Shown piece by piece: positions 1 through 64,000 of a stretch of DNA of 64,000 bases. Made by a program: the position numbers and the translations under genes. This stretch comes from Rhodospirillaceae bacterium (GTDB lineage: Bacteria > Pseudomonadota > Alphaproteobacteria > Reyranellales > Reyranellaceae). Under the pieces are notes generated by a model that saw only the letters and a list, made by a program, of their open reading frames with translations, was not told where the DNA came from and ran no database searches. Numbering within the stretch: position 1 is the stretch's first letter; each line of letters begins with the position of its first letter. Location of the stretch: the NCBI GenBank assembly GCA_009772935.1, contig WOUR01000026.1:1-64000 (forward strand), given 5' to 3'.

Positions 1-1061
1 GGCGCGACGGGACGGCTGAGCGCCGGCTGGCCGGTCTGCATCGGCCGGTTCATGTCGAGCGACAGGTAGTTCGGCGCCGGCTGCTGGGCGGCCATGGCGG
101 CGATGCCGGTGGCAACCACCGACACGCGCATGCGGCCGTCCATGGTGGCATCGAAGGTCGAGCCGAAGATGATGTTGGCGTCGCCATCCACTTCCTCGCG
201 GATGCGGTTCGCCGCTTCGTCGACTTCGTGCAGCGTCATGTCGAGGCCGCCGGTGATGTTGATGAGCACGCCCTTGGCGCCCTTCATCGAGTGATCTTCC
301 AGCAGCGGATTGGAGATCGCCGACTCGGCCGCGACGCGGCTGCGATCCGGGCCTTCGGCCTCGCCCGTGCCCATCATCGCCTTGCCCATCTCGCCCATGA
401 CGGTGCGGATGTCGGCGAAGTCGAGGTTGATGAGGCCCGGCATGACCATCAGATCGGTGACGCCGCGCACGCCCATGTGCAGCACGTCGTCGGCCATCTT
501 GAAGGCGTCCGCGAACGTCGTCTTCTCGTTGGCGATCTTGAACAGGTTCTGGTTGGGGATGACGATCAGCGTGTCGACCACCTTCTCCAGCTCGGTGATG
601 CCCTGCTCCGCCGACTGCATGCGGCGGCGGCCTTCGAAGTGGAAGGGCTTGGTCACGACGCCGATGGTGAGGATGCCCTGCTCGCGCGCCGCGGCGGCGA
701 TGACGGGCGCCGCACCGGTACCGGTGCCGCCGCCCATGCCGGCGGTGACGAACACCATGTTGGCGCCGTCGAGGAGCTGCAGGATCTCGGGCAGCGCTTC
801 CTCGGCGGCCTGACGGCCGACCTCGGGCCGTGCGCCGGCGCCCAGTCCCTGGGTGATGGTGATCCCGAGCTGTACGCGCCGGTCGGCGAGCGACTGGCTG
901 AGCGCCTGCGAGTCGGTATTCGCGACGATGAACTCCACGCCTTCCAGCGCGGCGCTGATCATGTTGTTGACGGCGTTTCCGCCCGCGCCACCGACACCGA
1001 CGACGGTAATGCGCGGCTTAATCTCGGACTCCGTCTGAGGGAGACTGAGGTTGATGGTCAT
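1..1061 (-). CDS. ftsZ: Cell division protein FtsZ, N-terminal ~353 residues (3' end outside window)
   Basis: FtsZ is the tubulin-like GTPase that polymerises into the Z ring at the division site. The minus strand reads [20 protein letters not shown] from an ATG at 1061, then [14 protein letters not shown] and the tubulin signature [10 protein letters not shown], so the nucleotide-binding half is intact. The ORF track misses it because the frame runs off the left edge; the visible end is already in the poorly conserved C-terminal linker. A Shine-Dalgarno GGAG lies just upstream of the ATG. It is the last visible gene of the dcw cluster, downstream of ftsA. Identity is secure; only the C-terminal tail that binds FtsA and other partners cannot be seen. 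Confidence 0.97.
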
Positions 1062-1211
1062 TCGGTTTTCTCCACGCAAACGAGGGGTTATCTGCTCGGA
1101 GCGACAGCGTGAATCTCCTGTTTTGTTCAGAGACCCTTCACCGCCACCGGCTTTTTCTTGTCTTTATGTCTATAGCCTGTGGGATCTGCCTTATCCCGCA
1201 CAACATATTGC
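1062..1211 (-). promoter_or_regulatory. ftsA-ftsZ intergenic leader, probable extra ftsZ promoter region
   Basis: This 150-base gap is by far the largest inside the dcw cluster, where most genes overlap. It is more AT-rich than its surroundings and contains TATAGA on the minus strand near 1169-1174, but I could not pair it with a convincing -35 box at normal spacing. The GGAGAAAA ribosome site of ftsZ sits at 1066-1073. A dedicated ftsZ promoter at this place is known in other alphaproteobacteria; here it is inference from gap size and composition. Confidence 0.35.
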
Positions 1212-2447
1212 CTAAAAGTTTTCTCTAATCCAACTGCCAATCCGGCCGATCCGACTCGATGGCGCTTCGTTCGTCGCCGGCTGGCTCTGCGTCACCGCGT
1301 GATTCTGGAGCGCGAAGGAAAGCAGGCCGGCGGCTGCGGAAAATGCCGGCCCGCCAGTCGAATCCGCGAGTCCGGCCAGCCGGAGCGGCGCACCGGTGCG
1401 GACCTTCTTGTTGAGAATCGCCGCGGCAACTTCGGGCACGCCGTCGAGTTGGCAGCCACCGCCGACCAAAACGGCACGACCACCGGCCAACTTATCCACA
1501 CCGCTCGCCTCGAGTCGACTCCGCACGAGCTCGAACGTCTCTTCGATTCGCGGACGAATGATGCCGACCAGAATCGAACGCGGAATGTGGTTGGGCCGCG
1601 TGCGATCCTCCTCGCCGATCAGCGGAACGTCGATGATGTCGTATTCATCGTTGGGCTTGGCGACGGCGCGGCCGATCTGCGTCTTCATCCGCTCTGCATG
1701 GGCGACCGGGGTCGACAGGCCGCGCGCGATGTCCCGCGTGACATGCTCGCCGCCCACCGGGATCGAATCGACATGGACGAGATGGCCCTCATAGAAGACC
1801 GCGATCGACGTCGTGCCGGCGCCCATGTCGATCAGGGTGACACCGAGGTCGCGCTCGTCCGAGACGAGCGAACTGAGGCCGGCAGCATGGGCGGCGACCA
1901 CGCGGTCGGCGATCTCGAGATGGGCCCGGCGCACGCAGACCTGCAGGTTGCGCATCGCTCCGCTCGCGGCGGTCACCAAATGAACATCGACGCCCAGCCG
2001 CTCGCCGAACATGCCACGCGCATCGCGGACCGGTGTGCCGTCGACCGTGTAGCCGATGGCGGCGGAATGGATGATGTCGCGGTCCGCGGTCTCGGCCGGA
2101 AGCTGGATGTGCTGCTGGACGCGCCGGACGTCGCGCTCGCCGATCTCGTGATGCCCGATCGCCACTTCGAGGCTCTGGTTGTGCGAGGCGGCCGAGCCGC
2201 CGCTCACCCCGACGATCACGTCGCGGACCTGCTCGCCGCACATCTCCTCCGCCGTCGACACCGCCGTGGAGATGGCGCGGGTCGCGGCCTCCATGTCGAC
2301 GATGTTGCCGGAACGCATGCCGAGCGCGGGCTGGTGTCCGATGCCGACGACGCGGAGGCCCTGGCCATCGACGCGCGCCACGAAACACACGACCTTGTTC
2401 GTTCCGATGTCGAGCGCCGCAACGACGCCATTTCTCGTCTTCGCCAC
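1212..2447 (-). CDS. ftsA: Cell division protein FtsA
   Basis: FtsA is the actin-like ATPase that tethers FtsZ filaments to the inner membrane. The 411-residue product starts MAKTRNGVVAALDIGTNKVV, the phosphate-1 motif of the actin/Hsp70 fold, and has the later LIDMGAGTTS phosphate-2 motif and VLVGGGCQL adenosine motif. The C-terminus RIGRIGSWIRENF is the expected short amphipathic membrane-targeting helix. It lies 43 bases downstream of ftsQ and 150 bases upstream of ftsZ, the usual order. Length and motifs are normal for the family. Confidence 0.97.
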   Translation of the reverse strand: MAKTRNGVVAALDIGTNKVVCFVARVDGQGLRVVGIGHQPALGMRSGNIVDMEAATRAISTAVSTAEEMCGEQVRDVIVGVSGGSAASHNQSLEVAIGHHEIGERDVRRVQQHIQLPAETADRDIIHSAAIGYTVDGTPVRDARGMFGERLGVDVHLVTAASGAMRNLQVCVRRAHLEIADRVVAAHAAGLSSLVSDERDLGVTLIDMGAGTTSIAVFYEGHLVHVDSIPVGGEHVTRDIARGLSTPVAHAERMKTQIGRAVAKPNDEYDIIDVPLIGEEDRTRPNHIPRSILVGIIRPRIEETFELVRSRLEASGVDKLAGGRAVLVGGGCQLDGVPEVAAAILNKKVRTGAPLRLAGLADSTGGPAFSAAAGLLSFALQNHAVTQSQPATNEAPSSRIGRIGSWIRENF

Positions 2448-2490
2448 GATGTCCCCCGTCTTACGCGTACTCTTGCGATTTCATTCGATT

Positions 2491-3372
2491 CTACGCTGGC
2501 CCGGACGTCGCGTCGCCCGGATTGCGCTTTCTGAGATAAAGTTTGTCGGGCAGCCTGAGATCGACGACGCCGAACTCGCGTGCCAGCAGCTTGTGCTGGC
2601 CGTCGAGCTTGGCGAGATGCTGCAGGGCCGCGACGGCGTCCTCCTCCGGCAGCCAGATCTCGACACCATTGTTCAGGATGAGATTCCAGCGGCGCTGTCC
2701 GACCCAGACGGCGGCACGCAGCTGCCGCGCCACCGTCGGCTCGTAGGTGAGCAGGAGCAGAAGGTCGCCGACGTGATCCGGTGCACCGGGACCGCCCAGC
2801 AGCAGCAGCGTCTCGGCGCCCGGCGGCATACGGCTCGCCCGAACCGTGCGCCCGTTCGCATCGATCAGCGTGTATTCGGTGCCGTTCTGCCAGATCGCAA
2901 CGGCGCGGCGTTCCTTCAGCGTGACATAGAGCGTGTCCGGCAGACGACGCTCCACGGTCGCCCATTCGACCCAGTCGATCGCCTCGAGCCGCTTGCGCGA
3001 CGCCTGGAGGTCGATGCCGAGGAGCGAGTCGCCGCGGCTGACGTTCAGCGCCGCAAGGAGATCGCTGCGCTCGACATAGTCGCGGCCCTCGACCGTGACG
3101 TCCGCCAGCTTGAACGGCGTGATGGCGCCGACGACCGTGCGCGAGATCGCGTCGAACCGGTTCTGGGCCTCGACCAGCCAGCCCTCGCGCCACGCCCACC
3201 ATCCACCCCCGCCGCCGCAGCCCAGCAGCAGGACGATGGCGCCAAGCAGCACCGGCTGCTTCCAGAAGGGGCGGCCGGTCTTGCGGATGGGCCCGCGCTT
3301 CTTGCGCCGGTCGTAGTCGCGCCGCGGTGCGGCGCCGGCCTTCGGGGTGGCGGTCTTCTTTGCGACGCTCAC
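2491..3372 (-). CDS. ftsQ: Cell division protein FtsQ
   Basis: FtsQ is a bitopic inner-membrane divisome protein that links early and late division proteins through FtsB/FtsL. The ORF track begins far upstream in a shadow frame; the likely start is the GTG at 3372, which overlaps the ddl stop as GTGA and gives 293 residues beginning VSVAKKTATP. There is a basic cytoplasmic tail, one membrane segment near residues 38-58 that contains a run of glycines, then a POTRA domain (FKLADVTVEGRDYVERSDLL) and the FtsQ beta domain. Translational coupling to ddl fits the start choice. Confidence 0.93.
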   Translation of the reverse strand: MSVAKKTATPKAGAAPRRDYDRRKKRGPIRKTGRPFWKQPVLLGAIVLLLGCGGGGGWWAWREGWLVEAQNRFDAISRTVVGAITPFKLADVTVEGRDYVERSDLLAALNVSRGDSLLGIDLQASRKRLEAIDWVEWATVERRLPDTLYVTLKERRAVAIWQNGTEYTLIDANGRTVRASRMPPGAETLLLLGGPGAPDHVGDLLLLLTYEPTVARQLRAAVWVGQRRWNLILNNGVEIWLPEEDAVAALQHLAKLDGQHKLLAREFGVVDLRLPDKLYLRKRNPGDATSGPA

Positions 3373-4298
3373 GAGGGGTGCCTCGCGTGTTCGACCATCC
3401 AGGTCATGAGCTGAGACCAGGAGATTCCGGCCCATTTTGCCTGCTCCGGCGCGAGCGACAGCGGCGTCATGCCGGGCTGGGTGTTCAGCTCCAGGATCAC
3501 GAGGCCGGAGGTGCCGGGTTTCGAATCGTCCCAGCGGAAATCGGCGCGGGCGAGCCCGTTGCAACCAAGCTCCTGGTAGGCTGCGAGCGCCCACTGCTTG
3601 GCGGCCTCATAGACGTCTTCGGGGATCGGCGCCGGCACCAGATGCTCGGTGATGCCGTCGGTGTACTTGGCCTCGTAGTCGTAGAAGCGGGTGCGCGGCC
3701 GGAGCTCGGTCACGGCGACCGGCTTGTCGCCCATCACGGCGACCGTGAGTTCGCGACCGGGCACGAACTTCTCGATCAGCACGCGCTCGCCGAACGCGGC
3801 TTCCGCCGCCTCGACGGCGGCCAGGTTGTCTCCCTCGCGCACGATGTGCACGCCGATGCTCGACCCCTGGTCGATCGGCTTCACGACATAGGGCCGCGTC
3901 ATGGGATCGCCGGACGCCAGCGAGCGACGCTCGATCACCTTGCCCTCGGCGACGCGCAGGCCGAGCGAGGCGAAGATGTGCCGCGCCAGCGGCTTGTCCA
4001 TGGCGATCGCGGAGGCAAGCACGCCGGAGTGCGTATAGGGCACGCGCATGATCTCGAGGACGCCCTGGATGCAGCCATCCTCGCCGTAGCGGCCGTGCAG
4101 GGCATTGAAGACCACGTCCGGACCGCCGCCCGTGGCGGGGCGCAGGAAATCGACCAGGGTGCGCAGGTCGCGCTTCACGTCGTACTCGACGACCTCGTGC
4201 CCGCCCTCGCGCAGGCCCTCGGCACAGGCCTTGCCACTCACCAGCGATACTTCACGCTCGGGCGACCAGCCGCCCATCAGCACTGCAACGCGCGTCAT
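3369..4298 (-). CDS. ddl: D-alanine--D-alanine ligase
   Basis: Ligates two D-alanines with ATP to make the dipeptide used by MurF. The start is the ATG at 4298 ([20 protein letters not shown]), overlapping the murB stop as ATGA; the upstream part of the track ORF is a shadow of murB. The 309-residue product has the Ddl N-terminal motif GGWSPEREVSL, the ATP-grasp KPIDQGSSIGVHIV loop, EKFVPGRELTVAV, and the C-terminal metal and substrate region ELNTQPGMTPLSL. Size and position between murB and ftsQ are typical of alphaproteobacteria (DdlB type). Confidence 0.96.
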   Translation of the reverse strand: MTRVAVLMGGWSPEREVSLVSGKACAEGLREGGHEVVEYDVKRDLRTLVDFLRPATGGGPDVVFNALHGRYGEDGCIQGVLEIMRVPYTHSGVLASAIAMDKPLARHIFASLGLRVAEGKVIERRSLASGDPMTRPYVVKPIDQGSSIGVHIVREGDNLAAVEAAEAAFGERVLIEKFVPGRELTVAVMGDKPVAVTELRPRTRFYDYEAKYTDGITEHLVPAPIPEDVYEAAKQWALAAYQELGCNGLARADFRWDDSKPGTSGLVILELNTQPGMTPLSLAPEQAKWAGISWSQLMTWMVEHARHPS

Positions 4299-5227
4299 TG
4301 CCCCGCTCTCCCCGCTGATGCCCCGATGCGCCGGATCTCCCATTCGAGCTGCACGCCGGTCTTCTCCCGCACGCGGCGGCGCACTTCCTCGCCCAGCGAC
4401 TCGATATCGGTCGCCGTTGCCTCGCCGAGGTTGATCAGGAAGTTGCAATGCTTCTCGGAAACCTGCGCCGCGCCGATGCGCAGGCCGCGGCAGCCCGCCT
4501 GGTCGATCAGCTGCCAGGCTTTCAGGCCCGGCGGGTTGACGAAGGTCGAGCCGCCGGTTCGGCTGCGCGGCTGGGAGTCGGTGCGGGCGGCGTCGATCTC
4601 GGCAATGCGGCGTGCGATGGCCAGCTGGTCCCCCGGTGTCGCCCGCAGGCGCGCCGCGGTGAAGATCCAGCCGGCCGGCGCGTCGCTGTGACGGTAGCTG
4701 AAGCCCATCGCGTTTGCAGGGACCCTGTGAACCTCGCCTGTCCGATCGACCGCCTCGGCCGAGACGAGGACTTGTGCCAGATCGCCTTCATAGGCGCCCG
4801 CATTCATGCGCAGGGCGCCGCCGACCGTGCCGGGAATGCCGCTCAGGAATTCGAGGCCCGCGAGCGCATGGTCGCGCGCGGTCAGAGCAACGTTGAGGTC
4901 GAGCGCGCCTGCACCGGCCACGATCTCGTGGCCCTCGACCGATATGCCGGTGAAGCCGCGCAGCAGGCGAATCACCACGCCCTTAACGCCGCCGTCGCGC
5001 ACCAGGATATTGGAACCGACGCCCAGGACCGTGACGGGTACATCCGACGGCAGGCCCGCCATGAAGGTCGCGAGATCCTCGACATCGGCCGGCCGGAACA
5101 GGACCTCGGCCGGGCCCCCTGCGCGGAACCAGGTCTGCGGACCGAGGGCCGCGTCGGCTGTCAGCCGTCCGCGCGGCCGGGGCAGCCGGTCGATCAGGTG
5201 AGGCGTCGAGGTCGCGAGTGCCATCAT
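4295..5227 (-). CDS. murB: UDP-N-acetylenolpyruvoylglucosamine reductase
   Basis: MurB is the FAD enzyme that reduces UDP-GlcNAc-enolpyruvate with NADPH to UDP-MurNAc. The gene starts at the tandem ATGATG (5227/5224) that overlaps the murC stop; the long track ORF upstream of this is a shadow of murC. The 310 residues contain the FAD-binding stretch [16 protein letters not shown], the [18 protein letters not shown] loop, FSYRHS, and the catalytic serine region [10 protein letters not shown]. It overlaps ddl by 4 bases, so murC, murB and ddl are probably coupled in translation. Confidence 0.96.
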
Positions 5228-6699
5228 GCCGCCGATCCGCCGTGGGAGCCCGAATCGTTGGCGATGGCACGCGGACCGGCCTTCTCGGCCGCGAGCTGCT
5301 GGATCTGGCCGGGCAGCGCATGCGCCCAGGCGGTGATGTTGCCGGCCCCCAGGCAGACCACGACGTCGCCCGGACGCGCGACCTGCCAGATCATTTCCGG
5401 AAGCTCCCCCGGCCCGCCGAGCGGCGCCACGTCGCGATGGCCGGCACGCTGCACGAGGCCCACCAGCATGTCGCGATTGACGCCCTCGATCGGCGCCTCG
5501 CCCGCGGCGTAGACATCGGCGATGATCACGGCATCGGCATCGGAGAAGCAGGTGGCGAACTCGGCGCGCAACGCGCCGAGACGCGAGTAGCGATGCGGCT
5601 GCATGACGGCGATGACCCGGCCCGAGCCGCCATAGGCCTGGCGGGCGGCGCGCAGCACGGCCGCGATCTCCACCGGATGATGACCGTAGTCGTCGATCAC
5701 CGTGATGCCGTGCGCCTCGCCGGTCTTGGTGAAGCGCCGCTTGACGCCGGCGAAGGAGCCGAGTGCGCGGCGGATCGTGTCGTCCGGCAGGCCCATTTCC
5801 TGCGCCACCGCGATGGCCGCCAGCGCGTTCTGCACGTTGTGCTGACCGAACATCGGCAGGCGCATGCCCGCGATGATGCGCGATTCGTTGGTGGCCCTGT
5901 TCTCGACCATGACGTCGAAGTCGGCGCCACCGCGATCGAGCTTCAGGTTGATGGCGCGAACGTCGGCATTGGCGCCGATTCCGTAGGTGATGATGCGCCG
6001 GTCCGCGACCCGCGGGATCAGCGCCTGGACCTCGGGATGGTCGGAGCAGAGCACCGCGAAGCCGTAGAAGGGGATGTTCTCGACGAAGCGCACGAAGGCG
6101 TCGCGCAACGCGTCGAAGGTGCCGTAGTGGTCGAGATGCTCGGGATCGACGTTGGTGACCACCGCGATGGTGGCCGGCAGGCGCAGGAACGAGCCATCCG
6201 ATTCGTCCGATTCGACGACCATCCAGTCGCCCTCGCCCAGGCGCGCATTGGTGCCGTAGGCGTTGATGATACCGCCGTTGATCACCGTCGGATCGAGACC
6301 ACCCGCCTCGAGCATGGCGGCGACCAGCGACGTGGTCGTCGTCTTGCCGTGGGTGCCGCCGACCGCGATGGACCACTTCAGTCGCATCAGCTCGCCCAGC
6401 ATCTCCGCGCGGCGCACGACCGGTACATGGCGCGTACGGGCGGCGAGTACCTCGGGATTGTCCTTCTTGACGGCGCTCGACACGACGACGACCTGGGCAT
6501 TGCCGACGTTCTCGGCGCGATGGCCGATCATCACCTTTATGCCCAGTTCGGCGATGCGGCGCGTGTTAGCGCCCTCGGCGACGTCGCTGCCCTGCACCTT
6601 GTAGCCGAGATTGTGCAGCACCTCGGCGATGCCGGACATGCCGATGCCGCCGATGCCGACGAAGTGGATGAGACCGAGATCGAGCGGCAACGCCCTCAT
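5224..6699 (-). CDS. murC: UDP-N-acetylmuramate--L-alanine ligase
   Basis: Adds L-alanine to UDP-MurNAc, the first amino-acid step of the stem peptide, in the cytoplasm. The start at 6699 ([20 protein letters not shown]) overlaps the murG stop as ATGA and gives 491 residues, normal for MurC; the extra 150 residues in the track ORF are shadow. Visible motifs are the Rossmann-like [12 protein letters not shown], the Mur ligase P-loop [11 protein letters not shown], and [13 protein letters not shown] in the C-terminal domain. Confidence 0.97.
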
Positions 6700-7823
6700 G
6701 CGGCGACTCCCGTGGCTGACGGCGAAAGGGGAAGTGAAACGAGTTCGCCGACGACGTCCGCCAGCCGGGCAGCGGCATCGGGACGGCCAGCGGCGTGGGC
6801 GGCCCCCGCCATCGCGGCAAGACGTTCCGGCTCGTCGGTCAGCGACACGAGGTGCCCGGCCAGGGTGGCGGCGGTGAAGGAGGCATGCGGCAGCACGATG
6901 CAGGCGCCCGTCGCCTCGAAGGCGCGGGCATTGGCGGTCTGGTGATCGTCGGCCGCGTAGGGATAGGGCACCAGGATGGACGGCCGGCCGATCGCCGCCA
7001 GTTCCGCCACCGTCGAGGCGCCGGACCGACCGATCACGAGATGTGCGGCGGCCATGCGCTGTGGCAGATCGGTGAAGAACGGCGCGATCTCGGCGACGAC
7101 ACCCGCCTTGACGTAGCTCGTGCGTACCCGGTCGATGCTCTCGGGACGGCACTGCTGCACGATGCGCAGGCGCGACCGCAGGACCTGGGGCAGGGAGAGG
7201 ACGGCCTGCGGCACGACTTCGCCGAACGAGGCCGCGCCCTGGCTGCCGCCGAACACCAGGAGATCGATCACCCGTCCCTCGCCCGGCGCACGGTAGGGCG
7301 AATCACGCAGGACCCTCACGGGCTCGCGCACGGGATTGCCGACCAGCTGCGCTCGCGCGTCGCCGTCGAGATAGCGGGTCCGGGCAAAGGAGGTGGCCAC
7401 GCGCCCGGCGCCGCCCAGCACGAGGCGGTTGGCACGACCGAGCACGGCGTTCTGCTCGTGCAGCATCGCGGGCAGACGGCGCAGGCGGGCCGCGACCATG
7501 GTCGGCACCGAGGCATAGCCGCCGAAGCCCACGACGACGGACGGACCGATGCGGCCCAGCGCCCGCCAGGCGTCGAACAGGCCGAGCGCCAGCGAGAAGA
7601 GCGCCAGCACCTTCTTCACCGGTGACCCGGTGGGGCTGGCGGAACGGATATAATGGATCGGCCGTCGCGACAGCGCGCCCTGCCACTGCCGGCCGCGCGA
7701 ATCCGTGACCAGGGTGAACGGCACGCCCCGCGCCTCCAGCTCGCCGGCGAGTGCCTCGGCCGGGAACACATGCCCGCCGGTGCCGCCGGTCGCCAGGACC
7801 ACAGGGCGCACGGCCTGCGTCAT
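6696..7823 (-). CDS. murG: Lipid II synthase: UDP-GlcNAc:undecaprenyl-PP-MurNAc-pentapeptide GlcNAc transferase
   Basis: MurG transfers GlcNAc to lipid I on the inner face of the cytoplasmic membrane to make lipid II. The 375-residue product has the MurG N-terminal glycine loop [16 protein letters not shown], a second glycine-rich loop [12 protein letters not shown], and the donor-sugar site region [15 protein letters not shown]. It overlaps ftsW upstream and murC downstream by 4 bases each. GT-B family membership is clear from these motifs and from position. Confidence 0.97.
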
Positions 7824-8947
7824 ACGGCCTCCCTCAGGCCGGCATGTTCACGCGTGAGCGACAGCATCATGCCGACGCAGATCGCCATCGCCAGCGCCGA
7901 GGAGCCGCCATAGGAGATGAACGGCAGGGTCATGCCCTTGGCGGGGATCAGCTGGATGGTCGAGGCCATGTTGATGGCCGCCTGCAGCCCGAACTGGACG
8001 GCGAGACCGGTGGCCGCGAGGGTGATGAACAGGCTGGTCTCCTTCGAGGCGCGCGACATCGAGCGGAGCGTCACGAAGGCGAACAGGCAGAGGATCATCA
8101 GGCAGACGACGAGGCCGAACTCCTCGCCGGCCACGGCCATGACGAAGTCGGTGTGGGCGTCGGGAAGCTGCGCCTTCACCGTCCCCTCGCCCGGCCCGCG
8201 GCCGAACAGCGAACCGTTCATGAAGGCCTCGAGCGAGGTATTGACCTGGTAGTTGTCGCCCGAGGAGGGATCGAGGAACCGGTCGAAGCGGCTGCGCACA
8301 TGGCTGAACAGGAAGTAGGCGCCGACCATGCCGGCCGCACCCGCCACCGCGCCGAAGCCCGCGACCCACATCGGCAGGCCGACGACGAAGAGCTGGACGG
8401 CCCAGACCGCGGCCACGACGACGCTCATGCCGAGGTCGGGCTGCATCACCAGCAGCGCCAGCACGCCACCCACGAGCACCGTGGACAACAGATAGCCGGG
8501 CGCGCGCCGCTCGGTACGGCTCTGCGCCAGCAGCCAGGCCGAGATCACCGCAAGGCTCGGCTTCACGAACTCCGACGGCTGCACGCTCGACAGGCCGGGC
8601 ACCGAAATCCAGCGTCGCGCCCCCTTGATCTCGATCCCGATCACGAAGGTCGCCGCCAGCAGCACGATACTGCCGCAGAAGACGACGAGCGCCAGGCGCC
8701 GCACGTGCCGCGGCGAGGCGAGCGAGATCGACAGCATGACGAGGAGCGCCAAAGGCAGGAACAGGAACTGGCGCTTGGCGAAGAGGAACGAGTCGGCGCC
8801 AATGCGCTCCGCGGCCGGCGGCGAGGCCGCGAGCGTCAGCATGACACCGAAGGCCATGATCGCCAGGATCGCCCCCAGCGACCAGCGGTCGACGGTCCAC
8901 CACCATTGCCCGATCACACTGCGGTCGTCGCGCGGAACCTGGATCAC
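7820..8947 (-). CDS. ftsW: Peptidoglycan glycosyltransferase FtsW (SEDS family)
   Basis: FtsW polymerises lipid II into septal glycan together with FtsI. The start is the GTG at 8947 (VIQVPRDDRSVIG), overlapping the murD stop as GTGA, giving 375 residues; the longer track ORF is a murD shadow. The protein is almost wholly hydrophobic, with about ten membrane segments, the SEDS motif SVQPSEFVKPSL, the periplasmic GRGPGEGTVKAQLPDAHTDF loop and the C-terminal PFISYGGSS. All are expected for FtsW rather than an exporter. Confidence 0.95.
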   Translation of the reverse strand: MIQVPRDDRSVIGQWWWTVDRWSLGAILAIMAFGVMLTLAASPPAAERIGADSFLFAKRQFLFLPLALLVMLSISLASPRHVRRLALVVFCGSIVLLAATFVIGIEIKGARRWISVPGLSSVQPSEFVKPSLAVISAWLLAQSRTERRAPGYLLSTVLVGGVLALLVMQPDLGMSVVVAAVWAVQLFVVGLPMWVAGFGAVAGAAGMVGAYFLFSHVRSRFDRFLDPSSGDNYQVNTSLEAFMNGSLFGRGPGEGTVKAQLPDAHTDFVMAVAGEEFGLVVCLMILCLFAFVTLRSMSRASKETSLFITLAATGLAVQFGLQAAINMASTIQLIPAKGMTLPFISYGGSSALAMAICVGMMLSLTREHAGLREAV

Positions 8948-10332
8948 GCCGCCCTCCCCAAAGTCTCGGCCCCCGGCAGCGCCCGCGCCATGGCGCGGAA
9001 GGCATCGCCGCGATGTTCGTAGCTCTTCCACTGGTCCCACGACGCGCAGGCGGGCGACAGGAGGACCACCGCAGGTCCCGCGGCCTCGCGTTGCGCCAGC
9101 GCGTGCGCGGCATCCAGCGCCGACTGCAGGTCGCCGCAGCGGCTGTACGGCAGCTTGCCCTCGAGCTGGCCGGCGAACAGCTCGGTGGCCTCGCCGATCA
9201 GGAAGGCATGGCGGATACGGTCGAAGTACGAGGCGAGCGGAGCCACGCCGCCCTCCTTCGCCTGGCCGCCGAGGATCCAGTAGATGTCGTCGTAGCTCGA
9301 CAGCGCGCGCGCCGCGGCATCGGCGTTCGTCGCCTTGCTGTCGTTGACGTAGACGACCTTGCCGACAGCGGCGACGCGCTCCTGACGATGCGGCAGGCCG
9401 GGGTAGGTGCGCAGGCCGGCGACGATCGTCTCGCGCGGCACGTCGAGCCAGCGGCAGACCGCCCAGGCGCAGGCCGCGTTCTGGGCATTGTGGTCGCCCG
9501 GCAGGGTGAGCACGTCGGAGAAGTCGACCGTGTAGCCGTCGGCATCGACCAGCATCCCGGCGCGGTAGGAAATGCCGTTGGCCACCGGGCGATCGAGCGC
9601 CACCGGCACGCAGGCGATGCCGGGACGCGCCGCCAGCTCGCGCTCGGCGTCGCGCGAAGGCTCGTCCTCGGTGCCGATCACGACGCAGTCGCCGGCGCGC
9701 TGGCGTGCAAAGATGTTCCTCTTGGCCGCCACATAGCCCGCGAGATCGCCATGCCGGTCGATATGGTCGGGCGTGATGTTGAGCCACACCGCGATGTCGG
9801 CATGGAAGGTCTGCAGCAGCTCGAGCTGGTAGGAGGAAAGCTCCAGAACGTAGAGGCCGCCCTCGCCGAGCGGCTCGAGGTCGAGCGCGCCGCGCCCGAT
9901 GTTGCCGCCGACCTGGCAGCGTGCGCCGGCCTGCTGGAGGATGTGGCCGATCAGCGCCGTCGTCGTCGACTTGCCGTTGGTCCCGGTGATGGCGACGAAC
10001 CGCGCCTGGGGCTGTGCCCGGGCCAGCAGCTCGACGTCGCAGATGATCGGCTTGCCGGCGGCGCGCGCGGCGACCGCCACGGGATGCGGCACCGGCAAGG
10101 TGCTGGGAATGCCCGGGCTGATCACGAGGGCGGTGATGCCCGACCAGTCGATCGCCGCCGGGTCGGCGATCCGGGCGCCGAGTTGCGCCGCCGCGTCGCG
10201 CGACGCCGCATTGTCGTCCCAGGCGATGCAGTCGATCCCGGCTGCCCTCAGGGCGCGCACGGTCGCCAGGCCGGAGCGCGCGAGCCCCAGCACGACGAAC
10301 GACGAACCCTGGAGGATGGCGAGATCGATCAT
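8944..10332 (-). CDS. murD: UDP-N-acetylmuramoylalanine--D-glutamate ligase
   Basis: Adds D-glutamate to UDP-MurNAc-L-Ala. The 462-residue product starts with a dinucleotide-fold segment (SFVVLGLARSGLATVRAL), has the Mur ligase P-loop VAITGTNGKSTTTALIG and the central-domain histidine region LNITPDHIDRHGDLAGY. It follows mraY by 4 bases and overlaps ftsW by 4, so it is read as part of one transcript. No unusual features. Confidence 0.97.
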   Translation of the reverse strand: MIDLAILQGSSFVVLGLARSGLATVRALRAAGIDCIAWDDNAASRDAAAQLGARIADPAAIDWSGITALVISPGIPSTLPVPHPVAVAARAAGKPIICDVELLARAQPQARFVAITGTNGKSTTTALIGHILQQAGARCQVGGNIGRGALDLEPLGEGGLYVLELSSYQLELLQTFHADIAVWLNITPDHIDRHGDLAGYVAAKRNIFARQRAGDCVVIGTEDEPSRDAERELAARPGIACVPVALDRPVANGISYRAGMLVDADGYTVDFSDVLTLPGDHNAQNAACAWAVCRWLDVPRETIVAGLRTYPGLPHRQERVAAVGKVVYVNDSKATNADAAARALSSYDDIYWILGGQAKEGGVAPLASYFDRIRHAFLIGEATELFAGQLEGKLPYSRCGDLQSALDAAHALAQREAAGPAVVLLSPACASWDQWKSYEHRGDAFRAMARALPGAETLGRAA

Positions 10333-10336
10333 CCGT

Positions 10337-11428
10337 TCACCGCAGCTTCAGGGTGGCGAGGCCGGCCATCGCCAGGATGGCGGCGATGATCCAGAAGCGG
10401 AAGACGATGGTGGGCTCGGCCCATCCCTTCTGCTCGAAGTGATGGTGCAGCGGCGCCATGCGGAAGACCCGCTTGCCGGTCCATTTGTACGACAGGACCT
10501 GCACGATCACCGAGATGGTCTCCAGCACGAACAGGCCGCCGACGATCGACAGGACGATCTCGTGCTTGGTGACGACCGCGACCGCGCCCAGCGCGCCGCC
10601 GATGGCCAGCGAGCCGGTGTCGCCCATGAACACCATGGCGGGCGGGGCGTTGAACCACAGGAAACCGAGACCGGCGCCGACCAGCGCCGCCAGAACCACG
10701 GCCAGTTCGCCCGAGCGCGGCACGTGATGGAGATAGAGGTAGTTGGTCAGGATCGTGTTGCCGACGACGTAGGCGATCAGGCCGAACACCGCCGAGGCCA
10801 TGATGACGGGGCCGATGGCGAGGCCGTCGAGCCCGTCGGTCAGGTTGACGGCGTTCGAGGTGCCGGCGATCACCAGGATGCCGAACGCGATGAAGCCCAC
10901 AGCTCCCAGGGGGATCAGCACGTCCTTGAGGAACGGCACGGCGAGCTGGTAGCGCAGCGGCGCCGGTGACGCCTGGGCGACCAGGTAGACCGCGATGCCC
11001 GAGGCCACGACGGTGAGCGCGAGCTTGATCTTGCCCGGCACGCCCTTCGGGTTGCGTTTGGTGACCTTGAGGAAGTCGTCCCACAGGCCGACCGCGCCGA
11101 ACGCCAGGGTGACGCCGAGCACGATCCAGACGTAGCGGTTGGTGAGGTCGGCCCACAACAGGGTCGCGACCGACAGGGTGATGAGGATCAGCAGGCCGCC
11201 CATCGTCGGCGTGCCCTTCTTGGTCATCAGGTGGCTGGCGGGACCGTCGTCGCGGATCGGCTGCCCCTGCTTCTGCTTGCTGCGCAGCCAGCGGATCAGC
11301 GCGCCGCCGATCAGGAAGCTCAGCACCAGCGCCGTGAGGAAGGCGGCGATCGAACGGAACGTCAGGTAACGGAACAGGTTGAACGGCGTGAACAGGTCCG
11401 CCAGCGGATAGAGAAAGTTGTAGAACAT
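10337..11428 (-). CDS. mraY: Phospho-N-acetylmuramoyl-pentapeptide-transferase
   Basis: MraY makes lipid I by moving phospho-MurNAc-pentapeptide onto undecaprenyl phosphate. The 363-residue polytopic protein has about ten membrane segments and the family motifs [31 protein letters not shown] and the C-terminal histidine cluster [11 protein letters not shown]. It sits one base downstream of the murF stop and 4 bases before murD. Confidence 0.97.
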
Positions 11429-11429
11429 C

Positions 11430-12836
11430 CTAGCGTCCCGCCTCGCCGCCGCTGGCCGCCAGGATGGCGTCCACGACGATCTTCATTTTCGAGCCCAGCG
11501 AACCCTTCACCGCGACCACGTCCCCTGCCCTGAGCGCGGCGGCGACATCGCCTGCCAGCGCCGCCGAGTCCGGCCGGTGCACACCGCGCTGCGCGGGCTC
11601 GAGCCGCTGCCACAGAGCCTGCATGTGCGGACCGCACAGGAAGACCTGCGCCGCACCGCTCGCGGCCACCGCATCGGCGAGGCCCGCATGATAGGCATCC
11701 GCGTCCTCACCCAGCTCGCGCATGTCGCCCAGCGCCAGGATCCGCCGCCCGCCCGGCTGCGGCTCGGTCCGCGCCAGGACCGCCAGCATCGCCCCCACCG
11801 AAACCGGGTTGGCGTTGTAGCTCTCGTCCAGCAGCTCGATCGTGCCGCCGTCGAACGCCAGCCTGCGCCGTGCACCACGACCGGGCGAGGCCTTCACGTT
11901 GGCCAGGACGGCCGCCGCCTTCACCACATCCGCTCCCAGCGCCTCGACGACGGCCAGTGCGCCGATGCTGTTCAGCACCCAGTGTTCGCCGGCCGCGCCC
12001 AGCCGATACTCGATCCGGCGGCCGTGGATCAAGGCTGCAACATCACTGCCTGAATCCTGCAGGTCGCAAGCGACAAGACGTGCCTCCGCCGCCTCGCTGC
12101 GTCCGAAGCCGATGATGCGGGAAACGCCGAAATGACGGGCTTTTCCGGCCAGGCGCTCATAGTGGCGACTGTCGCGATTGAGCACGGCCACTGCGCCTTC
12201 CGCCATGCCGGCGAACAGGCAGCCCTTCTCGTCGGCCACCGCTTCCTCGCTGCCCATGTGGCCGATATGGACCGGCCCGACGTTGGTGACGATGCCGACA
12301 TGCGCCGCGACCTGCCGGGCCAGCGGTTCGATCTCACCGGGATGGTTCATGCCGATCTCGAAGACGCCGTAGCGCGCGTCCTGCGGCAGGCGCGCCAGGC
12401 TGATGGGCACGCCGACGTGGTTGTTGTAGCTGGCCATACTGGCTGAGGTCGGCGCCTGTGCCGACAACATCGCGCGCAGCGCGTCCTTGGTGCTGGTCTT
12501 GCCGACCGAGCCGGTGACGCTGGCGATACGCGCCGCGCTGCGGCGGCGGGCAGCGCGACCGAGTTCGACCAGCGCCTTCATCGTGTCGGGAACGCGGATC
12601 AGGGGACCCCCGGCGCCTTCGACGTCGCGCGACACGACGGCGGCCGCGGCACCGCGCGACAGGGCGTCGGCGACGAAGGCGTGACCGTCGGTCGTCTCGC
12701 CGCCCAGCGCGAAGAAGAGATCGCCCTTGCCGACGGCGCGGCTGTCGAAGGTCACGCCTTCGGCCTCGAACGGCGCGGTGACCGTCGCCGCCGACAGGGC
12801 GGACTGCACATCGTCGGAGGTCCAGAGCACGCTCAC
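11430..12836 (-). CDS. murF: UDP-N-acetylmuramoyl-tripeptide--D-alanyl-D-alanine ligase
   Basis: Adds the D-Ala-D-Ala made by Ddl to the tripeptide precursor. The 468 residues show the P-loop [16 protein letters not shown], the [11 protein letters not shown] motif and the C-terminal-domain signature [13 protein letters not shown], all MurF-like. It overlaps murE by 4 bases upstream. Length is normal. Confidence 0.97.
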
Positions 12837-14320
12837 GTCCCGCCTCCGGTCAGCGTGCGCGCCTCCTCGGCATCGTCGAAATGATGTGTCACGCCTTTGA
12901 TCGTCTGGCCGGTCTCGTGGCCCTTGCCCGCGATCAGCAGCAGGTCGTCGGCGCTCGACAGCGCCTCCATGCCAGCTGCGATGGCGGCGTGCCGGCCGTT
13001 TGCGATCTCGAGCCAGTTGCGCCGGCCGCCGGCGATGCCCCGCACGATCTCGGCGCGGATCGCCGCCGGCTCCTCGCTGCGCGGATTGTCGTCGGTCACG
13101 ATCGCGAGGTCGGCAAGACGCGTCGCGATCTCGCCCATCACCGGGCGCTTGGCACGGTCGCGATCGCCGCCGCAGCCGAAGACCACGACGAGCTTGCCGC
13201 GAGCGAAGGGCCGCAAGGTCCGCAGCACCGTCTCCAGCGCCTCGGGCTTGTGGGCATAGTCGACATAGACGGCGGCACCGGAGCGATGCCGGGCCACGAG
13301 CTGCAGGCGGCCGGGCGCGCCCGTCAGGTGGGCAAGAGCCTCCACGGCACGGGCCGGTTCGCCGCCCGTGGCCACCACGAGGCCGAGGGCCGCCAGCGCG
13401 TTAGAGGCCTGGAATCCACCGACCAGCGGGAGGTCGATCTCGTGACGCGCGCCCATGATGTCCAGCGCAAGGCGCTGCCCGTCCGGCGTCGGATCGTCAC
13501 TCAGCAACCGGATTTCCCGGCCCTTCGCGCCGTAGGTCCAGAAGCGGATGCCCCGCTGCCGGCAGATCGCACCGAGCGCCTCGGCCCGGTCGCTGTCGGC
13601 ATTGACGACCGCGGTTCCGCCCGGCGGCAGCAGGACCTCGAACAGGCGCGCCTTGGCCGCGAAGTAGCGATCCATCGACTGGTGATAGTCGAGATGCTCG
13701 TGCGTCAGGTTGGTGAAGGCCGCGGCCGCCAGGTGCAGCCCGTCGAGCCGGTGCTGGTCGATGCCGTGGCTCGACGCCTCGATGGCCAGATGCGAGACGC
13801 CTTCGCGCGCCAGCGTCGCGAGGTCCTCGTGAAGCTGGACCGGATCGGGTGTCGTCAGGCCGCCGTCGCGCACGAGGCCGGGCGAGACGATGCCCAGCGT
13901 GCCGACGCTTGCGGCCTTCAGCCCCATCCGCTCCCAGATCTGGCGCATGAAATGGACCGTCGAGGACTTGCCGTTGGTGCCGGTGACGGCGGCGATCGTG
14001 GCCGGCTGCAGACCGGCGAAGGCCGACGCCATCAACGCCACGCGACGCCGCGGATTGGCGTCTCGCACGACGACGATGCCGGGATCGAGCGAGGGCAGCA
14101 CCGCATCGGGCGCGGCCAGGATCGCGACGGCGCCGCGCCGCACGGCATCGTCGACGAACGCCGCACCGTCGTGCTGGGTACCCGGAAGGGCCGCGAAGAG
14201 ATAACCGGGCTGGACCTTGCGCGAGTCGAGCGTCAGGCCGGCGAGAACGGGATCGCGCGGAAGCGCGGAAGAGATCGCGTTTGCGTCGGCGCTCCGGCGC
14301 ATGAGCTCACTCAGACGCAA
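12833..14320 (-). CDS. murE: UDP-MurNAc-L-alanyl-D-glutamate--2,6-diaminopimelate ligase
   Basis: MurE adds the third stem-peptide residue. The 495-residue product has the P-loop AVTGTNGKSSTVHFM and, in the C-terminal domain, the DDNPRSEEP motif. DNPR is the known determinant for meso-diaminopimelate (lysine-adding enzymes differ), so the wall is inferred to be DAP-type. The start overlaps the end of ftsI by 14 bases. Confidence 0.97.
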   Translation of the reverse strand: MRLSELMRRSADANAISSALPRDPVLAGLTLDSRKVQPGYLFAALPGTQHDGAAFVDDAVRRGAVAILAAPDAVLPSLDPGIVVVRDANPRRRVALMASAFAGLQPATIAAVTGTNGKSSTVHFMRQIWERMGLKAASVGTLGIVSPGLVRDGGLTTPDPVQLHEDLATLAREGVSHLAIEASSHGIDQHRLDGLHLAAAAFTNLTHEHLDYHQSMDRYFAAKARLFEVLLPPGGTAVVNADSDRAEALGAICRQRGIRFWTYGAKGREIRLLSDDPTPDGQRLALDIMGARHEIDLPLVGGFQASNALAALGLVVATGGEPARAVEALAHLTGAPGRLQLVARHRSGAAVYVDYAHKPEALETVLRTLRPFARGKLVVVFGCGGDRDRAKRPVMGEIATRLADLAIVTDDNPRSEEPAAIRAEIVRGIAGGRRNWLEIANGRHAAIAAGMEALSSADDLLLIAGKGHETGQTIKGVTHHFDDAEEARTLTGGGT

Positions 14321-16172
14321 CGCGGCGCACTCCCGGACCGGGCGCGGCCGCCGTCTGACCGGGGGCCGGGCGAACCGGCAACGCCTTGCGGTGATCGCCC
14401 GGAGAACGGCGCACGCTGGCGGGCACGAGCTGCGGCGGAGCGACAGGTGGCGGTACCGGCGTCGAGGCGATCTCGATCGGTGGCAGCCCGTCCTTCAGGT
14501 CGCCCGGCAGGATGCCGTAGAGCGACACCATCTGCTCGATGATGACCTTGACCGAAGGGGCCGCCACCCAGCCGGCCGTCGCGTAACCACCAGTCTCGGG
14601 CAGGCCCTTCGGCTCGTCGAGCGAGACGATGATGACGAATTTGGGATCGTTCATCGGAAACGCGCCGACGAAGGAGCTGATCAGCGCCTTCTGGCGATAG
14701 CCGCCTCGCCCCGGCTTCTCGGCCGTGCCGGTCTTGCCGCCGACCTCGTAGCCGGGGACATTGGCGTTCTTGCCCGTGCCTTCGACGGCGTTCAGCCGCA
14801 GCAGCTGCCGCATGTTGACCGACGTCTTCTGCTGGATGACCCGCCGGCCCTTGTCGCTGCCCGCGTGGCGCTTCACCAGCGAGGGCTGGTAGAGGATGCC
14901 GCCGTTGATCATCGCCGCCGATCCCATCGCCAGGTGGAGCGGCGTCACCGAGATGCCGTGACCGAAGGCGATGGTCATGGTGTTGATCCTCATCCAGTGG
15001 CGCGGCCAGAGCGGCGCCGCGACTTCCGGAAGCTGGGTCGAGATGGGCTTGAGGAATCCGATCTTGTCGAAGAAGGCGCGCTGGCCTTCGGGTCCCATGA
15101 CCTCGACCGCCATCTTGGCCGAAGCGATGTTCGACGAGTACTTGAACGTCTCGGCCACGTTCAGCGGCCGGCGCTGGGCATGGTCGTCGTTGATGGTGAA
15201 GCGGTCGATGCGGATCGGCGACGTGGCGTCGAACACGCTGTTCAGCCCAACCTTCCCGCTGTCGAGCGCCATCGCCGTGTTGAAGATCTTGAAGGTCGAA
15301 CCCTGTTCGTAGACGCCGAGGGTCGCGCGGTTGAACAGCGCCTCGTTGGTGAGCGTCCGGGTGCTGTTGGGATTGTAGGTCGGCAGCGACGCCATGGCGA
15401 GGACCTCGCCGTTGGTGACGTCCATGACGATCGCGGTGGCGCCGATGGCCGAGAATTTCTGGACGGCGCGCGCGATCTCGCGCTCGACGATGCGCTGCAG
15501 GCGAAGGTCGATCGAGAGCTGGAGAGTCTCGCCGCTCTGGAGCTGCTGGTCGAAGTAGCGCTCCACGCCCGCCAGGCCGGTATTGTCGACGCTGGCATAG
15601 CCCATGATGTGCGCCGCCGCCGTTCCCTGCGGATAGATCCGCCGTTCCTCGGCCTGGAAGTCGAGACCTGGAATGCCGAGTCGGTTGACGCGGTCGTGCT
15701 CGCGCGGGCTCAGGCCGCGCTTGATCCAGACGAAGGTCCTGTCGCCTTCCAGCTTCTCGCGGACATCGTCGTACTTGAGGTCGGGCAGCGCCGTCACGAT
15801 CTTGCGCGCGGCTTCCTGCGGATCGATCAACAGGTGCGGATTGACGAAGGCCGACATGACCGGAACCGACGTCGCCAGCACGGCGCCGTTGCGGTCCACG
15901 ATGTCGGCGCGCTCCGACTGGATCGAGCCGCCGCGGGCGGCGACGCGCTGGGTCGGCTCGGCGCCGTCGCGCAGCAGCGACACGTAGCCCATGCGCAGGC
16001 CGACGGCCGTGAAGGCGATGCCGAAGATCACCGAGGCGATCACCAGGCGCTGGCGGGCGGTCTCCTGGACGTCACCCTTCAGGCGCTCCTTGGGCGAGGC
16101 GTAACGCGCGCCGGCCGCCGCGTTTACCGCGGCGGCCGGTTCGGGCGACCCAGACTTTCGCCACAGCTTCAC
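14307..16172 (-). CDS. ftsI: Septal peptidoglycan transpeptidase FtsI (PBP3)
   Basis: A class B penicillin-binding protein that cross-links septal peptidoglycan with FtsW. The start is the GTG at 16172 ([15 protein letters not shown]), overlapping the ftsL stop as GTGA, giving 621 residues; the track ORF upstream is shadow. There is a cytoplasmic tail, one membrane segment (RLVIASVIFGIAFTAVGL), a PBP dimerisation domain, and a transpeptidase domain with the active-site SxxK (EQGSTFKIF), SxN (KYSSNIAS) and KTG (GGKTGTAEKPG) motifs. The C-terminus is a proline-rich tail of about 50 residues after the catalytic domain, probably disordered. Confidence 0.96.
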   Translation of the reverse strand: MKLWRKSGSPEPAAAVNAAAGARYASPKERLKGDVQETARQRLVIASVIFGIAFTAVGLRMGYVSLLRDGAEPTQRVAARGGSIQSERADIVDRNGAVLATSVPVMSAFVNPHLLIDPQEAARKIVTALPDLKYDDVREKLEGDRTFVWIKRGLSPREHDRVNRLGIPGLDFQAEERRIYPQGTAAAHIMGYASVDNTGLAGVERYFDQQLQSGETLQLSIDLRLQRIVEREIARAVQKFSAIGATAIVMDVTNGEVLAMASLPTYNPNSTRTLTNEALFNRATLGVYEQGSTFKIFNTAMALDSGKVGLNSVFDATSPIRIDRFTINDDHAQRRPLNVAETFKYSSNIASAKMAVEVMGPEGQRAFFDKIGFLKPISTQLPEVAAPLWPRHWMRINTMTIAFGHGISVTPLHLAMGSAAMINGGILYQPSLVKRHAGSDKGRRVIQQKTSVNMRQLLRLNAVEGTGKNANVPGYEVGGKTGTAEKPGRGGYRQKALISSFVGAFPMNDPKFVIIVSLDEPKGLPETGGYATAGWVAAPSVKVIIEQMVSLYGILPGDLKDGLPPIEIASTPVPPPVAPPQLVPASVRRSPGDHRKALPVRPAPGQTAAAPGPGVRRVASE

Positions 16173-16723
16173 CGGGAACCCCCTTCGTTTCTCGAGAGGA
16201 TGTCGTCGATGGAGACTGCGACGCTCTGGCCGTCGCCAACCGGACCCGATGTTGCCGGCTCTTGGATCTGGGCCGGTCGAGGGGGCGTCGTGGGTCCGGG
16301 GGTACGCTTGGAAAGGGGTGCGGAGGCCGGCGAGGGGCTGCCGGCCTCCGCTGCGACGCGGCCACCACCACCGGGCAAAGTCGACGAGGGGACGTCGTTG
16401 CCCGTTCGTGGGGGGGAAGGAGGTGGTGGATCGCGCCGCGGGGGGACAGATTCGGGTTTGAGCTGATCGAGCCGGACGACCTGCTTGATGGATGCCGACT
16501 CGAGCTTGAGATGCTTCTGTGCGAGCACTTCGATGCGCTCGGATTCGTTCAGGTGAGCCCATTCGACCCGCAGGATGTGCGTGGCCTGCTGGCTCTCGAT
16601 GATCTTCTGGTTGGTGCGGTCGATGCGCTCCTCGAGGTCCTGCACCTTGTACTTGACGGTGAACAGGCCCACGGCCGTGGCGACGGCGACGACCGACCAG
16701 AACAGGAGACCGCGATGGATCAT
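16169..16723 (-). CDS. ftsL: Cell division protein FtsL, with long proline-rich C-terminal extension
   Basis: Small bitopic divisome protein expected between rsmH and ftsI. The ATG at 16723 overlaps the rsmH stop as ATGA. Residues 5-22 are a single membrane segment ([18 protein letters not shown]) followed by a coiled-coil-like region ([18 protein letters not shown]) and the FtsL-like [16 protein letters not shown] stretch. After about residue 90 the sequence becomes a proline, serine and glycine-rich tail, making it 184 residues, clearly longer than the usual FtsL of about 100-130. Assignment rests on position and topology because FtsL is poorly conserved. Confidence 0.85.
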
Positions 16724-17667
16724 GCGGCGCCTTCCGCGCCGAGCTTCTCGGCGACCCGCAGGCGGGCGGAGCGGGCCCGCGGATTGGCGGCGACTTCCTC
16801 GTCGGACGGCAGTACCGGTTTGCGCGAGAGATCGCGCAGGGTGGCGGTCCGCGCACCGGCGCCCGGCGGTGCGTGGCGCGACGGCCCCGGCGTCCGACCG
16901 GCACGGGCGCGCACGAATTCCTTGACGGCGCGGTCTTCGAGCGAATGGAACGACACGACCGCAAGACGGCCGCCCGGTGCCAGCACCTGCTCGGCGGCCG
17001 CAAGGCCGCGCTCGAGTTCGCCCAGCTCGTCGTTCACGGCAATGCGCAGCGCCTGGAAGGTGCGCGTGGCGGGATCGCTCTCGTCCCGTCCTTGCGGGCC
17101 GACCGCACGGCGTACGATCTCTGCCAGTTCGCCGGTGGTTTCGATGTGCTTGGTGCGGCGCGCCTCGACGATGCTGCGGGCCACGCGGCGACTGCGGCGT
17201 TCCTCGCCGTAGCGCCAGATGATGTCGGCAAGCTCCGTTTCGTTTGTCTCGTTGACGAGATCCGCCGCCGACGGACCGCTCTTTTCCATCCGCATGTCGA
17301 GCGGGCCCGAGGCACGGAAGGAGAAGCCGCGATCGGCCTGATCGAACTGCATCGACGAGACGCCGAGATCGAGCGCCACGCCATCGATATCCTCGACACC
17401 CTCGGCCGACAGGAGCTCGGCCATGTCGCCGAAGCGGCCCTCGATCAGGCGCAGGCGCGGCGCATAGCGCTCGGCCAGCGCCCGGCCGGCGGCGATCGCA
17501 TCGGGATCGCGATCGATGGCGATCACCTGACAATCGGCGCGATCGAGCATGGCGGCCGTGTAGCCACCGGCGCCGAACGTGCCGTCGAGATAGCGGCCGC
17601 CGTCGCGCGGCTGCAGCGCATCGACGACTTCGCGGGCCATCACCGGAACATGGCGGACTCCGCTCAT
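16720..17667 (-). CDS. rsmH: 16S rRNA (cytosine(1402)-N(4))-methyltransferase RsmH (MraW)
   Basis: SAM-dependent methylation of C1402 in 16S rRNA. The ATG at 17667 ([20 protein letters not shown]) overlaps the mraZ stop as ATGA and gives 315 residues. The SAM site [16 protein letters not shown], the [21 protein letters not shown] region and the C-terminal [15 protein letters not shown] motif are characteristic. Normal second gene of the dcw cluster. Confidence 0.97.
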
Positions 17668-18143
17668 GCGTCGCCTCCGCCCAGGTTGCGCACGAACGCG
17701 GCCATCTTCTCGCGTTCGGCTTCGCGGCGAGCCTGCCAGCGGCCGGGATTCCAGAGCTGGAACTTGTCGACCTTGCCCACCAGCATGACGCCGTCGGTCG
17801 CATCGAGCGTCTGGACGAACTCGGCGGGCATGGTGAAACGGCCGTCCGGCTCCAGCGAAATGGTGCGGGCGCCGGCCGAGAGATAGCCCGCCGGATCGAA
17901 GGCGTCGTCGTCGAGCGCGACCTTCAGCGAGCCCTTGGGGCCCAGCGCTTCGGCACGAAGGCGGTCCAGCATCGCATCGAAGCCCGCGCGGGAGTTGCCG
18001 TTCACGAGGCCGGGGATGGTCGGGGAATGATAGAGAACGAACGCGCCGCGATCTTCCGCAGGCAGTTCGTCGCGAAAAGCCGCGGGCAACAGAACCCGGC
18101 CTTTCTTGTCCAGCTTGATCAGGATCTCGGACCGGAATGCCAC
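17664..18143 (-). CDS. mraZ: Transcriptional regulator MraZ
   Basis: First gene of the dcw operon; MraZ binds DNA as an oligomer and in E. coli represses its own operon. The 159-residue product has two AbrB-like halves: [24 protein letters not shown] at the N-terminus and [20 protein letters not shown] in the middle. A four-repeat operator lies 60-100 bases upstream. The start at 18143 is the only well placed ATG. Confidence 0.95.
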
Positions 18144-18202
18144 GGCCCATCTCCCCTCTAGACCCGCTGCAGGTGCCCCACGCTCCTGCGTCGTCTGTTA
18201 CA

Positions 18203-18239
18203 CGGGATACAATGGGATATCATGGGAAAGACCGGGATG
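18203..18239. promoter_or_regulatory. MraZ operator: four GGGA repeats at exact 10-base spacing
   Basis: On the + strand GGGAT, GGGAT, GGGAA and GGGAT begin at 18204, 18214, 18224 and 18234, one helical turn apart. MraZ is known to bind short G-rich direct repeats with this period in front of mraZ. The site lies between the AT-rich stretch at 18240-18300, where the dcw promoter is likely (a GATAAT is visible on the minus strand), and the mraZ start, so binding would act just downstream of or over the start of transcription. The operator reading is inferred from pattern and position. Confidence 0.75.
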
Positions 18240-18357
18240 CAATTATCAAAGAGGAGAATCCACAAGGAATCTGAACGACTTAGACACAACATCTATTGTG
18301 CGCTCGCTGCATGCCAGCACAAGGGGTTGTAGACGCGACTCGTCACGCGGAAGCGAA

Positions 18358-18750
18358 AAGGGTCAGACGGCCTGTAAGCCGGGTTCTGTCCTCGCCCGAA
18401 AGCGATGGATGGCCATTCCTCTGGGACGCCCGTTACCGAACGCCTCGCGCGACCGACCCGGGCGACGACGCGGAAACACCGCTGCCGGTTGCCCGGCGTG
18501 TCGCCCCTATTTGGTCTTGCTCCCGGTGGGGTTTGCCGTGCCGCTTCCGTTGCCGGTCGCGCGGTGGGCTCTTACCCCACCGTTTCACCCTTGCCGTCCT
18601 GGCGAGCCAGGCAGGCGGTTTGTTTTCTGTGGCACTTTCCCTGGGGTCGCCCCCGCCGGACGTTATCCGGCACCGTGTCTCCGTGGAGCCCGGACTTTCC
18701 TCACCCGCGCGGTTGCCCACCCGAGTGCAGCCATCCAGCCGTCTGACCCG
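18358..18750 (-). ncRNA. rnpB: RNase P RNA (type A)
   Basis: Catalytic RNA that trims tRNA 5' leaders. On the minus strand the 5' end GGGTCAGACGGC pairs with the 3' end GCCGTCTGACCC to form helix P1, and between them are conserved blocks GAGGAAAGTCCGGGCTCC near the 5' end and ACAGAACCCGGCTTACAGGCC near the 3' end. The conserved CACAGAAA segment is also visible. Ends are set from P1 and may be off by a few bases. It begins 8 bases after the stop of the upstream amidase gene and is followed by the dcw promoter region. Track ORFs over it are artefacts. Confidence 0.95.
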
Positions 18751-18758
18751 GCGCCTGA

Positions 18759-19448
18759 CTAGGCCGCCCGCCCCAGCGGGTCAAGCAGACCGGCGAGCAG
18801 CGCCTTCGTTTCCGGGTCGACCATGCCGTCCACCTGGGCCGGCCGGTAATGGCGCTGGAAGGCCTTGACGATCTCCTTCGGCGGCACGGCGAGCGGCGGC
18901 GCATAGCCGAATCGCTGAAGAGCCTTGTGGAAGTCGCCGTCGAGCGGCCGCGTGCCGGCCCTGGGCCACAGCCCTATCCCCTGCTCAGCCAGCACCTTCC
19001 AGGGAAAGCGACGACCGGGATCGATCTTGCGCTGGGGCGCGATGTCGGAATGGCCGACGACGTTGCGCGGCTCGATCGCCGGATGGCGCGCAAGGATGCC
19101 GCGGCACAGCTCGATCAGTGCCTCGACCTGTTCGGGCGGATAGTCGTGGCGATCTCCGTGCAGGTTCACGATCTCGATGCCGATCGACGTGCCGTTCAGC
19201 GCCTCGCGGCCGCGCCACCAGGATTTGCCGGCATGCCAGGCGGTGCGATCCTCGGGCACGAGACGGTAGGCGGTACCGTCGAGGTCCAGCACGTAGTGGG
19301 AGCTGACACGGTGCTCTCGCGCGGGGTCGCGCAGGATGTCGAGCGACTCCTTCAACGGCAGCTCCGTGTAATGCAGCACCAGTATGTCGACGATCCCGTT
19401 CGCCGGCCTCGGCGCGTGGTTGGGCGACGGCAGCTCGACGAGTTTCAC
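18759..19448 (-). CDS. N-acetylmuramoyl-L-alanine amidase, AmpD-like
   Basis: Zinc amidase of the Amidase_2 family that cleaves the bond between MurNAc and the stem peptide, probably in muropeptide recycling. The GTG at 19448 ([15 protein letters not shown]) begins 2 bases after the preceding stop and gives 229 residues; the track ORF upstream is a shadow. The fold is marked by [32 protein letters not shown], the AWHAGKSWW metal-site region and [16 protein letters not shown]. The C-terminal third resembles a peptidoglycan-binding helical domain ([15 protein letters not shown]). No signal peptide is seen, which favours a cytoplasmic AmpD-type role. Confidence 0.88.
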
Positions 19449-19450
19449 GC

Positions 19451-20152
19451 TCAGGCCGCGACCAGACCGCGCTGCCTGCGCAGCCGGTCGTAGGCGTCGT
19501 TGATCAGCGCGAGCTTGCGGTTCGCCACCGCGATCGCCTCCTCCGGCAGGCCCTGCGCCATCAGCCGGTCGGGATGGTTGGCGCGAACCTGCCGCAGCCA
19601 GGCCTCGCGGATCTGCTCGTCGGTGGCCAGCGGGTCGATGCCCAGCACGACGCAGGGTTCGCATTCGACGACACCAAGTGCCGCCGCTTTCGCACGCTCG
19701 AAGCGAGAACTCGGCAGGCCGAAGATGCGCGCGACCTTGGCGAGATATTCAGCTTCCGCCGCATCAATCCTGCCGTCCGCCTGCGCAATGCTGAACAGGC
19801 CCTCGATCACATTCTCGAGGATTTCCGGCGCATCGGGAAACAGCGCCGCTACCTGACGCGCATAGGTCTCGAACCCGCCGGCATCGCGCTTGGCGAGATC
19901 GAAGAAGCGCTCGACATTCGCCTCCTCGCCCGGCGGCACCTCGAAGAAGTCGCGGAATGCCGCCCTCTCGACCTCCGAGACCTCGCCGTCGACGCGGGCC
20001 ATCTTGGCCCCCAGCGCGATGACCCCGATGGTGAAGCCGATCTGCCGCAGGCCGGGATGGCCGCCATCGTCGGCCGGCGGCGAAGACAACCCCAGCAGCT
20101 CGGCGATGCCGAGGCCGTTCATGCCCTCAACGATTTTGTCCCAGATCCTCAT
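19451..20152 (-). CDS. DjlA-like protein: TerB domain plus C-terminal J domain
   Basis: The 233-residue protein has a TerB-type helical domain (about residues 35-140, with acidic repeats such as [17 protein letters not shown] and [16 protein letters not shown]) followed by a J domain ([18 protein letters not shown]) with the HPD tripeptide in ANHPDRLM. J domains stimulate DnaK-type ATPases. Unlike E. coli DjlA there is no clear N-terminal membrane segment, so it may be soluble. The stop is 2 bases before the amidase start, so the pair is probably one operon; this pairing next to rnpB/mraZ is familiar in alphaproteobacteria. Confidence 0.85.
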
Positions 20153-20161
20153 GCCGTGTCC

Positions 20162-20893
20162 TTATACCAGCAGGGAGCCGATGGCGACGCAGACCAGCAG
20201 GCCGAGTGCAAGGCGGCGATAGAATTTCTCGCTGGCCAGCGGAAACAGCCGCTCGCCCACCACGCCGCCCAGCATCACGGCCGGTGCCAGGAACAGGCCC
20301 TGCACGCCGGTGCTCCAGCCGATCAGGTCGCGCGACGCGAACGATGCCAGGGCGATCAGGTCGACGAAGACGAAGTAGGTCGTGAGATTGGCCCGCACGC
20401 GCGCCGCCGGCTCGTTGCCCGCCAGATAGTAGAAGGCGATCGGCGGACCGGCCATGCCCGAGAGCCCGTTCAGGAAGCCGCTGGTCGCCCCGGCGGCGAA
20501 GGTCGTCGCCGCATTCGGTCGCCCGGGAAAGCGCCAGCCGCTGGCCAGCAGCGTGACCGCTCCCAGGATGATGGCCGAGATCGCCCAGCGCATCGGCTCG
20601 GGCTCGACTCCGGTCAGCGTATGGGTGCCGAGCGGAACGGCGAGGGCCGCCGCCACCAGCAGCAAGCCGATGCGCCGCCAGTCGACCAGCCGTACCACGC
20701 CCGGGACGAGCGGCAGGGCGACCGCGATCTCCAGCAGGAGGCAGAGCGCAATCCCGACCGCGGGCCCGTAGAGGGCCGAAAAGATCGGCGTCATCAGCAT
20801 CGCGGCGCCGAAACCGGCGAAGCCGCGCACCATGCCTGCAATGCAGGCAACCGCGGCAGACACGAGGAAGGGAAAGCTCAGCAGATCCGGCAT
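20162..20893 (-). CDS. TauE/SafE family membrane permease
   Basis: Polytopic protein of the sulfite exporter TauE/SafE family; substrates of most members, including this one, are unknown. The preferred start is the ATG at 20893 ([20 protein letters not shown], 243 residues), because the 15 residues upstream in the track ORF overlap the divergent uvrB promoter region. Seven to eight hydrophobic segments, a [15 protein letters not shown] motif in the first half and [15 protein letters not shown] in the second half are typical of the duplicated TauE fold. It ends 10 bases upstream of the djlA-like start. Confidence 0.82.
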
Positions 20894-20912
20894 TGCGAGC
20901 GGGACGCTAGCA

Positions 20913-20943
20913 TTGCCGGAGTGCGGTGCGCGCATCATATAAT
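20913..20943 (+). promoter_or_regulatory. Putative uvrB promoter (TTGCCG, 19 bases, TATAAT)
   Basis: A perfect TATAAT at 20938-20943 lies only 7 bases before the ATG at 20951. A weak TTGCCG at 20913-20918 is 19 bases upstream, slightly long. If this is used, the transcript would begin at or next to the A of the ATG and uvrB mRNA would be leaderless. No LexA box was recognised here by eye. Confidence 0.45.
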
Positions 20944-20950
20944 GGAGGTC

Positions 20951-23146
<2,196 letters not shown>

Positions 23147-23232
23147 CAGTTCGAGCCTCGCCAATTTCGCCTGACCGTGTCTCGTCGAGAGTTTTCTCGC
23201 CCGCCTGAATGCGCTCGTTATAGTCCCGGCGC

Positions 23233-24444
23233 ATGTCCGCCGCGCCGACCGACCTTCGTCGCTATCTCGCCGCCCTCGCCTCGCTGACCCTGATCCAGGT
23301 CATCTCGACGATGGTCTTCAACCAGGCGTCGGTGCTGGCGCCCGCGGCCGCGGCCGAGTTCGGCGTCGCGGCGGCGGACGTCGCCTACTACGTGTCGATC
23401 GTCTATCTCGCGGCGATGATCTCGACCGTGGGCGGCGGCCCGCTCCCCCGCCGGCTGGGACCGATCCGATTCATCCAGACCGGTCTCACCGTCGCGGCCC
23501 TGGGCTCCTTCGTCTTCGCGACGGGCGGTGTCGCGATGGCCGCCCTCTCGGCATTCATCGTCGGGCTGGGCTCGGGCCCGCTCACCATCGCCAGCTCGCA
23601 CATCCTGGCCCGCGTGTCGCCGCCGCGCCTTGCAAACGTCACCTTCTCGCTGAAGCAGAGCGGCGTGCCCGTCGGCTTCGCGATCTGCGGCGCCGTGCTG
23701 CCGACCCTCGCGCTCGATTTCGGCTGGCGCTGGGCCGCGACCTCGGTCGGCTTCCTCTCGATCGCCGCGGCCGTTGCCATGCAGCCCTTGCGCAGCCTCT
23801 ACGACGACGAGCGCAGTGGCGGTTCCGCACGCCTGCCGACGCTGGCGGAAATCTTCGAGCCGCTGCAGCTTGCCTGGCGCGATCCCATCCTGCGGCCGAT
23901 GTGCTTCATCGGCATGCTGTTCTCGGCGACGCAGGCGATCGTCGTGAACTTCACCGTCGTCTACGCCGTCGATGGCCTGCAGATGTCCTATGTGCTGGCC
24001 GGCGCGCTCCTGTCGGCGGCAACGGTCGCCGGCGCCTTCGGCCGCATCTTCTGGGGCGCGCTCGCCGACTTGCTGCGAAGGCCGTCGGCCGTGCTGGCCG
24101 GCATCGGCGCCATCATCGCGATGGCCGCGACCGTGATGGCGTTCTCGACGCCCGCCTGGCCCACCACCGCCGTCTACATCGTCTGCACCATCCTGGGGGG
24201 CACCGCCGTCGGCTGGAACGGCGTCTTCATCGCCGAGAGCGCCTCGCGCGCCCCGCCGGGACGCGCCGCCGAGTTCACCGGCGCGACGCAACTCTTCGTG
24301 TTCTGCGGCGCCCTCCTCTCCCCGCTCCTGTTCCGCACGGTGCTGGCCATCACCGGCGTCTATGAGGCGGGCTATCTCCTCCTGGCGGCGGGCGTGGCGA
24401 CCGCGTCGTTCTTCCTCGGTCGCGCAGCGCTCAGCCGATCCTGA
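23233..24444 (+). CDS. Major facilitator superfamily transporter
   Basis: A 403-residue protein with about twelve hydrophobic segments. MFS character is seen in GGGPLPRRLGPIRFIQTGL after the second segment and in the mirrored second half beginning near MCFIGMLFSATQAIVV, with FGRIFWGALADLLRRPSA in its first cytoplasmic loop. It starts 86 bases after uvrB on the same strand and ends one base before the convergent ABC permease stop. No neighbour points to a substrate, so function beyond secondary transport is unassigned. Confidence 0.85.
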   Translation: MSAAPTDLRRYLAALASLTLIQVISTMVFNQASVLAPAAAAEFGVAAADVAYYVSIVYLAAMISTVGGGPLPRRLGPIRFIQTGLTVAALGSFVFATGGVAMAALSAFIVGLGSGPLTIASSHILARVSPPRLANVTFSLKQSGVPVGFAICGAVLPTLALDFGWRWAATSVGFLSIAAAVAMQPLRSLYDDERSGGSARLPTLAEIFEPLQLAWRDPILRPMCFIGMLFSATQAIVVNFTVVYAVDGLQMSYVLAGALLSAATVAGAFGRIFWGALADLLRRPSAVLAGIGAIIAMAATVMAFSTPAWPTTAVYIVCTILGGTAVGWNGVFIAESASRAPPGRAAEFTGATQLFVFCGALLSPLLFRTVLAITGVYEAGYLLLAAGVATASFFLGRAALSRS

Positions 24445-24445
24445 C

Positions 24446-25219
24446 TCACTCTTCCTTGAGCGCGCTCTCGTGCCAGCGGCGCAGCAGGAGATGCGACAGC
24501 AGGGAAAGCAACAGATAGATCGCGATACCCGTCGCGGAGATCAGGACCAGGGCCGCGAACATGCGCGGGATCTTGAGCTGGTAGCCGGATTCGAGGATGC
24601 GGTAGGCGAGGCCCGATTCGCGGCCGCCCGAGCCCGCCACGAACTCGGCCACGACGGCGCCGATCAGCGCCAGCCCGCCCGAGATGCGCAGGCCTCCCAG
24701 GAAGTACGGCAGCGCCGCCGGCAGGCGCAGGTCGAGCAGCGTGCGCCAGCGGCTTGCGCCATAGAGCTCGAACAGGTCGAGCAGGTTGCGGTCGACCGAG
24801 CGAAGGCCCAGCACCGTGTTGGAGAGGATCGGGAAGAAGGCCACCAGCCAGGCGCAGATCAGCAGCGAGACGTTGACGTCGTCGACCCAGGCGATGATCA
24901 GCGGCGCGATGGCCACGATCGGCGTCACCTGGAGGATGATGGCGTAGGGAAAGAGCGACAGCTCGATCCAGCGCGACAGTGAGAACAGCAGCGCCAGCAG
25001 GACGCCCACCACCACCGCGGCCAGCAGCGCCTGCAGGGTGATCGTGAGCGTGACCAGCAGCGCCGGCCACAGCGTGCCCCAGTCGGACACCAGCGTCTTC
25101 GTCACCAGGATCGGTCCCGGCAGGATATAGGGCGGAATCGCCATCGCCCGCACGAGGCCCTCCCACAGGGCCAGCATGAAGAGCCCCATCAGGACCGGGG
25201 CGACGATGCGGGCGCTCAT
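24446..25219 (-). CDS. ABC transporter permease, SsuC/TauC type
   Basis: A 257-residue membrane subunit of an importer of the nitrate/sulfonate/taurine group. There are about six membrane segments and the cytoplasmic coupling loop ELYGASRWRTLLDLRLPAALPY, the EAA motif that docks onto the ATPase. The ATG at 25219 overlaps the ATPase stop as ATGA. No periplasmic binding protein gene is next to it. The family imports sulfonates, pyrimidine thiamin precursors, nitrate and others, so the substrate cannot be deduced from this subunit. Confidence 0.87.
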   Translation of the reverse strand: MSARIVAPVLMGLFMLALWEGLVRAMAIPPYILPGPILVTKTLVSDWGTLWPALLVTLTITLQALLAAVVVGVLLALLFSLSRWIELSLFPYAIILQVTPIVAIAPLIIAWVDDVNVSLLICAWLVAFFPILSNTVLGLRSVDRNLLDLFELYGASRWRTLLDLRLPAALPYFLGGLRISGGLALIGAVVAEFVAGSGGRESGLAYRILESGYQLKIPRMFAALVLISATGIAIYLLLSLLSHLLLRRWHESALKEE

Positions 25220-25956
25220 GCCGCCATCGCTTCCGAAAGCTGCGCCGAGGTAAGGCGGCAGAGGGCGGCGTAGTCGGCGGAGGTACCGAAGGACTCGCTG
25301 CGAGGGTAGGGCGCCGGGATGGCGAGTTCGGAGCGCACGCGGCCGGGGCGGGCGCTCATCACCACGATGCGCTGCGACAGGAACACCGATTCGAACACCG
25401 AGTGGGTCACGAACACGGCCGTGAAATGCGTACGCTGCCAGAGTTCCAGCAGGTCGGTGTTCAGCCTGCGCCGCGTGATCTCGTCGAGCGCGGCAAAGGG
25501 TTCGTCCATCAGGAGCAGCTTCGGCGAGGTGACGAGCGCCCGCGCGATCGACACCCGCATCTTCATGCCGCCCGACAGTTCACGCGGATAGCTCTTCTCG
25601 AAGCCCTTGAGCCCGACGCCGGCGAGCGCCTCGGCCGCGCGCGCCTCGCGGTCCGAGCGCGACAGCCCGCGTAGCTTGAGCGGCAGCGCCACGTTGGCCA
25701 GCGCCGTCGACCACGGCATCAGGGTCGGCTCCTGGAAGACGAAGCCCAGGTCGGGCCTGCCCTGCGGCCATTCGATCGTGCCCGCCGTTGGCTCCGCGAG
25801 GCCGCCGATCAGGCGCAGCAGGGTCGATTTTCCGCAGCCCGAGGGGCCGAGCACGCTCAGGAACTCGCCGGCCTCGATGTCGAGCGAGGCGCCGTCCAGC
25901 GCCTGGACGCCGTTCGCGAAGACCCTGGAGACATCGCGGACCCGAACGAGCGTCAT
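25216..25956 (-). CDS. ABC transporter ATP-binding protein, SsuB/TauB type
   Basis: ATPase partner of the permease encoded directly downstream. Walker A (LGPSGCGKSTLLRLIGG), Q-loop (FVFQEPTLMPW), signature (LSGGMKMRVSIARAL), Walker B (LLLMDEPFAALDE) and the switch histidine (VFVTHSVFES) are all present in 246 residues. The ATG at 25956 shares one base with the TGA of the dioxygenase gene (TGATG); the track start one codon earlier is a TTG. The tight overlap argues that transporter and dioxygenase are made together. Confidence 0.92.
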   Translation of the reverse strand: MTLVRVRDVSRVFANGVQALDGASLDIEAGEFLSVLGPSGCGKSTLLRLIGGLAEPTAGTIEWPQGRPDLGFVFQEPTLMPWSTALANVALPLKLRGLSRSDREARAAEALAGVGLKGFEKSYPRELSGGMKMRVSIARALVTSPKLLLMDEPFAALDEITRRRLNTDLLELWQRTHFTAVFVTHSVFESVFLSQRIVVMSARPGRVRSELAIPAPYPRSESFGTSADYAALCRLTSAQLSEAMAA

Positions 25957-26825
25957 CAACCCGCAGGCAAGGTCAGGTCGAGGCGCGTGGCCCAGACCGG
26001 CAAGGGCAGCGTGTCGCGCGTGGCGAGGTTGGCGGGCAGCGCGGCGCGGTCGGTCACCCGGGCAAAAGGCAGGACGAGGCCGGCACGCACGCCGAACACC
26101 GCATCGCCATCGAGATGCGCGTCATCCTCGGGGAAGAATTCGGTGATCAGCGGCGGATGGCCGGGCGCCTGGACGATCATGTGCAGATGGGCGGGCCGCC
26201 AGGCGTCGCGCCCGAGGACGCGCAGCATGTCGCCGGCTGGGCCGTCGTCCGGCACCTTGTAGGAGACAGGGCGCACGGTGGTGAAGGCGAAGGTGCCATC
26301 GTCCGCCACGGCGAGGCGCGCGTGATAGTTGGTCGGCGCCTGCCCGGCGTCCTGCTGGGCATAGAGGCCGTTGCCCGCATTCTGCCAGATCGCCAGCACG
26401 GCCCCTTTCGCCGGCGCGCCCTTTGCGTCGACGACGCGACCGCTCACGACCAGCGGCTCGCCCACCTGGCCACGCCACAGGTCGCCGCCATTGGGCAACT
26501 CGGGCGCCCCCTCGATATGGAACGGGCCGAGCACGGAAGACGGCGTTCCGCTGCCGGCGGCGTTCACCATGTCCACGAGCGACGACACGCCGAGCAGGTC
26601 GGAGAACAGGATGTACTCGTTGCGTTTGTCGTCGGTGAATTGCGTCGCACGCGTGAGCGCGTCGATGGCGGTCCCCCACTCCGCCTGCGTGACCTTGTTT
26701 TCACGCACGAAGCTGTGCAGGTGGCCGGCCAGCGAGACCAGCAGCGTCCGCGCCCGCGCGGACGGGGCGTTGCGGGCATAGTCGGCGAAGGCCTGGGTGA
26801 TCGAGGTCGGGGTGAGATTGCGCAC
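25956..26825 (-). CDS. Intradiol ring-cleavage dioxygenase (catechol/hydroxyquinol 1,2-dioxygenase type)
   Basis: Non-haem Fe(III) enzyme that opens catechol-type rings between the two hydroxyls. The GTG at 26825 (VRNLTPTSITQAFADYARN) has GGGAGG five bases upstream; the track N-terminus before it is shadow. It has 289 residues: an N-terminal helical domain (about 1-100), then the beta-sandwich with the ligand tyrosines in NGLYAQQD and TNYHARLAV and ligand histidines in RPAHLHMIVQAPGH. The FSDLLGVSSLVDMVN region resembles hydroxyquinol dioxygenases, but the preferred ring substrate cannot be settled by reading. It sits directly upstream of, and coupled to, an ABC importer ATPase and permease. 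Confidence 0.87.
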   Translation of the reverse strand: MRNLTPTSITQAFADYARNAPSARARTLLVSLAGHLHSFVRENKVTQAEWGTAIDALTRATQFTDDKRNEYILFSDLLGVSSLVDMVNAAGSGTPSSVLGPFHIEGAPELPNGGDLWRGQVGEPLVVSGRVVDAKGAPAKGAVLAIWQNAGNGLYAQQDAGQAPTNYHARLAVADDGTFAFTTVRPVSYKVPDDGPAGDMLRVLGRDAWRPAHLHMIVQAPGHPPLITEFFPEDDAHLDGDAVFGVRAGLVLPFARVTDRAALPANLATRDTLPLPVWATRLDLTLPAG

Positions 26826-26857
26826 GGAAGCCTCCCTGGGGTCGGGGCCTCGGCCCG

Positions 26858-27466
26858 TTACCGTGGCGCCCGCAGGAGCGCGTCGTAGTCCGCCCGCAGC
26901 AGCGCGAACAGCAGATGGTCGGCCCACTGGCCGTTGATGCGCAGATACTGCCGGGCCAGCCCCTCCTCGTGGAAGCCGACCTTGGTCAGCACGGCCTTGG
27001 AGGGTTCGTTGTGCGGCAGGCAGGCGGCCTCGAGCCGGTGCAGCCGCAGGTCGTCGAACACGAACGGGAGGGTGGCACGCAGACCGTCGGTCATCAGGCC
27101 CTGCCCGGCATAGGGCTGGCCCATCCAGTAACCGACGGACGCGGCCTGGGCGACGCCACGGCGGACGTTGCTGAGGTTGATGCCGCCGACCAGCCGGCGG
27201 CCTTCATTGGTGAAGACGAACAGCCCGTAGGCCTCCCCGGCCCGCCATTCCTTGATCTGCTGCCGCAGCCGGCGCCGGAAATGGTCGCGGGCCAGCGAAT
27301 CCTCCGGCCAGGTGGGCTCCCACGGGGTGAGGAAGGCCCGGCTGCGGGCGCGCAGTTCGGCCCATTCCGGCCAGTCGTCCAAGCTCGGCGCGCGCAGAAA
27401 CACGCGCTTCCCGGTAATCCGGGTCATCCCTGACAGCGACAACGGGACGTCGGCAAAGCGGAACAT
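26858..27466 (-). CDS. GNAT acetyltransferase, RimJ-like
   Basis: The 202-residue product resembles ribosomal-protein alanine N-acetyltransferases: GKRVFLRAPSLDDWPEWAEL at the N-terminus, the acetyl-CoA region SVGYWMGQPYAGQGLMTDGL and LEAACLPHNEPSKAVLTKVGF, then YLRINGQWADHLLFALL. An internal ATG at 27427 (MTRITGKRVFLRAP) is an alternative start. It lies 32 bases upstream of the dioxygenase start and may share its transcript. RimJ and RimI cannot be separated with certainty here, and other protein or small-molecule targets are possible. Confidence 0.82.
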   Translation of the reverse strand: MFRFADVPLSLSGMTRITGKRVFLRAPSLDDWPEWAELRARSRAFLTPWEPTWPEDSLARDHFRRRLRQQIKEWRAGEAYGLFVFTNEGRRLVGGINLSNVRRGVAQAASVGYWMGQPYAGQGLMTDGLRATLPFVFDDLRLHRLEAACLPHNEPSKAVLTKVGFHEEGLARQYLRINGQWADHLLFALLRADYDALLRAPR

Positions 27467-27629
27467 CTTGGGCTATACTCGCGGTTCTTCGGAATTCTTG
27501 CATGTTTTCCGGGATTCGACGTAGGAAATTGAGACGGTCCGCCACGCACCGCGTCGCCGGAAGAGCTGCCGCCATCCGGCAACGGGCGTATTACTTCCCT
27601 CCATCGTGAGTCCTCGAGGCACATCGGCC

Positions 27630-28427
27630 ATGGAAACGGCAAGCAAACCCAGTGTCGGCGAAAAGGGCAGATTCTATCTGACCAAGCATATCTGGCTTCC
27701 CCAGCAGCCGCTGGAGGATTTCAACCTCAAGCTTTCGGACATGATCCTGCGGAACATGCCGAAGCTGCCGCTGGGCGGCGAGGACGCGATGAAGGTCTTC
27801 CCGGTCCTGGGTGAGCTCAAGAAGAGCCACGCCAAGATCAAGGCCGACCTCGAGTACCTGCTCAGCCATCATGAGGAGATCCCTGCCCTGCACGAGGTCC
27901 ATCCGCGCGACCTCTACGTGCCGGGCCGCGCCTGGCGCACCTTCCTGCTGAAACTGTGGGGCCATGACGTTCCGGAGAACGCCGCGGCGGTGCCGGACAC
28001 GATGGCCGCGATCGCCAAAATCCCCGGCGTCCACACCGCGCTGTTCAGCATCCTCGCCGGCCGCGCCGAGATCGAACCGCACCGGGGATCTGCCGCCGGC
28101 ATCATCCGCTTCCACTACCCGCTGATCGTGCCGACCGAACCGGAGAAATGCTGGATCGAGATCGGCGGCCATCATTTCTTCTGGAAGGAAGGCGAGCCGC
28201 TGGTCTTCGACGACACGCGAGAGCATTGGGTGAAGAACCAGACCGACGAGACCCGGGTCGTGCTGATCATCGACTTCAACGCGCCGATGCCGTTCCCGAT
28301 GAATCTCTACACGGGCTTCCGCTACAATCTGGTCCGCCGCAGCGCCGAGATCAGGACCGCCATCGAACGCGCCGCGATCGGCGTTCCTCCACGCACGGCA
28401 CAAACCGAACTGCCGAAGGCGGCCTGA
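27630..28427 (+). CDS. Aspartyl/asparaginyl beta-hydroxylase domain protein
   Basis: Fe(II)/2-oxoglutarate-dependent oxygenase of the AspH/LpxO family. The ATG at 27630 (METASKPSVGEKGRFYL, 265 residues) is preferred over the GTG at 27606. The cupin core carries the metal-binding histidines in EIEPHRGSAAGIIRFHYPLI and FDDTREHWVKNQTDETRVVL, with the 2-oxoglutarate-binding arginine expected near the latter. No membrane segment is obvious, unlike LpxO, so whether the target is a protein, a lipid or a small molecule is unknown. It is transcribed divergently from the rimJ-like gene. Confidence 0.83.
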   Translation: METASKPSVGEKGRFYLTKHIWLPQQPLEDFNLKLSDMILRNMPKLPLGGEDAMKVFPVLGELKKSHAKIKADLEYLLSHHEEIPALHEVHPRDLYVPGRAWRTFLLKLWGHDVPENAAAVPDTMAAIAKIPGVHTALFSILAGRAEIEPHRGSAAGIIRFHYPLIVPTEPEKCWIEIGGHHFFWKEGEPLVFDDTREHWVKNQTDETRVVLIIDFNAPMPFPMNLYTGFRYNLVRRSAEIRTAIERAAIGVPPRTAQTELPKAA

Positions 28428-28438
28428 GCAAAACACCA

Positions 28439-28546
28439 CCTCACCCTGAGGAGGCTGCGCAGCAGCCGTCTCGAAGGGTGGGTTTCAGGTGCATTGGCAG
28501 CCCATCCTTCGAGACGCGTGCCTGCGGCGCGCTCCTCAGGATGAGG
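28439..28546. repeat. Large imperfect inverted repeat between the hydroxylase and M16 peptidase genes
   Basis: The arms CCTCACCCTGAGGAGG...GTCTCGAAGGGTGGG and CCCATCCTTCGAGAC...CTCCTCAGGATGAGG are reverse complements with a few mismatches, separated by about 17 bases. This is the dispersed palindromic element widely seen between genes of alphaproteobacteria. It lies between convergent stop codons and could form a long hairpin that ends transcription from both sides. Confidence 0.8.
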
Positions 28547-28568
28547 ATTGTTGGGAGCGCGCGGTCTC

Positions 28569-29837
28569 TTACGCCGCGAGGCGGCCGGCGATCTTGTCGA
28601 GCGACTCGAGGCCGTCGATCGGGCCCAGGGCGGCGAGCGTGAGTTCACCCTGCAGCAGGCGACGCGCGACGCGACGGACGGCGTCCTGGTCGACCGCCTC
28701 GATGCGCGCCACGATCTCGGCATAGGGGATCGTGCGGCCGTGGACGATCAGGTGGCGCGCCGCCTGCTCGCAGCGAGCGCCGCTGGATTCCAGCGCCATC
28801 AGCGTTCCGGCCTTGATCTGGCTACGGGCGCGCACGAGTTCCTGCTCGTTCAGCGTATCGGCCACGGTGACGAATTCTTCGCACACCGCGGGCACCAGCT
28901 CGGCCAGATCGTCCTCGCCGGTGCCGGCATAGATGCCGAACAGGCCGCCATCGGCGTAGGCCGTATTGAAGCAATGGATGCCGTAGACCAGGCCCCGCTC
29001 CTCGCGGATGCGCTGGAACAGGCGCGAGGACATGCCGCCGCCGAACAGGGTCGAATAGATCGCCAGCGCGAAATAGTCCGGGTCGCGGTAGCCGATGCCC
29101 TCGCAGCCCAGCACGAGATGCGCCTGCTCGAGCACGCGCTGCTCGCGGCCGTCGCCCCCGACATAGGCGAGGGGGACCGGCCGCTCGGCGTTGGCCGGCG
29201 TCGGGGGGACGGAGCCAAAATGCTTCTCGGCGAGATCGACGATCTGGTCGTGCTCGACCCGGCCGGCCGCCGACAGGACCATGTTCGAGGCGGTGTAGTG
29301 GCGCGCAAGATAGGCGAAGAGATCGTCACGGCCGATCGCCTCGACCGACGTAGCGGTACCCAGCACCGGCCGGCCGAGCGGCTGGCCCGGCAGCGCGGTC
29401 TCCTGGAACTGGTCGAAGATCAGGTCGTCGGGCGTGTCGAGTGCCTGGCCGATCTCCTGCAGGATGACGCCACGCTCGCGCTGCAGTTCGTCGGGATCGA
29501 ACACCGAGTTGCGCAGGATGTCGGAAATCATCTCCACGCCCAGCCCCACGTCCTCCTTGAGGACCGAGGCATGGTAGGCGGTGATCTCACGGCCGGTATA
29601 GGCGTTCAGGCTGCCGCCGACATTCTCGATTTCCTCGGCGATGGCGCGGGCGCTCCGGGTGCGGGTGCCCTTGAACGCCATGTGCTCCAGCATGTGCGCC
29701 ATGCCGTTCAGCTCGGCGGTCTCGTGGCGCGTGCCGCAGCCCACCCAGATGCCGAGCGATGCCGATTCCACCTCGGGCATCGGGTCGACGGCGACCCGCA
29801 GGCCGTTGCCCAGCGTCGTAACTCTGACATTGCTCAC
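28569..29837 (-). CDS. M16 family zinc peptidase (mitochondrial processing peptidase-like)
   Basis: A 422-residue protein with the inverted zinc motif HMLEH in NGMAHMLEHMAFKGT near residue 46 and the downstream metal glutamate expected in the ENVGGSLNAYTGREITAYHA region. A second inactive-like half follows (GYRDPDYFALAIYSTLFGGGMSSRLF, including the arginine and tyrosine lid region). It has no signal peptide. Its ATG overlaps the thrC stop as ATGA; the thrC-peptidase pair is common in alphaproteobacteria. The cellular substrate is not known from sequence. Confidence 0.92.
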   Translation of the reverse strand: MSNVRVTTLGNGLRVAVDPMPEVESASLGIWVGCGTRHETAELNGMAHMLEHMAFKGTRTRSARAIAEEIENVGGSLNAYTGREITAYHASVLKEDVGLGVEMISDILRNSVFDPDELQRERGVILQEIGQALDTPDDLIFDQFQETALPGQPLGRPVLGTATSVEAIGRDDLFAYLARHYTASNMVLSAAGRVEHDQIVDLAEKHFGSVPPTPANAERPVPLAYVGGDGREQRVLEQAHLVLGCEGIGYRDPDYFALAIYSTLFGGGMSSRLFQRIREERGLVYGIHCFNTAYADGGLFGIYAGTGEDDLAELVPAVCEEFVTVADTLNEQELVRARSQIKAGTLMALESSGARCEQAARHLIVHGRTIPYAEIVARIEAVDQDAVRRVARRLLQGELTLAALGPIDGLESLDKIAGRLAA

Positions 29838-31279
29838 GTGCGCACCTTGCTTCGGGCTGCGGGCGCGGCGGCCATCTCCCGGCGTTCGTCGATCATGGAT
29901 TTGAGGGCCGCAACGTCGTTCGGCATCCCATCGGCACGCTCGGCGCGGTCAAGCAGGTCGGCGAGCCGCTCCGGCAGACGCGGCCGCCGGCCGGTCGCCC
30001 TCTCGACGGCGTCGGGGAACTTGGCGGGATGTGCCGTCGCCAGTACGACCATCGGAATGGCGGGATCGCGACGATGCTGCTGGGCCAGCGCATAGCCCAC
30101 CGCGGTGTGCGGATCGATCGTTTCGCCGTAACGCGTCAGGCAATCCTTCATGGCGGCCAGCGTTCCGGCATCGTCCAGCCGGCCCGCGTCGAACAGCTGC
30201 CGCACGCCCGCCAGGACGTTGCCGCCGACCTTCAGGGTGCCGGTGCTGCGGAAGGCCGTCATGGCGTCGGCCAGGGCCACGCCGTCACGTTCGTAGAGGT
30301 CGAACAGCAGTCGCTCGAAGTTGCTCGAGATCTGGATGTCCATGCTGGGGCTCAGGGTCGGCACGACCTCCGAGGTCGTCATCCTGCCGCTCTCGAAGAA
30401 GCGGGCCAGGATGTCGTTGCTGTTGGCACCGACCACGAAATGCGAGATCGGCAGCCCCATCTGCTTCGCGGCGTAGCCGGCATACACATTGCCGAAGTTT
30501 CCGCTGGGCACGCTGAAGGCCACCGGCCGCTCCGGCGCGCCGAGCTTCAGCGCCGCCCAGAAGTAGTAGACGATCTGTGCCATCACGCGGGCGAAGTTGA
30601 TCGAATTCACCGCCGTCAGTGCGTGCCGGTCGCGGAACGCCAGATCGTTGAAGCAGGCCTTGGCCAGATCCTGGCAGTCGTCGAAGGTGCCCTGCACCGC
30701 GATGTTGTGCACGTTGGGCGCCAGCACCGTCGTCATCTGCCGCCGCTGGACCTCGCTCACGCGGCCGTGCGGGAACAGCATGAAGATGTCGATCGTCTTG
30801 CGGTCCCGCACCGCCTCGATGGCGGCCGAGCCCGTATCGCCCGAAGTGGCGCCGACGATGGTGGCGTGCTGGCCGCGCGCCGTCAGCGTCTGGTCGAGCA
30901 TGCGACCGAGCAGCTGCAGCGCCACGTCCTTGAAGGCCAGGGTCGGGCCGTGGAACAGCTCGAGCAGGTGCAGGCCCGAATCGCCCAACGGCTTCAGCGG
31001 CGCGACCTCCGGCGTCTCGAACGAGGCATAGGCCTCGCCGATCAGGCGCTGGAAGGTCGCCTCGTCGAAGGCGTCGCCGACGAACGGGCGCATGATGCGC
31101 AAGGCCAGCTCGGTGTAGCCGAGGCCCTTCATGGCCGAGATCTCGGCCGTGCTGAACCGCGGCCATTCGGCGGGCAGGTAGAGTCCGCCGTCGCGGGCCA
31201 GGCCCGCGAGCATGATGTCTTCGAAGCCGAGCGGCGCGGGATTGCCCTGCGAGCCGTGGCGGGTGCTGATGTAACGCAA
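29834..31279 (-). CDS. thrC: Threonine synthase
   Basis: PLP enzyme converting O-phosphohomoserine to threonine. The likely start is the TTG at 31279 (LRYISTRHGSQGNPAPLGFE), which has GGAGGAG four bases upstream; the 13 residues before it in the track do not resemble ThrC. The 481-residue product has the PLP lysine region HGPTLAFKDVALQLLGRML, the phosphate loop GATSGDTGSAAIEAV and PSGNFGNVYAGYAAKQMG. It is the proteobacterial long form and overlaps the M16 gene by 4 bases. Confidence 0.95.
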   Translation of the reverse strand: MRYISTRHGSQGNPAPLGFEDIMLAGLARDGGLYLPAEWPRFSTAEISAMKGLGYTELALRIMRPFVGDAFDEATFQRLIGEAYASFETPEVAPLKPLGDSGLHLLELFHGPTLAFKDVALQLLGRMLDQTLTARGQHATIVGATSGDTGSAAIEAVRDRKTIDIFMLFPHGRVSEVQRRQMTTVLAPNVHNIAVQGTFDDCQDLAKACFNDLAFRDRHALTAVNSINFARVMAQIVYYFWAALKLGAPERPVAFSVPSGNFGNVYAGYAAKQMGLPISHFVVGANSNDILARFFESGRMTTSEVVPTLSPSMDIQISSNFERLLFDLYERDGVALADAMTAFRSTGTLKVGGNVLAGVRQLFDAGRLDDAGTLAAMKDCLTRYGETIDPHTAVGYALAQQHRRDPAIPMVVLATAHPAKFPDAVERATGRRPRLPERLADLLDRAERADGMPNDVAALKSMIDERREMAAAPAARSKVRT

Positions 31280-31292
31280 AGGACTCCTCCGG

Positions 31293-31544
31293 CTAGGCGA
31301 CCTGCCGACAGGCCTCATGGTCCTTGCGAACCCGTTTCGTCGAGGCCGGGAATTTGGCCAGGGCCCTCTCCGGGCGGGTAGGCCGCTTGACGAGATCGCC
31401 GCCGCAATTGGGGCAATGGCCGCCCAGGCGGGTTTGCGCGCAGTCGGCGCAGAAGGTGCACTCGAAGGTGCAGATCAGGGCGTCGGACGCGCCATTGGGC
31501 AGGTCCTTGTCGCAGCATTCGCAGTTCGGACGAAGGTCGAGCAT
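31293..31544 (-). CDS. Small cysteine-rich DUF1272 protein
   Basis: An 83-residue protein starting at the ATG at 31544 (MLDLRPNCECCDKDLPNGAS); in the track it is fused to a shadow frame. Four CxxC-type pairs (NCECC, FECTFCADC, HCPNCGG) suggest binding of one or two zinc ions. The first 55 residues match the pattern of DUF1272, whose role is unknown; the C-terminal 30 are basic. It sits 13 bases upstream of the thrC start and 8 bases after the carboxypeptidase stop, so it is inside the same operon. Confidence 0.82.
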   Translation of the reverse strand: MLDLRPNCECCDKDLPNGASDALICTFECTFCADCAQTRLGGHCPNCGGDLVKRPTRPERALAKFPASTKRVRKDHEACRQVA

Positions 31545-31552
31545 GGTCCCTC

Positions 31553-33055
31553 TTACGCCTGCAGGTAGCGGCTTTCCAGATGGGCTTTGAAGGCGGCCGC
31601 GCCCAGCGGCGCGCCGGTGGCCTCGGCCAGGATCTCGTCGGTCGTCGCAATCGAGCCCTTGCCATGCACATTGGCGCGCAGCCAGCCCAGCAGCGGGGCG
31701 AAATCGCCCTGCCCGATGGCGTCCATCAGGCCGGGATGGGCGCGGCGGGCGGCGGCGAAGAGCTGGGCGGCGGCCAGCGCGCCCAGCGTGTAGGTCGGGA
31801 AATAACCCCAACCACCGTCCGGCCAATGGATGTCCTGCAGGCAGCCCAGGGAGTCGTCGGGCGGTACGATGCCCAGCAGTTCGCGCATGCCGTCGTTCCA
31901 GGCGCCCGGCAGGTCGGGCAGCGCGAGGTCGCCCGCCAGCATCGCCCGCTCCAGCCGGTAGCGCAGCATGATGTGCAGCGGATAGGTGACCTCGTCGGCA
32001 TCGACGCGGATGAGGCCCGGCGCCACGCGCGTGTAGAGCCGGTGGATGTTCTCCTCGCTCCACGCCGGCCCCTCCTTGCCGAAGGCGGCGCGCATGCGCG
32101 GGGCGGCAAAGCCCAGGAAGGCGTCGCTGCGGCAGGCCTGCATCTCCATCAGCAGGGACTGGCTCTCGTGCAGGGTCATGCCGCGCGCATTGCCGACCGG
32201 CTGGCGGCGCCAGGCCTTGGGCAGGCCGGCCTCGTAGAGACCGTGTCCGGTTTCGTGCAGCACCCCCATCAGCGAGCGGGCGAAATCCGCCTCGTCGTAG
32301 CGCGTGGTGATGCGGACGTCGTCGGCCGTCCCGCCGGTGAACGGATGCGCCGACACGTCGAGCCGGCCGTGATGGAAGTCGAAGCCGATCCGGCGGATCA
32401 GTTCCTCGCCCAGCCGGCGCTGCGCCTCGACGGGAAACGGACCTTCGAGCGGCAACGGATTGGGCTCGCTCTTCTGGCGCTCCAGAACGCGGCCCAGCAG
32501 GTCGGGCAGGAAGCCGCGCAGCTCGGCGAACAGAAGGTCGATGCGCGCCGATCGTCCGCCGGGCTCGAACTCGTCGAGCAGTGCATCATAGAGCGAGGTG
32601 CCCAGCGCGGCGGCCTTGGCCTCGCCGACGCGCCGCATGATGTTCAGGACTTCGGTGAGCGTCGGCAGCAGCGACTTGAAGTCCGCATTCTTCCGCGCAG
32701 AGCGCCAGGCCAGCTCGCAGGCCGAGCAGGCCCGCGTGCGCGCCTCGACGAGGTCGGGCGGCAGCGCGCTCTCGTGCACCCACGACCGGCGCATCTCGCG
32801 CAGGTTGGCCGCCTGCCAGGCATCGAGCGTGGTCCGGCCCTGCTCGGCGCGCGACAGGAGATCGGGCATCTCGGGCGCGGAGATGATCTCGTGGGCGATG
32901 ACGCCCAAGGTCGCCAGCTGGTCGGCGCGATCGCCGCTCGCGCCGTCCGGCATCATCGTCGAGCGATCCCAGTTCAGGATGGCCACGGCACGACCGATAT
33001 CGCTCAGCCGCGCGAAGCGACGCTCCAGCTCGGCATAGGGATCGTTGGCGATCAC
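31553..33055 (-). CDS. Carboxypeptidase Taq (M32 metallopeptidase)
   Basis: Cytoplasmic zinc carboxypeptidase of broad specificity. The 500 residues begin MIANDPYAELERRFARLSDI and continue with the family motif AILNWDRSTMMPDGAS. The zinc site HETGH is in GVLHETGHGLYEAGLP, and the third ligand region is seen in TLHESQSLLMEMQ. DEVTYPLHIMLRYRLE is the M32 DxRxT-type C-terminal signature region. It overlaps the SURF1 stop by 4 bases, linking it in translation to the oxidase assembly genes. Confidence 0.95.
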   Translation of the reverse strand: MIANDPYAELERRFARLSDIGRAVAILNWDRSTMMPDGASGDRADQLATLGVIAHEIISAPEMPDLLSRAEQGRTTLDAWQAANLREMRRSWVHESALPPDLVEARTRACSACELAWRSARKNADFKSLLPTLTEVLNIMRRVGEAKAAALGTSLYDALLDEFEPGGRSARIDLLFAELRGFLPDLLGRVLERQKSEPNPLPLEGPFPVEAQRRLGEELIRRIGFDFHHGRLDVSAHPFTGGTADDVRITTRYDEADFARSLMGVLHETGHGLYEAGLPKAWRRQPVGNARGMTLHESQSLLMEMQACRSDAFLGFAAPRMRAAFGKEGPAWSEENIHRLYTRVAPGLIRVDADEVTYPLHIMLRYRLERAMLAGDLALPDLPGAWNDGMRELLGIVPPDDSLGCLQDIHWPDGGWGYFPTYTLGALAAAQLFAAARRAHPGLMDAIGQGDFAPLLGWLRANVHGKGSIATTDEILAEATGAPLGAAAFKAHLESRYLQA

Positions 33056-33789
33056 GGGGCCTTCCTGCGCCCGTTGATCTCCAGCCGGCCGTTCTCCCAG
33101 TGATAGGCGAGATAGACGCCGGCCAGCGCGAGAGCGATCAGGAACCAGGTGATGGCGTACTGGAGATGGTCGTTGGGGATTTCGAGCCGGGTCTGGCCGC
33201 CCACCGGTATGCCACCCGGATTGGGCGTGGCGTCGGACTCGAGAAAAAAGCTGTCGAGCTTGGGATCCGGCGGCGCCCCCGCCCTCTTGCGCATCAGCGG
33301 CACGTCGGCCTGGAACCAGACGTTCTTCTCGGGGACGTTCTCGGGGGCGAAGCGGGCCCTCACCTGGGACCTGCGAACGAGGCCGGTCACCTCGACCCGC
33401 CCCGGAGGCTGCACCACCGCCTGTGTCGCGGCCTTGCGATCGGGCACCCAGCCGCGATCGAACAGGACCACTCGGCCGTCATCGGTCTTGAGCGGCACGA
33501 TGACCTGCAGGCCGACCTTGTTCTTCAGGCTGCGCGCCGCCAGGAAGAATTCACGCCCATGCTCGAAAGTGCCTGAGACCTTCACGCGCCCGTATTCGTG
33601 GCGCAGCGGAGTGCCGCTCAGCAGCTCGTCGAGCGTCATCGGCGGCGCTGCCTGGTTGGTGGCGATGCGATCGAGGATGTCGCGCTTCCACTCGCGACGC
33701 TCCATCTGCCAGATGCCGAGGCTCAGCGAGAGGACCAGAATGGGCAGCGAGACGAGCGTGGGCCAGAGAGCGGGCCTCAGCCGGATCAT
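33052..33789 (-). CDS. SURF1 family cytochrome oxidase assembly protein
   Basis: SURF1 helps insert haem a into subunit I. The 245-residue protein has an N-terminal membrane segment (LWPTLVSLPILVLSLSLGIWQ) and a C-terminal one (LQYAITWFLIALALAGVYLAY), the topology of the family, with the motifs GIWQMERREWKRDIL and VVLFDRGWVPDRKA between them. It is near the 3' end of the oxidase operon, 28 bases after the DUF983 gene. Often called Shy1 or SurF1. Confidence 0.93.
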   Translation of the reverse strand: MIRLRPALWPTLVSLPILVLSLSLGIWQMERREWKRDILDRIATNQAAPPMTLDELLSGTPLRHEYGRVKVSGTFEHGREFFLAARSLKNKVGLQVIVPLKTDDGRVVLFDRGWVPDRKAATQAVVQPPGRVEVTGLVRRSQVRARFAPENVPEKNVWFQADVPLMRKRAGAPPDPKLDSFFLESDATPNPGGIPVGGQTRLEIPNDHLQYAITWFLIALALAGVYLAYHWENGRLEINGRRKAP

Positions 33790-33816
33790 GGTTTCTCCTC
33801 TCCGCGTCGAGTTCGC

Positions 33817-34179
33817 TTAATCATCAAGTTCGGTCGTCCGATGGACGAACTGCTGGGCGACCAGCAGGGCCTTGAGGAAGCGCAGCATCCAGACGGCCAG
33901 CGCGAAGGTGAGCGGCAGCCAGATCGCCACATGGACCCACCACGGCGGCTCGTAGCGGAACTCGACCCAGAAGACGAGCATCATGATGATGGCGCCGAGT
34001 CCCAGGATGACGAACACCGCCGGCCCGTCGCCCGCATCGTTGCCGCGCAGGTCGAGGCCGCATGAGGAGCAGCGATCAACGACGGTCAGCAGGCCGGCGA
34101 ACAGCCGTCCCTTGCCGCAACGGGGGCAGGCGCCGCGCAGGGCGACGTCGAGGGGCGATTGGCGGGGCCAGTCGGACAT
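33817..34179 (-). CDS. DUF983 family protein of the cytochrome oxidase operon
   Basis: Start chosen at the ATG at 34179 (MSDWPRQSPLDVALRGACPR) with GGGAGA upstream, giving 120 residues. A zinc-ribbon-like segment (CPRCGKGRLF and CSSCGLDL) is followed by two membrane segments (PAVFVILGLGAIIMMLVFWVE and WVHVAIWLPLTFALAVWMLRF). DUF983 genes commonly lie between ctaE and SURF1 in alphaproteobacteria, so a role in oxidase biogenesis is inferred from neighbourhood only. Confidence 0.88.
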   Translation of the reverse strand: MSDWPRQSPLDVALRGACPRCGKGRLFAGLLTVVDRCSSCGLDLRGNDAGDGPAVFVILGLGAIIMMLVFWVEFRYEPPWWVHVAIWLPLTFALAVWMLRFLKALLVAQQFVHRTTELDD

Positions 34180-34197
34180 GGGGTGTCTCCCAAAGAC

Positions 34198-34224
34198 GAA
34201 CCGCCGGGGAGCACCCGGCGGTTC
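34198..34224 (-). terminator. Perfect 11-bp hairpin after ctaE (attenuator or processing site)
   Basis: GAACCGCCGGG and CCCGGCGGTTC form an 11-bp perfect stem around a 5-base loop, 22 bases beyond the ctaE stop. On the minus strand it is followed by only a short T run (GTCTTTGG), so it is more likely a partial terminator or 3' stabiliser than a full stop, since DUF983 and SURF1 lie downstream. Confidence 0.6.
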
Positions 34225-34246
34225 CAAGATAGCCTGTAAGACGGCG

Positions 34247-35125
34247 TCAGTGCAGGGCGATCGGCGCCTTGCCGGCGCCCCACCAGTAGATGCAGAAGAA
34301 CAGGAACAGCCAGACCACGTCGACGAAGTGCCAGTACCAGGCCGCGGCCTCGAAGCCGAAATGCTGCTTGGGCTTGAACTGGCCCTTCGCGGCGCGGATC
34401 AGGCAGACGATCAGGAAGATGGTTCCGACCAGCACGTGGAAGCCGTGGAAGCCCGTCGCCATGAAGAAGGTCGACGTGTAGATGTCCTGGCTGAACGTGA
34501 ACGGCGCGTGAATATACTCGTAGGCCTGCACACCCGTGAAGATCATGCCCAGGAGGACGGTGCACAGAAGGCCGCGGACGGCGTCCTTCTGGTTGCCCTC
34601 GATGATGGAGTGATGCGCCCAGGTCGCCGTGGTGCCCGACAGCAGCAGGATCAGCGTATTCATCAGCGGCAGGTCGAACGGCGCGATGATGCTGATGCCC
34701 TTGGGCGGCCAGATGCCGCCGGTGGCCTCGGTGCGGACCGGCTGGTTCGGTGCGCCCGGATAGAGAGACGCGTCGAAGAAGGCCCAGAAGAAGGCCGCGA
34801 AGAACAGCACTTCCGAGGCGATGAACAGGATCATGCCGTAGCGCAGGCCCAGCTGGACCACGGCGGTGTGATAGACGCGCGACTCGGCGATCACGTCGGA
34901 CCACCACCAGTACATGACGCCCAGCACCAGCAGCAGGCCCGGGGCGAGGCCCCACCAGTGCACCTTCTTCATGAAAGTGCCGAAGCCCTGGCCCAGCATG
35001 TCAGGATGCAGCGCAAAACCGAAGCCCAGCGCCAACACCAGGGCCGCGAAAGAACCCAGGGCCGGCCACGGACTCGGGTCGACCAGATGATAGGGATGCT
35101 TGGGAGTACCGCCGGCCATGTTCAT
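34247..35125 (-). CDS. ctaE: Cytochrome c oxidase subunit III
   Basis: Third core subunit of the aa3-type oxidase. The start at 35125 (MNMAGGTPKHPYHLVDPSPW) overlaps the ctaG stop as ATGA; an ATG two codons in is the alternative. The long N-terminal part of the track ORF is a ctaG shadow. The 292 residues have seven membrane segments with KHPYHLVDPSPWP, the AFFWAFFDASLYP helix, WAHHSIIEGNQKDAVRGL and the C-terminal WYWHFVDVVWLFLF. Normal length for an alphaproteobacterial subunit III. Confidence 0.96.
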   Translation of the reverse strand: MNMAGGTPKHPYHLVDPSPWPALGSFAALVLALGFGFALHPDMLGQGFGTFMKKVHWWGLAPGLLLVLGVMYWWWSDVIAESRVYHTAVVQLGLRYGMILFIASEVLFFAAFFWAFFDASLYPGAPNQPVRTEATGGIWPPKGISIIAPFDLPLMNTLILLLSGTTATWAHHSIIEGNQKDAVRGLLCTVLLGMIFTGVQAYEYIHAPFTFSQDIYTSTFFMATGFHGFHVLVGTIFLIVCLIRAAKGQFKPKQHFGFEAAAWYWHFVDVVWLFLFFCIYWWGAGKAPIALH

Positions 35126-35724
35126 CCACCCTTTCCGATATCGCTGCCGGGCAGCCCACCCAGCAAGGTCCTGGCCCGTTCCGTCTTCGCCTCGAAGAAT
35201 GTGTAGGAGAGCGTGATGGTCCGGATGTTGTCGTAGCGCCGATCCTTGTCCAACTCGGGATCGACGAAGAAGATAACGGGCATGTCCACGGACTGCCCGG
35301 GCAGCAGCAACTGCTCCGTGAAGCAGAAGCACTGGAGCTTGTTGAACCATCCGCCGGCTGTTTCGGGGGTGACGTTGTAGGTCGAGGTCCCGACGGCCGG
35401 CCGCTGTGAAAGGTTGGTGACGCGGTAGTGGGCGAGACACTCCTCACCCAGCCGGACCGTGACCTCGCGCTGCAACGGCTGGAAACGCCACGGCAGGGAC
35501 GTGTCGACGTTGGAATCGAAGCGCACCTTGACCGTGCGGTCGAGGATCGGCCGGTCGCCGTCCTGCGCCACGACTGGCGTGCCGCCGAACCCGGTGGTGC
35601 GGCAGAACAGGTCGTAGAGCGGCGCCGAAGCGTAGGCGAAACCGCCCATGCCGGCCGTCATGAAGAAAAGGCGTCGCGCCAGCCGCTTGTTCCTGGCGGC
35701 GGTGTCGGGCGTATCGTCCGTCAT
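35122..35724 (-). CDS. ctaG: Cytochrome c oxidase assembly protein CtaG (Cox11)
   Basis: Copper chaperone that builds CuB of subunit I. The 200-residue protein has one N-terminal membrane segment (FFMTAGMGGFAYASAPLY), the motif YDLFCRTTGFGG and the copper-site cysteines in LQCFCFTEQLLLPGQ. It overlaps the small protein gene upstream and ctaE downstream by 4 bases each. Confidence 0.95.
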   Translation of the reverse strand: MTDDTPDTAARNKRLARRLFFMTAGMGGFAYASAPLYDLFCRTTGFGGTPVVAQDGDRPILDRTVKVRFDSNVDTSLPWRFQPLQREVTVRLGEECLAHYRVTNLSQRPAVGTSTYNVTPETAGGWFNKLQCFCFTEQLLLPGQSVDMPVIFFVDPELDKDRRYDNIRTITLSYTFFEAKTERARTLLGGLPGSDIGKGG

Positions 35725-35873
35725 CCGTAGCCTCCCATCCGCACGATCGTCAGGGCAAAGAACAGGATCACGAGCACGACCAGAAATCCCGCGATGAACA
35801 GGTTCTTGCCGCGCTGGCGGCGGTGCATGTCGGTATCGCCCGGTCGACGGTCCTGTGCCATGGCCGCGTTCAT
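35721..35873 (-). CDS. Small single-span membrane protein between ctaB and ctaG (CoxF-like)
   Basis: A 50-residue protein too short for the ORF track. It starts at the ATG at 35873, overlapping the ctaB stop, and ends in a TGA that overlaps the ctaG ATG. A basic, hydrophilic N-terminus (QDRRPGDTDMHRRQRGKN) is followed by one membrane segment (LFIAGFLVVLVILFFALTIV) and RMGGYG. Alphaproteobacterial oxidase operons often carry such a small protein (CoxF or a similar name) at exactly this place. Its role in assembly is inferred from position. Confidence 0.82.
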   Translation of the reverse strand: MNAAMAQDRRPGDTDMHRRQRGKNLFIAGFLVVLVILFFALTIVRMGGYG

Positions 35874-36802
35874 CCCGCGATCCGGCTCACGAAGACATCG
35901 ACCGGCAGGGCCGCGAACACGACGGCCAGATAGATCAGCGAATAGCGGAACATCCTGCGGGCGGCGCCAAAGGCCGTTTCATCGTCCGCGGTGCGCCAGA
36001 CGGCGATCGCGTGCCCGATGAAGCCCAGGCTGAGAGCCAGGGCAACCGCGCCATAGACCCAGCCGACCGCCCCCAGCAGCGTCGGTGCCAGCGCGACCGG
36101 CAGGAGCAGCAGCGTGTAGATCACCATCTGCCGCTTGGTTTCGCGCGGCCCCGCCACCACCGGCAACATCGGCACGCCGGCGCGGCGATAGTCCTCGCTG
36201 CGGTAGAGCGCGAGCGCCCAGAAATGCGGCGGGGTCCAGAGGAAGACCAGCAGGAACAGCGCGATCCCGACGGCGGACACGTCGCCGGTCGCGGCGGCCC
36301 AGCCGATCATCGGCGGAAACGCGCCCGCGGCACCGCCGATCACGATGTTCTGCGGCGTCCGGCGCTTCAGCCAGATCGTGTAGACGAAGACGTAGAACAG
36401 GATCGCCGCCGTCAGCAGCGCGGCCGCCACCAGGTTGGTCGCCACCGCCATCAGCAGGACCGAGAAGATCGAAAGCAGCACGCCGAGGCCCAGCGCATCG
36501 TCCGGCGCGACGCGACCGGCCGGCAGCGGGCGGTTGCGCGTGCGGGCCATCAGCGCGTCGAGGTCGCGCTCGTACCACATGTTTATGGCGCCCGCCGCGC
36601 CCGAGCCCAGGGCGATCGCCAGAACCGCCAGCGCCGCCTTGAACGGGTGGAGATGCACCGGTGCGATCAGCACGCCGATCCAGCCGGTGAAGACCACCAG
36701 CGACATCACGCGCGGCTTCAGCAGATCGATGTAGTCGCGCACGCGCGCAGGCGTCGCGGCCCCCTCGATGCTTCCCGTGAATGTGTGCGCGGTGTCGCTC
36801 AT
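35870..36802 (-). CDS. ctaB: Haem O synthase (protohaem IX farnesyltransferase)
   Basis: Adds a farnesyl group to haem b to give haem O, precursor of haem a. The 310-residue membrane protein belongs to the UbiA group: the first prenyl-diphosphate motif is NMWYERDLDALMARTRNRPL and the second is in the YRSEDYRRAGVPMLPVV region. About nine membrane segments. It lies 48 bases downstream of ctaD, with a hairpin in the gap. Confidence 0.96.
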   Translation of the reverse strand: MSDTAHTFTGSIEGAATPARVRDYIDLLKPRVMSLVVFTGWIGVLIAPVHLHPFKAALAVLAIALGSGAAGAINMWYERDLDALMARTRNRPLPAGRVAPDDALGLGVLLSIFSVLLMAVATNLVAAALLTAAILFYVFVYTIWLKRRTPQNIVIGGAAGAFPPMIGWAAATGDVSAVGIALFLLVFLWTPPHFWALALYRSEDYRRAGVPMLPVVAGPRETKRQMVIYTLLLLPVALAPTLLGAVGWVYGAVALALSLGFIGHAIAVWRTADDETAFGAARRMFRYSLIYLAVVFAALPVDVFVSRIAG

Positions 36803-36814
36803 GGACCTTTCAAG

Positions 36815-36843
36815 GCGAAGGCGCCTTCTTGGGGCGCCTTCGC
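36815..36843 (-). terminator. Perfect 11-bp hairpin between ctaD and ctaB
   Basis: GCGAAGGCGCC and GGCGCCTTCGC pair perfectly around a 7-base loop, starting 8 bases beyond the ctaD stop. No T tract follows on the minus strand. It may lower expression of the assembly genes relative to ctaC-ctaD by partial termination or by protecting the 3' end of the upstream message. Confidence 0.6.
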
Positions 36844-36850
36844 TCCGTTC

Positions 36851-38485
36851 CTAGTGGTGTGCCGTCGGCGAGATGTGCGGCAGGTCTTCGAACGTATGGA
36901 ACGGCGGCGGCGAGGACACCGTCCATTCCAGCGTCGTGGCGCCCTCACCCCAGTAGTTCGCACCGACCTTGCGGCCGTACAGCAGCGTGCCGAACACCAC
37001 GAAGACGAGCCAGAACAGGGTCGCACCGAACGACAGGAACGCGCCGATCGAGGACAGGTAGTTCCAGTGCGCCATCGCGTCCGGATAGTCGACGTAATGG
37101 CGCGGCATGCCGGCCAGTCCCGAGAAATGCATCGGGAAGAACGTCAGGTTCACGCCGACGAAGGTGACCCAGAAGTGAACCTGCGCCGCCCACTCCGGAT
37201 ACTGCCGGCCCGACATCTTGCCGATCCAGTAGTAGAAACCGGCAAACATGCCGAACACCGCACCGAGCGACAGTACGTAGTGGAAGTGCGCGATCACGTA
37301 GTAGGTGTTGTGCAGCGAGTAGTCGACGCCGGCATTGGCGAGGACTACGCCGGTCACGCCGCCGACGGTGAACAGGAAGATGAAGCCGATCGCCCAAATC
37401 ATCGGCATGGTCAGGCGGATCGAGCCGCCCCACATGGTGGCGATCCAAGAGAAGATCTTCACGCCCGTAGGCACCGCGATCACCATGGTCGCGGCCACGA
37501 AGTAGGCGCGCGTATCGACGTCCAGGCCGACCGTGTACATGTGGTGCGCCCACACGACGAAGCCGACGACGCCGATCGCGACCATTGCGTAGGCCATTCC
37601 GAGATAGCCGAAGATCGGCTTGCGGGCGAAGGTCGAGATGATGTGGCTGATGATGCCGAAAGCCGGCAGGATCATGATGTAGACTTCGGGGTGACCGAAG
37701 AACCAGAACAGGTTCAGGAACAGCGTCGGATCACCGCCGCCCTCTGGCTTGAAGAACGAGGTTCCGAAGTTGCGATCGGTCAGCAGCATCGTGATGGCGC
37801 CGGCGAGGACCGGCAGCGCCAGCAGCAGCAGGAAGGCCGTGACCAGCACCGACCAGGCGAACAGCGGCATGCGGTGCAGCGTCATGCCCGGCGCGCGCAT
37901 GTTCAGGATGGTCGTGATGAAATTGATCGCACCCAGAATCGACGAGGCGCCCGCGATGTGCAGCGAGAAGATCGCCAGGTCCATGCCGGCGCCCTGGTTG
38001 ATCGTGAGCGGCGGATAGATCGTCCAGCCGGTTCCCACGCCACCGCCGATCAGCGCCGACATCAGCAGCAGGATGAAGGCCGGCGGCAGCAGCCAGAAGC
38101 TGATGTTGTTCATGCGGGGGAACGCCATGTCGGGCGCGCCGATCATCAGGGGCACGAACCAGTTGCCGAAGCCGCCGATCAGTCCGGGCATGACCACGAA
38201 GAACACCATGATCAGGCCGTGCGCGGTCACGATCGTGTTCCAGAAGTGGCCGTCGGGCGTGCCGTCCGAGCCGTTGAAGTACTGGACGCCCGGCTGCATC
38301 AGCTCGAGGCGCATGTAGACGGAGAAACCCGCCCCGATCAGCGCCGCGAAGATCGAGAAGACAAGGTACATCGTGCCGATGTCCTTGTGATTGGTGCTGT
38401 ACAGCCACCGCTTGATGCCGGTGGGAGTGTGGTCGTCATGCCCGTGGGCGGTGTGGTCGTGGGCGGCGCCGTGCGCGGTGGCCAT
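36851..38485 (-). CDS. ctaD: Cytochrome c oxidase subunit I (aa3 type)
   Basis: Catalytic subunit with haem a and the haem a3-CuB centre. The 544 residues have twelve membrane segments. CuB ligands are visible in [17 protein letters not shown] (including the cross-linked His-Tyr pair) and [11 protein letters not shown], and haem histidines in [36 protein letters not shown] belongs to the type A D-channel region. It follows ctaC by 24 bases. Typical of bacterial and mitochondrial A-type oxidases. Confidence 0.98.
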
Positions 38486-38509
38486 TCTTGATCTCCTGCG
38501 GCGAAGCGC

Positions 38510-39376
38510 TTAGCGGGTGGCGGGAGTGGTGGCGGCGGCGACGTCGGTCGCGGGCACGAGCCCGGCGGCCTTCTTCTTGTCCGCCACCCATTTGTCGAAG
38601 TCGGCCTGGGAGACCACGCGGATGCCGATCGGCATGAAGCTGTGGTTCTGGCCGCAGATCTGCGAGCACTGGCCGAAGTACAGGCCCTCTTCCTTGACGC
38701 TGATCCAGCCTTCGTTGAGGCGACCGGGGATGACCGTCTTCTTGACGCCGAAGCCCGGAACCGTCCAGCCGTGCATGCTGCCGCCTTCGGCGGTGCCGAT
38801 GATGCGCACCACGGCGTTGACCGGGATCACCATCTCCTCGTCGACGGCGAGCAGGCGCGGCACCTGCGGCTTGGTCTTGGCGCGGTCGGCCTCGTTCAGC
38901 ATGCGGCTCTCGACCGTGAAGTTGCCCTGATCGGGGTAGTTGTAGGACCAGTACCACTGGTGACCGGTGACCTTGACCGTCAAGGCAGCGTCGGTCGCCT
39001 TGTCGCTGTAATAGAGCAGGCGGAAGGACGGGATGGCGATGACGACCAGGATCAGGATCGGAAGGATCGTCCAGGCGATCTCGAGCCCGGTATGATGCGT
39101 CACCGTCGTCGGTGTCGGGTTGCGGCCGGCATGGAAGCGCCACACGGCGTAAACCAGCAGCAGCAGCACGAAGATACAAATCGCGGTGATGATCACCAGC
39201 AGCAGGTCGTGAAGCGATTCCACACGCTCCATGATCGGCGTGTAGGGCGGCGGGAAGTTCAGCTGCCAATCATGCGGCACACCGATGACTTTCTGCGCCT
39301 GGGCCGGCGCAGCCAGGCCGAATCCAGCCAGTGCCGCCAGCAGTCCAACGACGCCCAATCCACGCTTAACGACCAT
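38510..39376 (-). CDS. ctaC: Cytochrome c oxidase subunit II
   Basis: Carries the CuA centre that accepts electrons from cytochrome c. The ATG at 39376 (MVVKRGLGVVGLLAALAG) with GAGGGGACGG upstream gives 288 residues; the track residues before it are untranslated leader. A signal peptide ends near APAQAQK, followed by two membrane segments and the cupredoxin domain. CuA ligands are in GQCSQICGQNHSFMPIGI, where the usual glutamate between the cysteines is a glutamine; its main chain is the ligand, so activity is not excluded. First gene of the oxidase operon; the 281-base gap to the divergent cyclophilin gene must hold both promoters, but I could not fix boxes. Confidence 0.96.
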   Translation of the reverse strand: MVVKRGLGVVGLLAALAGFGLAAPAQAQKVIGVPHDWQLNFPPPYTPIMERVESLHDLLLVIITAICIFVLLLLVYAVWRFHAGRNPTPTTVTHHTGLEIAWTILPILILVVIAIPSFRLLYYSDKATDAALTVKVTGHQWYWSYNYPDQGNFTVESRMLNEADRAKTKPQVPRLLAVDEEMVIPVNAVVRIIGTAEGGSMHGWTVPGFGVKKTVIPGRLNEGWISVKEEGLYFGQCSQICGQNHSFMPIGIRVVSQADFDKWVADKKKAAGLVPATDVAAATTPATR

Positions 39377-39657
39377 GCATCCGTCCCCTCGGCGGTTCAG
39401 ATCCGGCAGGTTTTTTCCGACCCGCAAAATCCCCCGCATTTCAAACGGGTTAGTACCAGATATAGCCGTGGGTGGTAACGGGTTTTCACCCTCGGTCGGT
39501 ATGTGGCGGCCAGTCGCAGCCGCGCCCGCAATGGCCCCATGACGCAGTGCAGCAACCCCTCCAGCGGCGCCCCGAAGTTGCCGCTTGTCTTTCGAAAGCC
39601 GGCCTATAAGGTCCCGCCCGCCGCGGCAGGACCGCGGAATCGCCTAAGGAAATCGTC

Positions 39658-40203
39658 ATGCGGCTCGCCATTCTGACGCCCGTCCTTGCCGTCATTCTCA
39701 TGTTCGCAGGAGCAGCCTCCGCCATGGATAAGGAAAATACCCTCTATATCGACCTGAAGGATGGTCGCGTCGTCATCGAGATGCGCCCCGATCTCGCTCC
39801 CAACCACGTTGCCCAGATCAAGAAGCTGGCGCGCGAGGGCAAATATGACGGCGTGGTCTTCCACCGCGTGATCGACGGCTTCATGGCGCAGACCGGCGAC
39901 CCTACGGGTACCGGCACCGGCGGCATGGGCGAGACGCTCAAGGCCGAGTTCTCCAAGGAGCCGCACAAGCGCGGCTCGGTCTCGATGGCGCGCACCAACG
40001 ATCCGAACAGCGCCCGCAGCCAGTTCTTCATCGTCTTCAAGGACTCGAACTTCCTCGACGGCCAGTACACCGTCTGGGGCAAGGTCACGTCCGGCATGGA
40101 GTTCGTGGACAAGATCAAGAAGGGCGCGCCGGGCTCGGGCGCCGTGTCCGCCCCGCCGGACAAGATGATCAAGGTCCAGGTCGCGGCCGACGCGAAGAGC
40201 TAG
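39658..40203 (+). CDS. Exported cyclophilin-type peptidyl-prolyl cis-trans isomerase
   Basis: The 181-residue product has a signal peptide (LAILTPVLAVILMFAGAASAM) and then a complete cyclophilin domain: VVFHRVIDGFMAQTGDPTGTGTGG contains the catalytic arginine region, and SVSMARTNDPNSARSQFFI the substrate pocket. It therefore probably assists folding in the periplasm, similar to PpiA. Single gene between two divergent or convergent neighbours. Confidence 0.93.
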   Translation: MRLAILTPVLAVILMFAGAASAMDKENTLYIDLKDGRVVIEMRPDLAPNHVAQIKKLAREGKYDGVVFHRVIDGFMAQTGDPTGTGTGGMGETLKAEFSKEPHKRGSVSMARTNDPNSARSQFFIVFKDSNFLDGQYTVWGKVTSGMEFVDKIKKGAPGSGAVSAPPDKMIKVQVAADAKS

Positions 40204-40228
40204 GCTCCTCGCGCCCCGCTCCCTTCGT

Positions 40229-40603
40229 CTACTTCGTAACGGTGTGGAAGGCCTTGGCAATGACCTGCCAACGGCCTTCTACTTTCAGAAGGGTCAGATA
40301 GTCCGTGAAGTAGCGCGGCGGGATCTGGCACTCGACCTTGGCGAAGGCCGTCGCCGGGCCGGAAAAGTCGATCGAAACGATCCGGTCGCGGCGCTCGCTG
40401 CCGCTGTCCTTGGCCGACTTGCGGCTCTCGACCAGCTTGAACCAGTCGGCGCGCGGCATGTCCGCCGCCTTGCCGTCGGGACCGGCACTGTAGAGATGCG
40501 AAGCGGGATGGAAGGCTTCGCCCAGCTTCTTGGTGTCGCCCTCATACAGGCCGTCGAAATAGACCTGAAGCACCTTCTCGATTGCCGCGACGTCGGAATT
40601 CAT
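40229..40603 (-). CDS. NTF2-like (SnoaL/lumazine-binding-like) protein
   Basis: Start at the ATG at 40603 (MNSDVAAIEKVLQVYFDGLY), 124 residues; the rest of the track ORF is a shadow. The pattern of an N-terminal helix, ADMPRADWFKLVESRKSA and the C-terminal strand pair DYLTLLKVEGRWQVIAKAFH is that of the cone-shaped NTF2-like fold seen in many small isomerase-like or ligand-binding proteins. It lies 16 bases after the MDR reductase stop and may be co-transcribed. No catalytic residues can be assigned. Confidence 0.75.
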   Translation of the reverse strand: MNSDVAAIEKVLQVYFDGLYEGDTKKLGEAFHPASHLYSAGPDGKAADMPRADWFKLVESRKSAKDSGSERRDRIVSIDFSGPATAFAKVECQIPPRYFTDYLTLLKVEGRWQVIAKAFHTVTK

Positions 40604-40619
40604 TGCCCGTCTCCCTCGT

Positions 40620-41609
40620 TCAAATCGCGCCGTTGGGCGCCACCAGGATCTTGCCGTTGCGCCCGCCCTTGTCGGCATGCGCCAGCGCCTCCTTGATCTT
40701 CTCGATCGGATAGACCGTGTCCACCGGGGCGTAAAGCGTGCCGGCCACCACCTGCGCGGCCAGTTCCGCATAGATTTCGCGGATCTTCGCGGCATCGCGT
40801 TTGGCAAGGCCACGGCCCAGCATGAACCCCGTCAACTTGATGCCGCGGTAAATGAGGTTGCTGCGCCCCACCCGGGGATCCTCGCCGCTCATCGATCCAT
40901 AATGCACGACGGTCCCCTCCGTCGCGATGCAGTCGACGATGCGTCCCGTGGCGGCGCCGCCGATCGCCTCGATGCCCAGCCGGATCGCGGCATTGCCGGT
41001 CGCCCCGGCAACCCGCTCGGCGAGATCGTCGCCGTCGACCAGCACGACATCGGCGCCCAGTGCCTTCAGCTCGCCGGCCAGCTCGGCGCGGCGCACGACG
41101 TTGACGGTGCGCAGGCCGCGCTGGTGGGCCTGTACGATCAACAGGCGCCCGACCGCCGAATTGGCCACGTTCTGGATGACCCATTCGCCGCCGGCAAGGT
41201 CGACGAAGTCCGACAGCATGAGCCGCGCCGTCGGCGGGTTGATGCGCACCATCGCGGCCTGGCGCAGGTCGATGCCGGCCGGCAGCGGGATGGCGTCGTC
41301 GCCCTTGACGCGCCGCCTCTGCGTCCAGTTCTCGCGCTGCAGGTTGATGACGAGGTCGCCCGCCTTCACGTGCTTCACGGCCGAACCGACCGCCGCGACC
41401 CGGCCGACGCATTCAGCGCCGGGCGTGGCGGGCAGCGGCGGCTTCAGCCGGTAGCTTCCCTTGCAGAACCACATGTCCGCGGGGTTGATCGGGAAGGCCA
41501 GCACGTCGAAGACGACCTCGTCGGCCGCCGGCTCGCCGACGTCCGGAACATCGGCGCAGCGCGCCACGTCCCAAGGAGTCCCGTACCGATCGATCAGCAC
41601 CTGCTTCAT
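40620..41609 (-). CDS. Medium-chain dehydrogenase/reductase, quinone oxidoreductase or 2-enoyl thioester reductase-like
   Basis: ATG at 41609 (MKQVLIDRYGTPWDVARCAD) with GGAGG seven bases upstream gives 329 residues; the 1108-residue track ORF is otherwise shadow. The GroES-like part has FPINPADMWFCKGSYRL and TPGAECVGRVAAVGSAVK but lacks the zinc cysteines, so it is a zinc-free MDR. The Rossmann part contains WVIQNVANSAVGRLLIVQA, close to the motif of mitochondrial 2-enoyl thioester reductases (ETR1/MECR). The natural substrate remains open. Confidence 0.85.
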   Translation of the reverse strand: MKQVLIDRYGTPWDVARCADVPDVGEPAADEVVFDVLAFPINPADMWFCKGSYRLKPPLPATPGAECVGRVAAVGSAVKHVKAGDLVINLQRENWTQRRRVKGDDAIPLPAGIDLRQAAMVRINPPTARLMLSDFVDLAGGEWVIQNVANSAVGRLLIVQAHQRGLRTVNVVRRAELAGELKALGADVVLVDGDDLAERVAGATGNAAIRLGIEAIGGAATGRIVDCIATEGTVVHYGSMSGEDPRVGRSNLIYRGIKLTGFMLGRGLAKRDAAKIREIYAELAAQVVAGTLYAPVDTVYPIEKIKEALAHADKGGRNGKILVAPNGAI

Positions 41610-41693
41610 GCCGCGCCTCCGCCCGATGAACACGGGCACTTTGTTGGCCCGTCGATTGCTTATATGTTTATTCGACAGGGGGTGAAATGCCGG

Positions 41694-43130
41694 ATGGCAG
41701 CCAAGGCATTCGATGAGATGAATTCGGGCACCGACGGTTCTGTCCGCGTGCCCTATCGCGGTGTCGCCGACTGGCTGGCCCGGACCTCGCCCGAACGGTT
41801 GGAGGCGACACGAAGAGAGGTCGATCTCTTCTACCGCCGGCACGGCATCACCTTCGGCGCCTATGGCGCGGCCGAAGGTTCCGAGACCACCATCCCGTTC
41901 GACATCATCCCGCGCGTCATCGCGTATGACGAGTGGCAATTCCTGCACAAGGGCCTGTCGCAGCGCGTGCGCGCCCTCAACGCCTTCCTGACGGACGCCT
42001 ATGGCCAGCGCGAAATCTGCCGCGCCGGCATCATCCCCGAAGAGCAGATCCTGATGAACGGCGAGTTCGTCGCCATGGCACAGGGACTGCAGCTCCCGGG
42101 TGGCGTGCACGCCCACATCGCCGGTATCGATCTGGTTCGCGTCGGCGAGAAGGATTTCTACGTCCTCGAGGACAACGTCCGCACGCCGTCCGGCGTGTCC
42201 TATGTCCTCGAGAACCGCGAAGTCATGATGCGGCTGGCCCCGGAACTGTTCGCGGCCATGAGCGTCCTGCCGGTCGCCGACTATTCCGAGGAGCTGCTGG
42301 CCACGCTGCGTTCCGTATCCTTCAGCGACGGCCATGAGCCGAACGTCGTGCTGCTGACCCCCGGCCACTACAACAGCGCCTATTTCGAGCACGCGTTTCT
42401 CGCCGACGAGATGGGGATCGAACTGGTGAAGGGCTCCGACCTGTTCGTCGACGAAAGCCGGGTCTACATGCGCACCCCGCGCGGGCCGCAGAGAGTCGAT
42501 GTGATCTATCGCCGGGTCGACGATGCCTTCCTCGATCCGCTGGCGATGCGCCCCGACTCCTTCCTCGGCGTCGCGGGCCTGCTCGGCGCCCTGCGCGCCG
42601 GCCGCGTGAACATCGTCAATGCGCTCGGCAACGGCGTCGCCGACGACAAGTCGACCTATACCTATGTCCCTGAGATGGTGCGCTTCTATCTCGGCGAGGA
42701 GCCGATCCTGCAGAACGTGCCGACGTGGCGGTGCGACCGGGCCGACGACTACAAGTACGTGCTGGAGCATCTCTCCGAGATCGTCGTGAAGGAAGTCCAC
42801 GGCTCGGGCGGCAAGGGCATGCTGGTTGGCCCGACCTCGAGCAAGGCCGAGATCGAGGAATTCACGGCGCTGCTCAAGGCCCGGCCGGACAATTACATCG
42901 CCCAGCCGACGCTGGCGCTCTCGACCTGTCCCACCTTCGTGAGCCAGGGCGTGGCGCCCCGTCATGTGGACCTGCGCCCCTTCGTGCTCTCCGGCAAGAA
43001 GATCACGATCGTGCCGGGCGGCCTCACGCGCGTCGCCCTCAAGGAAGGTTCCTTGGTCGTGAATTCGAGCCAGGGCGGCGGCACCAAGGACACCTGGGTC
43101 CTGGCGCCCGACCAGGCGGACGACAGGTAG
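41694..43130 (+). CDS. Circularly permuted ATP-grasp type 2 family protein (DUF404/DUF407)
   Basis: Start at the ATG at 41694 (MAAKAFDEMNSGTDGSVRVP), behind AGGGGGTG; 478 residues. Features of the family are GQREICRAGIIPEEQILMN, DLVRVGEKDFYVLEDNVRTPSGVSY, VLLTPGHYNSAYFEHAFLAD and EVHGSGGKGMLVGPTSS, the nucleotide-binding loop placed after rather than before the acid cluster. These proteins are always encoded with an alpha-E protein and a transglutaminase-like protein, as here. The set is thought to build or modify peptides, but the product is unknown. Confidence 0.92.
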   Translation: MAAKAFDEMNSGTDGSVRVPYRGVADWLARTSPERLEATRREVDLFYRRHGITFGAYGAAEGSETTIPFDIIPRVIAYDEWQFLHKGLSQRVRALNAFLTDAYGQREICRAGIIPEEQILMNGEFVAMAQGLQLPGGVHAHIAGIDLVRVGEKDFYVLEDNVRTPSGVSYVLENREVMMRLAPELFAAMSVLPVADYSEELLATLRSVSFSDGHEPNVVLLTPGHYNSAYFEHAFLADEMGIELVKGSDLFVDESRVYMRTPRGPQRVDVIYRRVDDAFLDPLAMRPDSFLGVAGLLGALRAGRVNIVNALGNGVADDKSTYTYVPEMVRFYLGEEPILQNVPTWRCDRADDYKYVLEHLSEIVVKEVHGSGGKGMLVGPTSSKAEIEEFTALLKARPDNYIAQPTLALSTCPTFVSQGVAPRHVDLRPFVLSGKKITIVPGGLTRVALKEGSLVVNSSQGGGTKDTWVLAPDQADDR

Positions 43131-43139
43131 GCCCGACCG

Positions 43140-44072
43140 ATGCTGAGCAGCACCGCCAAGAATCTCTACTGGATGGGTCGCTACCTGCAGCGCGCCAAGT
43201 CGACGGCCCGGCTGATCGAGGCGACCCAGCGCATGGCCCTGCAGTCGCGCGGCGAGGAAGCCGCCGGCGTGGCGGCGATCTTCGGCATGGAGGACGAGTT
43301 CCGCCAGAGCCAGGCCCAGGGCGAACGCCTTGCCAGCCTGATCGACTTCCTGGTGATCGACGAGAACAATCCCTCCTCCATCGTCAATTCGATCGCCGCG
43401 GCGCGCCGCAACGCCCGCGAGGAGCGCAACAACATCACGGTCGACGTCTGGGAGAGCCTGAACGCGCTGTGGCTGGAACTCAGCGCCCGCCTGCACGGCA
43501 ACCGCGCCACCCTCGACCGCGGCGCCCTGATCGAGTCGGTGAAGAAGCAGGCGGTGATGATCTTCGGTGCCGCCCAGGTGACGCTGCTGCGCGACGAGGC
43601 CAACAACTTCCTGCAGCTCGGCGCCTTCCTCGAGCGCGCCGACAATACGGGCCGCATCCTCGACGTGAAGTTCCACCTGTTGCGGCCGGACGGCAATCCC
43701 AGCGCCGAGGGACTCGACTACTTCGCCTGGTCGGAGCTGCTGGCCTGCGTCGGCGCCGTACGCACCTACCGGCGCATCTACCGCAGCGCGCTCAACCCGA
43801 TGAAGGTGGCGGAGCTGATGATGCTGCGGCGCGACGTGCCGCGCTCGGTGCACCATTGCCTCTGGATGGTCGACCTCAACATGCGCGAGCTGGCGGATGC
43901 CTACGGCACGCGGGGCGAGGCGGACCGGCTGGCGGGAGAGCTTCATGCCCGCCTGCGCTACGCGCGCATCGACAAGGTCTTCGAGATCGGACTGGCCAAC
44001 TTCCTGGGACAGCTGCGCGGCGACATCGGTACCCTGTCGGACGAAATCGGCCGACAGTTCCTCCTGGATTGA
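43140..44072 (+). CDS. Alpha-E domain protein (DUF403)
   Basis: A 310-residue, mostly helical protein beginning MLSSTAKNLYWMGRYLQRAK, the hallmark of alpha-E proteins, with FLVIDENNPSSIVNSIAAAR and LERADNTGRILDVKFHLL following. It starts 9 bases after the ATP-grasp gene and ends 8 bases before the transglutaminase gene, making a tight three-gene operon. Function is unknown; it is assumed to work with the ATP-grasp partner. Confidence 0.93.
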   Translation: MLSSTAKNLYWMGRYLQRAKSTARLIEATQRMALQSRGEEAAGVAAIFGMEDEFRQSQAQGERLASLIDFLVIDENNPSSIVNSIAAARRNAREERNNITVDVWESLNALWLELSARLHGNRATLDRGALIESVKKQAVMIFGAAQVTLLRDEANNFLQLGAFLERADNTGRILDVKFHLLRPDGNPSAEGLDYFAWSELLACVGAVRTYRRIYRSALNPMKVAELMMLRRDVPRSVHHCLWMVDLNMRELADAYGTRGEADRLAGELHARLRYARIDKVFEIGLANFLGQLRGDIGTLSDEIGRQFLLD

Positions 44073-44080
44073 GCAGAGCC

Positions 44081-44899
44081 ATGCGTTACTCCGTCCACCA
44101 CGCCACCCGCTTCCAGTTCGACCAGCCGTCCGGACACTCGATTCACGACGTGCGCCTCACGCCCAAGCCGGCGGCGGCGCAGCGCATCGTGTCGTGGCGC
44201 ATCGACGGTCCCGGCAAGAAGTCGGAATGGAAGGACGGCCACGGCAACCAGGTCACGACCTTCTCGGTCGCCCAGCAGCACGACAGTGTCGAGATCGTGG
44301 TGCAGGGAATCTACGAATACAGCGGTACCGACCAGTGGCTGCGCTATGTCGAGGAGCCGACCCTGCCGGCACCCTTCTGGTTGCGAAACACGGGCCTCGC
44401 GCGCCACGACGCGAGCTTCGATCCGGTGATCGAGGGCCTCGACGATCGCACGGCGGACCCCACGCAGAGGGTCGCCGTCCTGCATGAGCTGATGGAGCGG
44501 ATTTCGGCACGCGTGGCCTACAAGACCGGGGTCTCGACGGTGGACACGACGGCGGTCGAGGCGCTGACGCGCGGCGCCGGCGTGGCGCAGGACGAGGCCC
44601 ACATCTTCATCGCCTGCTGCCGCCGCCTCGGCGTGCCCGCCCGCTATGTGAGCGGCTATCTCCGCAACGACGATCCCGAACTGCACGTCGGCCGGACCAG
44701 CCATTCCTGGGCGGAGGCCTGGGTGCCGGGGCTCGAATGGGTGGGCTTCGACCCCGCCAACGGCATCAGTCCGCGCGGCGACAGCCTGCGTGTCGCCGTG
44801 GGGCTCGACTATCGCGACGCGGCCCCGGTCAGCGGCCGGCGCGTCGGCTTCGGCGATGCGAAAATGACCGTCGACTGCGCCGTCCGCCTCATCGACTAG
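44081..44899 (+). CDS. Transglutaminase-like protein with catalytic cysteine replaced by alanine
   Basis: ATG at 44081 (MRYSVHHATRFQFDQPSGHS), 272 residues: an N-terminal beta domain followed by a transglutaminase-like core. The usual nucleophile motif GVCQD reads GVAQDEAHIFIACCRRLG, so the cysteine is alanine, while the histidine (TSHSWAEAWVPGLEW) and aspartate (GFDPANG) of the triad are kept. Two cysteines follow 10 residues later. It may therefore be non-catalytic or use another cysteine. Third gene of the ATP-grasp/alpha-E operon; its TAG overlaps the convergent stop of the next gene. Confidence 0.9.
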   Translation: MRYSVHHATRFQFDQPSGHSIHDVRLTPKPAAAQRIVSWRIDGPGKKSEWKDGHGNQVTTFSVAQQHDSVEIVVQGIYEYSGTDQWLRYVEEPTLPAPFWLRNTGLARHDASFDPVIEGLDDRTADPTQRVAVLHELMERISARVAYKTGVSTVDTTAVEALTRGAGVAQDEAHIFIACCRRLGVPARYVSGYLRNDDPELHVGRTSHSWAEAWVPGLEWVGFDPANGISPRGDSLRVAVGLDYRDAAPVSGRRVGFGDAKMTVDCAVRLID

Positions 44900-45402
44900 G
44901 CAAGCCTTTCCGGGACGTCCCGGCGGCGCCAGAGCGTGGCCAGCAGCACGAAGACGTGGCGAAGCTGTATGAGCGCGCCGATCGAGATGAGGGTGACCGA
45001 AACGGTCAAGAGCATATGCTCGTAGCCGATCGTGTTCACGATGCGATCCGGCAGGCTGATCATCGCCACGGCGATTTCGGCGAACAGGCCGAGGACGAGC
45101 TGGGCCACCCCGTATTCGTGGCACATCTCGTCGATCCGCACCTGCCGCTCCTCGTCCGCGCCGCCGGACACGCCGAACCGCCTGCGGATCACCGCCCGTT
45201 CCTCCAGCGCCACGCCCCAGCCGATCATGATCAGCGCGATCGTCGAGGCGATCGTGACCGGCTCATGGGTATCTGCATGCCGGTTCACGCTCTGCAGGAT
45301 GTCGAGGATGGAGAGCACCATCGGGAACAGGATCATCACGTCGACCGCGGCGATGAAGACCGGCGAGATGAGGAACCGCAAGGGAACGAACAGCAATTTC
45401 AT
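44896..45402 (-). CDS. Four-span membrane protein, UPF0114 (YqhA)-like
   Basis: A 168-residue protein with four hydrophobic segments (near residues 10-30, 50-68, 98-116 and 128-150) and a charged central loop (ERAVIRRRFGVSGGADEER). The layout and segments such as VFVLLATLWRRR resemble the UPF0114/YqhA group of inner-membrane proteins, but the match is by general pattern. Its stop codon overlaps that of the transglutaminase gene, so the two are convergent with no room for a separate terminator. Confidence 0.6.
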   Translation of the reverse strand: MKLLFVPLRFLISPVFIAAVDVMILFPMVLSILDILQSVNRHADTHEPVTIASTIALIMIGWGVALEERAVIRRRFGVSGGADEERQVRIDEMCHEYGVAQLVLGLFAEIAVAMISLPDRIVNTIGYEHMLLTVSVTLISIGALIQLRHVFVLLATLWRRRDVPERLA

Positions 45403-45447
45403 CTCGGCCTCATTGCCCTAGCGCCAGTACGGCCCGCCTGACGATAA

Positions 45448-46734
<1,287 letters not shown>

Positions 46735-46748
46735 GGACTGCTGACCTA

Positions 46749-46792
46749 TTTCACCCCCGCCCGGCGTTTGACTCGGCCGGGCGGGGGTGAAA
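46749..46792 (+). terminator. Strong hairpin terminator after the aminotransferase
   Basis: TTTCACCCCCGCCCGGC and GCCGGGCGGGGGTGAAA form a perfect 17-bp stem around a 10-base loop, starting 14 bases beyond the stop codon, followed by GATTTTC. On the opposite strand it also ends in A/T-rich sequence. It separates the aminotransferase from the EF-G-like gene. Confidence 0.88.
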
Positions 46793-46904
46793 CGATTTTC
46801 ATGACAAGTGGGCTTCGCTCCGGCTGATCGTTCGGAAGCGTAACGTCTATTCCGCGACTTTCGTCCGGGGCTTCTGCGCTTTTGCGAAGAAGGAGGACGT
46901 TGTC

Positions 46905-48980
46905 ATGGCCGAGTTCAAGACGGAGACGATCACCGGCGGCAGACCAGGCAGCGGCGCGCATCGCGTGGTGGCGCTGTGCGGGCCGTACCTGTCGGGCAAG
47001 ACCAGCCTGCTCGAAAGCATTCTCTACGCGACAGGAGCCATCGGCCGGCGCGGCTCGACGCGCGCAGGCACTTCCATCGGCGACGCGGCCGCCGAAGCGC
47101 GCAAGCGCGGCATGGGCACCGAGATCAACGTCGCCTCGGTCGACTATCTCGGCGACCAGTGGACCTTCCTCGACGTGCCGGGCTCGATCGAATTCCAGCA
47201 CGATGCCTTCGCCGCGCTCGCGGTATGCGACACCGCCGTCCTCGTCTGCGACCCCTCGCCCGAGCGGGTGATGGCGCTGACACCGCTCCTGAAACAGATC
47301 GAGGACCGGCACATCCCGCACATCATCTTCGTCAACAAGATCGACTCCGCCGAGGCCCGCGTACGCGATCTGCTGTCGGTGCTGCAGTCGGTGTCGCGCC
47401 GCAAGCTGGTGCTGCGGCAGGTGCCGATCCGCCGTGCCGCCGCCGACGGCAGCGACGAGACGGTGGGCTATGTCGATCTCGTGAGCGAGCGCGCCTATCG
47501 CTACCGGAGCAGCGGCGCGTCCGACCTGATCGAGATGCCCGCAGAAGTACTGCCGCGCGAGGCCGAGGCGCGCCGCGAAATGCTGGAGACGCTCTCCGAA
47601 TTCGACGATGCGCTCCTGGAACAGCTGATCGAGGACATCGCGCCCGAGAAATCGCTGATCTACCGCGATCTGCATGACGAGTTCTGCACCGACCAGATCG
47701 CGCCGGTGCTGCTCGGCGCCGGTGACCGGGAGAACGGCGTGCGGCGCCTCCTGAAGGCGCTGCGTCACGATACGCCCTTCTTCGAGCAGACCGCGCGGCG
47801 CCGGGCCCTGCCTTCGGGCGACGCTCCGACGGCCGAGTGTTTCAAGGTCCTGCATCAGAGCCACGCCGGAAAGCTCTCGCTCTGCCGCATCTGGTCCGGG
47901 ACGCTCGCCGAAGGCCACTCGGTCGGTGGACAGAGGATCGGCTCGATCCTGCGCCCGTTCGGACAGAGGCTCGACAAGATCGCCGGAGCACGTGCCGGCG
48001 AGATCGTGGCCCTTGCCAAGGTCGAGGGCCTTGCGTCCGGGCAGATGCTCGGTCCCGCAGGGATCGTCGCCTCGGCGGACTTCCCGACGCCCGAGACGCC
48101 GGTTTTCAGCCTGGCGCTGTCCGCGCGCAACCGGAACGACGAGGTGAAACTGTCGGGCGCGCTCCAGAAGATCGTCGAGGAGGATCCGTCGCTCTCCTTC
48201 GAGCAGCGCGGCGAGACGCATGAGCTTCTGCTCAGGGGCCAGGGCGAGATGCACCTCAAGGTGGCTGTCGACAAGCTCGCCGGGCGCTACAACGTCGCCA
48301 TCGAGACGTCGACGCCGCGCGTCGCCTATCGCGAGACCATCCAGGCGGGCACGCAGCAGCATGCCCGCTACAAGCGCCAGACCGGTGGCCACGGTCAGTT
48401 CGCCGACATCAAGATCGAGATCAAGCCGTTGCCGCGCGGAGCGGGTTTCCGCTTCGTGGACCGGATCGTGGGCGGCGTGGTGCCCCGCAACTTCATTCCG
48501 GCCGTCGAGGAAGGATTGCGCGAATACCTGAAGGAAGGGCCGCTCGGGCAGCCCGTGGTCGACCTCGAAGCGACGCTGATCGACGGCCAGTACCATGCCG
48601 TCGACAGTTCCGAGATGTCGTTCAAGATGGCCGCGCGCATCGCCATGAGCGAGGCCATGCCCAAGTGCAAACCGGTCCTGCTCGAACCCATTCTTCGGGT
48701 CACGGTCGCCGGACCGGCCGAGGCGACGCCGCGGCTGCAGCGGCTGATCACCGGACGACGCGGGCAGCTTCTGGGCTACGATGCCCGGCCGGACTGGCCG
48801 GGGTGGGACGAGGTCTCGGCTCTGATTCCGGAAGCGGAGATCGCCGACATGATCGTGGAGATCCGGTCCGTCACGCAGGGCATCGGCACCTTCCGCGCGG
48901 CGTTCGACCACCTGCAGGAGTTGGCGGGCCGCACGGCCGAACGCATCGTCGAGGAGACGAAGAAGCGTCAGGCCGCCTGA
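46905..48980 (+). CDS. EF-G-like GTPase paralogue with altered catalytic motif
   Basis: A 691-residue protein with the five-domain length of elongation factor G. P-loop GPYLSGKTSLLES and G4 motif NKID (FVNKIDSAEARV) are present, but the G3 motif is DVPGS instead of DTPGH, so the catalytic histidine is missing. Domain III-IV features remain (LSFEQRGETHELLLRGQGEMHLKV; GGHGQFADIKIEIKPLP; FVDRIVGGVVPRNFIPAVEEG; domain V MSEAMPKCKPVLLEPILRV). It belongs with the EF-G-like group (FusA2/EF-G2 style) rather than the housekeeping FusA. Ribosome binding without normal GTP turnover is plausible, but the role is unknown. GGAGG stands 8 bases before the ATG. Confidence 0.9.
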   Translation: MAEFKTETITGGRPGSGAHRVVALCGPYLSGKTSLLESILYATGAIGRRGSTRAGTSIGDAAAEARKRGMGTEINVASVDYLGDQWTFLDVPGSIEFQHDAFAALAVCDTAVLVCDPSPERVMALTPLLKQIEDRHIPHIIFVNKIDSAEARVRDLLSVLQSVSRRKLVLRQVPIRRAAADGSDETVGYVDLVSERAYRYRSSGASDLIEMPAEVLPREAEARREMLETLSEFDDALLEQLIEDIAPEKSLIYRDLHDEFCTDQIAPVLLGAGDRENGVRRLLKALRHDTPFFEQTARRRALPSGDAPTAECFKVLHQSHAGKLSLCRIWSGTLAEGHSVGGQRIGSILRPFGQRLDKIAGARAGEIVALAKVEGLASGQMLGPAGIVASADFPTPETPVFSLALSARNRNDEVKLSGALQKIVEEDPSLSFEQRGETHELLLRGQGEMHLKVAVDKLAGRYNVAIETSTPRVAYRETIQAGTQQHARYKRQTGGHGQFADIKIEIKPLPRGAGFRFVDRIVGGVVPRNFIPAVEEGLREYLKEGPLGQPVVDLEATLIDGQYHAVDSSEMSFKMAARIAMSEAMPKCKPVLLEPILRVTVAGPAEATPRLQRLITGRRGQLLGYDARPDWPGWDEVSALIPEAEIADMIVEIRSVTQGIGTFRAAFDHLQELAGRTAERIVEETKKRQAA

Positions 48981-49007
48981 AGGCGGCTCCGCTCGGGTCA
49001 CAAGGCG

Positions 49008-49052
49008 GTGAGGCTGGACCGAAGGCGCTTCTCTCCCGTGGGCCAGCCTCAC
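49008..49052 (+). terminator. 10-bp stem with 25-base loop after the EF-G-like gene
   Basis: GTGAGGCTGG and CCAGCCTCAC pair perfectly across a 25-base loop, beginning 28 bases after the EF-G-like stop. No T tract follows directly, but ATATT comes next. It could be a weak terminator or the first element of the leader of the next gene. Confidence 0.4.
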
Positions 49053-49060
49053 ATATTCGC

Positions 49061-49081
49061 CCCGTGGAATGGTTCCACGGG
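49061..49081 (+). promoter_or_regulatory. Leader hairpin covering the ribosome site of the candidate selenoprotein gene
   Basis: CCCGTGGAA and TTCCACGGG form a perfect 9-bp stem with a TGG loop. Its 3' arm overlaps the GGGAG Shine-Dalgarno (49079-49083) of the gene starting at 49092. The paralogue at 49592 has a hairpin of the same form but different sequence at the matching place, which suggests the structure is selected. Confidence 0.6.
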
Positions 49082-49091
49082 AGTGATGTTC

Positions 49092-49526
49092 ATGTTCAAC
49101 AGACGGTCTTTGATGGTGGGTGGCCTGGTGATGGCTGCCGCATCGTCACTGGCCCGCGTCGGCAATGCCCAGTCTGGGCGCCCGACGCTGGTGTTCGTCG
49201 GCCACGAACTTTGAGGCGGCTGCAAGATCTGGCGTGCCCAGTCCGAGCCTGATTTCCTCAAGTCGGCCGCTTTCAAGAAGATGGATTATCTGGTGGTTCA
49301 TCCGGCCAACGCAGACCTGCTGATGGTCGACGAAAGCTGGCCCGCGCCGGCGAGACCCATCCGGGCTGCCTTCCTGGCCAGCGAGGAGGGCAAGAAGAGC
49401 CCCAACGCCACGCCTCGGTTCATCCTGTTCCAGGATGGCAAGATCGTCCTCACGGTCACCGGCAACGGCGGCTGGAAGGACAAGATGTGGCCGACGATCC
49501 AGGACGTGACGGCCTCCAAGGCCTAG
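49092..49526 (+). CDS. Candidate selenoprotein: exported thioredoxin-fold protein with UGA-encoded residue (UxxC)
   Basis: The ATG at 49092 (MFNRRSLMVGGLVMAAASSL) has GGGAG 8 bases upstream and matches the start of the paralogue at 49592. The frame meets one TGA at 49212-49214 (codon 41) and continues without frameshift to the TAG at 49524-49526, 144 residues if TGA is read. Around it the protein reads PTLVFVGHEL-U-GGCKIWRAQ, so TGA is the first position of a CxxC-like redox motif at the end of a hydrophobic strand, and ATPRFILFQDGKIV carries the cis-proline (Pro108) of the thioredoxin fold. The N-terminus is a twin-arginine-like signal ending near GNAQ. A SECIS-like hairpin follows the TGA directly. 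The alternative is a nonsense-mutated pseudogene; sel genes are not in this window. Confidence 0.75.
49218..49249 (+). promoter_or_regulatory. Putative bacterial SECIS element
   Basis: Counting the U of UGA as 1, the fold pairs 7-10 GGCU with 35-38 AGCC, then G15-A16 with U31-C32, leaves U17 bulged, pairs C18-G21 (CUGG) with C27-G30 (CCAG), and leaves the loop C22 G23 U24 G25 C26. A bulged U at 17 with G23 and U24 in the loop is, from memory, what SelB recognises in the E. coli fdhF message. Distance from UGA to loop (18 bases) and a G within the first two loop bases also fit the general bacterial SECIS rules. The element lies wholly inside coding sequence. Confidence 0.72.
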
Positions 49527-49556
49527 TTTCCGGCCGGGCTGCGTTGCTCCATATTA

Positions 49557-49580
49557 CCCTCGTGGGATCTGTCACGAGGG
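49557..49580 (+). promoter_or_regulatory. Leader hairpin of the second thioredoxin-fold gene
   Basis: CCCTCGTG and CACGAGGG form a perfect 8-bp stem around an 8-base loop, ending 11 bases before the ATG at 49592. It is preceded by CATATTAC, as the first gene's hairpin is preceded by CATATTCG. The two stems differ in sequence yet both pair fully. The ribosome site GAGGGGACG overlaps the 3' arm. Confidence 0.55.
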
Positions 49581-49591
49581 GACGTGGATTG

Positions 49592-50029
49592 ATGTTCAAG
49601 AGACGTAGCGTGATGGCGGGTGGCCTGTCGTTGGCCGCCTCGCCGGTCCTGGCGCGCGCGGCCGGCGCGCAGGGCACGAAGAAGCCCATGCTGATCTTCG
49701 CCGGGGACGAGACGTCGGAGGCCTGCAAGGTCTGGCGTACGCAATGGGAGCCGATCTTCAAGCAGGCCCCGGTATTCCAGAAGGTCGACTACCGCGTCGT
49801 GTTCCCGAAGACGCCGGCGCTCCTGCTGAAGCCTGCGAGCTGGCCCACGGACCTGCGCTGGGTGCTCGACGCCTTCCTGATGAGCGAGGTCGGAATCGAA
49901 CAGGGGGCCGAGACGCCGCGGTTCTTCCTCGTTCAGGGAGGACAGATCACCTTCACCGCGGTCGGCAACAATGCCTGGCGCGACGTCATGTGGCCGACCC
50001 TGCTGGCCGTGACCAATTCGCAGCCGTAG
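49592..50029 (+). CDS. Exported thioredoxin-fold protein, Ser-containing paralogue of the candidate selenoprotein
   Basis: Start at the ATG at 49592 (MFKRRSVMAGGLSLAASPVL), 145 residues; the 35 residues before it in the track are leader. It has a twin-arginine-like signal ending near GAQG, a first strand PMLIFAGDET, then SEAC where the upstream gene has U-GGC, followed by KVWRTQWEPIFKQAPVFQKV, and the cis-Pro strand ETPRFFLVQGGQI. The first redox position is thus serine (Ser42) and only Cys45 remains, so it cannot form a CxxC disulfide. It is clearly a tandem duplicate. Likely periplasmic; function unknown. Confidence 0.85.
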   Translation: MFKRRSVMAGGLSLAASPVLARAAGAQGTKKPMLIFAGDETSEACKVWRTQWEPIFKQAPVFQKVDYRVVFPKTPALLLKPASWPTDLRWVLDAFLMSEVGIEQGAETPRFFLVQGGQITFTAVGNNAWRDVMWPTLLAVTNSQP

Positions 50030-50132
50030 GACCGCGCCATCGAGGGGTGTCACGGCGCAGTGAGCAGGGTTGATTTGCGACGGCCCCGCGCCGGGCCCAT
50101 CTAGAGGCACTGCGTAAACAGGAGCGGGAACG

Positions 50133-51095
<963 letters not shown>

Positions 51096-51167
51096 CCGGC
51101 CCTCCTTTGCCTCGTCGCGCCGGGCCGCTAAAACGGACACCGGCCGGACGAGGCCTCAGGAGGAAAC

Positions 51168-52139
51168 GTGAAACTCAACCGTCGTACGACCCTGGCCGGC
51201 GCTGCCGCGCTGGCGGCTGGTTCGCTGTCCAAGGCCGCCCTGGCTCAGGCCTATCCCACCAAGCCGATCAAGATCGTCGTGCCCTTCGCGGCCGGCAGCG
51301 CCACCGACCTGACGGCGCGCGGTCTCGGCGCCAAGTTGCAGGACATCCTGAAGCAGCCGGTCGTGATCGAGAACAAGCCCGGCGCCAGCGGGCAGCTGGG
51401 CGCCTCCGCCGTCGCCACCGCGCCGGCCGACGGCTACACGCTCCTGATGGGCACCAACACGACGAACGCCGCCAACGGTGCCCTGTTCAAGAAACTCAGC
51501 TACGACATCGACAAGGATTTCGCGCCGATCATGCGCTGCGTGATGGGCGTCAACGCGCTGGTCGTGAACAACGAGCTGCCGGTAAAGACGACCGCCGAGT
51601 TGGTGGACTACGCAAAGAAGAACCCGGGCAAGCTCAACTATGCCGAAGCCAGCGCCTCGCAGCGCCTCTCGGGCGAGATGTTCAACAAGCTGGCCGGCGT
51701 GAAGATGGAGCGGGTGCCCTACAAGGCCAGCCCGCAGGCGCTGGGCGACGTGGCCTCGGGCCAGGTCCAGGTGATGTTCCCCGACCTGCCGCAGGCGCTG
51801 ACCCAGATCGAAGCCGGCCGCGTGCGCGGGCTCGCGACCACCGGACCCAAGCGGACAACGGTCACCCCCAACCTGCCGGCGATCGCCGAGACGGTGCCCG
51901 GCTACTCGCTGGTCTACTGGTTGGCCGTCTTCGCACCTGCGGCGACGCCGAAGGACGTCCAGAAGGTCCTGGCCGATGCGATCGCCGAGGCGCTGAAGGA
52001 CCCGGCCACCGCCAAGGCGATGACACAGGGCCGCATGGAAATCGCCCCGCTCGCCCTCGGCGAGTTCGCCGCCTACGTGAAGAGCGAGACCGCGTGGTGG
52101 ACCAAGGAGATCAAGGCCGCCGGTATCGAGCCGGAGTGA
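51168..52139 (+). CDS. Tripartite tricarboxylate transporter (Bug/TctC) family substrate-binding protein
   Basis: The GTG at 51168, five bases after AGGAGG, starts a 323-residue protein with a signal peptide that contains twin arginines (LNRRTTLAGAAALAAGSLSK). The Bug fold is shown by AYPTKPIKIVVPFAAGSATD, VVIENKPGASGQLGASAVA, YKASPQALGDVASGQVQVMF and MTQGRMEIAPLALGEFAAYV. No TctA or TctB membrane genes are adjacent, which is common for Bug proteins; these often serve as orphan receptors or sensors. Ligand unknown. Confidence 0.9.
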   Translation: MKLNRRTTLAGAAALAAGSLSKAALAQAYPTKPIKIVVPFAAGSATDLTARGLGAKLQDILKQPVVIENKPGASGQLGASAVATAPADGYTLLMGTNTTNAANGALFKKLSYDIDKDFAPIMRCVMGVNALVVNNELPVKTTAELVDYAKKNPGKLNYAEASASQRLSGEMFNKLAGVKMERVPYKASPQALGDVASGQVQVMFPDLPQALTQIEAGRVRGLATTGPKRTTVTPNLPAIAETVPGYSLVYWLAVFAPAATPKDVQKVLADAIAEALKDPATAKAMTQGRMEIAPLALGEFAAYVKSETAWWTKEIKAAGIEPE

Positions 52140-52147
52140 GCAGCGCC

Positions 52148-52909
52148 ATGAGCAAGGTCATCATCGAGAAGAGCGGCCCGGTCAAAACCATCTGGATGAA
52201 CCGGCCCGAGAAGCGCAACGCCCTCGACAGCGAGCTGATCGAGGCAATGATCGAGGCGCTGCGGGCTCCCGTCGCGGCCGACGATCGTGTCGTCGTGATC
52301 CGCGGCAAGGGCCACGTGTTCTGCGCTGGCCTCGACATGGCCGAGCGTCGCGAAACGATCGGCAGCGGCAACGCGAGCGGCATCGAGGTGATGCTGCGCG
52401 CGGTCGAGCTCTGCCCCCTGCCCGTCGTTGCGGTCGTCCAGGGCGACGCCATCGCCGGTGGCAATGAGCTTGCGCTGCACTGCGATCTCGTCGTCGCGAG
52501 CCAGACGGCCCGCTTCGGCATGTCGCTGGCGCAGGTGGGCCTGGCGCCCAACTGGTTCCTCGCCAAGAAGCTGATGGAAGTGCTGGGGCCGGTGACGACC
52601 CGCGAGATGCTGCTGCTGGGCGATCCCCTGCCGTCGACCAAGCTCCACGCGCTGGGCCTGATCGCCCGCTGCGTGCCGGCCGACCAGCTCGAGGCCGAGG
52701 CCTCGAAGGTCGTCGAGCGGCTGGCGGCCAATGCGCCGCTGTCGCTCAAGGCCATGAAGGCGCTCACGGTGAAGCAGCTCGAGTTCCGCGACGGGATCAA
52801 GCACGACGATGTCGACGCGCTCGTGCAGGCGGCGATGAAGAGCCAGGACGCGCAGGAAGGCATGAAGGCGCGGCTGGAGAAGCGCACCGCCAGGTTCCAG
52901 GGCAAGTAA
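52148..52909 (+). CDS. Enoyl-CoA hydratase/isomerase (crotonase) family protein
   Basis: ATG at 52148 (MSKVIIEKSGPVKTIWMNRP), 253 residues, 8 bases after the Bug gene. The crotonase CoA pocket and oxyanion hole are seen in IRGKGHVFCAGLDMAER and VQGDAIAGGNELALHCDLVV, where the first catalytic glutamate (GGNEL) is present. The second glutamate of classical hydratases, expected in an FGxPE motif, is not there (ARFGMSLAQVGLAPNW). It may therefore act on a different acyl-CoA reaction. Its neighbours encode an acyl-CoA dehydrogenase and a CoA transferase, suggesting a shared catabolic pathway. Confidence 0.88.
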   Translation: MSKVIIEKSGPVKTIWMNRPEKRNALDSELIEAMIEALRAPVAADDRVVVIRGKGHVFCAGLDMAERRETIGSGNASGIEVMLRAVELCPLPVVAVVQGDAIAGGNELALHCDLVVASQTARFGMSLAQVGLAPNWFLAKKLMEVLGPVTTREMLLLGDPLPSTKLHALGLIARCVPADQLEAEASKVVERLAANAPLSLKAMKALTVKQLEFRDGIKHDDVDALVQAAMKSQDAQEGMKARLEKRTARFQGK

Positions 52910-52911
52910 CC

Positions 52912-53250
52912 ATGTCCCTGCGGCCGCGCCTCGACAAACCCTGGCAGCCGCTGACGGCCGAAACCGCGCAGCGCCTGCCGGGCCAGCTCGGCGTCTACCA
53001 GGTGGCCGATGCCGAGGGCACCGTCCTGTTCATCGGCCAGGCGGGCGCCCGCTCGCCCTTCGGCCTGCGCTCCGAACTGCAGCGCGAGCACCGGGAACGC
53101 GGCGACGGCTGCCAGTTCCGTGTCGAAGTGAACCAGCAATACCGCACGCGCTGGTTCGAGCTGCTGATGGTGCACAGCGCCGACCATGGCAGCCTGCCGC
53201 GCGACAACGCCAAGAACCCGCCCCCGCTGGGACGGTTGAGCCCGTCTTGA
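52912..53250 (+). CDS. Small protein with GIY-YIG-like fold pattern
   Basis: The 112-residue ORF starts 2 bases after the crotonase stop, so it is coupled to it. GVYQVADAEGTVLFIGQAGARSPFGLRSELQRE looks like the first half of a GIY-YIG domain (the GVYxI...LFIG signature followed by an arginine-bearing helix), and RVEVNQQYRTRWFELLMVHSADHG like its second half with a possible metal-binding glutamate. Nuclease activity should not be assumed, as related small proteins are uncharacterised. Confidence 0.65.
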   Translation: MSLRPRLDKPWQPLTAETAQRLPGQLGVYQVADAEGTVLFIGQAGARSPFGLRSELQREHRERGDGCQFRVEVNQQYRTRWFELLMVHSADHGSLPRDNAKNPPPLGRLSPS

Positions 53251-53267
53251 GATGTCACCCTTCTTCC

Positions 53268-53358
53268 TCCTCTCACCCGCTAGGGGGAGAGGCCGGGTGA
53301 GGGCGACGCACCTCCTGCAACCCCTCACCTAACCTCTCCCCCTAGCGGGGGAGAGGAA
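53268..53358. repeat. Inverted repeat, CTAG-centred palindromic element
   Basis: Two copies of a CCTCTCCCCC-TAGC-GGGGGAGAGG type palindrome face each other: CTAGGGGGAGAGG..GGTGAGG on the left and CCTCACC..CCTCTCCCCCTAG on the right. Elements of this pattern are scattered between genes in many alphaproteobacterial genomes. Located between the small GIY-YIG-like gene and the acyl-CoA dehydrogenase gene, with the latter's ribosome site starting right after it. Confidence 0.8.
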
Positions 53359-53375
53359 CAAGAGGACAGAGCCAA

Positions 53376-54542
53376 ATGGATTTCGAGCCCTCCGCAGAAC
53401 AGCAGATGCTGATCGACCAGGTCCGCCGCTTCGTCCGCGAGGAAATCATCCCGCTCGAGGCCAGGCTCGATCCCGATGCCTCCGAGCTCGATCCCGCCGA
53501 TCACGCGCGACTGGTCGAGAAGACCAAGGCGATGGGCCTGTTCGGCATCGACATCCCGAAGGAATATGGCGGCCCCGACATCGACATCGTGACCCGGGTG
53601 CTGCTCGCCATCGAGATGGCGCAGCACCGTGCCGGCCTCTACGTGCCCTGCTACGGCACCTTCGGCGGTGCAGGCCTGGCGCAGATATTCGAGGCCAACG
53701 ACGACCAGAAGGAGCGCTATCTCTATCCGACGCTGCGCGGCGAGAAGAAGGCGTTCTTCGGCCTCACCGAGCCGTCGGGCGGCAGCGATCCGGCGCGTGC
53801 GATCCAGACGAAGGCCGAACGCAAGGACAATGGCTGGGTCCTGAACGGCGCCAAGATCTTCATCTCCAATGCCGATCGCGCGCAGTACGGCATCGTCTTC
53901 GCCCGGACCGATGCCTCAAAGGGGCGCGCCGGCATCACCTGCTTCATCATCGACAGCGACACGCCGGGCTTCCACGTACGCCGCGTCGTGCACACCCTGC
54001 GGTCCTCGCACTACGCGACCGAGCTGGAGTTCAAGGATTGCTGGGTCAGCGACCACCAGGTGCTGGGCGAGGTGAACAAGGGCTTCGCGGTCGCCAACGA
54101 CCGGTTGACGCGACAGCGCATCCCCTATGCCGCGGGCTGCATCGGCGTCGCAATCGCCGCGCACGAGATGGCGATCGAATGGGCCAAGATGCGCACGACC
54201 TTCGGCGAGAAACTCGCCAATCGCCAGGCCGTGCAGTGGATGCTGGTCGACAATGAGATCGACATCCGCACCGCCCGGCACTTCACGCTGGAGGCGGCTG
54301 AGAAGGCACGGCGTGGCCTGCCCTTCAAGATCGAGGCCTCGATTGCCAAGTTGATCGCCTCCGAAGGCGGCGGCCGTGTGGTCGACCGCTCGATGCAGAT
54401 TCACGGCGGCATGGGCATGACCAAGGACCTGCCACTGGAGCGGTGGTACCGCGAGATGCGAATCCGCCGGGTCGGCGAAGGCCCGAGCGAAGTGCAGCGC
54501 ATGGTGATCGCGCGCGAGATCCTGGGGAGCAACCTGCGATGA
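53376..54542 (+). CDS. Acyl-CoA dehydrogenase
   Basis: FAD enzyme that forms the alpha-beta double bond in acyl-CoA. The 388 residues show the N-terminal helical domain (MDFEPSAEQQMLIDQVRRFV), the flavin and substrate region FFGLTEPSGGSDPARAIQTK, and the C-terminal domain with MQIHGGMGMTKDLPLERWYR and RRVGEGPSEVQRMVIAREIL, which holds the likely catalytic glutamate. The stop overlaps the CoA-transferase start as ATGA. Confidence 0.94.
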   Translation: MDFEPSAEQQMLIDQVRRFVREEIIPLEARLDPDASELDPADHARLVEKTKAMGLFGIDIPKEYGGPDIDIVTRVLLAIEMAQHRAGLYVPCYGTFGGAGLAQIFEANDDQKERYLYPTLRGEKKAFFGLTEPSGGSDPARAIQTKAERKDNGWVLNGAKIFISNADRAQYGIVFARTDASKGRAGITCFIIDSDTPGFHVRRVVHTLRSSHYATELEFKDCWVSDHQVLGEVNKGFAVANDRLTRQRIPYAAGCIGVAIAAHEMAIEWAKMRTTFGEKLANRQAVQWMLVDNEIDIRTARHFTLEAAEKARRGLPFKIEASIAKLIASEGGGRVVDRSMQIHGGMGMTKDLPLERWYREMRIRRVGEGPSEVQRMVIAREILGSNLR

Positions 54543-55666
54543 CGACGGCATCAGGCCCTCTCGCGGGCATCAAGGTCGTCGAGTTCGGCCAGAACCTCGC
54601 CGGCCCCTATTGCGGCCAGATCCTGGCTTTCCTCGGGGCCGAAGTGGTCAAGGTCGAGCGCCCCGAGGGCGACGACGCGCGCAAATGGGGGCCTCCCTTC
54701 GTCGAGGGCGACGCGACGGGCTTCATCGCGCTGAACCGCGGCAAAAAGTCGATCACCTGCGACCTCGCAGATCCGGAGCAGCGCGCGGCGTTGATCGAGC
54801 GCATCGGGGCGGCCGACATCTTCGTGCACAATCTCCGGGCCGACGTGCCGACCAAGTTCGGCTTCGATGGCGCCACGCTGACCAAACGCTTCCCGAGGCT
54901 GATCTACGCCGATCTCGGCGCCTTCGGCCATGCCGGTCCGTGGAAGGATCGGCCCGGCTACGAGCCGATCATCCAGGCCGTCGCCGGCCTGATCTCGCTG
55001 AATGGTGATCCAACGGGGCCGGAGGCGCGCATCGGAGTCTCGATCATCGACCTGTCGACCGGCATGTGGACCGCCATCGGCGTGCTGGCGGCGCTGGCCA
55101 AGCGCACGGCCACCGGCCAGGGCAGCCTGGTGAACACGTCCCTGTTCGAGAGCGGATTGATGTGGGCCTCCAACCACGTCGCCGGCTGGTCGGTGACCGG
55201 CAGGATGCCGCCGCGCCAGGGGACGGGCCACCCGTCGCTGACGCCGTACCAGGCCTTCGAGTGCAGCGACGGGCCCTTGATGATCTGCCCGGGCAACGAC
55301 CGGCTGTGGCGCAAGTTCGCTGAGGCGCTCGGCCATCCCGAGTGGCCGGACGAAGAGCGTTTCAAGACGAACGTCCAGCGCGCGGAGCGGCGCGACCTGC
55401 TGCTGGGCATGATCGCCGACATCATGAAAGAGCATCCCCGGGCCTATTGGGCGGCCAAGCTCGATGCGCTGGGAGTGCCGAATGGGCCTCTCAACACCGT
55501 GCCCCAGGTGATGGAGCTGGCACAGGTCGCGGCGCTGGCGATGTTCGTGCAGCCCTACGCCGGCTCGAACGCCCTCTTCCATGGCCTGCCGCTCAGCCTC
55601 GACGGCCAGCGAGCCGGCGGTGACAAGAAGGCGCCGAAGATCGGCGAGCACAACGGCAAAGCGTGA
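54539..55666 (+). CDS. CaiB/BaiF family CoA transferase
   Basis: Class III CoA transferase. The ATG at 54539 (MTTASGPLAGIKVVEFGQNL) overlaps the dehydrogenase stop; 375 residues. Family motifs are VVEFGQNLAGPYCGQILAFLGAEVVKVERPEGDDARKW, FIALNRGKKSITCDLADPE and the catalytic aspartate region LIYADLGAFGHAGPWKDRPG. With the dehydrogenase and crotonase it suggests activation and beta-oxidation-type breakdown of an organic acid that I cannot name. Confidence 0.93.
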   Translation: MTTASGPLAGIKVVEFGQNLAGPYCGQILAFLGAEVVKVERPEGDDARKWGPPFVEGDATGFIALNRGKKSITCDLADPEQRAALIERIGAADIFVHNLRADVPTKFGFDGATLTKRFPRLIYADLGAFGHAGPWKDRPGYEPIIQAVAGLISLNGDPTGPEARIGVSIIDLSTGMWTAIGVLAALAKRTATGQGSLVNTSLFESGLMWASNHVAGWSVTGRMPPRQGTGHPSLTPYQAFECSDGPLMICPGNDRLWRKFAEALGHPEWPDEERFKTNVQRAERRDLLLGMIADIMKEHPRAYWAAKLDALGVPNGPLNTVPQVMELAQVAALAMFVQPYAGSNALFHGLPLSLDGQRAGGDKKAPKIGEHNGKA

Positions 55667-55733
55667 CGTCTGAGGCGTCACGTCCTGAGGCGAAGCCGAA
55701 GGATCCTTCGCTGCGCTCGGGATGACACTCGCG
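55663..55733. repeat. Hairpin and REP-like palindrome after the CoA transferase gene
   Basis: GTGACG and CGTCAC bracket a 7-base loop at the stop codon, and CGAAGGATCCTTCG is a perfect 14-base palindrome at 55697-55710 within CCTGAGGCGAAGCC...CTGCGCTCGGGATGACA, a common alphaproteobacterial intergenic element. It lies between convergent genes and may end transcription on both strands. Confidence 0.65.
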
Positions 55734-55750
55734 GGCTACGCCCGCTCCCG

Positions 55751-56629
55751 TCAACCGGCGAAGCTCAGGCAGTAGTCGCGCACCTGCTGGAGCGGGATGC
55801 GCGCGTGGCTCTGCACGATAATGAACTTGCCGCCGGGGTCCGTGCCGTTCGGCAGCCTGACCAGGCGCTCGAAATCGTCGGCGCCCCAGACGCAGGATTG
55901 TTCCGAGAACAGCTGCACATCCGACGTGTAACAGGTGTCCCACTCGGCATGATAGTCGAACAGCGTGCCGCTGATCTCCGCTACGCTGGTATAGAGCGAG
56001 TATTCCGTCCACGGCACCTGGAACGGCTTGCGGGCCTTCCAGAGCACCAGTGAGGTCATCGCGTCGAGCCGGCGACCGCGCACCTGGTCGAGCGTCATCC
56101 GGGCCAGGTCGCCATGCAGGATGTTCGGCGTGACCGAGAGGCCGTGTGACCTCGGATCGTAGGGAATGCCGATCACGTCCGACGCGCTCTGCCACCAATC
56201 GTGATGCTGCTTGGGCTCCCAGCGGGACAGGGCCCGGTCATATTGCACGAAGGTCCGCGAATCGAAGTCGCCGACGCAGCAGACGTCGGAATCCAGGGTA
56301 AAGTACCCCGCAAAGCCCAGGACCGCCGGCACGTGCAACTTCACGAGCTGCTGCCGGTACCAGCCGGTCATCCAGTAGAAGGAGCTGAAGGCCGGGAAGA
56401 AATCGCGCTCGCGGCGCACCGTCACTTCGATGTTGGGAAAACGCGGAAGATTGGACCGAAGCAGGTCTGCATCGCGATTGGGAGCGATGATCAGGAGCTC
56501 GAAAGGCTTGCTGTCGCGCCAGTGCTTGGCCAGCGACTCGATCAGGAGACCGGCACGCTCCAAATCGCCCAGGCGCTTGATGTTGCGCAGGGCGAGCGGG
56601 AGGATTCCTTGTCTGATCTCAGAAAACAT
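55751..56629 (-). CDS. DUF6492-like protein, possible GT-A-type glycosyltransferase fold
   Basis: The 292-residue protein is soluble. LAKHWRDSKPFELLIIAPNRDADLL at the N-terminus and GFAGYFTLDSDVCCVGDFDS in the middle look like the sugar-nucleotide fold with a DxD motif of GT-A enzymes; LVLWKARKPFQVPWTEYSLYTS and YHAEWDTCYTSDVQLFSEQS follow. DUF6492 proteins share this layout, and some lie in polysaccharide clusters, but here neighbours give no clue. It has no partner in an operon. Confidence 0.62.
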   Translation of the reverse strand: MFSEIRQGILPLALRNIKRLGDLERAGLLIESLAKHWRDSKPFELLIIAPNRDADLLRSNLPRFPNIEVTVRRERDFFPAFSSFYWMTGWYRQQLVKLHVPAVLGFAGYFTLDSDVCCVGDFDSRTFVQYDRALSRWEPKQHHDWWQSASDVIGIPYDPRSHGLSVTPNILHGDLARMTLDQVRGRRLDAMTSLVLWKARKPFQVPWTEYSLYTSVAEISGTLFDYHAEWDTCYTSDVQLFSEQSCVWGADDFERLVRLPNGTDPGGKFIIVQSHARIPLQQVRDYCLSFAG

Positions 56630-56760
56630 TCAGGGCGACACTCTCCGACTATATATGGGCATCGTCGACTCCATATCAATCGATAGGTTAAATCATTGAC
56701 CGTGCCACTTAGCGGCACATCGCCCCACATATGATCGACGGGTAAGCCTCTGTGCGGGCG

Positions 56761-56790
56761 AAAAAAAACGCCGGGCCCAAAGGCCCGGCG
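56761..56790 (-). terminator. Rho-independent terminator, minus strand
   Basis: A 9-bp perfect GC stem (CGCCGGGCC/GGCCCGGCG) with a 4-base loop and a run of eight T on the minus strand. It is the only textbook intrinsic terminator with a long T tract in the window, and it serves transcripts coming from the lysR side. Confidence 0.93.
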
Positions 56791-56900
56791 AGTCAAACAG
56801 GGAGGCTTCACGTCTGGGAGACGTGGGATCATGAGGATCCCGAGTTTCGAACCGATCAGCGAAAAGCGGTCGTGTCGAAAACCTGCAGTGAACCTATGCC
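56761..56900 (-). ncRNA. Candidate small RNA with anti-Shine-Dalgarno CCUCCC segment
   Basis: On the minus strand three perfect hairpins follow each other: GGGATC-CTCAT-GATCCC (56825-56841), ACGTCT-CCC-AGACGT (56810-56824) and, after the open stretch GAAGCCTCCCTGTTTGACT, the terminator CGCCGGGCC-TTTG-GGCCCGGCG followed by eight T. An unpaired CCTCCC between hairpins is typical of alphaproteobacterial trans-acting RNAs that pair with ribosome sites. The 5' end is uncertain and no promoter was fixed, so it could also be the structured 3' UTR of lysR, which ends about 95 bases upstream. Confidence 0.55.
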
Positions 56901-56994
56901 TCGTGGTGAGGATTGGTAGTGGCGAAGTTTTGGACACTGGCATGCGGCGCGCGCATGCCTTTCATCGGCTATGCAATCCTGCAGGTCTCAAGCG

Positions 56995-57885
56995 TCAAAA
57001 ACGTGTTTCAGCGACCTTCCGCAGCAAGAAATCCCGGAACACCGCAATGCGCTTGGAGTGCCGCAATTCCTCGGGATAGGTGAAGTACACATCCGTCGTG
57101 CGGACATTCAGATCGGGCAGCAGCATTTCCAGCTTGGTCGACTCACGGGCGAGGTAGTCCGGCAGGGAGGCGATGCCCAGGCCGGACTCCACGGCCCGGA
57201 AAATGCCGTAGGTATTGTTCACCCGCAGCACCACGAGCCGCGGGTTGTGGTCCGGGTTGCCTTCACGTAGCAGCCAATTCACGTCCTGGACGGGCGCGCG
57301 CGCATCCTCGCCGAAGATGATGAGACGATGCTGGTCGAGGTCGTCGATCGAGTTGGGCTTGCCGTACTTCTGCACATAGTCTCGCGAGGCGTAGACGTGA
57401 CTGCGGACGGTCAACAGATGGCGTTGCACCAACCCCGGCTGCCGCGGCATGACCATGCGGATCGCCACGTCGGCCTCGCGCATGCCGAGGTCGAGTTCGT
57501 TGTCGGACAGGACCAGGCTCACGTCGATCTCGGGATAGAGCGCGATGAACTCGTGCATCTGGGCCGTCAGCCAGGTCGAGCCGAAGCCGACCGTCGCATG
57601 GATCTTGAGTCGCCCGGCCGGCTTGTCCTGGTTGGCGCGCAGCAGCGCCTCGGCGGTATTGACCTTGGCGGCCATGTCGCGCGCCGTGCGGTACAGCAGC
57701 TCGCCCTGCTCCGTCAGGATGAGACCGCGCGCATGGCGGTGGAACAGCATGACGCCGAGCTGCTCCTCGAGCGCGCCGATCTGGCGCGAGATCGCCGACT
57801 GGCTGAGCTTCAGCGACTCGCCCGCGTGGGTGAAGCTGCCGGCATCCGCCACGGCCTGGAATATCCGCAGCTTGTCCCAGTCCAT
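56995..57885 (-). CDS. LysR family transcriptional regulator
   Basis: The 296-residue product has the N-terminal winged HTH (LRIFQAVADAGSFTHAGESL and KLSQSAISRQIGALEEQLG) and a periplasmic-binding-like effector domain (LKIHATVGFGSTWLTAQMHEF onward). It lies 30 bases downstream of trxB on the same strand and could be co-transcribed with it. LysR regulators often control a divergent neighbour, but here none is divergent. The effector is unknown. A possible link to thiol redox control is inferred only from the trxB neighbour. Confidence 0.93.
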   Translation of the reverse strand: MDWDKLRIFQAVADAGSFTHAGESLKLSQSAISRQIGALEEQLGVMLFHRHARGLILTEQGELLYRTARDMAAKVNTAEALLRANQDKPAGRLKIHATVGFGSTWLTAQMHEFIALYPEIDVSLVLSDNELDLGMREADVAIRMVMPRQPGLVQRHLLTVRSHVYASRDYVQKYGKPNSIDDLDQHRLIIFGEDARAPVQDVNWLLREGNPDHNPRLVVLRVNNTYGIFRAVESGLGIASLPDYLARESTKLEMLLPDLNVRTTDVYFTYPEELRHSKRIAVFRDFLLRKVAETRF

Positions 57886-57915
57886 TTCATTGCCTCCCTG
57901 TCCAAGCCTGCTGCT

Positions 57916-58993
<1,078 letters not shown>

Positions 58994-59012
58994 GCAAATC
59001 CTCGCAACTTTA

Positions 59013-59041
59013 TTGCGCGCCCGGCACGGTTCTGGCATAGA
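59013..59041 (+). promoter_or_regulatory. Putative promoter of the Lrp/AsnC gene
   Basis: TTGCGC and CATAGA are separated by exactly 17 bases; a start near 59048 would leave a short leader with GGAGG (59053-59057) before the ATG at 59065. Both boxes match the consensus only in part. Confidence 0.4.
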
Positions 59042-59064
59042 CCGCGCCCAACGGAGGAATACTG

Positions 59065-59544
59065 ATGGCTCGGGCCAAGCTCGATCGAATTGACCGGCGA
59101 ATTCTCAGCGACCTGCAATCCAATGGACGCATGACCAATGTGGAGCTGGCCGAACGGGCTGGCATTTCGGCGCCACCCTGCCTGCGCCGCGTGCGGGCCC
59201 TGGAGCGGGCGGGAATCATCAAGGGCTACCACGCGGAGCTGAGCCCCGAGGCGCTGGGCTACAGCGTGTCCGTGTTCGCCCTGGTGGGGCTCAACAGTCA
59301 GGCCGAGGCCGATCTCAAGGCGTTCGAGGAGCTGATCGCCAACTGGGACGAGGTCCGCGAGTGCCACATGCTGGCCGGCGAGGCCGACTTCCTGCTCAAG
59401 ATCGTGGCCGAGACCTGGGACGACTATCAGAAATTCCTGACGACCCGCCTCACCTCGGCGCCCAACGTCAGCCACGTGAAATCCATGATGGTATTCCGCA
59501 CCGCCAAGGAAGTGCCTGGCGTCCCGATCTCGACGGAAGCGTGA
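59065..59544 (+). CDS. Lrp/AsnC family transcriptional regulator
   Basis: The 159-residue protein starts MARAKLDRIDRRILSDLQSN and has the HTH MTNVELAERAGISAPPCLRRVRALE, then the RAM ligand-binding domain (SVSVFALVGLNSQAEADLKAFEELI, VRECHMLAGEADFLLKIVAET). It is close to the Lrp subgroup. It sits divergent to trxB with a dyad between them and 4 bases before a small NTF2-like gene. Confidence 0.94.
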   Translation: MARAKLDRIDRRILSDLQSNGRMTNVELAERAGISAPPCLRRVRALERAGIIKGYHAELSPEALGYSVSVFALVGLNSQAEADLKAFEELIANWDEVRECHMLAGEADFLLKIVAETWDDYQKFLTTRLTSAPNVSHVKSMMVFRTAKEVPGVPISTEA

Positions 59545-59548
59545 ATCA

Positions 59549-59923
59549 ATGACCAACGACGTGACTTTTGAGATTCTGCACCGGGTCGCTGACGCGTTTG
59601 CCCGGCGCGACGTCGACGGAATCGTCAACTCGTTCGCCGACGACGGCGAATTCCGAAACGCCAAGGGGCCCGACTACTGGGGCCAGAGCTTCAAGGGCAA
59701 GGCGGCCATCCGCAGCTACTTCGAGCCGCTGTTCGCCAGTACCGGCGACGTGAAGTGGGTTCACACCAACGAATTCATCTGCGGCGACCGGGCGGTGACC
59801 GAGTGGCACCGGACCGCAACGCTGGCGACCGGCGAACGCCAGGAATGGCTGGGCTGCGACCTCTACACTTTCCGTCGCGGCCTCATCGTCATGAAGGACA
59901 CCTACATCAAAGTCGTCGTCTGA
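59549..59923 (+). CDS. SnoaL-like NTF2-fold protein
   Basis: A 124-residue protein (MTNDVTFEILHRVADAFARR) with the pattern of SnoaL-like polyketide cyclase-fold proteins: a helical start, DVDGIVNSFADDGEFRNAKG, and the strands TEWHRTATLATGERQEWLGCDLYTFRRGLI. It begins 4 bases after the Lrp/AsnC stop and is probably co-expressed with it. Enzymatic activity cannot be deduced. Confidence 0.78.
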   Translation: MTNDVTFEILHRVADAFARRDVDGIVNSFADDGEFRNAKGPDYWGQSFKGKAAIRSYFEPLFASTGDVKWVHTNEFICGDRAVTEWHRTATLATGERQEWLGCDLYTFRRGLIVMKDTYIKVVV

Positions 59924-60002
59924 GCCTCTTGCGGGAAACGGCGTGTATTGATAGCGTGACTTAGATACACAGCGTTGTCACGAAAACCGGAGGTCGCGAG
60001 CC

Positions 60003-60569
60003 ATGCGGAATCTCTTCCAGGCGTCCAAGATCCTCTTGCTTGACCTCGCGTCCACGCTGCTCTTCCTCGCGGTCTATGTCCTCACGGACAATCTCTTCCT
60101 CGCCGTCGGGCTCGGCATGGCGCTGGGCATCGCCCAGATCGGCTGGCAGCTCGCCCACAAGCAGCCCGTCGAGGCGCTGCAGTGGCTCAGTCTCGTCATC
60201 ATCTTCGCGTCCGGAACAGCGACGTTTCTGACCGACGACCCGCTGTTCATCATGATGAAGCCCAGCATCATCTACGTCATCGTCGGTCTGGTGATGCTGA
60301 AACGCGGCTGGATGACCCGCTACCTGCCGCCGATCGCGCGGGCGACCGTGCCGGACCTCGCCATCACCTTCGGCTATGTCTGGGCGGGGATGATGTTCTT
60401 CTCGGCAGCGCTCAACATCGTGCTCGCCGTCACCCTCGACGTCACGGGCTGGGCGGCCGTGAAGTCGGTGTGGGCGATCGGCAGCAAGATCGGCCTGTTC
60501 GGCATCCAGTACGCCATCATGAAGTCGACCGGCATCCGCCGGGCGCGCGCCATGATGGCGGCTAGCTGA
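60003..60569 (+). CDS. Inner membrane protein YciB / septation protein A family
   Basis: The 188-residue protein has five to six membrane segments and the family pattern [54 protein letters not shown] and [27 protein letters not shown]. IspZ/YciB is linked to cell elongation and septation in some bacteria. Its last 8 bases overlap the end of the convergent greA gene. Confidence 0.88.
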
Positions 60570-61035
60570 ATTGCACGCCCACCACTTCGTAGGACTTGCC
60601 GCCCCGCGGTGTCTGGACTTCGACCCGGTCGCCCACCGTCTTCCCGATCAGCGCCCGGCCGATCGGCGAGGTGACGGAGATCCGGCCCTTGGCGAGGTCC
60701 GCCTCGTAGGGGCCGACGATCTGGTACTTCACCTTCTCGTCGGTGTCCTCGTCGGCCAGGCGCACGGTGGCGCCGAACTTGATGACCTTGCCGCTCAGCT
60801 TCGAGAAGTCGATCACCTCGGTCCGCGAGATGATGTCCTCGAGCTCGGCGATGCGTCCCTCGATGAAGCTCTGCTTTTCCCGCGCGGAGGTATACTCGGC
60901 GTTCTCCGAGAGATCGCCATGCTCGCGCGCCGTCGCGATCGCCTTGATGATCGCCGGGCGCTCGACGCTCTTCAGCACTTTCAGTTCCGCCTCGAGGCGC
61001 TGAAGCCCCTCGGCTGTCATCGGAATACGTTCCAT
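60562..61035 (-). CDS. greA: Transcription elongation factor GreA
   Basis: Rescues backtracked RNA polymerase by stimulating transcript cleavage. The ATG at 61035 ([20 protein letters not shown]) gives 157 residues; in the track it is fused to a carB shadow. The N-terminal coiled coil has the acidic tip [26 protein letters not shown], and the C-terminal FKBP-like domain reads [30 protein letters not shown]. It follows carB by about 100 bases on the same strand, a common alphaproteobacterial order. Confidence 0.97.
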
Positions 61036-61136
61036 TTCCAAATCGTCCTTGATCACTCGTACGGCGTCAACGTCCAACGCAGCCGGAAACGGAGTGCAAT
61101 CCGGCGCGCACCCGGCGGGAGCGGAGGCGAAAAGGC

Positions 61137-64000
<2,864 letters not shown>

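Follow-up and report, generated by a model that had tools for sequence, protein, structure and literature searches.

A conserved in-frame UGA, a SECIS-like hairpin and a predicted thioredoxin fold point to an apparently uncatalogued family of probably exported selenoproteins encoded beside msrP in Reyranellaceae

Introduction

The catalogue of prokaryotic selenoproteins published in 2026 comprises 119 families (PMC13188914). The closest described systems are the thioredoxin and thiol:disulfide interchange selenoproteins with selenocysteine (Sec) in a UxxC motif (PF00085, PF13098; PMC13188914), along with the HUIPC-motif family NF047660, SaoT (NF040730) and the DsbG-like family NF041057. The limits given for a bSECIS are an upper stem of 4-16 bp, a loop of 3-9 nt whose first two positions include G, a distance of 16-37 nt from the UGA and an MFE of at most -7.5 kcal/mol (PMC13188914). 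In the numbering used below, the conserved SECIS sites are U17, G23 and U24, of which U17 and G23 bind SelB, and nucleotides 15-19 pair with 28-31 (PMC8659212).

Here, we describe a gene from Reyranellaceae that resembles these systems in its motif and its downstream RNA element. It lies in a window of 64,000 nucleotides (contig WOUR01000026.1, assembly GCA_009772935.1), whose source genome is 6.0 Mb in 124 contigs and 98% complete.

Results

The original prediction was that a single frame, running from ATG 49092 to TAG 49524 and broken only by TGA 49212, encodes a selenoprotein. Translation of 49092-49526 clearly showed one internal stop, TGA 49212-49214 at residue 41, in the sequence MFNRRSLMVGGLVMAAASSLARVGNAQSGRPTLVFVGHEL-U-GGCKIWRAQ..., and this TGA does occupy the first position of a CxxC-type motif with Cys44 kept, so that the motif reads UGGC. 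By eye, a GGAG 8 bases 5′ of the ATG is compatible with a ribosome-binding site. As had been claimed, starting at the next in-frame Met would be costly, since ATG 49281 would remove the signal, U41 and C44; annotation as two fragments had also been foreseen, and mechanical ORF calling (table 11) indeed splits the gene into two short ORFs. The features of the locus are as follows.

46905-48980, + strand: elongation factor G (EF-G) paralogue, upstream neighbour, ending in TGA (NF009379, 963 bits; synteny)
49092-49526, + strand: putative selenoprotein gene (product of 144 aa, Sec encoded by codon 41; ends with TAG 49524-49526)
49092-49172, + strand: predicted N-terminal export signal (Arg4-Arg5, Tat-like NRRSLMVGG, cleavage near NAQ-SGR)
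49212-49214, + strand: in-frame UGA, putative Sec41, position 1 of UGGC (TGA in 60 genus orthologues and 8 from other family genera)
49221-49223, + strand: Cys44, putative resolving residue of UxxC, invariant in alignments A1 to A5
49226-49243, + strand: putative bSECIS core hairpin of 6 bp, nt 15-32 counted from the U of UGA
49413-49415, + strand: Pro108 of the invariant PRF, predicted cis-Pro loop (alignment and model)
49592-50029, + strand: tandem paralogue; Ser stands in place of Sec (SEAC) and the SECIS is broken
50133-51095, + strand: msrP, periplasmic methionine sulfoxide reductase catalytic subunit (NF003767 equivalog, 416 bits, cut-off 207; synteny)

An orthologue was found in 60 of the 65 genomes of the genus, with 59-94% identity, and codon 41 is TGA in every one of them, never TAA or TAG. 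The TGA form is also present in 8 of 10 genomes from other Reyranellaceae genera, giving a total of 68 species in four genera. A search for homologues with either UGA or Cys at codon 41 had been proposed, and both kinds were found in the intact family, the derived Ser paralogue being the exception. One further genome of the genus, G003, has an orthologue in the same syntenic place (L096/L228) with TGC at codon 41 (DQCGFCKMW), and the distant CxxC homologues, mostly CxPC, bear Cys in the TGA column. Cys stands at the aligned position in 17 homologue rows, the L096/L228 orthologue included, and additionally in L229, which together with L228 makes two syntenic Cys-bearing copies. The L229 copy (L229:5001-5360 and L232; G071:C22; motif CGQC) has its start out of frame and contains a TAG, so that it may be a Cys copy in decay or a sequence error; a copy with TGA (L218) lies at another place in this genome.

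The tandem paralogue was said to be intact and to align without a gap around the site, which holds true; its residue in the TGA column is, however, Ser (TCG), making the motif SxxC and not CxxC. In two relatives (L031, L042), the second Cys of this paralogue is lost too. The paralogue may be either a redox protein drifting from its active site or one reused for a new role. A second TGA paralogue, with the motif UAAC and the same SECIS core, is encoded in the genome of the window (L084:1247-1705; G000:C62:10743-11201) and is a candidate for a second new selenoprotein. More distant homologues with TGA in UGPC or UDPC motifs (L085-L093, L242) are scattered among Reyranella species, with at most two per genome. 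In the tree, the Ser paralogues form one clade nested in the TGA clade, while the two syntenic Cys copies are placed separately; on this topology, the simplest reading would be a duplication with a Sec-to-Ser change plus two independent Sec/Cys exchanges.

A class-wide search of 385 genomes gave no strong matches outside Reyranellaceae, and plasmids and viral contigs yielded no homologue, hence no sign of a mobile origin. One TGA copy (L224:2693-3151) lies on a contig labelled as a Bradyrhizobium MAG and lacks the usual neighbours, which may reflect either a mis-binned contig or horizontal transfer.

The part of the gene beyond the TGA evolves as protein, as indicated by a median dN/dS of 0.27 downstream vs. 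0.33 upstream of the TGA in 53 ungapped orthologues; W47, W83, P84, PRF and G124 are invariant 3′ of the UGA. Codons +4 to +9 (AAG ATC TGG CGT GCC CAG) show zero synonymous change in 59 species. The Arg codon among them is CGT in 59/59, and CGT accounts for 10% of the Arg codons in five neighbouring genes. At the same codons, the Ser paralogue has a similar, conserved peptide with more synonymous change.

A search of the genome for selA, selB, selC and selD, proposed as a check of the prediction, revealed all four. The tRNA-Sec was found at C61:166754 (71.5 bits) and ARAGORN agrees (SeC, anticodon TCA); selA (565 bits) and selB (388 bits) are on the same contig, and selD (288 bits) is on C4. 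Within the genus, selA is over the cut-off in 59 of the 65 genomes. Among the six below it, selB or tRNA-Sec was detected in G021, G025, G045 and G036, and neither selA nor tRNA-Sec was over the cut-off in G011 and G026, gene-bearing MAGs that are 89% and 60% complete. A formate dehydrogenase alpha (FdhA) gene with an in-frame TGA at U-HGP (L117; G000:C61:156842) adjoins selA, selB and tRNA-Sec.

The hairpin downstream of the UGA comprises the pairs G15-C32, A16-U31, C18-G30, U19-A29, G20-C28 and G21-C27, with U17 (49228) bulged and G23-U24 (49234-49235) within the loop CGUGC (49233-49237). U17, G23 and U24 coincide with the published determinants (PMC8659212), and we count this in favour of Sec decoding. 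With an upper stem of 4 bp, a loop of 5 nt, a spacing of 18 nt and -10.6 kcal/mol for 40 nt, the element falls inside the bSECIS limits. In an alignment of 20 distinct sequences, which also covers the UGPC group, 94% of cells pair and both partners vary in three of the pairs; covariation scores 0.278 vs. 0.135 for shuffled alignments (0/500 as high), and slid structures reach at most 0.076. Moreover, 68 of 70 TGA genes have the four-pair core with GU vs. none of 58 others (40 Ser, 17 Cys, 1 Arg). The isolated hairpin of the window (-4.3 kcal/mol, z 0.3) is no more stable than its shuffles, and the support for the hairpin comes from conservation and covariation, not from folding energy alone. 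U17 is not kept throughout the distant UGPC group, and several UGPC/UDPC homologues have a longer SECIS stem with GUA or GUC in the loop. A lower stem, GGCU/AGCC (nt 7-10 with 35-38), was excluded from the element because it is often broken by GAA codons. Rfam contained no matching RNA, traJ-II at E 0.53 being a chance hit.

The product was modelled with AlphaFold2 from 37 sequences of the window and related loci, U being modelled as Cys. The pLDDT is about 97 in the domain and 86 overall, with the signal disordered (a low-confidence helix). The model places strand 32-36 before U41, which starts helix 42-50, and TPRF ahead of strand 109-114; in other words, the UxxC lies at a helix N-terminus after a beta strand, as in the thioredoxin fold, and the cis-proline strand claimed downstream finds its counterpart in the predicted TPRF loop. 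In Foldseek, the closest PDB structures were thioredoxins (E 1.8e-5, probability 1.00, TM about 0.5), and a sequence search of the PDB gave no significant relative. R4 and R5 are invariant in alignments A2 to A5 and nearly so in A1, and the TAT_signal match is weak and under the cut-off. The invariant Arg pair suggests export, so that the product is probably exported through a twin-arginine signal and, judging by sequence and model, is most likely an exported selenol oxidoreductase.

Discussion

Taken together, the conserved UGA, the Sec machinery, the covarying SECIS, the thioredoxin fold and the purifying selection downstream support the original reading as a selenoprotein. On sequence grounds, UGA-41 is almost certainly read as selenocysteine, and we hold with high confidence that an exported thioredoxin-fold selenoprotein, with UGA-41 decoded via SelB and the SECIS, is the best explanation overall. 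In the mechanism that we propose, SelB with Sec-tRNA(Sec) would decode UGA-41 under the direction of the SECIS hairpin, whose start lies 11 nt beyond this codon. The product would be exported via its twin-arginine signal and fold with a Sec41-Gly-Gly-Cys44 active site, where Sec41 may attack an oxidised substrate and Cys44 resolve the resulting selenenyl-sulfide.

What the protein does is less certain. MsrP reduces methionine sulfoxide in periplasmic proteins. Nearly every locus of the family has the genes in the order EF-G, selenoprotein, (Ser paralogue), msrP, and at one of them (L211) 5 nt separate the selenoprotein stop from the msrP ATG. This conserved order, the function of MsrP and the invariant Arg pair make it plausible that both proteins take part in oxidative repair in the periplasm, and we tentatively suggest, at less than even chances, that the selenoprotein serves the same repair process as MsrP. 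A fuller version is more doubtful still, namely a selenium-dependent periplasmic protein-repair module formed at one conserved locus by the exported selenoredoxin, the Ser paralogue and MsrP, where, for instance, the selenoredoxin side would reduce oxidised Cys and MsrP methionine sulfoxide. We give an even chance to the alternative that the protein is unrelated to MsrP and acts as a general exported thiol oxidoreductase (a DsbG/TlpA-like reductase, or one for metal or peroxide handling) in a stable neighbourhood, which differs from our best explanation solely in this speculative last step. The position between EF-G and msrP argues against it, while EF-G and the acyl-CoA dehydrogenase and TctC genes of the same neighbourhood have no clear link. 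Moreover, an MsrQ-like protein is encoded elsewhere (C47; 123 bits vs. a cut-off of 130), so that MsrP probably has its usual donor; this weakens the idea of the selenoprotein as a substitute for a missing MsrQ.

The reading as Sec leaves little room for others. Insertion of Trp or Cys at the UGA, by suppression or a code change, would look alike in a protein alignment, where the homologue column is Cys and any residue-giving mechanism would do. However, UGA serves as a normal stop in the adjacent EF-G gene and, in some relatives, at the end of the selenoprotein gene itself, the genome has the full Sec machinery, and the downstream RNA element, needed for Sec only, vanishes where the codon is Cys or Ser. 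We therefore reject reassignment of the genetic code and consider such readthrough very improbable. Just as improbable is a selenium-dependent regulatory stop, in which a 40-aa signal peptide or the termination itself would regulate, e.g., downstream genes, the readthrough product being minor. The conserved neighbour order and the short distance to msrP in one species would suit it, yet the residues invariant past the UGA reveal strong constraint at the protein level, and the Cys replacement in G003 retains the full-length protein. Least probable of all is a recent nonsense mutation with a decaying 3′ part, for which the split under table 11 and the one disrupted Cys copy might speak; it is refuted by the conservation of the same TGA, never TAA or TAG, in 68 species of four genera with a dN/dS of 0.27 downstream, and other stops do not accumulate in the relatives.

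Sec decoding remains our reading, and it reveals a selenoprotein family whose genes would be split or dropped by annotation. The family is present in most of the Reyranellaceae species examined and is kept by dozens of Reyranella-group bacteria. One and the same gene occurs with UGA, with Cys and with Ser, a clean natural experiment in which the SECIS comes and goes with the UGA. The locus also suggests that selenium is used outside the cytoplasm, beside the repair of methionine sulfoxide.

As to known families, Pfam and NCBIfam gave none over the cut-off for the selenoprotein, and no NCBIfam model matched it at E up to 1. For 34 members of the family, no thioredoxin family of Pfam matched at E up to 0.01 and no NCBIfam model did so over the cut-off. 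In a comparison by names and motifs, there is no evident entry for it among the catalogued families (PMC13188914), none of those with a Pfam or NCBIfam model matches, and the openly accessible literature on Reyranella and relatives with selenocysteine held no report of it. We have filed it as a new, apparently uncatalogued family of bacterial thioredoxin-fold UxxC selenoproteins, the catalogue comparison being by names and motifs.

The FdhA of the same genome (C61:156842) would depend on the same SelB, and its SECIS has the bulged U17 and G23-U24 in exactly the same places, but it is an unrelated molybdenum enzyme with no thioredoxin fold. With the thioredoxins of the PDB (3qfa chain C and others), the new protein has the fold in common, whereas identity is only 15-20%, the TM-score is about 0.5 on the query, the motif differs and segments are added. 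NF047660, NF040730 and NF041057 are likewise small thioredoxin-like UxxC selenoproteins, yet they match none of the 34 relatives (E up to 0.1). The closest resemblance is to the UxxC selenoproteins of PF00085 and PF13098 (PMC13188914), which share the thioredoxin fold, the N-terminal Sec of UxxC, the resolving Cys and the SECIS 3′ of the UGA. Unlike them, the Reyranellaceae protein has an RR export signal and conserved WP and PRF motifs, and its strong matches are, in these data, confined to Reyranellaceae.
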